Under the pieces are notes generated by a model. That model worked only from the letters and a program-made list of their open reading frames with translations, searched no databases and was not told the DNA's origin. From contig NZ_KB904370.1 of NCBI RefSeq assembly GCF_000380065.1, positions 1 through 36,922 of the forward strand: a stretch of 36,922 nucleotides of DNA. The letters run 5' to 3'. Source of the stretch: Streptococcus massiliensis DSM 18628 (GTDB taxonomy: Bacteria; Bacillota; Bacilli; Lactobacillales; Streptococcaceae). Shown one piece after another: positions 1-36,922 of the stretch (its first letter is position 1; every line of letters begins with the position of its first letter). A program made the position numbers and the translations under genes.

Positions 1-138
1 ATGATAGAAGGCGTGGAAGTGACAATCCTCCAAAGTATTCACCACTTTTTCAATCGTAAAGACGAGATGGTCTTGTGGCAAGAAAGAACTGATTTCTAGT
101 GGTAAAGTTGTTTGATTTGTGTTATAGTGAATATGCAT
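1..138 (-). CDS. IS1182-like transposase, N-terminal part, cut by window edge
   Basis: The minus-strand frame opens with ATG at 138 and stays open to base 1, giving 46 residues that begin MHIHYNTNQTTLPLEISSFL. This N-terminus, followed by a stretch reading LPQDHLVFTIEKVV, is typical of the IS1182-family DDE transposases common in streptococci. An AGAAAGG ribosome binding site lies about 7 bases before the ATG. The catalytic part lies outside the window, so it cannot be said whether the element is intact. The IS end must lie between 139 and about 201, because the pbp1a terminator starts at 202. The family call rests on recalled similarity of the N-terminus only. Confidence 0.75.
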   Translation of the reverse strand, partial: MHIHYNTNQTTLPLEISSFLPQDHLVFTIEKVVNTLEDCHFHAFYH

Positions 139-201
139 GGGATAGCCTTTCTAAATGGTTTATTGTGCAATTCTATTTTACCAAGACTATCGCAACCATG
201 C

Positions 202-233
202 AAAAAAGCAACGGATTTGCCGTTGCTTTTTTT
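202..233 (-). terminator. Rho-independent terminator of pbp1a (possibly bidirectional)
   Basis: A 7-bp stem GCAACGG/CCGTTGC with a 5-base loop is flanked by six A on one side and seven T on the other, so it can work in both directions. It lies just beyond the pbp1a stop codon and before the IS1182-like element. It would end recU-pbp1a transcripts and could also insulate pbp1a from IS transcription. Confidence 0.8.
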
Positions 234-269
234 GGAGATAAGGGACTATTGTCCCAGGCTCTTTTTTGT

Positions 270-2426
270 TTATCTTTGCTGGGAGGAAGAGTTGTTTGTC
301 CCAGCTCTGCTATTTGTATTATTTTCTGCTCCACTAGTAGAACTTGACTGAGTAGTCGAAGATTGAGGAGTAGATGTGCTAGAATTTGCATCAGAAGAAG
401 GTGCTGAAGAACTACTTTCGGACGATGTAGAAGAAGTCCAATACTGATTTGTATTATGAGTATTTGCCCCACTTAGGAACACGTAAGAACCACTTCGATA
501 AAGTCCACTTGGCATTTCAAAGTCTTCATTACCATTTGATTCTAGATAACTCATCATTGCTTTGTATACGCTAGAAGCAACCTTCACTCCGTCATCAAGA
601 ACTGGTGTTAGGCGATTAGAGTAACCTGTCCAAACAGCCATTGAGTAGTTTGGTGTATAACCTACAATCAACTCGTCAGGAGTGACAATACTAGAGCTAT
701 AAGGACTCTTTGTGAGTTGTGAAAGTTCACTATCTGCATAGTTTGATGTACCGGTTTTAACCGCTTGGTAAATTCCAGAGATGTAAGCATCTGTCCCTGT
801 ACCCTGGGTAATAACTGTTTTAAGCATATCAGTCATCATGTAGGCAGTCGTTTCTTTCATGGCACGGCTACCCTTGCTACCAAACTCTTTTGAAGTGCCA
901 TCGCTAAAGACAACACGGTTTACGTAAGAAGGTTTATGATAGGTTCCTCCATTGGCAAAGGCAGCATAGGCAGTTGCCATTTTTTCACTGCTAGCTCCAT
1001 ATTGCTTGCTAGATTCAGTTGTATTACTTGAAATAGCATTTGCATAAACCATTTCAGGATAGTTAATCCCAAGTCCATTAAGGAATTTAAGAGAATCTTT
1101 GAGCCCGACGGCCTCTAGAGTCCGAACTGCAGGAGTGTTCCGAGATTGAGCAAGCGCATATTGAATAGTGATATTACCAAAGTAACGCATGTCCCAGTTA
1201 TAGACAGGGGTTGAAGTACCTGGATAGTAATAAGGTGAGTCACTTACCATAGCAGCAGTAGAGGTATAAATTTCATTTTCTATTGCTGGTGCATAATCTG
1301 TGATTGGCTTCATAGTAGAACCCCAATCGCGGTTGGTTTCAACAGCTTGGTTAGTACCAAAGGATACATTCGAAGATTGATTTCGACCACCGAGTTGGGC
1401 AATAACCTTACCAGTCTTAACATCAACAACAGTTGATGCAACTTGTAGTTCACTGTCTGGGTAGTAGACATAACTATCTGTATTATAAATTTCCCAGAGT
1501 TGTTTTTGCGCTTCGGTATTTACATTTGTATAAACTTCCATACCTGTAGTCAAAAGGTTGTAACCTGTCTCGGTTTGGACTTGCTCAATGACCTGTTTGA
1601 GATAATTATCCATATAGGCTGGATAACTAGCAGAGCTCTTGAGAGATTGCAGGCCGTCCGTTACAGGAGTGTTGATAGACTGCTCATACTGTTGAGCGGT
1701 GAGGTATTTCATTTTGTACATCTCGTTTAAAACGAGATTACGGCGCTTAGTGGCAGCTTCTGGCTGGGTGTAAGGGTCGTATTGGTTAGGAGCTTGAGGC
1801 ATACCTGCTAACAAGGCTAACTGCGGAATTGTTAAATCATTTAAGTTTTTGCCATAGTAACTTTGAGCAGCCGTTTGCATTCCATAGTTTCCGTTAGACA
1901 TGTAAACTTTATTGATGTAATAAGTTAAAATTTCCTGCTTGGTCGCTTTGCGTTCCAATTTAGTTGCTAGAATAGCCTCTTGAATTTTCCGTGACAAGGT
2001 CTGGTCAGACGAGGAAGTTGAAAAATAAGTCAATTTAATCAACTGTTGGGTCAGAGTAGACCCTCCTTGTTTCCCAGAACGCACCAGATTGTTCAAAAAT
2101 GCTCCAGCAATCCGAATTGTATCAACCCCACGGTGATCAAAGAAACGGTGATCTTCAATCGCGACAATGGCATGAACCAAATCAACCGGAATATCACCAG
2201 CTGTTGCATTGACTCGCTTTTCAGATCCCAAATCAGCGATTAAATTATTCTGGCTATCATAGATTTTACTGGATGTTGTTGCAACCAGCTTATCTTCTGA
2301 AAGTTTGGGTGTTTTGGCTGAATAGTAGAGAAATAAACTACCACCGATAGCCACTGCCAAAAGGAATAGAGTAATAAGTCCAATAGCTGCTAGTTTTAAG
2401 GCAGTCAGCATATTTTTTTTAGTCAT
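270..2426 (-). CDS. pbp1a: Class A penicillin-binding protein 1a
   Basis: This is a bifunctional peptidoglycan glycosyltransferase/transpeptidase of 718 residues, nearly the length I recall for pneumococcal PBP1a (719). One membrane segment lies at about residues 10-34. The GT51 domain follows, with the catalytic motif [10 protein letters not shown] at 91-100 and GGSTLTQQ at about 121-128. The transpeptidase motifs are STMK at 370-373 (nucleophile Ser370), SRN at 428-430 and KTGT at 557-560. The C-terminal tail from about 665 is rich in Ser/Thr/Asn, which is usual in streptococci. The start codon overlaps the recU stop (ATGA), so the two genes are translationally coupled. Thr371 and Pro432, which are changed in some beta-lactam-resistant pneumococcal alleles, are unchanged here. 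Confidence 0.97.
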
Positions 2427-3019
2427 AAAATACCACCTAGTAAATGTTTTTCAATCAATTCGAGATAAGGAACGCTGGGCAGGTTATGTGGTTCTATAAG
2501 ATACCCATGCGTTTTAATGTAATCTAAAGGCATCGATTTGCCCCCCTGATCCATTTGATAAAAGTCAATCAGATACGGAGCAGGAAGTAAGTAAGTTTCG
2601 CTCAAAGAGGCAAAATGCAGAAGTACAAAACAAATTCCCTTTTGCTCAACGACCTGCTGCATATGTTCAATCTGATGAGCATGGAAATTTTTCATAGGCA
2701 TAGATCGTTTTTGTCGTGTTTCCTTGGCTTCAAAGTCAATATAGTGTCCCTTGTAGACACCAGAATAGTCTGTTGTTGAAGCTTGACGAAAGTAAGCTTC
2801 AACAATTTTGGCTCGACTTCGTTGTGGATAATCAACTTTAACAATCTGAATGGGTGTCGGCTTTTTATGAATGACCGCAAGCCCCTTGCTCAAATAATAG
2901 TTATTGGTTTCGTTGATCATCTTTTCAAAAGACATACCGCGATTGGCGAAATTGATCACCTGTTCTTTAGGTCGCATTTTTAACTTTTTAGAGACGATCT
3001 TGTGGGGATAGTTGACCAT
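2423..3019 (-). CDS. recU: Holliday junction resolvase RecU
   Basis: This 198-residue protein cleaves four-way DNA junctions during recombination and chromosome segregation. It has the RecU fold with the metal-binding pattern Asp84, Glu97 and Lys99 ([17 protein letters not shown]), followed by a basic region and HAHQIEHM. The start MVNYPHK has a good AAGGAGG ribosome binding site 4 bases upstream of the ATG. The gene lies directly upstream of pbp1a, overlapping it by 4 bases. The recU-pbp pairing is widely conserved in Firmicutes. It is transcribed divergently from the DUF1273 gene. Confidence 0.96.
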
Positions 3020-3030
3020 GAGCCTCCTTC

Positions 3031-3060
3031 TTGATACAATAACATCACTCTATTATACCA
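3031..3060. promoter_or_regulatory. Overlapping divergent promoters for recU-pbp1a and ypsA
   Basis: On the plus strand TTGATA (3031-3036) and TATACC (3054-3059) are 17 bases apart and point at the DUF1273 gene. On the minus strand an extended -10, TGGTATAAT (3052-3060), points at recU. The two -10 elements overlap, so the promoters probably compete. This is inferred from consensus matches only. Confidence 0.55.
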
Positions 3061-3085
3061 TAAAATAAAGAGAAAGGGGGATTTT

Positions 3086-3613
3086 ATGGCTAGTGTCTTG
3101 GTAACAGGTTATCGTGCCTCTGATTTAGGTATACATAATGACAAAGATATTCGAGTAAAAATTATCAAAACTGCCATTAAACGGGATTTGCTTCACTTTT
3201 TAGAAGAGGGAGTAGATTGGCTTGTTTTTACGGGAAATTTAGGCTTTGAATTTTGGGTACTTGAAGTCGCAAAGAAATTACAGAAAGATTATCCTTTTCA
3301 AATGGCAACCATCTTTCCGTTTGAAAATCATGGAGAACGTTGGAATGAAGCGAATCAGTTGAAACTTGTCGCTTTTAAACAAGTAGATTTTACCAAGTAT
3401 GCTTTTCCTCGTTATGAAAATCCCAGTCAATTCCGTGAATACAATCAGTTTCTTATTGACAACACAGATGCAGCTTATCTTTTTTACGATGAAGCAAACG
3501 AAACGAATTTGAAATATTTCTACGATTTAGCACGCAAGCAAGAGAATTATCCTATCAAAAGATTACACTTTGATGACTTAAATGAAATTGTAGAAACTTT
3601 TTACGAAAATTGA
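3086..3613 (+). CDS. YpsA-family protein (DUF1273, SLOG superfamily)
   Basis: This 175-residue Rossmann-like protein starts [16 protein letters not shown], with [14 protein letters not shown] near residues 52-65. Both are hallmarks of the YpsA/DUF1273 family in the SLOG nucleotide-binding superfamily. B. subtilis YpsA affects cell division, and the gene is consistently next to gpsB, as here; the molecular function is not established. The ribosome binding site is AAAGGGGG, 5 bases before the ATG. No signal peptide or membrane segment is visible. It has its own promoter and is separated from gpsB by a 69-base gap that holds the gpsB promoter. Confidence 0.9.
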
Positions 3614-3623
3614 TGGGTTTACC

Positions 3624-3653
3624 TTGATTTTTGTTTGTTGTTTTGTATATAAT
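3624..3653 (+). promoter_or_regulatory. gpsB promoter
   Basis: TTGATT (3624-3629) and TATAAT (3648-3653) are 18 bases apart, just after the stop codon of the upstream gene and 29 bases before the gpsB start. Confidence 0.65.
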
Positions 3654-3682
3654 AGTTATGACAAACTAGATTGGAGAGAGAG

Positions 3683-4042
3683 ATGGCAAGTATTATTTTC
3701 ACACCAAAAGATATTTTTGATCAAGATTTTAAAGGTAGTGTTCGCGGCTATAGTAAACAAGAAGTAGATGGATTTTTGGATGATGTCATCAAAGATTATG
3801 AGACCTATGAGGCTCTTGTTAAGGAACTTCGTGAAGAGAATGCTCGTCTGAAAGAAAGTTTGAATGTTGCTGCTAACCGTGCCAGAGAAGAGGCTGTTTC
3901 TCCCAACCCAGCAGCTAATCGTGTGGAAGTACCACAGACAACAGGTAGCGTGACCAACTTTGATATTCTCCGTCGTCTGAATCGCTTGGAAAAAGAAGTA
4001 TTTGGCAAGCAAATCATGGAAAATGATTCTACTTTTCAATAA
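3683..4042 (+). CDS. gpsB: Cell division regulator GpsB
   Basis: This DivIVA-like cytoplasmic protein of 119 residues helps switch between septal and peripheral wall synthesis by docking PBPs and, in streptococci, influencing StkP signalling. The N-terminal DivIVA-type lipid/PBP-binding domain starts [21 protein letters not shown] coiled coil covers about residues 30-70 and a variable linker about 70-90. The C-terminal trimerisation helix contains [16 protein letters not shown]. The ATG at 3683 is chosen over the in-frame TTG at 3671 because GGAGAG lies directly before it and the protein then begins MASIIF, as in relatives. A partner class (PBP1a) and StkP are encoded in the same window. Confidence 0.95.
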
Positions 4043-4055
4043 AAACTAGCAGACA

Positions 4056-4434
4056 AGTGCAATTTTTGGATAATCGCATGGAAAGCATATTTTCATGAGG
4101 AAAGTCCATGCTAGCACTGGCTGTGATGCCAGTAGTGTTTGTGCTAGGCGAAACCATAAGCCTAGGGACGAGATTTCGTTACGGCGGTCGAAGGGGCTAA
4201 GTCTTTGATAAGTCCTAATAGACCTGAAAGTGCCACAGTGACGTAGTTTTTGTGGAAACGCAAAAAGTGGAACGCGGTAAACCCCTCAAGCTAGCAACCC
4301 AAACTTTGGTCGGGGCATGGAGTGCGTGGAAACGAACATAGCACTCTGACTGGAAACAGTAGACAGATGATTATCGAAGGAAGTAAGACCTAGTTGCTTC
4401 TGGAACAAAACATGGCTTATAGAAAATTGCATAT
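4056..4434 (+). ncRNA. rnpB: RNase P RNA (class B)
   Basis: This is the catalytic RNA that matures tRNA 5' ends. Universally conserved blocks are present in order: GAGGAAAGTCCATGCTAGCAC near 4098, the segment GAAAGTGCCACAGTGACG near 4226, GTGGAACGCGGTAAACCCCTC near 4268, and the 3' segment TGGAACAAAACATGGCTTA near 4401. Helix P1 can form between GTGCAATTTTT at the 5' end and AAAATTGCAT at the 3' end, which sets the limits to within a few bases. The layout follows the Bacillus-type (class B) RNA. It lies between gpsB and a THUMP methyltransferase gene, a common streptococcal location. Confidence 0.96.
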
Positions 4435-4440
4435 AGGTTG

Positions 4441-4465
4441 GCTAGCGTATGCTAGCTTTTCTTTT
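4441..4465 (+). terminator. Likely rnpB terminator
   Basis: A GCTAGC/GCTAGC 6-bp stem with a GTAT loop is followed by TTTTCTTTT directly after the RNase P RNA 3' end. It ends 10 bases before the next start codon, so readthrough is probably how the methyltransferase gene is transcribed. Confidence 0.6.
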
Positions 4466-4475
4466 GAGGGTACTA

Positions 4476-5630
4476 ATGAAAGAAAATTTTAATTTAATAG
4501 CGACGGCAGCGGCTGGTTTGGAAGCAGTGGTCGGTCGAGAAATTAGAGATTTGGGCTTGGATTGTCAGGTTGAAAATGGGCGCGTGCGCTTTGTGGGCGA
4601 TGTCAAGACCATTATTGAAACCAACTTATGGTTGCGCGCAGCAGACCGCATCAAGATTGTGGTTGGCACCTTTCTGGCTAAGACTTTTGAGGACTTATTT
4701 CAAGGAGTTTTTGCCCTTGACTGGGAAAATTATTTGCCGTTGGGTGCTAAGTTTCCCATTGCCAAGGCCAAGTGCGTCAAGTCGAAACTACACAATGAGC
4801 CCAGTGTTCAAGCCATTTCTAAAAAGGCCATTGTCAAAAAATTGCAGCGCCATTATGCGCGACCAGAAGGGGTGCCCTTGCAGGAAAATGGGGCAGAGTT
4901 TAAAATTGAAGTTTCTATCTTGAAGGATCAAGCGACGGTCATGATTGATACGACAGGATCTAGCCTCTTTAAGCGCGGTTATCGGACAGAAAAAGGTGGA
5001 GCACCGATTAAGGAAAATATGGCAGCGGCTATTTTGCTTCTATCCAACTGGTATCCAGATAAACCCTTGATTGACCCGACTTGTGGCTCAGGAACTTTCT
5101 GTATTGAGGCGGCCATGATTGGGCTTAATATAGCGCCGGGGCTGCAGCGCCACTTTTCTTTTGAAGAATGGAACTGGGTGGATAAGGAGCTTATCAAAAC
5201 TTGTCGAGCAGCGGCTTATGCTCAGATGAAGCAAGAGCTAGAGCTTGATATTTCAGGCTCAGACCTTGATGCTCGGATGATTGAGATTGCTAAAAGCAAT
5301 GCCGAAGCGGCAGGTGTAGCGCAGCAGATTAGCTTTAAGCAGATGCGCTTGCAGGACTTGCACACGGATAAAATCAACGGCGTCATCATCTCCAATCCAC
5401 CTTACGGGGAGCGACTTTTGAATGATGAAGCTGTCACTAAGTTGTATCAAGAAATGGGGGCGACTTTTGCGCCGCTCAAAACTTGGAGCAAGTTTATTTT
5501 AACCAGTGATGAGGCTTTTGAGGAGAAATTTGGTCGTCAAGCCGATAAAAAACGGAAACTCTATAATGGAACCTTGAAGGTTGATTTGTATCAATATTTT
5601 GGCCAGCGAGTCAAACGTCAGTTAGATTAG
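4476..5630 (+). CDS. THUMP-domain class I SAM-dependent RNA methyltransferase (YpsC/RlmL-like)
   Basis: This 384-residue protein is predicted to methylate a guanine N2 in 23S rRNA, by family resemblance to YpsC and the N-terminal half of RlmL. It has an N-terminal ferredoxin-like plus THUMP region (about 1-165). The methyltransferase domain follows, with the SAM loop DPTCGSGTFCIEAAM near 205-220 and the catalytic NPPYGER motif near 308-314. The ATG at 4476 is preferred to the upstream in-frame ATG at 4449, which lies inside the rnpB terminator; GAGGG at 4466-4470 precedes 4476. It is followed after 12 bases by mapZ. The exact target nucleotide cannot be read from the sequence. Confidence 0.9.
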   Translation: MKENFNLIATAAAGLEAVVGREIRDLGLDCQVENGRVRFVGDVKTIIETNLWLRAADRIKIVVGTFLAKTFEDLFQGVFALDWENYLPLGAKFPIAKAKCVKSKLHNEPSVQAISKKAIVKKLQRHYARPEGVPLQENGAEFKIEVSILKDQATVMIDTTGSSLFKRGYRTEKGGAPIKENMAAAILLLSNWYPDKPLIDPTCGSGTFCIEAAMIGLNIAPGLQRHFSFEEWNWVDKELIKTCRAAAYAQMKQELELDISGSDLDARMIEIAKSNAEAAGVAQQISFKQMRLQDLHTDKINGVIISNPPYGERLLNDEAVTKLYQEMGATFAPLKTWSKFILTSDEAFEEKFGRQADKKRKLYNGTLKVDLYQYFGQRVKRQLD

Positions 5631-5642
5631 AAAGGGAATTTC

Positions 5643-7085
5643 ATGAGCAAGGCAGAACAATACAAGCAAGATGAGCAGTCGTTGGATTTTGAAAAGGCGA
5701 CAGAGATGACAGTTGGTGAAGCAACACGCAAGAGCGAGGAAATTGCTGCGGGAGTTACAGAACAAGATTCTGCGCTTGAAAAGTATATTAAACAGCATCG
5801 TGCAGAAATTGAAGCTGGTAAGTTTGGTGCAAAGCAACAACCATCTAATCAATTAGCAGACTTTATCCAAGAACAGCGTCAAGAGGGAGACTTTGCACGT
5901 CAGACAAAAGAGACGGCTGAACAAGAAGAATTTGAAGTTCCTACAGAACCCGCCATGGCTGCGAGTGAGCAATCAGCTTCTCCAGCTAATGCAGATGATG
6001 CAGAGTCTGCCTCAGAGCCTAAGGCATTGATAGAGGCAGTCTTGGATGAAATTCCTGTAACGACGACACAGGAACCATCAACTGAAAGTCAAGTGAGGAC
6101 AGCTCCTAGTCCTGTGGAAGAAAAAATTGAAGAATACGATTGGGCTGACGAAGAAAAGGATAGGAAAAGAAAACGCTATTTCCTTTATGGAGGGCTAGTT
6201 CTGGCAGCTGTCGTCCTGATTGGTGGTTCAATTATTGCTTACAATTTATCAAGTTCGCGTAGTAATTCAGGAAAAGTGACGGTATCAAGCAGTTCGAGCA
6301 GTAAAATATCAACTTCTTCCTCTTCTAGTTCTTCAACTGCTAGTCAAGAAAAGGCTTTTACAGACCTCTACAACACTTTCTTTACTGACGATCAGCATAC
6401 CAGCTTAAAAAATAGTAGCTTTGGAGAATTGGACAAGCTCAAAGCACTTCTTGATAAACTAAGTGGTACAGCCAAATATGACACCTATAAGAAACAATAT
6501 GATGATTTGGTCAAGCAAATAACGGCTATTCAGTCTGTCAATGCTCAATTTAAAACAGCAGCGATTACTGACGGTAATTTAGATAGTAATGCTCAGGTTA
6601 AGAGTGATGCTAAGTTTTCTGATACAACAACTGGTAATAATAAGTTAGATCAGCTGCTCAGCTCTGCTATCAGTCAAGGTCGTAGTCAGCTAGCGCCTGC
6701 CCCTGCACCACAAACAGGAGGAGTAGATACAAATGCTGCCAGTGCACCAGCTGCGACAGCTCCAGCTACATCAAATTCTACGGTTAATGGTGTGACCTTG
6801 CAGCGTAATCTCAGCCGTGTACCTTACAATCAGGCAGCACTTGATGATGTGAATAATCCAGCTTGGAACTTCAATCCAGGTGTTTTGGAAAATATTTTGA
6901 ATATTTCGCGCCAGCGTGGGTACTTCACAGGAGATAACTATATTTTAGAACGTGTTAATATTATTAATGGCAATGGTTACTATAATCTTTTCAGATCAGA
7001 CGGTACTTATCTTTTCAGTATTAACTGTAAGACAGGTTATTTCGTTGGGAATGGTAAAGGTTACGCAGAAGATTTAGATTACTAA
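5643..7085 (+). CDS. mapZ: Mid-cell-anchored protein Z (MapZ/LocZ)
   Basis: This streptococcal division-site marker recruits and positions FtsZ rings. It has 480 residues. An acidic, Gln/Glu-rich cytoplasmic part covers about 1-178. A single membrane segment lies at about 179-201 after a KDRKRKR basic stretch. A Ser-rich extracellular linker (about 205-238) leads to a helical domain, then an Ala/Pro/Thr linker. The conserved C-terminal wall-binding domain ends in TGYFVGNGKGYAEDLDY. In pneumococcus MapZ is a substrate of StkP; the stkP gene here is about 9 kb downstream. The start is supported by AAAGGGAA 5 bases upstream. It is probably cotranscribed with the methyltransferase gene. Confidence 0.95.
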   Translation: MSKAEQYKQDEQSLDFEKATEMTVGEATRKSEEIAAGVTEQDSALEKYIKQHRAEIEAGKFGAKQQPSNQLADFIQEQRQEGDFARQTKETAEQEEFEVPTEPAMAASEQSASPANADDAESASEPKALIEAVLDEIPVTTTQEPSTESQVRTAPSPVEEKIEEYDWADEEKDRKRKRYFLYGGLVLAAVVLIGGSIIAYNLSSSRSNSGKVTVSSSSSSKISTSSSSSSSTASQEKAFTDLYNTFFTDDQHTSLKNSSFGELDKLKALLDKLSGTAKYDTYKKQYDDLVKQITAIQSVNAQFKTAAITDGNLDSNAQVKSDAKFSDTTTGNNKLDQLLSSAISQGRSQLAPAPAPQTGGVDTNAASAPAATAPATSNSTVNGVTLQRNLSRVPYNQAALDDVNNPAWNFNPGVLENILNISRQRGYFTGDNYILERVNIINGNGYYNLFRSDGTYLFSINCKTGYFVGNGKGYAEDLDY

Positions 7086-7090
7086 ATAAA

Positions 7091-7120
7091 AAGGCCTCGG
7101 TTTAACCGAGGCTTTGTATT
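7091..7120. terminator. Bidirectional terminator between mapZ and luxS
   Basis: GCCTCGG (7094-7100) pairs with CCGAGGC (7106-7112), with A-rich sequence on the left and TTTGTATTTT on the right. It sits between two convergent stop codons 35 bases apart and can serve both genes. Confidence 0.85.
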
Positions 7121-7603
7121 TTATACAATATGGCGCTCAAAGGCATCATCGGAAATACCTTGTGAGAGGATAAGTTTTGCCCATTCCTTAGCAGAAAAGA
7201 GGCTGTGATCCTTATAATTTCCGCAAGATTCAATCGTAGTTCCCGGCACCTCTTCCCAGGTGGTGCTCTCAGCGATTTCTTCCAAGCAAGATTTAATGAC
7301 TTGGGCAATCTCTGTCGGGCTGTGTTGTCCCCACATAATCATGTGAAAACCAGTGCGGCAGCCAAAGGGCGAGCAGTCAATCAAACCGTCGATGCGCTGT
7401 CTAATGAGCATGGCAAGCAGGTGCTCAATCGTATGTAGACCAGCCGTGGGAATGGAGTCTTCATTGGGCTGCACCAAGCGAATATCATAGTTGGAAATGA
7501 TGTCGCCTTTAGGCCCAGTCTCCTCGCCAATCAAGCGGATATAGGGCGCTTTGACAATAGTGTGGTCTAGTTCAAAACTTTCAACAATAACTTCTTTGGT
7601 CAT
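7121..7603 (-). CDS. luxS: S-ribosylhomocysteine lyase LuxS
   Basis: This enzyme cleaves S-ribosylhomocysteine to homocysteine and DPD, the precursor of autoinducer 2, in the activated methyl cycle. It has 160 residues, the standard size. The metal ligands are visible as HTIEH (His57, His61) and Cys127 in ESCGNY, with the catalytic Cys82 in FGCRTG. The frame is open for another 83 codons upstream, but [10 protein letters not shown] at 7603, preceded by AAGGAAA, is the conserved start. It is monocistronic on the minus strand between two terminators or promoters. Confidence 0.98.
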
Positions 7604-7640
7604 GGTTTCTTTTTCCTTTTTATAAAAATTTTCTAAACCT

Positions 7641-7646
7641 ATTGTA
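7641..7646 (-). promoter_or_regulatory. Possible luxS -10 element
   Basis: On the minus strand TACAAT lies 38 bases before the luxS start. No convincing -35 hexamer is seen 16-18 bases upstream of it. Confidence 0.35.
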
Positions 7647-7702
7647 GCATAAAGATGAGAGAATTTTGAGCGGAAAACGCTTGCGATTTTCAAGAAATTA
7701 AT

Positions 7703-7731
7703 TTGTGAATTTTTTGTTTTTGTGTTAAAAT
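7703..7731 (+). promoter_or_regulatory. rny promoter
   Basis: TTGTGA (7703-7708) and TAAAAT (7726-7731) are 17 bases apart. They leave a 5' leader of about 40 bases before rny. Confidence 0.6.
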
Positions 7732-7778
7732 AATAAGGAATTGTTAAATTCAGATTAAACACATAAAGAGGTAAAAAT

Positions 7779-9386
7779 ATGGAGCCATTTTTAGCTACTA
7801 TTTTTGCCGGTATCGTGGGTTTAGGTATTGGGTATGTGAGTATCTCAGTCAAGATGAAATCATCTCAAGAGGCTGCAGAGCTGACACTCTTAAATGCTGA
7901 ACAAGAAGCAACCAATTTACGCGGACAAGCAGAGCGCGAGGCAGACTTGATTGTCAAGGAAGCTAAGCACGAGAGCAAGTCGCTTAAAAAAGAAGCACTT
8001 TTGGAGGCAAAAGAAGAAGCCAGAAAATATCGAGAAGAAGTGGAGGCTGAGTTTAAATCAGAACGTCAGGAACTTAAGCAGATTGAAAGTCGTTTGACAG
8101 AACGGGCTACAAGTCTTGATCGTAAAGATGACAACCTCACCAATAAAGAAAAAACACTCGATCAGAAAGAACAAAGTCTTTCTGACAAAACTAAACACAT
8201 TGATGCTCGGGAAAAAGAGTTAGTTACTTTAGAGCAGAAAAAAGAAGAAGAACTAGAGCGAGTTGCTTCCCTTTCACAGACGGAAGCACGTGAGATCATT
8301 CTCAATAAAACCGAGGATGATTTATCAAAAGAAATCGCTACCCGCATCAAGGAAGCGGAGCAAAATATCAAGGAACGCTCAGATAAGCTTGCTAAGGATA
8401 TTTTGTCACAGGCCATGCAGCGTATAGCTGGAGAGTTCGTTGCAGATCAGACTAACTCTACCGTCCATCTGCCAGATGACAGCATGAAGGGACGGATTAT
8501 CGGACGTGAGGGTCGTAATATTCGAACTTTTGAAAGTTTGACAGGGATTGATGTAATTATTGATGATACACCAGATGTTGTCACTCTTTCTGGTTTTGAC
8601 CCTGTTCGTCGGGAAATTGCCCACATGACCATGGATGCGCTGTTGAAGGACGGTCGTATTCATCCGGCACGGATTGAGGAATTGGTTGAAAAGAACCGTC
8701 AAGAAATGGATAATCGCATTCGTGAGTACGGTGAAGCTGCCGCTTATGAAATCGGTGCACCTAACCTTCATCCAGATTTGATGAAGATTATGGGTCGTTT
8801 GCAGTTTCGGACAAGTTATGGACAAAATGTTTTGCGGCATTCGATTGAAGTTGCGAAACTCTCTGGGATTATTGCTAGCGAACTGGGTGAAAATGCTGCC
8901 CTTGCTCGCAGAGCAGGTTTCCTTCATGACATTGGAAAAGCCATTGACCGTGAAGTAGAAGGTAGCCACGTTGAAATTGGGACAGAGCTTGCACGTAAGT
9001 ACAAGGAGCACCCAATTGTCATTAATACAATCGCTAGCCACCACGGAGATGTGGAACCTGAAAGTGTCATCGCGGTTATTGTTGCAGCGGCAGATGCTTT
9101 AAGTGCAGCTCGTCCAGGGGCACGGAGCGAATCGCTTGAAAATTACATTAAGCGTCTACAAGATTTGGAAGAAATTGCCAATAGCTTTGATGGGGTTAAA
9201 AATAGCTTTGCACTTCAAGCTGGACGCGAGATTCGGATTATGGTCAATCCTGGTCAAATCAAGGATGATAAGGTTACCGTTTTGGCACATAAAGTTCGAG
9301 AAAAAATCGAAGCAAATTTGGAATATCCAGGTAACATTAAAGTTACTGTTATTCGTGAACTGCGGGCAGTTGATTATGCTAAATAA
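7779..9386 (+). CDS. rny: Ribonuclease Y
   Basis: This membrane-anchored endoribonuclease starts mRNA decay in Gram-positive bacteria. It has 535 residues. One N-terminal membrane segment (about 4-24) is followed by a long charged coiled coil (about 28-210). The KH RNA-binding domain has [15 protein letters not shown] near 237-251. The HD phosphohydrolase domain has [12 protein letters not shown] and LHDIGKAID near 380. The ribosome binding site GAGG lies about 8 bases before the ATG. It is monocistronic between its promoter and a strong terminator. Confidence 0.97.
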
Positions 9387-9387
9387 A

Positions 9388-9414
9388 AAGGGAGCTGGCA
9401 TGCCAGCTCTTTTT
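9388..9414 (+). terminator. rny terminator
   Basis: The perfect palindrome GAGCTGGCATGCCAGCTC (9392-9409) is followed by TTTTTG and preceded by AAAAG. Confidence 0.88.
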
Positions 9415-9578
9415 GTGCATATTTGAAAAGCGCAATATCCACTGTTATGTCAACCGCTGCGGTGGGCGGGACGCTCGGAGGCATGCCTTCTGAAATCGGA
9501 GAATATTTTTTACGTTTTGAAAAAGTCATGAAGCCCAGCGAATTAGAACGAGAAAATTTGCAATTCTATTTGCAATGC
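9415..9578. other. Intergenic stretch between rny and gmk with no recognised gene
   Basis: A 66-codon frame (9423-9623) is open here from a TTG. It has no ribosome binding site, begins just after the rny terminator, runs through the gmk promoter, and matches no family I recognise. Its 9455-9485 part is much more GC-rich than its surroundings. It could be a decayed gene end, but I see nothing firm. Confidence 0.3.
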
Positions 9579-9607
9579 TTGAAAAATAGGCAGTTTTTTG
9601 TTACACT
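9579..9607 (+). promoter_or_regulatory. gmk operon promoter
   Basis: TTGAAA (9579-9584) and TACACT (9602-9607) are 17 bases apart. The predicted transcript start is about 20 bases before the gmk ATG. Confidence 0.6.
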
Positions 9608-9609
9608 AG

Positions 9610-10260
<651 letters not shown>

Positions 10261-10286
10261 GAAATTAGAAATTAGGTAGAAAAATT

Positions 10287-10601
10287 ATGATGTTAAAACC
10301 GTCTATCGACACCTTACTAGATAAGGTGCCGTCAAAGTATTCACTGGTTATTCTGGAAGCCAAGCGCGCCCATGAGTTGGAGTCAGGTGCAAAACCAACG
10401 CAAGAATTCAAATCTGTAAAATCAACTCTCCGTGCCTTGGAAGAAATTGAGACCGGCAATGTTGTGATTCACCCAGACCCAGAAGGAAAACGCGAAGCAA
10501 TTCGCAGACGAGCCGAGGAAGAGCGCCTTCGTAAGGAAGAAGAAGAGCGTAAGATTAAAGAGCAAATTGCTAAAGAAAACGAAGAAGGTGAGAAAATTTA
10601 A
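10287..10601 (+). CDS. rpoZ: RNA polymerase omega subunit
   Basis: This small RNA polymerase subunit helps assemble and stabilise beta'. It has 104 residues. The conserved core [20 protein letters not shown] and AKRAHEL is present, followed by a long charged helical tail rich in Glu/Lys/Arg, typical of streptococcal omega. It starts 26 bases after gmk. The second Met (10290) could equally be the start. Confidence 0.96.
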
Positions 10602-10666
10602 GGTTGGGGTGACTCAATCTTATTTTTTCTCTTGTATGGAAAACTAGAAAAAGAGGGGGGGAACAG

Positions 10667-13051
10667 ATGCAAGTTGCAAAAGTGATTGTTGACCTGCCTT
10701 TGATGCAAACAGATAAGCCTTACAGCTACGCTATTCCAACGGAATTTTCGGATTTGCTGCAAGTAGGCATGCGGGTGCATGTGCCTTTTGGCAAGGGCAA
10801 TCGTCTTATTCAGGGCTTAGTCTTGGACATTCTGGAGGAAGAAGCGTCTGATCTGAAGGAAATTGTTGAGGTTTTGGACTTCAGCCCGGTGCTAAATACC
10901 GAGCAACTGTGGCTGGCAAATGAGCTGCGTAGGAGTGTTTTTTCTTACAAAATTACTCTCTTGAAAGCCATGTTGCCTTCTTTTCTTAACTCTAGCTACG
11001 ACAAAATTCTTTATCCGACCGAGCAACTTTCTGAGAAAGAGCGCGAGCAGATTTTTGCTGGACAAGATGCTGTGCATTTTTCTAGTCTGGACAAGGACAG
11101 CCAAGCGCGGGTCATGCGTTTGAGTCAAAAGGGAAAAATTCGGCTGGAGTATCAGGCAACCGACCAGAAGCACATCAAGACGGAGAAATGGTATAAAGTC
11201 AATCTAGACCGATTGCAAGCACTGGACATTCCCAAGCGGGCTAAGAGAAAGCAGGCTTTGCAAGACTATCTGCTGGAAAACTCGCAGGCTCAGCCTTTGG
11301 CGGCTTTGCGGCAAGAATTTTCGAGAGAAGTGATTGCCTATTTTATTGAGCACGAGGCGGTGTCGCTTTTTGAGCAGGAGGTTAATCGAGCGGCGGCTTA
11401 TTTTGAAAAAGCTCGTTCTCAGCAGGGCCTGGTCTTAAATGCCGAACAGGAAGCGGCAGTGGCTGCTATCACGGCAAAAATCGGACAGGCTGATGCGAGT
11501 CCTGTCTTGCTGGAAGGCGTGACAGGGAGCGGCAAGACTGAAGTCTATCTGCAAGTGATTGAGCAGGTTTTGCAGCAGGGGAAAACAGCGATTATGCTGG
11601 TGCCAGAGATTTCTTTGACGCCGCAAGTGACGGAGCGTTTTATCGGGCGTTTCGGTGAGCAGGTCGCCATTCTTCATTCAGGCTTGTCACATGGTGAAAA
11701 GTACGACGAGTGGCGAAAAGTCGAACGCGGTCAAGCCCAAGTTGTGGTGGGGGCGCGGTCAGCTATTTTTGCTCCGCTCAAAAATATCGGAGCTATTATC
11801 ATTGATGAAGAGCACGAGGCTTCCTATAAGCAGGATTCCAATCCGCGTTATCATGCGCGTGAGGTGGCGCTGCTGCGTGCTCGCTATAATCAGGCCGTTT
11901 TGGTTTTGGGCTCTGCAACGCCGAGCTTGGAAAGTCGTGCGCGTGCCAGCAAAGGCCTTTATCAGTTCTTGCAGTTGACCAAACGTGCCAATCCTTTGGC
12001 GCAAATTCCGCAGGTGGAAGTGATTGATTTTCGGGATTATATCGGTCAAAATGAAGCGTCTAACTACACGCCTGTTCTTCTTGAAGCCATTCAGGAGCGC
12101 TTGGATAGAAAAGAGCAGATTGTTCTCATGCTCAATCGGCGCGGTTATTCGAGCTTTGTCATGTGCCGTGAGTGCGGAACAGTGGACACCTGTCCAAATT
12201 GTGATATTTCGCTCACTCTTCATATGGATACCAAGTCGATGAATTGTCATTATTGCGGTTTCAGCAAGGCCATTCCGAGGGTTTGTCCTAATTGCTCCAG
12301 TCCCAGCATGCGCTACTACGGGACGGGAACGCAAAAGGCTTACGACGAGCTAGCCGAGCTCTTTCCCCAGGCGCGGATTTTGCGAATGGATGTGGATACG
12401 ACCCGTAAAAAAGGCAGCCATGAAACAATTTTAGAGGCTTTCGGTCGTGGAGAAGCCGATATTCTCTTGGGAACGCAGATGATTGCCAAGGGCTTGGACT
12501 TTCCAAATGTCACCTTAGTCGGGGTTTTAAATGCCGATACGGCGCTCAATCTGCCTGATTTTCGTTCGTCTGAGCGGACTTTTCAGCTCTTGACCCAGGT
12601 GGCAGGTCGAGCAGGTCGAGCAGAAAAAGCAGGGCGGGTTTTGATACAGTCCTACAATCCGCACCATTATGCGATTGATTTTGCGCGCCAGCAGAACTAT
12701 GAGGGTTTCTATGCTTATGAAATGGGCATTAGACGCATGTGGGGCTATCCACCTTATTACTTTACAGTAGGACTGACTCTTTCACATATGAGTGAAGAGC
12801 AGGTAGTGAGAAAAACCTATGAAGTGATGGAAATTCTGCGAAAAAATCTTAGTCAGCAGGTGCAGATCTTAGGCCCTACACCTAAAACAATCGCCCGAAC
12901 TCACAATCTTTACCATTATCAGATCTTGCTTAAGTACAAGAAAGAGGCGGGGCTTGAAAAAGCGCTCAATCAAATTTTAGAATGGACGCAAGAAAGAGAA
13001 AACAAGGATTTGCGAGTGATTATTGATAACGAACCACAAAATGTGATGTAG
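10667..13051 (+). CDS. priA: Primosomal helicase PriA
   Basis: This superfamily 2 DNA helicase reloads the replisome at stalled forks. It has 794 residues. The 3'-end binding domain is N-terminal (about 1-100). Walker [10 protein letters not shown] is near residue 281 and Walker B DEEH near 378. The insertion with eight zinc-binding Cys has the pattern CRECG, CPNC, CHYCG and CPNC, around residues 501-545. Late motifs include [14 protein letters not shown] and [10 protein letters not shown] very strong AGAGGGGGGG ribosome binding site precedes the ATG. The 65-base gap after rpoZ holds no clear promoter, so cotranscription with gmk-rpoZ is likely. Confidence 0.97.
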
Positions 13052-13064
13052 AAAGAACAGTAAA

Positions 13065-14000
13065 ATGATAAAACTAATTTTTATGGGGACGCCAGATTTT
13101 TCAGCTACGGTTTTAAAAGGACTGCTGGAAAGCAAGGATTATCAAATCCTAGCCGTTGTCACCCAGCCAGACCGAGCGGTCGGGCGCAAGAAAGAAATCA
13201 AAATGACGCCTGTCAAGGAAGTTGCTTTAGCACATAACTTGCCAGTCTACCAGCCAGAAAAATTGTCTCAAAGCCCAGAATTGCAAGAGTTGATGCAGTT
13301 GGGAGCAGACGGCATTGTGACCGCTGCTTTTGGACAATTTCTGCCGAGCAAGTTGCTGGATAGTATGGATTTTGCGATCAATGTGCATGCTTCGCTCCTG
13401 CCCAAGTATCGTGGCGGTGCGCCCATTCATTACGCTCTCATCAATGGCGACAAAGAAGCGGGCGTGACCATTATGGAAATGGTCAAGGAAATGGATGCGG
13501 GCGACATGATTGCTAGCCGGGCGCTTGCTATCACAGATGAGGATAATGTCGGCACTCTTTTTGAAAAATTAGCGGTGCTGGGTCGCGATTTGTTGCTGGA
13601 AAGTTTGCCAGCCTATCTGGCAGGAGAAATCAAGCCCGAGCCGCAAGACCCTAGTCAAGTCAGCTTTTCGCCTAACATTTCACCAGAGCAAGAAAAGATT
13701 GATTGGTCTAAAAGTGCACGCCAGATTTTCAACCAAATCCGTGGCATGTATCCGTGGCCGGTAGCGCATACCTACTTAAATGGGCAACGTTTCAAAATCT
13801 ATGAGGCGACCTTAGCTCAAGGGCAGGGACAGCCCGGGCAAATCATTGCTCTAGGAAAGAAAGAGTTGTTGGTGGCAACAGGGCAGGGAGCCTTATCACT
13901 CAAGACGGTGCAGGCAGCCGGCAAGCCCAAAATGGCTATCGCTGATTTTCTCAACGGCTCAGGACGAACTTTGTCAGTAGGTGATTTCTTTGAAAGTTAA
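13065..14000 (+). CDS. fmt: Methionyl-tRNA formyltransferase
   Basis: This enzyme formylates initiator Met-tRNA using 10-formyl-THF. It has 311 residues. The N-terminal formyltransferase domain has the start [16 protein letters not shown], the active-site stretch [20 protein letters not shown] near 105-124, and MDAGDM near 143-148. The C-terminal tRNA-binding domain contains [12 protein letters not shown]. It starts 13 bases after priA and overlaps the next gene. Confidence 0.97.
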
Positions 14001-15303
14001 AACATCAACAGCCCGCAGCTTGGCTTTGGCAACGCTGCTTGAGGTATTTCAGGAGGGGGCTTACTCCAATCTCGCTTTGAATAAGCAGTTGGCTGCTTCT
14101 TCTTTAAGTCCAGCCGATAAACATTTGGCGACCGAGCTGGTCTACGGCACAGTCGCTCGGAAAATCACACTAGAGTGGCAGTTGGCACATTTTATTGAGG
14201 ATCGTGAAAAAATGGATTCTTGGGTGTATGTCTTGCTGTTGCTTAGTCTCTATCAGTTGCTCTATTTGGATAAAATCCCAGATCATGCTGTGGTCAATGA
14301 AGCCGTTGACATCGCTAAGAAACGGTCTCAAACGGGAGCAGATCGTCTTGTAAATGCTGTTTTACGCCAGATTTTAAGAAATGGTTTAGTAAATTTTGAT
14401 AGTATCAAGCGAAAGAATAAGCGATATTCGATCCAGTATTCTCTACCTGTTTGGCTAGTGAAGAAGATGATAGACGAGTTTGGCGAGGAGCGAGCAGTGG
14501 CTATTTTTGAGAGCTTATTTGTCCGCAACAAAGCCAGTCTTCGGGTGACGGATTTGAGCCGCAAGGAAGAAATCAAAAAAGAGCTGAAGGCAGAAAATTC
14601 GCTACTAGCACCATCAGCCTTGGTCAAGTCGGCTGGACATTTTGCTGGAACGAAACTTTTTGAGACTGGTGCCATCACAATCCAAGACGAGTCCAGCCAG
14701 TTAGTGGCACCAACCTTGAAGATTGAAGGGCAAGAACGAATTTTAGATGCTTGTGCGGCACCGGGCGGAAAAACTACTCATATCGCTAGTTATTTGACGA
14801 CAGGCAAGGTCACAGCCCTTGATTTGTACGACCATAAGCTAGATTTGATTCGTAGCAATGCGGAACGTCTTCATGTGGCAGACAAGATAGAAACGAAAAA
14901 AATGGATGCGACGCAAGTTCACAAACATTTCCCAGCTAGTAGTTTTGATAAGATTTTAGTGGACGCGCCGTGCTCCGGTATCGGCCTGATTCGTCGGAAA
15001 CCAGATATAAAATACAATAAAGAAAATGCAGATTTTGCATCTTTGCAGACAATTCAGCTAAAAATACTAGATAGCGTTTGTCAAACTCTTACTAAAGGTG
15101 GTATAATAACCTATAGCACTTGTACAATTTTCTCTGAAGAAAATTTTCAAGTAGTTGATAAATTTTTGGAAAGCCATCCAGATTTTGAGCAGGTATCGCT
15201 TATACACGAGAAAACAGAGATTATGAAAGAGGGCTGCTTACTAATCACACCAGAACAGTTTGGAACGGATGGCTTTTTCATCAGTCAATTTCGGAAAAAA
15301 TAA
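13981..15303 (+). CDS. rsmB: 16S rRNA (cytosine-967-C5) methyltransferase RsmB (Sun)
   Basis: This SAM-dependent enzyme makes m5C967 in 16S rRNA. It has up to 440 residues. The N-terminal NusB-like domain covers about 1-140. The methyltransferase domain has [14 protein letters not shown] near 255, the motif IV Cys in DAPCSGIG near 330, and the motif VI catalytic Cys in YSTCT near 380. The start is uncertain. GTG at 13981 overlaps fmt by 20 bases and TTG at 13990 by 11; both lie inside the fmt end, so coupling to fmt is expected either way. The order fmt-rsmB-phosphatase-kinase is conserved in Firmicutes. Confidence 0.95.
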
Positions 15304-15315
15304 TCAAGAAATGTT

Positions 15316-15373
15316 AAGATAAGTACACTGAGAAAAGGAATGACTAAGCTCATAAAAGGACTTGACTTATCTT
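15316..15373 (+). promoter_or_regulatory. Inverted repeat in the leader of the phosphatase-kinase genes
   Basis: AAGATAAGT (15316-15324) is repeated exactly in inverse as ACTTATCTT (15365-15373), ending 5 bases before the AGGAGG ribosome binding site. An inner TGAG/CTCA pair could extend the fold. It may be a leader hairpin that modulates translation, or chance. Confidence 0.35.
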
Positions 15374-15398
15374 GCTACAGGAGGCAACTGAAACCTAT

Positions 15399-16139
15399 AT
15401 GAAGATTTCACTATTAACAGATGTTGGTCAAAAACGAACAAATAATCAAGATTATGCAAATTATTTCAAAAACCGCGCTGGTATGACAATGGTTCTTTTA
15501 GCAGACGGAATGGGTGGTCACCGAGCGGGAAATATTGCCAGCGAAATGGCAGTGACAGATCTTGGAGCTGCTTGGGTCAATACGGAGATTGACAGCATTA
15601 ACGGTGTTCGTGAATGGTTTGCTGAATATTTGGAAGAGGAAAACCAAAAAATCCACGCCCAAGGACAGGGTGATGATTTTAAAGGTATGGGAACAACCCT
15701 CGAGGCTGTAGCCGTTGTCGGTAATCAAGCACTCTATGCCCATGTGGGTGATTCACGCATTGGTCTAGTAAGAGGAGATTGCTATACTCAATTAACGAGT
15801 GATCATTCGTTAGTTAATGCGCTTCTAAAAGCGGGACAAATCACGCCAGAGGAAGCTGCACGTCATCCTCAGCGCAATATTATTACCCAATCTATTGGAC
15901 AAAAAGATGAGATTGAACCAGATTTTGGTCTGCTCAACTTAGAAGCTGGAGACTATTTAGTTATTAACAGTGACGGCCTGTCCAATATGGTTGCGCCAAG
16001 TGAAATTTATGACATTGTAACAAGTGATATTGAGTTAGCCGAAAAAGCGGCAACTTTGGTTCGTTTTGCCAACAATGCAGGTGGTTTAGATAATATCACA
16101 GTTGCTTTGTTGCAGATTGACGAGGAGGATCTAGCATGA
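15399..16139 (+). CDS. pppL: PP2C-type Ser/Thr protein phosphatase (PhpP/PppL)
   Basis: This metal-dependent phosphatase reverses phosphorylation by the partner kinase. It has 246 residues from the ATG at 15399, matching the length I recall for pneumococcal PhpP. PP2C motifs are [11 protein letters not shown] near 7-17, [15 protein letters not shown] near 36-50, [10 protein letters not shown] near 117-126 and DNITVAL near the C-terminus. The frame is open from a TTG at 15372, but [11 protein letters not shown] is the conserved start. The AGGAGG at 15379-15384 is 14 bases away, rather far. The gene ends in an ATGA overlap with the kinase, so the two are translationally coupled. Confidence 0.96.
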
Positions 16140-18010
16140 TTCAAGTCGGCAAAATTTTTGCCGGACGCTATAAGATTATTCAGCAAATTGGCCGTGGAGG
16201 AATGGCAGATGTCTACTTGGCCAAGGATCTGATTCTTGACAGCGAGGAAGTTGCGGTCAAGGTTCTGCGAACCAATTATCAGACAGATCCAATTGCGGTA
16301 GCTCGTTTTCAAAGAGAAGCGCGGGCTATGTCGGAGCTGAATCATCCACATATTGTTCGGATTACAGATATGGGAGAGGAAGACGGCCAGCAATATCTGG
16401 CTATGGAGTACGTATCAGGGCTTGACCTGAAACGCTACATCAAAGAAAATGCTCCTCTTTCTAATGAAGAAGCCGTTCGTTTGATGGGACAAATTCTTCT
16501 GGCTATGCGTTTAGCTCATATGCGCGGGATTGTCCATCGAGATTTAAAACCACAAAATGTCCTCTTGACAGCAGATGGTCAGGTAAAGGTGACGGATTTT
16601 GGGATTGCAGTGGCTTTTGCTGAGACTAGCTTGACCCAGACTAATTCAATGCTGGGAAGCGTTCACTATCTCTCACCAGAACAAGCTCGTGGTTCTAAGG
16701 CGACCGTGCAGAGTGATATCTATGCCATGGGGATTATCTTTTACGAAATGCTTACAGGACATATCCCTTACGATGGGGATAGCGCTGTAACGATTGCTCT
16801 TCAGCATTTCCAAAAGCCGCTACCATCAATTATTGCGGAGAATCCACAAGTACCACAAGCACTTGAAAATGTTGTCTTAAAAGCAACGGCAAAAAAACTA
16901 ACAGATCGTTATAAGAATGTTGCAGAAATGTACACGGATCTGTCTAGCTGTCTTTCTTATGAACGTCGTAATGAACCTAAGTTAGTTTTTGAAGACAATG
17001 TGGATACCAAGACCTTGCCTAAGGTGCCACTTGCCCCTGTGCAGGCAGTCAGTAAACCAGCCCCAGCAGTTCAGCAGCCTGAGTTGGCACGGCAAGAACC
17101 AGAACATCCACGTGATGATTCGCAACCTCAGCCTACTAGTAAGCCTAAAAAGCGTCGTCGCTTGCGCGCCCGGTACAAGGTGATGATAGGGGCAGTTGTA
17201 TTGGTGATTGCAGCCTTGGCAGCACTCTTTCTTACCAATCCTTCTAGTGCTACAGTACCAGATGTGGCAGGACAGACTTTAGCACAAGCACGTGAAACAA
17301 TTGAAAGTAAGAATTTAATTGTGGGCGAAGTTGTTGAGGAAAATAGCGATTCAGTCGAATCAGGTAAGGTCATTCAGACGGATCCTAAAGCAGGTAGCCA
17401 GCGCAAAGAAGGAAGTAAGATTAATATTATCGTATCTAAAGGTCCTAAAACCTTTATCATTGATGACTATGTTGGGCAAAAATATACAAAAGCAGTAGAC
17501 GACTTGAAACTCAATCATAAGGTATCTGAAAAATCGATTGTAATTGAAGAAGTTGAAACCTTTGAATATGATGAGGGAACGGTTATTACTCAGACACCGG
17601 CGGCAGGTTCAACCTACGATTTATCATCTGGTGATAAAATTACCTTTAAAGTAGCTAAACCGGCAGCTAATATCACGATGCCAGATTTTGGAAGTCTTCA
17701 ATATACTTATGCAAATGCACGAAATATGTTGCTTGAAATGGGGGTCTCTGCTAGCAATATTGAACGTGTCGTTGACCGTTCGGTGACAGCTAGCCAGTCT
17801 GATTTGGTAACGTCACAGTCTCCGGCAGCAGGTCAATCCGTCAACTTGAAGAATGGGAAAATTACCCTTTATGTATCTGAAGCAAGCAAGACTTCCTCAA
17901 GCAGCTCCTCAAGTTCTTCCGGTTCACGGAGCAGCCGCAATTCTTCAGACGAAGAAACAAGTTCTTCAAGCAGTGACAGTACAAGCTCTTCGTCTCGTGC
18001 AGAAAATTAG
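16136..18010 (+). CDS. stkP: PASTA-domain Ser/Thr protein kinase StkP/PknB
   Basis: This membrane kinase senses muropeptides or the wall and phosphorylates division proteins such as MapZ, GpsB partners and DivIVA. It has 624 residues. The kinase domain (about 1-275) has the glycine loop GRGGMADVY, Lys42 in [14 protein letters not shown] with Asp136, and DFG with Asp154. A juxtamembrane Pro/Gln-rich linker is followed by a basic stretch [13 protein letters not shown] and one membrane segment at about 347-367. I count three extracellular PASTA repeats (about 370-440, 441-512, 513-583). A Ser-rich tail of about 40 residues follows. Pneumococcal StkP, as I recall it, has four PASTA repeats and 659 residues. 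Confidence 0.97.
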
Positions 18011-18016
18011 ATAACA

Positions 18017-18044
18017 GCCTGAATCTTTCTGATTCAGGTTTTTG
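18017..18044 (+). terminator. Terminator of the gmk-stkP operon
   Basis: The CCTGAATC/GATTCAGG stem (18018-18025 with 18031-18038) has a 5-base loop and is followed by TTTTTGC, directly after the stkP stop. Confidence 0.87.
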
Positions 18045-18080
18045 CTTTTTACTTTACAGATAAAGTCTTATCTCAAACCT

Positions 18081-18116
18081 TAGACTGAGGTCTTTTTCTT
18101 AAAAATTTGGTAGAAT
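18081..18116 (+). promoter_or_regulatory. liaFSR promoter with candidate LiaR box
   Basis: The interrupted palindrome AGAC-TGAG-GTCT (18082-18093) sits where the -35 hexamer should be. The -10 TAGAAT (18111-18116) follows 17 bases later, and the -35 itself is poor. This is the layout expected for a promoter that needs an activator, such as LiaR acting on its own operon. The box assignment is inferred, not shown. Confidence 0.5.
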
Positions 18117-18141
18117 AAAGATGAATATATTGGAGGACCCC

Positions 18142-18834
18142 ATGTGGAAAATCAAATTTTTTCTCCTCGTTGAGGCAATTTTAGGAGTGCTGGCTTTGGT
18201 CACGATGCTAGCAGATGATTTGTCGCGTGTCTTGATCTTGCTCATTCTTTTTTTGCTTTTACTTTATTATTACAGAGGAGAGCAACGAAATAATTTTCTC
18301 CTCGTTGCAGCCTTTGCTCTCTTCTTTTTTGTGACAATGTTTAATCCCTTTGTCATTGCAGGGATTGTTTTTGCTGTTGTTTATGGTTTTTTTCTCTTCT
18401 CTCCTTATTTACAGCGGGAACGAGAGGCAACTGTCTTGCATTTTAAAGAAATGGCTTCACCAGCTGAAAAAAATCGTTGGTGGGGAGACATTCACCATTT
18501 TAGCCAAGATCGTTGCCAGTTTGATGATATCAACCTAGTGCATCTTAGTGGACGAGATACGATTCATCTGGAGGAAGTTGTCTTAACAAATCATGACAAT
18601 GTTATTCTTTTGCGTAAACTTTTTGGAGATACAAAAATTATTGTGCCAGTTGATGTGGCGGTTAGTTTACAAGTTAATAGCCTCTACGGCCAAGTGAATT
18701 TCTTTGAAGAAGAATCGGTCTTTCTCCGTAATGAATATCTGACTAAAAAAAGTTGGGATTACGAGCGCGCAAATAAGAGCGTAAAAATCGTTGTTTCGGG
18801 TTTAATAGGCAACATTGAGGTGGTACGAGCATGA
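18142..18834 (+). CDS. liaF: Cell-envelope stress protein LiaF
   Basis: This membrane inhibitor or partner of the LiaS kinase has 230 residues. The N-terminal part has three to four hydrophobic segments within about 1-95. The C-terminal conserved DUF2154 region includes DRCQFDDINLVHLSGRDTI and the segment IVPVDVAVSLQVNSLYGQVN. The ATG at 18142 is chosen because GGAGG lies 6 bases before it and MWKIKFFLLVE resembles other LiaF starts; the upstream ATG at 18121 would lie at or before the predicted transcript start. The gene is coupled to liaS by an ATGA overlap. Confidence 0.93.
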   Translation: MWKIKFFLLVEAILGVLALVTMLADDLSRVLILLILFLLLLYYYRGEQRNNFLLVAAFALFFFVTMFNPFVIAGIVFAVVYGFFLFSPYLQREREATVLHFKEMASPAEKNRWWGDIHHFSQDRCQFDDINLVHLSGRDTIHLEEVVLTNHDNVILLRKLFGDTKIIVPVDVAVSLQVNSLYGQVNFFEEESVFLRNEYLTKKSWDYERANKSVKIVVSGLIGNIEVVRA

Positions 18835-19838
18835 AAAAGTGGTACTATCTAAGTTTTTTTCTCTATATCAGCCTTATCGTAGGTTTGGTCATTTACCATC
18901 TGCTTGGACTTTTTGACATCAGTTGGCAGAATCTTTGGTCAGATTGGGTTAAATTGGAGAAATTTCTCTTTTTCGTTTTCATTTTATCAATAGGTTTTAG
19001 TGCACTCCTGCTTTTTCTTTTGAGGATGTCGCAAGAGTTGCAAATGCGTCATTTTCAGAAAAGTATTCGTCGGCTTTTACAAGGAAAAACTTTAACCAAA
19101 ACAAATGAGAAAGAATTGGATCAGGATCTGGTTCGGCTTTCTGACAAGCTTCAACAGTTGACAGAGAGTGTTCAACAGTCGGAAAATCAAGCGTTTGCTG
19201 ATCGTGAGTTAACAGTCGAAAATGAACGTCGTCGGATTGCTCGTGACTTGCATGACACGGTTAGTCAGGAACTTTTTGCAGCGAGTATGATCTTATCAGG
19301 TTTGTCCGGTCAAGTTGAGAACTTAGATAAAAATCAACTCAAAACGCAGTTAACAGGAGTAGGTGATATTCTGGAAACAGCTCAAAAAGACTTGCGGATT
19401 TTGCTTTTGCACTTGCGCCCACAGGAGCTAGAAGGTCGAACCTTGGTTGAGGGTATGTCTGTTATTTTGGCGGAGGTCAGAGATAAGAGTGAAGTGAAAG
19501 TCTTCTTTGAACATCAAGTGGGACGACTTCCACAAATGATTGAAGAACATATTTTTCGGATTGCACAGGAAATCATCAGCAATACCCTTCGTCATGCGAA
19601 AGCACATCAGCTATCTGTTTATCTTTATCAAAATGAACATGAATTGCAGTTTAAAATGGTGGATGATGGTATTGGTTTTGAGCGAGATGAGGCAGATGAG
19701 CTTAGTTATGGATTGAAAAATATTCAGGAGCGGGTACAGGATATGGCAGGGACTATGAAGTTGTTGACAGCTCCTAAGCAGGGAGTGGCGATTGATATTC
19801 GGGTTCCTATTTTGGATAAAAGCGAGGACGATAGATGA
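18831..19838 (+). CDS. liaS: Sensor histidine kinase LiaS
   Basis: This NarL-family intramembrane-sensing kinase has 335 residues. Two membrane helices (about 5-27 and 43-65) are joined by a very short outside loop, as in LiaS and other kinases with no large sensor domain. The HisKA_3 dimerisation domain has RRRIARDLHDTVSQELFA with phospho-acceptor His141. The HATPase domain has NTLRHAKA (N-box), DDGIGF and YGLKNIQERV. It phosphorylates LiaR under lipid II cycle stress, by family knowledge. Start and stop overlap liaF and liaR by 4 bases each. Confidence 0.96.
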   Translation: MKKWYYLSFFLYISLIVGLVIYHLLGLFDISWQNLWSDWVKLEKFLFFVFILSIGFSALLLFLLRMSQELQMRHFQKSIRRLLQGKTLTKTNEKELDQDLVRLSDKLQQLTESVQQSENQAFADRELTVENERRRIARDLHDTVSQELFAASMILSGLSGQVENLDKNQLKTQLTGVGDILETAQKDLRILLLHLRPQELEGRTLVEGMSVILAEVRDKSEVKVFFEHQVGRLPQMIEEHIFRIAQEIISNTLRHAKAHQLSVYLYQNEHELQFKMVDDGIGFERDEADELSYGLKNIQERVQDMAGTMKLLTAPKQGVAIDIRVPILDKSEDDR

Positions 19839-20467
19839 AAATTTTACTAGTTGATGACCACGAAATGGTACGTTTAGGTCTGAAAAGTTACTTAAATTTG
19901 CAGCCAGATGTGGAAGTAATTGCTGAAGCAGCAGACGGTCGTGAGGGAGTTGAAAAAGCACTGGAATTGCGACCGGATGTTATTGTCATGGATATTGTTA
20001 TGCCGGAGATGTCAGGAATTGAGGCAACTCTTGCTATTCTTAAGGACTGGAAGGAGGCTAAAATTTTAATTTTGACTTCCTACCTAGATAACGAAAAAAT
20101 CGCCCCTGTTTTAGAGGCAGGAGCGCGTGGCTATATGCTAAAAACATCAGCGGCTGAAGAAATTTTACTGGCACTTGAAAAAGTCAATCGTGGTGAATTA
20201 GCGATTGAGACCGAAGTTAATCAAAAGTTTGAATATCACCGCAATCATGCAGAACTTCACGACGATTTGACGGCGCGTGAACGAGATATTTTGGGGCTTT
20301 TGGCTAAGGGTTATGAAAATCAGCGGATTGCAGACGAGCTCTTTATTTCCTTGAAAACGGTCAAGACGCACGTCTCAAATATTTTAGCAAAATTAGAAGT
20401 CAATGACCGCACGCAGGCAGTTGTTTATGCCTTTCAGCATCACTTGGTTCCACAAGAAGATGTGTAA
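19835..20467 (+). CDS. liaR: Response regulator LiaR
   Basis: This NarL/LuxR-type regulator has 210 residues. The receiver domain (about 1-118) carries acidic residues Asp7/Asp8, the phospho-acceptor Asp53 in VIVMDIVMPEMSG, Thr in ILTS and Lys in the YMLKT motif. The LuxR-type HTH (about 145-205) has LTARERDILGLLAKGYENQR and SLKTVKTHVSNIL. It is last in the liaFSR operon and overlaps liaS by 4 bases. No clear hairpin terminator follows; the next gene has its own extended -10. Confidence 0.96.
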   Translation: MKILLVDDHEMVRLGLKSYLNLQPDVEVIAEAADGREGVEKALELRPDVIVMDIVMPEMSGIEATLAILKDWKEAKILILTSYLDNEKIAPVLEAGARGYMLKTSAAEEILLALEKVNRGELAIETEVNQKFEYHRNHAELHDDLTARERDILGLLAKGYENQRIADELFISLKTVKTHVSNILAKLEVNDRTQAVVYAFQHHLVPQEDV

Positions 20468-20469
20468 TA

Positions 20470-20478
20470 TGGTATAAT
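20470..20478 (+). promoter_or_regulatory. Extended -10 promoter of the HAD/cyclophilin gene
   Basis: TGGTATAAT (TATAAT at 20473-20478) lies just after the liaR stop. There is no good -35 at the proper distance, which is tolerated with a TGn extension. Confidence 0.55.
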
Positions 20479-20508
20479 AGAAAAAGCTCAAAAAGAAAGA
20501 GGCCAACC

Positions 20509-21911
20509 TTGGACGCAAAACTGAAATACAAAGCTAAAAAAATTAAAATCGTTTTTTTCGATATTGACGATACTCTTCGTGTGAAAAATACCGGCTTTAT
20601 GCCAGAGTCTATCCAGCAAGTGTTCAAGAGTTTGAAAGCCAAGGGGATTTTGACTGGAATTGCCTCAGGGCGTGGCATTTATGGTGTCGTTCCTGAAATT
20701 CGCGCCTTGGAGCCAGATTTTTTTGTGACCCTGAACGGTGCCTATGTGGAGGACAAAAAAGGACAGGTTATTCACCAGCGGGTCATTCCCCAGCCTATCG
20801 TGGAAGCCTATGTGGCTTGGACAAAAAAGCTGGGATTGATTATGGCTTTGCGGGCAGTCATGACGCGGTGCTATCCACTCGCACACCTGAAATTAGCGAG
20901 GCCATGGACATTATTTATCCAGACTTGCCGACTGTGCCAGATTATTATCAAAATCACGATGTTTATCAGATGTGGACCTTTGAAAAGGACGGCGTGCAGC
21001 CTGATTTACCAGAGGATCTGGCAGCTCACCTTCGCGCGGTGCGTTGGCATCCAATCTCTTGCGACATTGTCCCACAGACAGGCTCCAAAGCAGCTGGGGT
21101 GGCTAAGGTCATGGAGCACTTGGGGCTCAAGCCAGAAAATCTTCTGGTCTTTGGCGACGAGGTCAATGATTTAGAATTATTTGACTATGCAGGTCTCAGT
21201 ATCGCCATGGGTGTGTCCCACCCCTTGCTTGCCAAAAAAGCAGATTATATTACAAAAACAGTAGAGGAAGACGGCATTTTTTATGCCTTAGAGGAATTAG
21301 GAATGGTAGAAAAGGAATTACAATTTCCACAAGTTGATCTAGAGCAGGTTGCAGGTCCAAAAGCGACCATTAAGACTAATCTGGGAGAGCTGAATATCCA
21401 GCTCTTTCCAGAGCAAGCGCCTAAAACGGTAGCGAATTTTATCGCCCTAGCCAAGGACGGCTACTATGACGGCGTGATTTTCCACCGGATTATTAAAGAT
21501 TTTATGATTCAAGGTGGTGACCCGACCGGTACAGGTATGGGCGGGCAGTCTATCTACGGCGAGAAGTTTGAAGATGAATTTTCGCCTGAACTTTATAATG
21601 TCCGCGGAGCGCTTTCTATGGCAAATGCCGGCCCCAATACCAATGGCAGCCAGTTTTTCATCGTGCAAAATAGCAGCCTTCCTTATTCTGCCAAGGAATT
21701 AAGCCGCGGTGGCTGGCCAGAGCCTATCGCTGAACTCTATGCGGCCAAAGGTGGTACCCCTCATCTAGACCGCCGTCATACTGTTTTTGGTCAATTAGCT
21801 GACGAGGCTTCTTATCAAGTTTTGGACAAGATTGCAGCTGTGGAGATAGGGGCTATGGACAAGCCAGTTCAAGACGTTGTCATTGAAACGATTGAGGTTG
21901 TGGACGAATGA
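20509..21911 (+). pseudogene. HAD hydrolase - cyclophilin peptidyl-prolyl isomerase fusion, split by a -1 frameshift
   Basis: Two frames together encode one 467-residue protein. The start is TTG at 20509, with GAGG about 6 bases upstream and the conserved beginning MDAKLKYKAKKIKIVFFDID. The upstream frame carries HAD motif I (FFDIDDTL, Asp18/Asp20) and motif II (GIASGRG). After codon 107 the family sequence continues only in the -1 frame: [16 protein letters not shown], the HAD metal motif [16 protein letters not shown], then a cyclophilin domain (about 285-467) with [19 protein letters not shown] and [10 protein letters not shown]. If not recoded, the zero frame runs on as unrelated sequence to 21174 (221 residues) and no isomerase is made. 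The shift is at A-AAA-AAG, so recoding, a real lesion or a homopolymer sequencing error are all possible. It is followed by an ATGA overlap with the S1-domain gene. Confidence 0.85.
20823..20829 (+). other. A-AAA-AAG slippery heptamer, candidate -1 ribosomal frameshift site
   Basis: In the upstream frame the codons are ACA AAA AAG, so the heptamer is in the X-XXY-YYZ register used for -1 slippage (the same heptamer as E. coli dnaX). A single -1 slip leads exactly into the conserved downstream frame at GCT (20829). I see no Shine-Dalgarno-like stimulator 10-14 bases upstream and no strong stem-loop 5-9 bases downstream, so any recoding may be weak. Confidence 0.5.
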
Positions 21912-22267
21912 AAATTGGTGACAAGGTCAAGGGGAAGGTCACAGGTATTCGTTCCTACGGCGCCTTTGTTGAACTCTCAAACAAAGAGATTGGACTGATT
22001 CATATTTCAGAAGTTCGAGCTGGCTTTGTAGAAAATATCCACGATTTTCTAGAAGTCGGACAAGAAATTTTTGTCCAAATTGTTGATATTGATCAATACA
22101 CAGGCAAGGTTAGTTTGTCTTTGAGAGCTTTGGAAGAGGACAAACAAAGCGTCATGCGTCATCATCGCTTTTCCAATGATCGCTACCAAATAGGTTTTGA
22201 ACCCTTTAGGCGGAATATGAAAACTTGGATAAAAGAAAGCTTGAATGATTTAGGAATTAAAAAGTAA
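21908..22267 (+). CDS. S1-domain RNA-binding protein (YugI/GSP13-like)
   Basis: This 119-residue protein has one S1 OB-fold covering about residues 1-72: [28 protein letters not shown] and [10 protein letters not shown]. The C-terminal tail is basic. Related small S1 proteins in Firmicutes are ribosome-associated or act as post-transcriptional regulators of virulence and stress genes; the exact role here cannot be read off. It overlaps the preceding cyclophilin frame by 4 bases (ATGA), so its translation depends on ribosomes arriving in that downstream frame or on new initiation. Confidence 0.9.
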
Positions 22268-22270
22268 AGA

Positions 22271-22324
22271 ACGAACAAAATCTTATTCAGAAGTTTACTG
22301 AATGAAGATTTTGTTCGTTTTTAT
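22271..22324. terminator. Long convergent terminator hairpin
   Basis: ACGAACAAAATCTT (22271-22284) pairs with AAGATTTTGTTCGT (22305-22318), extended inward by ATTCAG/CTGAAT with one bulged G. TTTTTATA follows. The stem is near-perfect over 20 bp and lies between convergent genes, so it can serve both strands. Confidence 0.9.
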
Positions 22325-22346
22325 ATAGGCTATTTCACAAGGATTC

Positions 22347-23363
22347 CTAAGTCAAAAGTTTTTTAGTTTGACATTGTTCGTTGCAGCAGGATTGACAACC
22401 TTGAGAAAGTGGCGACATTATCTGTTGACGAATATTATGGGGGTAAAGGCCCATATATTTTTTGAAGAGATTAGCAAAGCGACTGTGCGATTGATAGCCG
22501 ACACTTTTAGCAACATCACTGATTTCTAAGTTGGTTGAGATCAGGAGCTGTTTAGCTTGTTTCATCCTTTGAAGCTGGATAAATTCTGTTAAGGTCATCT
22601 TGTATTGTTGTTTAAAACAATTTTTTAGTTTGGTTTTACTCATCATGGCAATCTGTGCCAACAGATCTTGTGGAATTTGTGTTGCCAGATGATCTTTAAT
22701 ATAGTTGCAAACATTAGCTAAGGCTTGTTCATCCGCAGGGCAAACGGCATGCTTACACTTTGAAAGTTGATAGGCATTGAGAATAACACTTAGCCATTCT
22801 TTTGCTTTAATCTCATAAAAGAGCGTGCTCGCCATATTTTCTAATTTATAGTTGACAATTTCATTTGCAATTCTTTCTAGGTCTTTAGCAATTAACGGAT
22901 GAGCGATTTGGAAAATATTTTCAATTTTGTCCTCATTCAGCTGGCACTGTTCTACCAAGTAATCATGGATTATCTGTTCTTTGAAGTTAATTCCAACTGA
23001 CTGATAGTTAGAATTGGCATGAAGAAGATAACGCATAGTTTGGCCTTTATTGAGAGTGAGGTGAGCTTGGTTAGGAGATAAGGGCTGATAAGGAGAGAGC
23101 TGTTCGCCTTGGGCGCACTTAGTGTAGGAAGAAAAGGCGTAAAATTGAGGTAGTTTTGATAAATCATGTTGGCTAAAGCTATCTTTTTTTATCAGAAAGT
23201 CGTGAATGTTGATAGCAAAACAATCTGTTTCTAACACCCAATAAAACCCTTCCATATTCTCAGAACGGAGATGATAGGTTTTGCCTTGGGGGGCAAATCG
23301 TTGGCAATGTTTTAGTTGCGTATAACCCTTATTTTCTATATAGTTTTCGTAGCTGCTTTTCAT
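22347..23363 (-). CDS. AraC-family transcriptional regulator with Cys-rich C-terminus
   Basis: This 338-residue protein has an uncharacterised N-terminal sensor region (about 1-220). The C-terminal double-HTH AraC domain (about 222-315) contains AMMSKTKLKNCFKQQYKMTL and the hallmark ISDVAKSVGYQSHSRFANLFKKYMGLYP. After the HTH is a short tail with four Cys in nine residues (Cys323, 326, 327, 331). The ATG at 23363, preceded by TTTGGAGAAG, is preferred to the upstream ATG at 23402. It is divergent from an ABC/ECF uptake operon. By analogy with YbtA-type regulators it may activate or repress that operon in response to the imported ligand or metal; this is inference. Confidence 0.9.
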   Translation of the reverse strand: MKSSYENYIENKGYTQLKHCQRFAPQGKTYHLRSENMEGFYWVLETDCFAINIHDFLIKKDSFSQHDLSKLPQFYAFSSYTKCAQGEQLSPYQPLSPNQAHLTLNKGQTMRYLLHANSNYQSVGINFKEQIIHDYLVEQCQLNEDKIENIFQIAHPLIAKDLERIANEIVNYKLENMASTLFYEIKAKEWLSVILNAYQLSKCKHAVCPADEQALANVCNYIKDHLATQIPQDLLAQIAMMSKTKLKNCFKQQYKMTLTEFIQLQRMKQAKQLLISTNLEISDVAKSVGYQSHSRFANLFKKYMGLYPHNIRQQIMSPLSQGCQSCCNEQCQTKKLLT

Positions 23364-23394
23364 TTTCTTCTCCAAAATGTCACGATTAGCCAGA

Positions 23395-23453
23395 TAACAC
23401 ATTTAGACATAATTTTTAGAAATCTTGTTATTCATTTTTTCCCGTGTTACAAT
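23395..23453 (+). promoter_or_regulatory. Promoter of the ABC/ECF operon, with flanking inverted repeat
   Basis: TTGTTA (23425-23430) and TACAAT (23448-23453) are exactly 17 bases apart. The 6-base repeat TAACAC (23395-23400) recurs inverted as GTGTTA (23444-23449), overlapping the -10, and is a possible regulator site. The leader before the first ATG is about 65 bases. Confidence 0.55.
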
Positions 23454-23526
23454 AGAATATAAAAATATTATAATGCTTTTTTGCAAGATTGACAAGCTGT
23501 TGAGTGATAATGAAAGGGGAAAGTTT

Positions 23527-25266
23527 ATGATTAAAACTTATAAAAAGTTGTTTTCCTTTGTTCCAGAGGGGAAATGGCTGGCTTATCTTGCTATTTTGTT
23601 AGCTGCCATTTCATCTTTACTAATGGTAGGTGCCTTGTATGATTTTTACAGATTTTTACAAGAACTTATTTTGTCTGAAGATGCAGAGGCTGGTTTTCAG
23701 TTGGCCGTTCAGATTATTTATTTGATGGGTTTAGGTGTATTTTGCTATTTTGTTGCGGGGCTTTTGACGCATATTGTAGCTTTTCGTCTGGAAACGAATT
23801 TGCGTAAGGTCGGAATTGACGGTCTAGAACGATCTAATTTTTCTTTTTTTAACAAGATGCCATCTGGGAAAATAAGAAAGATTATTGATGACAATGCAGC
23901 GGAAATTCACGCTATCGTGGCTCACTTGATTCCGGATATTACGGCAGTGGTGGTAACCCCTATTGTTCTACTGTGGATCAGTTTTAAAATTCATTGGATT
24001 TTGGGGCTTCTTTTAATTCTTTTAATCCTTCTTGGCGTAGCTCTGGTCGGTGGGATGATTGGGAATAAGGAATTGATGGGACGATACATGGAAGCGCTTG
24101 AAAATTTGAACGCTAGTACAGTAGAATATGTGCGTGGGATTCAGGTGATAAAGATATTCCAGACATCCGTTTCTTCCTTTCGGATTTTACATGATAGCAT
24201 TCAGAGTTACGCAGATCAATCTTTAGACTATAGTTTTAGCTGTCGTACAGCCTATGTTTTGTTTCAACTATTGCTCTCAACCTATGTCTTATTCGCTCTA
24301 CCAATTTTTGCTCTGCTATTTCCACTGCAAGAACAGGTGACTTTTTTACCACAGCTCATCTTTTTTTACTCTATTGTCGGGATCGTTTTTAATTCTTTTA
24401 TGAGGGTGATGTATCTGGCTATGTACCAGTATAAGGCTAATTCTTCTGTCAGCAAGATTGAAGATTTGGTAGCAGAGATGACAGCAGATCGAACCTATGA
24501 AGGGGAACAAGAAGAGTTGAAAGATGCAAGCATTGAATTTAAAAATGTATCTTTTGACTATGACGGCAAACAGGTTTTGGATCATTTATCTTTCAAGTTA
24601 GAAGCTGGTAGGGTCTACGCTTTGGTCGGTAGCAGCGGTAGTGGTAAGTCAACAATTGCTAAACTCATCGCTGGATTTTACAAGGTTTCCGACGGAGAAG
24701 TTCTACTTGGCGGCGTGCCACTAGCAAACTATAGTCAAGATGGAATGATGAAACATTTGGCTTTTGTATTTCAACAGGCTAAACTATTCAAGATGTCTAT
24801 TTTTGATAATGTGAAAATAGGCAATCCCAATGCTAGTCGTGAGGAAGTCATGCGTGCCTTGGAGCTAGCTTCCTGTCAGGATATTTTGGATAAATTCCCA
24901 GAACGCGAAGCAACGCTGATCGGTGCAAAGCACGTTCATTTATCAGGCGGAGAAATGCAGCGAATTGCTATCGCTCGTGCTATTTTAAAAGATGCAGCTA
25001 TCATCATCTTGGATGAGGCGTCAGCAGCAACAGATGTCAATAATGAATACCATATCCAAAAAGCCTTCGCTAATTTGATTGAAGGTAAAACAGTTATCAT
25101 TATTGCGCATCGCTTGAGTTCTATTAAGGGAGTAGATGAGATTTTAGTTGTGGAAAATGGTAGGATTGTCGAAAGAGGAAGCGAAGAAGCCTTGTCTAAG
25201 CAAGCCGGACGCTACCAAGAATTAAAAGAACTCTACCAAAAAGCTAATGAATGGAGGTTGCCATGA
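23527..25266 (+). CDS. ABC transporter, fused membrane and ATPase domains (first half of a YbtP/IrtA-like pair)
   Basis: This half-transporter of 579 residues has a six-helix exporter-fold membrane domain (about 15-310). The ATPase domain (about 340-579) has Walker A GSSGSGKST near 368, signature LSGGEMQRIA, Walker B IIILDEAS and the switch His in AHRLSS. The frame is open upstream, but MIKTYKKLFSFVPEG at 23527 with AAGGGGAAAG before it is the real start. Exporter-fold pairs next to an AraC regulator are often siderophore importers (YbtPQ, IrtAB). The substrate here is unknown. The stop overlaps the next start (ATGA), suggesting a heterodimer. Confidence 0.92.
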   Translation: MIKTYKKLFSFVPEGKWLAYLAILLAAISSLLMVGALYDFYRFLQELILSEDAEAGFQLAVQIIYLMGLGVFCYFVAGLLTHIVAFRLETNLRKVGIDGLERSNFSFFNKMPSGKIRKIIDDNAAEIHAIVAHLIPDITAVVVTPIVLLWISFKIHWILGLLLILLILLGVALVGGMIGNKELMGRYMEALENLNASTVEYVRGIQVIKIFQTSVSSFRILHDSIQSYADQSLDYSFSCRTAYVLFQLLLSTYVLFALPIFALLFPLQEQVTFLPQLIFFYSIVGIVFNSFMRVMYLAMYQYKANSSVSKIEDLVAEMTADRTYEGEQEELKDASIEFKNVSFDYDGKQVLDHLSFKLEAGRVYALVGSSGSGKSTIAKLIAGFYKVSDGEVLLGGVPLANYSQDGMMKHLAFVFQQAKLFKMSIFDNVKIGNPNASREEVMRALELASCQDILDKFPEREATLIGAKHVHLSGGEMQRIAIARAILKDAAIIILDEASAATDVNNEYHIQKAFANLIEGKTVIIIAHRLSSIKGVDEILVVENGRIVERGSEEALSKQAGRYQELKELYQKANEWRLP

Positions 25267-26990
25267 AAGAAAAATTACAGGCGCTCTTTGCCTTGACTGA
25301 CAAGGGAGCAGAGAATTTGTTGAAATCTTGCTGGGTATCACTCGCTCTCTTTTTTGGTCAGATGCTACCCTTCTTTCTTCTGATGTTTTATATTGAAAAT
25401 TTGCTATCTGGAACAGTGCCTAACCTTTGGGCTTTAAGTGCCGCTCTTGTAGCAGTAGTCCTTGTCTTGTACGGACTCTTATATACCGATTACAATGCTA
25501 CTTATACGACAACCTATCAAGAAAGTGCAAATATTCGTCTAGATATTGCTGGGATACTGCAGAAACTTCCCTTATCTTATTTTTCAAATCATGACTTGTC
25601 TGATTTATCACAGACACTGATGAGTGATGTGGAGCGTTTGGAGCATGCGCTTAGCCATGCAATTGCAAAGACTATTGCTTTTGTGGTTTATTTCATTCTA
25701 ATGGCTGTGTTGATGCTACTAGGCAATGTCTATCTGGGGCTGAGCGTCCTTTTGCCTATTCTGCTTACTATGGGTTTGCTTCTCTTGTCGAAAAAGATGC
25801 AACTTGACATGACGACGAAGTACTGGCAGCAATTGAGAGAGAATTCGGAAAGTTTTCAGTCAGCTATTGAACTGCAAGAAGAACTAAAGGCCTATAATTT
25901 ACATCATAAGTTTGCTCAGAATCTCAGAGACCAGATGGAAAAAAGTGAAAAATTGCATCTCAAATCTGAATTAACACAAGGAATTCCTTTGATGCTTGCC
26001 AATATTTTGATTCGATTTACTTTAGGAATTGTGGTATTGGTGTCTTCAATTCTTTATTTACAAGGTCAGGTACCTCTTCTTTATGTGCTGGGTTATTTGT
26101 TGGTAGCGGTAAAAATGATGGACGCTTTAGAAGGTCTGACGGCAAATATCACGGAGCTCTTACATATTGATGTTGCTGTAAAGCAAATTAAAAGTTTGCG
26201 AGAAACTCCTCAACAAAAGGGAAAATCGGTAGAACTCAAGCATTTCGATATTGTTTTGGAAGATGTTTCCTTTGCTTATAAAGAAGACCAAAAAGTGATT
26301 GACCATGTTTCATTTACTGCTAAGCAAAATCAAGTAACGGCTCTAGTTGGTCCTTCTGGTTGTGGGAAGACGACTTTATTGCGCCTGTTATCACGTCTAT
26401 ATGACTATGACAGTGGTCACATCTTGATTGATGGATATGATATTCGTGATTTGGATACTGATAGTTTATTTAGTGCCATTTCTATTGTATTTCAGGAAGT
26501 GACTCTGTTCAATGACACAGTGCTGGAAAATATCCGCTTGGGGCGTCCAAGTGCTAGTGATGAAGAAGTTAAAGAAGCAGCACGTTTGGCTCGCTGCGAG
26601 GATTTTATCGCTCGTCTACCAGAAGGCTATGATACTCTGATCGGTGAAAATGGGGCTAAGCTATCAGGTGGGGAACGTCAGCGGATTTCTATCGCAAGAG
26701 CTATGTTGAAGCAAGCACCGATTGTTATTTTAGATGAAATTGCTTCATCTCTTGATATTGAAAATGAAAAAATGATTCAAGAAAGTCTCAATCTGCTTTT
26801 GAAAGATAAGACAGTCATCATCATTTCACACCGTCTCAAATCTATCGAAAACGCAGATCAGATTGTTGTGATGAAAGACGGTCAAGTCGAAGGAATTGGT
26901 AAGCATCAAGAGCTACTGACAAGTTCTGGTGTTTATCAGGAGCTTGTGGCAACAGCTGAAAAAATTGATAAATTCCGCTATCGCGCCTAA
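25263..26990 (+). CDS. ABC transporter, fused membrane and ATPase domains (second half of the pair)
   Basis: This is a 575-residue partner of the preceding gene. The membrane domain covers about 15-310. The ATPase domain has Walker A GPSGCGKTT near 362, signature LSGGERQRIS, Walker B IVILDEIASSLD and switch His in SHRLKS. Both partners keep the catalytic Glu after Walker B, so both sites look competent. The ATG at 25263 is chosen because GGAGG precedes it by 6 bases; the in-frame ATG at 25251 lacks a site. It is followed after 61 bases by an ECF S-component gene. Confidence 0.92.
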   Translation: MKEKLQALFALTDKGAENLLKSCWVSLALFFGQMLPFFLLMFYIENLLSGTVPNLWALSAALVAVVLVLYGLLYTDYNATYTTTYQESANIRLDIAGILQKLPLSYFSNHDLSDLSQTLMSDVERLEHALSHAIAKTIAFVVYFILMAVLMLLGNVYLGLSVLLPILLTMGLLLLSKKMQLDMTTKYWQQLRENSESFQSAIELQEELKAYNLHHKFAQNLRDQMEKSEKLHLKSELTQGIPLMLANILIRFTLGIVVLVSSILYLQGQVPLLYVLGYLLVAVKMMDALEGLTANITELLHIDVAVKQIKSLRETPQQKGKSVELKHFDIVLEDVSFAYKEDQKVIDHVSFTAKQNQVTALVGPSGCGKTTLLRLLSRLYDYDSGHILIDGYDIRDLDTDSLFSAISIVFQEVTLFNDTVLENIRLGRPSASDEEVKEAARLARCEDFIARLPEGYDTLIGENGAKLSGGERQRISIARAMLKQAPIVILDEIASSLDIENEKMIQESLNLLLKDKTVIIISHRLKSIENADQIVVMKDGQVEGIGKHQELLTSSGVYQELVATAEKIDKFRYRA

Positions 26991-27000
26991 CTAAAAAAGG

Positions 27001-27027
27001 GTTAAGAACAGCCTATCTGTTCGTAAC
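27001..27027 (+). other. Hairpin between the ABC pair and the ECF genes
   Basis: GTTAAGAACAG can pair with CTGTTCGTAAC over 10 of 11 positions, with a CCTAT loop. No T-run follows, so it is not a standard terminator; it could be an RNA processing or stability element separating two parts of the operon. Confidence 0.4.
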
Positions 27028-27051
27028 TCTTGCAAAATGAAAGGAAATATT

Positions 27052-27639
27052 ATGAAACAAGAAACATTTACAGCTAAAGATTTAATTAATGCAGGTCTTT
27101 TTTCCCTCCTTGTCTTTGTGGCAACCTTTATCGGAGGCATGTTTGGGCTTATTCCTGTTCTAATGCCTGCCATTCCCTTTCTTTGTTCATTCATAGCTGG
27201 TCCAGTCTTCATGCTTTATTCTACAAAGATTCATCGTTTTGGAATGATTCTCATTATGGGAGCTATTACAGGTTTGCTTTTCACTGTGACAGGGCATGGA
27301 ATTTATATTTTACCAGGAATTATCCTTCTTTCTCTGATTAGTGAATGGATCCTTAAACAAGGTCATTATCACAGTGTCAATCATACACGTTGGGCTCTGG
27401 TTGTTTACTCTATTTATACTGTTTTTAACTTTATTCCGATCTTTATCGGTCGTGAAGCCTATATCCAAAAACTAATTGATACAGGTTATGGGAAAAAATA
27501 CGCGGAGGAAATGATGAGCGTGCTGCCAAACTGGTCCTTGATTCCTATCGTATTACTTGGTTGTGTTGGGGCTTACTTGGGAGCTAGTCTTGGCATCAAA
27601 CTTCTCAACAAGCATTTTAAGCGGGCAGGAATGATGTAA
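27052..27639 (+). CDS. ECF transporter substrate-binding S component (MptS/Trep_Strep family)
   Basis: This 195-residue integral membrane protein has five to six hydrophobic segments, beginning FTAKDLINAGLFSLLVFVAT. It matches the MptD/Trep_Strep type of ECF S component, whose ligand is not known to me. The ATG at 27052 has AAAGGAAA before it; the upstream ATG at 27037 overlaps that site. It is followed after 4 bases by the T component. Together with the next two genes it makes a dedicated group I ECF importer. Confidence 0.88.
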   Translation: MKQETFTAKDLINAGLFSLLVFVATFIGGMFGLIPVLMPAIPFLCSFIAGPVFMLYSTKIHRFGMILIMGAITGLLFTVTGHGIYILPGIILLSLISEWILKQGHYHSVNHTRWALVVYSIYTVFNFIPIFIGREAYIQKLIDTGYGKKYAEEMMSVLPNWSLIPIVLLGCVGAYLGASLGIKLLNKHFKRAGMM

Positions 27640-27643
27640 TATT

Positions 27644-28342
27644 ATGAAATTAGACTTTCGAACCAAGGCGATTATGACAGTTGTGATTTCCTTTGTTCTT
27701 TTGTTAGGAAATCTCTATCGCCAGTATTTCCCAGTCATTGTTCTTTTATCAGTCTTACCATATTTGCTTCTGTTCCTAGATAAAAGGTATCGCGAATGTT
27801 TTTATGGATTGATTTGGTTAGGTGCAGCTCTGGGGGTACAGATATTTTTCTTGCACCATATGTCATCATCTGTGCTGGATAGTTTGTTTTTACTTTTGGT
27901 TATGGTGATTCTGCGTATGGCGCCGGGTCTAGTTATGGGACGTTATAGTCTAATCACAACTACGATGAGCGATCTAGTAGCTTCTTTGCAAGCTATGAAA
28001 TTGCCTGATGTTTTGATTATTCCTATTTCAGTCATGTTTCGTTTCTTTTATACGGTAAAAGAAGACTATCGTTATATCCGTGAAGCAATGTACCTTCACG
28101 GTTTAACTTGGAAAAACTATTTCCGTGAGCCAATGAAGATGTTAGAGTATCAATTAGTGCCTCTTTTGATGTGCTTATCACGAACCGCTGATGATGTAGC
28201 AATTTCAGCTATGACTCGTGGTATGGTAGTCGGTCGGAAGCGAACAACTATCTCGGAAACTCGTCTACGTTTTTGGGATTATCTCTTGATTGGACTTATG
28301 CTTGGCGTATTACTATTAGATATTTGGAGTCGTTATGCTTGA
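27644..28342 (+). CDS. ECF transporter transmembrane T component (EcfT/CbiQ family)
   Basis: This 232-residue scaffold subunit couples the ATPases to the S component. It has four or more hydrophobic segments (about 12-28, 35-48, 56-72, 212-228) and a long cytoplasmic coupling region. That region includes YIREAMYLHGLTWKNYFREP and the Ala/Arg/Gly coupling motif ISAMTRGM near residue 191. It overlaps the following ATPase gene by 8 bases. Confidence 0.9.
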   Translation: MKLDFRTKAIMTVVISFVLLLGNLYRQYFPVIVLLSVLPYLLLFLDKRYRECFYGLIWLGAALGVQIFFLHHMSSSVLDSLFLLLVMVILRMAPGLVMGRYSLITTTMSDLVASLQAMKLPDVLIIPISVMFRFFYTVKEDYRYIREAMYLHGLTWKNYFREPMKMLEYQLVPLLMCLSRTADDVAISAMTRGMVVGRKRTTISETRLRFWDYLLIGLMLGVLLLDIWSRYA

Positions 28343-29723
28343 ATTTCAGCAGGTTTCTTTAGCCTATGAGGAACCGATACTAGAAAATTTAGAACTTACT
28401 TTTATGCCAGGGCAAATCAGTGTCATTACGGGGAATTCTGGCTGTGGTAAAAGTAGCTTGATTAAATTGATTAATGGAGTTATTCCTTATTTTCAAAAAG
28501 CAACAATCAGCGGTCAGGTGATGTTTCAAGGAAAAAATTTTCAAAATTTGGATATATCAGAACGCAGTTCTTTTGTTTCAACAGTTTTCCAAAATCCCAA
28601 GACACAGTTCTACACAGTCAATTCGACCGACGAAATGGCTTTTGCACTAGAAAATCGCCAAGTTTCCCCAAAAGAAATTAGAAAGCGAATAAGTCACTAT
28701 ACGAAATTACTGGAAACAGAAAAACTGCTTGATCGAGATATTTTTACTTTATCGGGCGGTGAAAAACAGCTCTTGGCTATTACTAGTGTCGCTTGTATGG
28801 ACAATGATATTTATCTGTTTGATGAACCATCAGCTTCCCTAGATCGTCAGGCAATTCAGCATTTTTGCCGTGTTTTGCAATTACTTAAATCCATGGGCAA
28901 AATTGTCATTGTTGCAGAGCATCGTCTGTATTATTTGAAAGAAATTTTGGATCAACTGATTATTCTCAAAGAACGAAAAGCACATATCTTTTCTGCTGGT
29001 CAAATTAATCAAGAATTGCTTTCGTCTTATCGCTTGCGGCGCTTACTGGAGCTATCTAAGAGCGAATTAGGTGAGATTAGGAGCAAAAAGTTATATAGCC
29101 ATTCAAAAGAAAATGGAAATCTGCTTTGTCAAAATTACAAGTATTCATATGGTGATAAGCTTGTTTTTGACATGGATCTTGCTTTTGAACAAGGAATCCA
29201 TTTTATTATTGGTGAAAACGGTGTAGGAAAGACAACCTTTTTACGTTGTTTGGCAGGTCTGGAAAAGAAATTTCAAGGGCAGACTTTTTATCGAGAGAGG
29301 ATAGTCAAACCTAGTTATCAATTTATCAGCATGGTCATGCAGGATGTCAATTACCAAATTTTTACTGAATCGGTTTGGTCAGAAATTTCCATTGTAAGTG
29401 ATGATGAAGTAGCCAAAAAAGCCGCTTTAGAACGGCTTCATTTGTGGGAAAAGCGAGAGCAGCACCCTCAAACCTTATCAGGTGGAGAAAAGCAACGCTT
29501 ATTATTGGCTATGGCACGAGTGTCCAACCGCCCAATTGTTCTTTTGGATGAGCCGACTAGCGGTCTGTGTAAATCACAAATGGAACAAATGATTAGAGAC
29601 TTAAAAGAGATGGCAGAGGCAGGAAAAACGATTCTAATTGTTACGCATGATTATGAACTAATCAAAGAATGCGGCGGTAGAATTATTGAGTTTGTGAAAA
29701 ATTTTTCGACATGTGTTAACTAG
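28335..29723 (+). CDS. ECF transporter ATPase, two ABC domains in one chain
   Basis: This 462-residue protein fuses both energy-coupling ATPases. Domain 1 has Walker A GNSGCGKSS near 35, signature LSGGEKQLLA near 145 and Walker B IYLFDEPSASLD. Domain 2 has Walker A GENGVGKTT near 295, signature LSGGEKQRLLLA near 377 and Walker B IVLLDEPTSGL. The D-loop of domain 2 reads SGLC where SGLD is usual. It is last in the operon. No strong terminator hairpin is seen before the next gene. Confidence 0.92.
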   Translation: MLEFQQVSLAYEEPILENLELTFMPGQISVITGNSGCGKSSLIKLINGVIPYFQKATISGQVMFQGKNFQNLDISERSSFVSTVFQNPKTQFYTVNSTDEMAFALENRQVSPKEIRKRISHYTKLLETEKLLDRDIFTLSGGEKQLLAITSVACMDNDIYLFDEPSASLDRQAIQHFCRVLQLLKSMGKIVIVAEHRLYYLKEILDQLIILKERKAHIFSAGQINQELLSSYRLRRLLELSKSELGEIRSKKLYSHSKENGNLLCQNYKYSYGDKLVFDMDLAFEQGIHFIIGENGVGKTTFLRCLAGLEKKFQGQTFYRERIVKPSYQFISMVMQDVNYQIFTESVWSEISIVSDDEVAKKAALERLHLWEKREQHPQTLSGGEKQRLLLAMARVSNRPIVLLDEPTSGLCKSQMEQMIRDLKEMAEAGKTILIVTHDYELIKECGGRIIEFVKNFSTCVN

Positions 29724-29744
29724 TTTATTTGCAGGTGTTATCAT
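29716..29744 (+). promoter_or_regulatory. Possible promoter of the tRNA deacylase gene
   Basis: TTAACT (29716-29721) and TATCAT (29739-29744) are 17 bases apart and overlap the end of the ECF ATPase gene. The match is weak. Confidence 0.3.
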
Positions 29745-29790
29745 ACTAGGTAAGAAAACCTACATTCGATATAAGTGAAGGAGGCTAATA

Positions 29791-30279
29791 ATGGACTTAT
29801 ATACACCCGTTGAAGAAAAACTAAAAGAGCTAGATATTGCTTTTCAAATTGTTGAGCATGAACCAGCCCTGACAACAGAACAGGCAGATAGTTTCATCGA
29901 AGGGATTGAAGGGGTTCGTACCAAGACCATGTTTCTAACTAATAAAAAGAAGACCCAATATTATTTACTCATCATGGATGACCAAAAGATGTTGGATATG
30001 GATGCTTTTAGGGAAATAGTGGGAGCTAATAGAATTCGTATGGCTTCTAGCGACAGTTTATATGAAAAAATGCTCTTGCCGCCAGGAGTTGTTTCACCAT
30101 TTGGACTGCTCAATAATAAGGAACATGATATTTTGGTTTATATAGATAGCGAGATTGTACCTGAAAAGCGTATGAGTTTTCATCCTAATACTAATGAAAA
30201 GACGATTTTCTTGGATACTCCAGACTTGCTGAACTATATCGAGTCTATCGGTTACCAAGTAACAGTTGTTGATTTGTAA
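29791..30279 (+). CDS. YbaK/PrdX-type aminoacyl-tRNA deacylase
   Basis: This 162-residue free-standing editing domain is predicted to hydrolyse mischarged tRNA (Ala-tRNA(Pro) or a similar error). Family features are the N-terminal EEKLKELDIAFQIVEHEP, the Lys-containing GVRTKTMFLTNKKK near 47-60, PPGVVSPFGLLNN near 103-115 and the C-terminal hydrophobic block with FHPN. An AGGAGG site lies 7 bases before the ATG. It is unrelated in function to the transporter and sucrose genes that flank it. Confidence 0.88.
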   Translation: MDLYTPVEEKLKELDIAFQIVEHEPALTTEQADSFIEGIEGVRTKTMFLTNKKKTQYYLLIMDDQKMLDMDAFREIVGANRIRMASSDSLYEKMLLPPGVVSPFGLLNNKEHDILVYIDSEIVPEKRMSFHPNTNEKTIFLDTPDLLNYIESIGYQVTVVDL

Positions 30280-30323
30280 ACAGCTCTATTTTATAAAAAG
30301 TAATTCAATTTTTTGATTATTAG

Positions 30324-30357
30324 AAAAAGGACTGACTTGAGTCAATCCTTTTTTTAT
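30324..30357. terminator. Convergent terminator between the deacylase gene and scrR
   Basis: AAAAAGGACTGACT pairs with AGTCAATCCTTTTT (13 of 14 positions), followed by further T. It overlaps the last codons of scrR on the minus strand. Confidence 0.82.
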
Positions 30358-31319
30358 ACACTTTTTCCCGGAAGTAGAGTTACAGGCAGGAAATAGCCTG
30401 TTGTCTTGACTTCTTGTCCTGCAATTTTCTTAAGGAGCAGATCTACGCAGAGAGTGGCAATTTCTTTCATTGGTTGTTTAATGGTTGCTAAGTGCGGATA
30501 ATAATTTTCCACAAAATAAGTACCGTCGTAACCGATCACTTTCAATTCTTGCGGCAGTTGAATTCCTAATTCACCAGCCACCTTCATAATCAAAATAGCA
30601 GTTAGATCATCTGAAGCAAAGATAGCGTCAAGCTTGACAGTTGTTAGGATATTTTTGATTTCCATTTCTTTGCGGATAGGAGAAAAATCACTTGATACAT
30701 TAATGATTGCTGCATCAGGTAAAACAGAGGCGAAGCCAGCGTGGCGTAATCCTGTAGGTGAGTTGGAATTGTCATTTCCTGTGATCATGATAATTTTTTG
30801 GGCACCTGCCTTGACCAAGGTTTCGGCTGCTAGCACACCGCCTGCATAGTTATCAGAGGAAACTACAGGGATATCCGGAGATAGGTTGCGGTCGAAAGAA
30901 ATGATCGGTGCTGTTACGCGATCATAATCAGAAATTCCCAGATTATGACTGCCTGAGATAATACCATCCACTTGGTTGGCTTCTAGCATTTCGATGTACT
31001 CGCGTTCCTTGGTCGAGTCGTGTTCGCTATTACAGATAATAGTTTTGTAACCATGCTTGAAGAGTTCGTGCTCCAGTTTATCAATTAATTCTGCATAAAA
31101 AACATTGCTGATATTGGGAAAAATGAGCCCAATCAATTTGGCCGGTTTTCCTTGCAAGCTGCGTGCAACATTATTGGGCTTGTAACCAAGTTCACGCATG
31201 GCTTTCTTGACCTTTTGTACAGTTTTATCTGACAGATAACCTTTTTTATTGATGACACGGGAGACAGTTGTTGGGCTGCATCCTGCCAGTTCAGCTACAT
31301 CAGTTAGTTTTGCGACCAT
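30354..31319 (-). CDS. scrR: Sucrose operon repressor ScrR (LacI family)
   Basis: This 321-residue LacI/GalR-type regulator has an N-terminal HTH (about 3-50) with LTDVAELAGCSPTTVSRVIN and the hinge helix NNVARSLQG. The periplasmic-binding-like effector domain (about 60-321) contains LIGLIFPNISNVFYAELI. By family, sucrose or a related sugar phosphate (fructose) releases it from operators. It is downstream of scrB and overlaps it by 20 bases, so it is autoregulated if scrB is its target. LacI-type operator candidates lie in the scrB-scrA gap and before the EIIA gene. Confidence 0.95.
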   Translation of the reverse strand: MVAKLTDVAELAGCSPTTVSRVINKKGYLSDKTVQKVKKAMRELGYKPNNVARSLQGKPAKLIGLIFPNISNVFYAELIDKLEHELFKHGYKTIICNSEHDSTKEREYIEMLEANQVDGIISGSHNLGISDYDRVTAPIISFDRNLSPDIPVVSSDNYAGGVLAAETLVKAGAQKIIMITGNDNSNSPTGLRHAGFASVLPDAAIINVSSDFSPIRKEMEIKNILTTVKLDAIFASDDLTAILIMKVAGELGIQLPQELKVIGYDGTYFVENYYPHLATIKQPMKEIATLCVDLLLKKIAGQEVKTTGYFLPVTLLPGKSV

Positions 31320-32754
31320 AGACTAATTCATAGTATTTTCCACTAGGTGCTCCTTTGGTTACATAAATACCAGATTGGTTTTCATGTGGGAAAACACGAC
31401 CGGAAAAAACTTTTTCTCCTTTATTGATAAAAATTTCAAAAATAGATTTGTCAACGAAGATATTGACAGTAGTATCTGTTGGGCTAATATCACAAGAGCG
31501 GCTGGTGCCAAATTTTGTAGCATATTGTTCACCAGCTTGACTGCGATCAACAAGAACTTGTCCTTTCTCTAAGTCAAACACAATGCGTAGTCCTTCTTTG
31601 TTCTCATCTGCAAAAAGAACCAATTCATGGCTTTGTCCTGCGGGAAGAGTTAGCTCGAGTTCATAAGTATTATGAGTGTGGTTCTTATTTGAAAGACTTT
31701 CTTCACTGTCACGAAGATTTGTGATAGCATTGACCGGATGTTGATAAAGTTTACCGTTTTTGATGCTCAATTCCTTGACCAGAGAGAAGACTCCTTGGTG
31801 GTCAAAGCGGTCGGACGGATAATCCACATCAGGCAGTCCAAGCCAGCTAACTGCTAGCGCCCGCCCGTCAGGTGCGTTAAAGGCTTGAGTGGCATAGCAT
31901 TCAAAACCATAATCCAGATTTTTGATTGGACTAGGCCCAATCAAAGTAGCGGTTTTTGTGTCAAATGCTTGACCTATTTTATAAGTGTTTGGATAAATAT
32001 TATCGTAGGAAAGGACCTTCTTATCTAAGCCTTGCGGGCAGTAAAGCAGAACAGGCTGTTCATCAATGAAGACCAGATTTGGGCACTCTATCATATAGGC
32101 GGTGTTGTCGCTAGCGTAGTCCAAATCACCCACGACTTGCCAGTTACGGTAGTCGTTATCAAGTGCCTTGTAGAGCTTGATATAGCCTTTTTTGTCAAGC
32201 TTTTGTCCGCCGACAATGGCGTAAAATTGTCCACGATAGTTGAAAATTTGTGGATCGCGGAAGTGATCGGTTGTATCAGCAGGCTGCTCAATTAAAACTT
32301 GGTCAATTTTATTAATCTGTCCATTTTTGTCTAAGAGAGCGCCGATTTGATAAGGGTGGCGCACCCAGTTTTCATCGCGATGATTTCCCGTGTAAAAGAG
32401 GAAAAGCTGGTCATTAAACTCCATGGCAGAGCCAGAATAAGCGCCGTGGCTGTCCAGTTCTGTATCGGGCAGAAGCCGCACCCCAGTCTCCTTAAAGTGA
32501 ACCAAGTCCTCGCTTTCTAATTGCACCCAGCATTTGAGACCATGAGCTGCCCCAAAAGGGAAATTTTGATAAAAAACCACCCATTTGCCGTTAAAATAGG
32601 AGAAGCCGTTGGGGTCGTTGAGTAAGCCCGTCTTAGGCTCCACATGATAGGTTGCCCGCCAAGGTGATTGTTCGATGTTCTTTTTGATTTGTTCGATTTC
32701 TTCTTGCGTCCAGTCTTCGTAGCGTCTGTAGCGCTTTTCAGTAGTCCAAGTCAA
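31300..32754 (-). CDS. scrB: Sucrose-6-phosphate hydrolase ScrB (GH32)
   Basis: This enzyme splits sucrose-6-phosphate into glucose-6-phosphate and fructose. It has 484 residues from a TTG start. The GH32 beta-propeller has the nucleophile Asp47 in LNDPNGF, the transition-state motif HFRDPQ and the acid/base Glu in MIECPNL. A C-terminal beta-sandwich contains the conserved VDKSIFEIFINKGE. The frame is open about 40 codons further upstream, but GGAGG lies 7 bases before TTG at 32754 and TWTTEKRYRRYEDW matches other ScrB starts. The gene diverges from scrA. Confidence 0.96.
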   Translation of the reverse strand: MTWTTEKRYRRYEDWTQEEIEQIKKNIEQSPWRATYHVEPKTGLLNDPNGFSYFNGKWVVFYQNFPFGAAHGLKCWVQLESEDLVHFKETGVRLLPDTELDSHGAYSGSAMEFNDQLFLFYTGNHRDENWVRHPYQIGALLDKNGQINKIDQVLIEQPADTTDHFRDPQIFNYRGQFYAIVGGQKLDKKGYIKLYKALDNDYRNWQVVGDLDYASDNTAYMIECPNLVFIDEQPVLLYCPQGLDKKVLSYDNIYPNTYKIGQAFDTKTATLIGPSPIKNLDYGFECYATQAFNAPDGRALAVSWLGLPDVDYPSDRFDHQGVFSLVKELSIKNGKLYQHPVNAITNLRDSEESLSNKNHTHNTYELELTLPAGQSHELVLFADENKEGLRIVFDLEKGQVLVDRSQAGEQYATKFGTSRSCDISPTDTTVNIFVDKSIFEIFINKGEKVFSGRVFPHENQSGIYVTKGAPSGKYYELVYGRKTN

Positions 32755-32787
32755 TTTCTTTCCTCCAAAATTGAATTTCTTTCTTCT

Positions 32788-32816
32788 ATAGTAAACGTTT
32801 TCGAGATAAAAATCAA
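32788..32816 (-). promoter_or_regulatory. scrB-scrR promoter with operator
   Basis: On the minus strand TTGATT (32816-32811) and TACTAT (32793-32788) are 17 bases apart. A LacI/cre-like palindrome with minus-strand core AAAACGTTTAC (32801-32791) fills the spacer, so bound repressor would block RNA polymerase directly. Confidence 0.65.
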
Positions 32817-32844
32817 CAAAAAAACTAGAAAAAAATAAAATTTC

Positions 32845-32882
32845 TGCAAAACGCTTGACATATTTTAAAATCATGTTAAAAT
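32845..32882 (+). promoter_or_regulatory. scrA promoter with overlapping operator
   Basis: TTGACA (32855-32860) and TAAAAT (32877-32882) are 16 bases apart, with a TGn extension at 32874-32876. The operator-like core AAAACGCTT (32848-32856) overlaps the -35, sharing AAAACG and TT with the scrB site. Confidence 0.7.
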
Positions 32883-32898
32883 AATAGTCGTAGGGCGA

Positions 32899-32913
32899 AT
32901 AAAATCGCTTTCA
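32899..32913 (+). promoter_or_regulatory. Candidate cre or second operator in the scrA leader
   Basis: ATAAAATCGCTTTCA matches the CcpA consensus WTGNAARCGNWWWCA at all but two of the defined positions and lies just downstream of the scrA transcript start. It could give glucose repression by roadblock. Confidence 0.4.
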
Positions 32914-32947
32914 TAAATTTTCAAAAATTTTATAAGGAGATTTCCAA

Positions 32948-34846
32948 ATGGAAAACAAGGACATTGCAAAACAGGTCATTGAAGCCATTGGTGGACGTGA
33001 GAATGTCAATAGTGTTGCTCATTGTGCGACTCGTTTGCGGGTGATGGTCAAAGACGAGGCTAAAATTGATAAGGACAGAGTCGAAAACCTTGAAAAAGTA
33101 CAGGGTGCTTTCTTCAACTCAGGTCAATACCAAATCATTTTTGGTACGGGCACGGTTAATAAGATTTATGATGAAGTAGTAGCGCTGGGCTTGCCAACAG
33201 CTTCAACTGGTGAGCAAAAAGCTGAAGCAGCTAAGCAAGGGAACTGGTTCCAACGCGCTGTCCGCACCTTTGGTGACGTATTTGTCCCAATCTTGCCAGC
33301 TATCGTGGCAACAGGTCTTTTCATGGGGATTCGTGGTGCGATTAACAATGATACCATTCTTGGTTTGTTTGGAACTACTTCAAAAGCTTTTGCAGCCTCA
33401 GACTTTTACACTTATACAGTTGTTTTGACTGACACTGCCTTTGCCTTCTTCCCAGCTTTGATTTCATGGTCAGCTTTCCGCGTTTTCGGTGGAAATCCTG
33501 TTATTGGTATTGTACTTGGTTTGATGTTGGTAAATACGGCTCTGCCAAATGCTTGGGATGTAGCTTCTGGTGCAGCAAAACCGATTATGTTCTTTGGTTT
33601 CATTCCAGTTGTTGGTTACCAGAACTCAGTCTTGCCAGCCTTCTTCATCGGCTTACTCGGTGCAAAATTGGAAAAATGGCTGCATAAGAAAATTCCAGAT
33701 GTGCTTGACCTTTTAGTTGTGCCATTCTTGACTTTCCTTGTAATGTCTATCCTTGGTCTCTTTGTCATTGGTCCAATCTTCCACTCACTTGAAAATGTTA
33801 TTCTTGCAGCAACTAAAGCGATCCTTGCTTTACCATTTGGACTTGCAGGACTGATCCTTGGTGGTGTTCACCAGTTGATCGTCGTGACAGGTGTTCACCA
33901 TATCTTCAACTTACTAGAAGCACAATTGATTGCAAATGAAGGAAAAGATGCCTTTAATGCGATCATCACAGCTGCTATGACTGCCCAAGCGGGTGCAACT
34001 CTTGCAGTTGGTGTAAAAACAAAATCTAAAAAACTAAAAGCTCTTGCATTCCCGGCTGCTCTCTCTGCAGGTCTTGGAATTACTGAACCAGCTATTTTCG
34101 GGGTAAACTTACGTTATGGTAAACCATTTGTACTTGGTCTTGTTGCCGGTGCTGCTGGTGGTTGGTTAGCTTCTATTCTTGGACTTGCTGGTACTGGATT
34201 TGGGATTACCATTATCCCAGGTACGCTTCTCTATCTGAATGGTCAAGTTCTTCAATATATCTTTATGGTACTTGTCACTACTGGTCTTGGATTTGGTTTG
34301 ACTTATGCGTTTGGTTACAAAGATGCTGAAGAAGAAGTGACTGAAGCAAAAGAAGTAGTAGAAGCTAATGAAGCAGCTGCGCCAGTCCTTTCTGATGAAA
34401 CAATCGTTTCTCCAATCGTTGGTCAAATGGTTGACTTGAAAGATGTCAATGATCCAGTATTCTCTAGCGGTGCTATGGGACAAGGAGTTGCGGTGAAACC
34501 TAGTGAAGGTGTTGTGTATGCTCCTGCGGATGCAGAAGTGACAATCGCATTTGCAACTGGTCACGCTTATGGCTTGAAAACGACAAAAGGTGCTGAAATC
34601 TTGATTCACGTAGGTATTGACACAGTTTCTATGAACGGTGACGGATTTGATCAAAAAGTTGCTCAAGGTGATAAGGTGAAAGCTGGCGATGTTCTTGGTA
34701 CATTTGATGCTGCGAAAATTGCAGCCGCTGGTCTTGATGACACAACTATGGTGATTATTACCAACACAGCTGATTATGCTTCTGTTACTCCTGTTGCAGA
34801 GGGTACAGTAGCGAAAGGCGATGCTGTGATTGAGCTAAAAGCCTAA
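32948..34846 (+). CDS. scrA: Sucrose-specific PTS enzyme EIIBCA (ScrA)
   Basis: This permease imports and phosphorylates sucrose to sucrose-6-phosphate. It has 632 residues. EIIB is N-terminal (about 1-90), with phospho-Cys26 in VAHCATRLR. EIIC (about 105-460) has about ten hydrophobic segments, with VIGIVLGLMLVNTALPNAWD and GVHHIFNLLE. A Glu/Ala-rich linker leads to the Glc-type EIIA (about 490-632), with phospho-His554 in LIHVGIDTV. The ribosome binding site is AAGGAG, 8 bases before the ATG. It has its own promoter, divergent from scrB. Confidence 0.97.
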   Translation: MENKDIAKQVIEAIGGRENVNSVAHCATRLRVMVKDEAKIDKDRVENLEKVQGAFFNSGQYQIIFGTGTVNKIYDEVVALGLPTASTGEQKAEAAKQGNWFQRAVRTFGDVFVPILPAIVATGLFMGIRGAINNDTILGLFGTTSKAFAASDFYTYTVVLTDTAFAFFPALISWSAFRVFGGNPVIGIVLGLMLVNTALPNAWDVASGAAKPIMFFGFIPVVGYQNSVLPAFFIGLLGAKLEKWLHKKIPDVLDLLVVPFLTFLVMSILGLFVIGPIFHSLENVILAATKAILALPFGLAGLILGGVHQLIVVTGVHHIFNLLEAQLIANEGKDAFNAIITAAMTAQAGATLAVGVKTKSKKLKALAFPAALSAGLGITEPAIFGVNLRYGKPFVLGLVAGAAGGWLASILGLAGTGFGITIIPGTLLYLNGQVLQYIFMVLVTTGLGFGLTYAFGYKDAEEEVTEAKEVVEANEAAAPVLSDETIVSPIVGQMVDLKDVNDPVFSSGAMGQGVAVKPSEGVVYAPADAEVTIAFATGHAYGLKTTKGAEILIHVGIDTVSMNGDGFDQKVAQGDKVKAGDVLGTFDAAKIAAAGLDDTTMVIITNTADYASVTPVAEGTVAKGDAVIELKA

Positions 34847-34849
34847 CCG

Positions 34850-35021
34850 TATAATGTGATAAGAGGCTGAGCAAAAGGGTTCAGCTTCTTCACTTTTGGT
34901 TAACAAAACACATTAATACAGCGGTTGATTGTTTTCTTTGCTCGCTTCACGTCTCAAAGTTGTCAATCAACTGTGCAGGGGTGGGAAACGAACTCTTTTC
35001 AGTTCTTTCCCACTCCCTTTT
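34850..35021 (+). repeat. Intergenic segment with three consecutive hairpins, last one a terminator
   Basis: Hairpin 1 pairs AAGAGGCTGA (34861-34870) with TCAGCTTCTT (34881-34890), with one G-T pair. Hairpin 2 pairs GTTGATTG (34924-34931) with CAATCAAC (34964-34971), with a nested CTTTG/CAAAG. Hairpin 3 pairs GGGGTGGGAA with TTCCCACTCC (about 34978-35016), extended by GAACT/AGTTC, and ends in TTTTC. A TATAAT at 34850-34855 precedes them. It looks like a dispersed intergenic repeat or a small RNA, and the last hairpin is the likely scrA terminator. Confidence 0.55.
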
Positions 35022-35022
35022 C
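34978..35022 (+). terminator. scrA terminator
   Basis: A long stem formed by GGGGTGGGAAACGAACT and AGTTCTTTCCCACTCCC, with a short CTTTTC loop, is followed by TTTTCTTT. It is the third of three hairpins in this gap. Confidence 0.75.
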
Positions 35023-35075
35023 TTTGAAAAAGAGAAGGAAAAGTAAGATTTTTACTCAGAAGTCATACGAAGATA

Positions 35076-35084
35076 TGCTATAAT
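35076..35084 (+). promoter_or_regulatory. scrK extended -10 promoter
   Basis: TGCTATAAT (TATAAT at 35079-35084) lies 38 bases before the ATG used. No clear -35 is seen and no AAAACGYTT operator is visible, unlike the other scr promoters. Confidence 0.55.
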
Positions 35085-35121
35085 GAATAGAGAAGAAAAC
35101 AAAATAAAAAGAGGTCTTGAA

Positions 35122-36015
35122 ATGACAAAATTGTATGGAAGCCTAGAAGCTGGCGGTACAAAATTTGTATGTGCGGTTGGAGATGAAAATTTTGAAGTAA
35201 TAGAAAAAACACAATTTCCAACGACCACACCGATTGAAACGTTGGATAAGGCAATTGCATTTTTCTCTCGTCTTGAGAATTTAGCTGGTCTTGCGGTTGG
35301 TTCATTTGGTCCGATTGACATTGATCCTAATTCAAAAACGTATGGTTTTATTACAACGACACCTAAACCACACTGGGCAAATGTCGATATTGTCGGTGCT
35401 TTGCGACGTGCTTTAAATGTACCGATTTACTTTACGACAGATGTTAATAGCTCTGCTTATGGTGAAGTAGTGGCGCGAAATAATGCAGGCGGACGCATTG
35501 AAAATCTAGTTTACTATACGATTGGGACGGGGATTGGAGCTGGTGTGATTCAGCGTGGTCAATTTATTGGTGGGATTGGACATCCTGAAATGGGGCATTA
35601 TTATGTGGCTAAGCACCCTATGGATGTTGAAAAAGAGTTTGACGGTGTTTGTCCTTTCCACAAGGGCTGTTTAGAAGGGATGGCAGCTGGTCCCAGTCTT
35701 GAAGCGCGAACAGGCGTGCGTGGTGAGAATATTGAGTTGAATAGCAGCGTTTGGGATGTTCAAGCTTACTATATTGCGCAAGCGGCGGTCAATGCAACCG
35801 TGACTTTCAGGCCAGACATCATCGTCTTTGGTGGAGGGGTTATGGCACAAGAGCACATGGCAAATCGTGTGCGTGACAAGTTTGCGGTCCTTCTCAATGA
35901 TTATATCCCTGTACCTAAAGATTTACGGGAGTACATTGTCACACCTGCGGTGGCAGGAAATGGCTCCGCTACTCTTGGAAATTTTGTTCTTGCCAAGGAA
36001 GTTAGTGAAAAATAA
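35122..36015 (+). CDS. scrK: Fructokinase ScrK (ROK family)
   Basis: This enzyme phosphorylates the fructose freed by ScrB. It has 297 residues. ROK features are the ATP loop LEAGGTKF near 8-15, TTDVNSSAYGE near 108-118 and GTGIGAGVI near 135-143. The zinc site includes GHPEMGHYYV and CPFHKGCLEGMAAGPS. The ATG at 35122 is chosen because AAAGAGG precedes it. The upstream in-frame ATG at 35083 lies inside the -10 element and would not be in the transcript. The gene follows scrA in the same direction, separated by a terminator and its own promoter. Confidence 0.96.
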   Translation: MTKLYGSLEAGGTKFVCAVGDENFEVIEKTQFPTTTPIETLDKAIAFFSRLENLAGLAVGSFGPIDIDPNSKTYGFITTTPKPHWANVDIVGALRRALNVPIYFTTDVNSSAYGEVVARNNAGGRIENLVYYTIGTGIGAGVIQRGQFIGGIGHPEMGHYYVAKHPMDVEKEFDGVCPFHKGCLEGMAAGPSLEARTGVRGENIELNSSVWDVQAYYIAQAAVNATVTFRPDIIVFGGGVMAQEHMANRVRDKFAVLLNDYIPVPKDLREYIVTPAVAGNGSATLGNFVLAKEVSEK

Positions 36016-36025
36016 TTTTTATAAA

Positions 36026-36061
36026 ATAAAATCTATCTCGTCAGTGTAGGCAGATTTTTTC
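36026..36061 (+). terminator. Probable scrK terminator
   Basis: AAAATCTATC can pair with GGCAGATTTT with one mismatch around an 11-base loop, and a T-run follows. Confidence 0.5.
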
Positions 36062-36079
36062 TATAAAATTGTTGCCGTA

Positions 36080-36128
36080 TTGACATTTTTGTGTAAAATG
36101 CTAAACTAAAATAAGTAAAACGTTTACA
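36080..36128 (+). promoter_or_regulatory. Promoter and operator of the EIIA gene
   Basis: TTGACA (36080-36085) and TAAACT (36102-36107) are 16 bases apart. The palindrome GTAAAACGTTTACA (36115-36128) covers the predicted transcript start and shares AAAACGTTTAC base for base with the scrB operator. Confidence 0.65.
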
Positions 36129-36140
36129 GGGAGCTTGAAG

Positions 36141-36671
36141 ATGTCTTGGTTGAAAAAAATGTTTGGAGATGGTGAGCCAGCTGAAAAATCCACTATTTCA
36201 AAGGAGGTCAGGAGACAGGATGAGCTTGTGTTAGCTCCAGCGTCTGGTCAGGCTTTCCCTTTGGTAGAAGCTAAGGATCCCGTTTTTGCCAATGGTATTA
36301 TGGGGCAAGGAATTGCTATTGAGCCAACAGATGGTATGGTTTATGCTCCTTTTGATGCACAAGTGACGATTGCCTTTGAAACGAAACATGCTTATGGCTT
36401 AAAGGCGCCAGGCGGGGCAGAGGTTCTAATACATATTGGAATTGATACAGTCAGCTTAAATGGTGATGGTTTTAAACAGATGGTGAAGCAGGGAGATTTT
36501 GTTAAGTCGGGAGAGCTTCTGGGAAGTTTTGACCGTGAAAAAATTGTTGCCGCAGGACTTGGTACGACTATAATGGTTATCGTAACCAATACGATAGACT
36601 ATACTTCGATAACTAGTCTTGTAGAAGGCTCTGTTGTTCATGGTACACCACTTCTTAAATTAGAGATTTGA
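36141..36671 (+). CDS. Stand-alone PTS glucose-type EIIA protein
   Basis: This 176-residue cytoplasmic phosphocarrier is homologous to the EIIA domain at the end of ScrA and to Crr. It starts MSWLKKMFGD (ATG 36141, GGGAG 7 bases upstream; an in-frame TTG at 36135 is rejected). The EIIA domain covers about 33-176. The two active-site His are in KHAYGLKAPGG and in LIHIGIDTV (phospho-His98). Shared stretches such as DPVF, MGQG, VYAP and VTIAF show close kinship with the ScrA EIIA. It is probably able to supply PTS permeases lacking their own EIIA; the partner is not known. An ISL3 element begins directly after the stop codon. Confidence 0.92.
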   Translation: MSWLKKMFGDGEPAEKSTISKEVRRQDELVLAPASGQAFPLVEAKDPVFANGIMGQGIAIEPTDGMVYAPFDAQVTIAFETKHAYGLKAPGGAEVLIHIGIDTVSLNGDGFKQMVKQGDFVKSGELLGSFDREKIVAAGLGTTIMVIVTNTIDYTSITSLVEGSVVHGTPLLKLEI

Positions 36672-36700
36672 GGCTCTTTGTCAACTGTAGTGGGTTGATG
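36672..36700. repeat. Terminal inverted repeat of the ISL3 element
   Basis: GGCTCTTTGTCAACTGTAG followed by TGGGTTGATG marks the element end. The opposite copy lies outside the window, so the exact repeat length cannot be checked. Confidence 0.75.
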
Positions 36701-36704
36701 TCAG

Positions 36705-36922
36705 CTAAGATCTGGAGAGAACCGAATTGGTTCTCTCCTTTTTGATATTTAAAGCGATGAGAATTCTAGTTTTAAAGTTGTCAAAGTTCCGAAAGCCGAA
36801 AGCGTTGCGCTTGATAACCTTGATAAGGTTGTTAGTGGCCTCTAGCTTAGCATTTGAGTAGGGAAGTTCCAAAGCATTGATAATCTTGTCCCTCTCTTTC
36901 AAAAAAGTCTTAAAAACAGTCT
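36705..36922 (-). CDS. ISL3-family transposase, C-terminal part, cut by window edge
   Basis: The minus-strand frame is open from the window edge to the stop at 36705 and gives the last 71 or so residues. The motif SNAKLEATNNLIKVIKRNAF and FGFRNFDNFKTRILI is the C-terminal end of the ISL3 (transposase_20-type) DDE domain, with the catalytic Glu probably in KLEATN. The start and most of the protein lie beyond 36922, so integrity cannot be judged. Confidence 0.88.
   Translation of the reverse strand, partial: TVFKTFLKERDKIINALELPYSNAKLEATNNLIKVIKRNAFGFRNFDNFKTRILIALNIKKERTNSVLSRS
36714..36743 (+). terminator. Inward terminator at the ISL3 end
   Basis: GGAGAGAACC (36714-36723) pairs perfectly with GGTTCTCTCC (36729-36738) around a 5-base loop, followed by TTTTTG on the plus strand. 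It would stop transcripts entering the element from the EIIA gene and overlaps the last codons of the transposase on the other strand. Confidence 0.8.

Follow-up and report, generated by a model that had tools for sequence, protein, structure and literature searches.

The motif A_AA.A_AA.G is among the most efficient -1 frameshifting motifs of Escherichia coli when accompanied by stimulators, and slip-prone motifs lacking stimulators shift in this species at 2.1-10x a background of around 0.055%, according to the available text of PMC4066793. In the GeneTack survey, singleton frame transitions were put down to indels or sequencing errors (available text of PMC3711429). Internal initiation peaks have been reported generally in Streptococcus pneumoniae D39 by Ribo-RET (PMC9426450); the main text of that study names neither cyclophilin nor isomerase. 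In Streptococcus mutans, liaFSR is co-transcribed with two genes after it (available text of PMC4447274). These are the closest described systems to the locus that we report here, where a fusion gene is split at an apparent slippery site.

The DNA analyzed here (36,922 nt, hereafter the window) forms contig C7 of a draft Streptococcus genome, an assembly of 84 contigs totaling 1,864,153 bases. It encodes a Cof-type HAD-IIB hydrolase fused to a cyclophilin and split between two reading frames (Table 1). On its 5' side, the fusion gene is flanked by liaF and liaS, and also by a response-regulator gene that we call liaR from its position. On the other side, the cyclophilin stop and a cvfD-type gene overlap by ATGA. 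We take the genes co-transcribed after liaFSR in S. mutans to be ppiB and pnpB. Most relatives have ATG at the codon aligned to the TTG start of the window. The region from 20829 to 21911 matches itself at 100% and its relatives at up to 81% identity among the matches listed. No second intact fusion was found elsewhere in the genome among the Pfam cyclophilin matches. The only other such match, C63:5624-6169, lies within an open frame of 268 codons, which is too short for the fusion.

Table 1. Features of the split HAD-cyclophilin locus (window coordinates)
Feature	Coordinates	Strand	Evidence
HAD (Cof-type) domain, first 107 codons, TTG start	20509..20829	+	Pfam Hydrolase_3, E 7.6e-18
HAD N-terminal part	20509..20829	+	TIGR00099 profile positions 1-93
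A AAA AAG heptamer, -1 change of the conserved frame	20823..20829	+	In 0/145 intact relatives
Upstream frame read without slip, 221 codons	20509..21174	+	ORF reading; stop at 21174
Conserved frame (HAD remainder and cyclophilin), 360 codons after the break	20829..21911	+	Hydrolase_3 6e-25, Pro_isomerase 1.4e-48
Strongest synonymous constraint, HAD/cyclophilin junction	21243..21320 (limits approximate)	+	15-codon minimum 0.42 vs gene mean 0.875
Inverted repeat GGCAT-N5-ATGCC, possible RNA hairpin	21273..21287	+	Five pairs in 44/47 clusters
Shine-Dalgarno-like AGAGGA	21290..21295	+	GAG Glu codon in 41/47 clusters; duplex of -5.8 kcal/mol in the window
Predicted free cyclophilin, 202 codons, internal ATG	21303..21911	+	NTG in 47/47 clusters; start inferred
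cvfD-type S1 RNA-binding protein gene	21908..22267	+	NF040579 S1_dom_CvfD, 144.5 bits (cut-off 117)

A preliminary description of this DNA, made from the sequence alone, had recognized a HAD/cyclophilin family gene, and the domain searches agree: Hydrolase_3 matches lie on both sides of the break and Pro_isomerase after it. Its reading of the frames also holds. The first 107 codons are in the upstream frame and the conserved frame restarts at 20829 (AGIDYG...), -1 relative to it, while the unslipped product has the 221 residues announced, its frame ending at 21174. The upstream-frame codons at the break are ACA AAA AAG CTG. There are six A's at 20823-20828, the first of them a third codon position, and A AAA AAG at 20823-20829 is, as had been claimed, an X_XXY_YYZ site in register for a -1 slip.

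The relatives of the gene do not share this arrangement. We searched the part downstream of the break in 283 other Streptococcus genomes. In 279 of them, a single stop-free frame of 462-514 codons encodes the fusion (149/149 among the matches listed, 56/57, and 74/77). The nearest sequences compared come from other species and share 77-81% identity with the window downstream of the break, among the matches listed. The DNA at the site was compared in 145 intact loci (127 distinct proteins), which are partly redundant, loci from different genomes repeating some species; around 134 further genomes were judged intact by open-frame length alone. The heptamer is present at the aligned site in none of the 145. 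The longest A run there is of 1-3 bases in 137 loci, and four have a run of six that is not followed by G. The heptamer and synonymous counts leave out L045 (at a contig edge), L184 (G275, broken), L058 and L060 (separate genes, from Lactococcus), and the non-fusion loci L062-L065 and L067-L082.

The four remaining genomes depart from the intact fusion in other ways. In G084 (L210), several frame changes occur in the fusion gene near the domain junction. In G275 (L212), the fusion is split a few codons beyond the site of the window, without a homopolymer. In G210 (L211), the HAD part is absent and a free cyclophilin is kept, adjoining the response-regulator gene. G145, a genome that is 89% complete, gave no fusion match at E 1e-40.

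The headline of the preliminary description was a programmed -1 frameshift at A_AAA_AAG. Like the site of dnaX, it would let a single transcript encode both a truncated protein of 221 residues and the complete fusion. We rejected this candidate, since the tests of conservation, stimulators, and synonymous constraint all went against it. The heptamer is in register and the downstream frame is conserved, but the heptamer and the frame change are not found in the relatives (0/145 loci; 279/283 genomes in one frame). The 41-131 nt following the run fold no better than shuffled sequences (z 0.34, -0.69, -0.70, and -0.38), and an equally good fold is obtained for 29% of random coding stretches. There is no sign of an upstream Shine-Dalgarno stimulator, the anti-Shine-Dalgarno pairing before the run being average (51% of random positions are as strong). 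Nor is there synonymous constraint at the break, where variation at the aligned site, in a 15-codon span, is 0.91 of expectation vs a gene mean of 0.87. In favor of recoding, 114 codons follow the site before the overlapping frame closes, the range among 80 relatives being 0-81. The short product would have no HAD sequence beyond codon 107. In addition, tRNA-Lys(CUU) lowers slippage on AAG, and its gene is present in this genome, a draft in which many tRNAs are missing (15 of the 17 tRNA loci could be read). We are therefore confident that the break is not programmed, and recoding in the manner of dnaX seems very improbable.

The register of the heptamer, which makes the site look convincing, is little more than what chance gives and is no independent evidence for recoding. 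We counted A runs in long ORFs of the same genome (316 ORFs, each with 200 codons or more, taken from 436,922 nt). Runs of exactly six A's before G are in the register of the heptamer in 21 of 140 cases, including the one in the window, and among the 23 runs of seven A's before G, 15 have their first A at codon position 3. If an A7G run in this register contracts by one base, the same in-register heptamer results. The heptamer is best seen as the probable leftover of a change in poly-A length rather than as a recoding signal, an interpretation that shares the confidence given below to the explanation as a whole.

A private one-base length change in the poly-A run, by mutation or by a sequencing or assembly error, suffices for the break and is its most likely cause. 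The odds between a recent mutation and an error are about even. Of the three options in the preliminary description, the loss of a base and a sequencing error fit the evidence. The third, recoding, is not supported, given that the heptamer is absent from the 145 loci and that neither a stimulator nor synonymous constraint was found. Downstream of the break, the window departs from columns that are invariant in 23 other clusters at three positions (median 1; 3/23 clusters have as many or more), and upstream it has no such departure. This limited decay downstream fits an error or a recent change, and would also fit recoding. It speaks against a pseudogene mutation, fixed in the lineage, that would have left the entire gene without function: there is little decay in either half, and the cyclophilin part and the junction element described below are intact. 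The breaks or losses in a few other species (G275, G084, G210, and G145) count in favor of a fixed inactivation, which we regard as improbable.

We also scanned for frame transitions in 436,922 of the 1,864,153 nt of the genome (the window and 20 other stretches). This revealed 109 transitions in which both segments have at least 90 nt, of which nine were flagged. Two of the nine were judged to be conserved genes split at A runs, the HAD-cyclophilin fusion and a homologue of HamA. The others look like normal neighbors, like noise from low-complexity or antisense sequence, or like a gene that was recombined or truncated. The HamA homologue (a Hachiman defense protein, PF08878; contig C19, L130 2962-3904) is read in two frames at an A9 run, and its split may result from an error, a mutation, or phase variation. 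Together with the low decay, this second split at an A run fits either cause of the break in the fusion, error or mutation. Separately, a radical-SAM gene at L127 6131-6558 is apparently shortened (73-codon frame, PF04055, E 2.5e-07), and its frame continues into another one that has no Pfam match.

Synonymous variation within the gene reaches its minimum at the HAD/cyclophilin boundary (Table 1). We studied this junction in 47 clusters of intact fusions (<92% identity). None of 5000 column permutations gave a value as low as the minimum of 0.42 over 15 codons (mean 0.875), in a test that takes clusters as independent and neighboring sites as exchangeable. Of the 30 lowest windows, the only ones away from the junction are those of gene columns 1 and 2 (0.58 and 0.61). 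The constraint is visible in the choice of codons. Within the inverted repeat, Gly is GGC or GGT and Ala is GCC or GCT in 47/47 clusters (backgrounds of 0.60 and 0.58), and the wobble base of Ile in the loop is free (ATT in 33/47, background 0.67). The following Glu is GAG in 41/47 clusters (background 0.32). An NTG codon comes next in 47/47 (ATG 25, TTG 21, CTG 1), and the Val after it is GTA in 28/34 (background 0.20). The binomial P values of these choices are overstated, since clusters are taken as independent, and the same pattern is seen in 23 clusters at <80% identity (GGC/GGT 23, GCC/GCT 23, GAG 21, ATG/TTG 22). Over the 145 loci, some of which repeat species, the codon at the domain boundary is ATG in 115, TTG in 27, and CTG in one, that is, NTG in 143, the remaining two having TTA.

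The inverted repeat is kept in 123 of the 145 loci, and its pairs hold in 98.3% of the cells vs 21.7-60.0% when the repeat is slid. Pairs vary on one side only, by wobble changes. Since no pair has changed on both sides, the pattern is the same for a hairpin in RNA as for an inverted repeat in DNA. One other 5-bp hairpin in the gene, taken as a control, is kept in 40/47 clusters, which makes the repeat alone weaker evidence than the codon choice. The hairpin shuffles (500/500) say little here. An overlapping gene was rejected as the source of the constraint: the other five frames are open over 90 nt in 0, 17, 3, 16, and 3 of the 47 clusters. The start of a short upstream ORF is present in 33/47 clusters, and the window has a GAC codon there.

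Our preferred reading of the junction element is an internal translation start for a free cyclophilin, and its use as such seems probable from the pattern of conservation. Mean anti-Shine-Dalgarno pairing at the junction NTG is -7.89 kcal/mol, the best of six conserved internal NTG columns (the next being -5.47), and it ranks first within single sequences in 22/47. In the window, the pairing of the start at 21303 (-5.8) equals that of the TTG start of the gene itself, but among in-frame starts downstream of the break it ranks only sixth, with 21111 in first place. The constraint might instead mark a regulatory site in DNA or RNA, such as a protein-binding repeat, a processing site, or an internal promoter, rather than a translation start. 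Such a site would account for a constraint that extends around 60 nt upstream of the NTG, beyond the needs of a ribosome-binding site, and for a repeat that varies by one-sided wobble changes only. It would leave unexplained why NTG, GAG, and the following GTA are all constrained, why the Shine-Dalgarno pairing is the strongest of the six columns, and why a gene boundary of Lactococcus falls at the same point. Moreover, the region 20900-21500 has no Rfam match up to E 1, and the genome holds no second exact copy of the element (one copy has two mismatches). We consider a regulatory site unlikely, if less so than a fixed pseudogene, and retain the internal start as the preferred reading.

The organization in related genera bears on the origin of the fusion. 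In Lactococcus termiticola (L058), the junction is where the HAD frame ends, and 12 nt downstream, preceded by AGAGG, a separate cyclophilin gene starts. HAD and cyclophilin are also separate in L. fujiensis (L060), where the cyclophilin gene starts further on. In L064 and L065, the HAD and cyclophilin matches are in different frames, and the matches in Enterococcus and Vagococcus are free-standing cyclophilins. The simplest history would be that two neighboring genes fused and that the start of the second was retained. Within Streptococcus, G210 has its free cyclophilin at the corresponding place. The conserved junction element and the separate genes in Lactococcus together suggest that the fusion probably kept an internal start. 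Across Streptococcus, HAD-cyclophilin would then be a two-product gene, giving the fused protein and a free cyclophilin from one mRNA, with the second start kept under selection and a new inverted repeat upstream of it. On balance, comparative evidence of this kind makes such a gene fairly likely.

Taken together, the observed break, its absence from the relatives, and the constraint at the junction lead us to the following explanation, to which, as a whole (a private, non-programmed break and a conserved internal start), we give a probability of around 80%. In the streptococcal HAD-cyclophilin fusion located between liaFSR and cvfD, a one-base poly-A change would split the HAD domain of this strain, and the HAD enzyme would be lost if the break is real. 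The repeat, the Shine-Dalgarno-like run, and the NTG would be a start kept from a two-gene stage such as still exists in Lactococcus. A free cyclophilin could be made from 21303, around 130 nt past the premature stop. Since the junction element is intact in the window, this protein of 202 codons could still be produced, and in this strain it would outlast the loss of the fusion. The frame break is in itself ordinary, and it shows that a change of poly-A length can mimic a convincing slippery site, which calls for caution in frameshift screens. The internal start would be a new case of in-frame internal initiation; in the open-licence literature, we found no publication on the HAD-cyclophilin fusion or its internal start, including under internal starts in general. 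If true, it would provide a clear example of a genus-wide fusion that keeps two products by means of a retained internal start.

Comparison with the systems cited at the outset places the locus as follows. The heptamer and its register are common to the window and to the dnaX-type -1 frameshift at A_AAA_AAG, but the site of the window has neither stimulator nor conservation. Like the GeneTack singletons, it shows a frame change in one genome and none in the relatives, with the difference that the change happens to fall on a slippery heptamer (available text of PMC3711429). The streptococcal fusion of a Cof-type HAD-IIB hydrolase and a ppiB-like cyclophilin matches the window in its domains, their order, and its neighborhood of liaFSR and cvfD, whereas the frame of the window is broken and 279/283 other genomes have it in one piece. 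Finally, whereas the HAD-cyclophilin start is predicted from conservation only, it resembles the internal starts found by Ribo-RET in S. pneumoniae D39 in being a second in-frame start that would give an N-terminally shorter protein (available text of PMC9426450).
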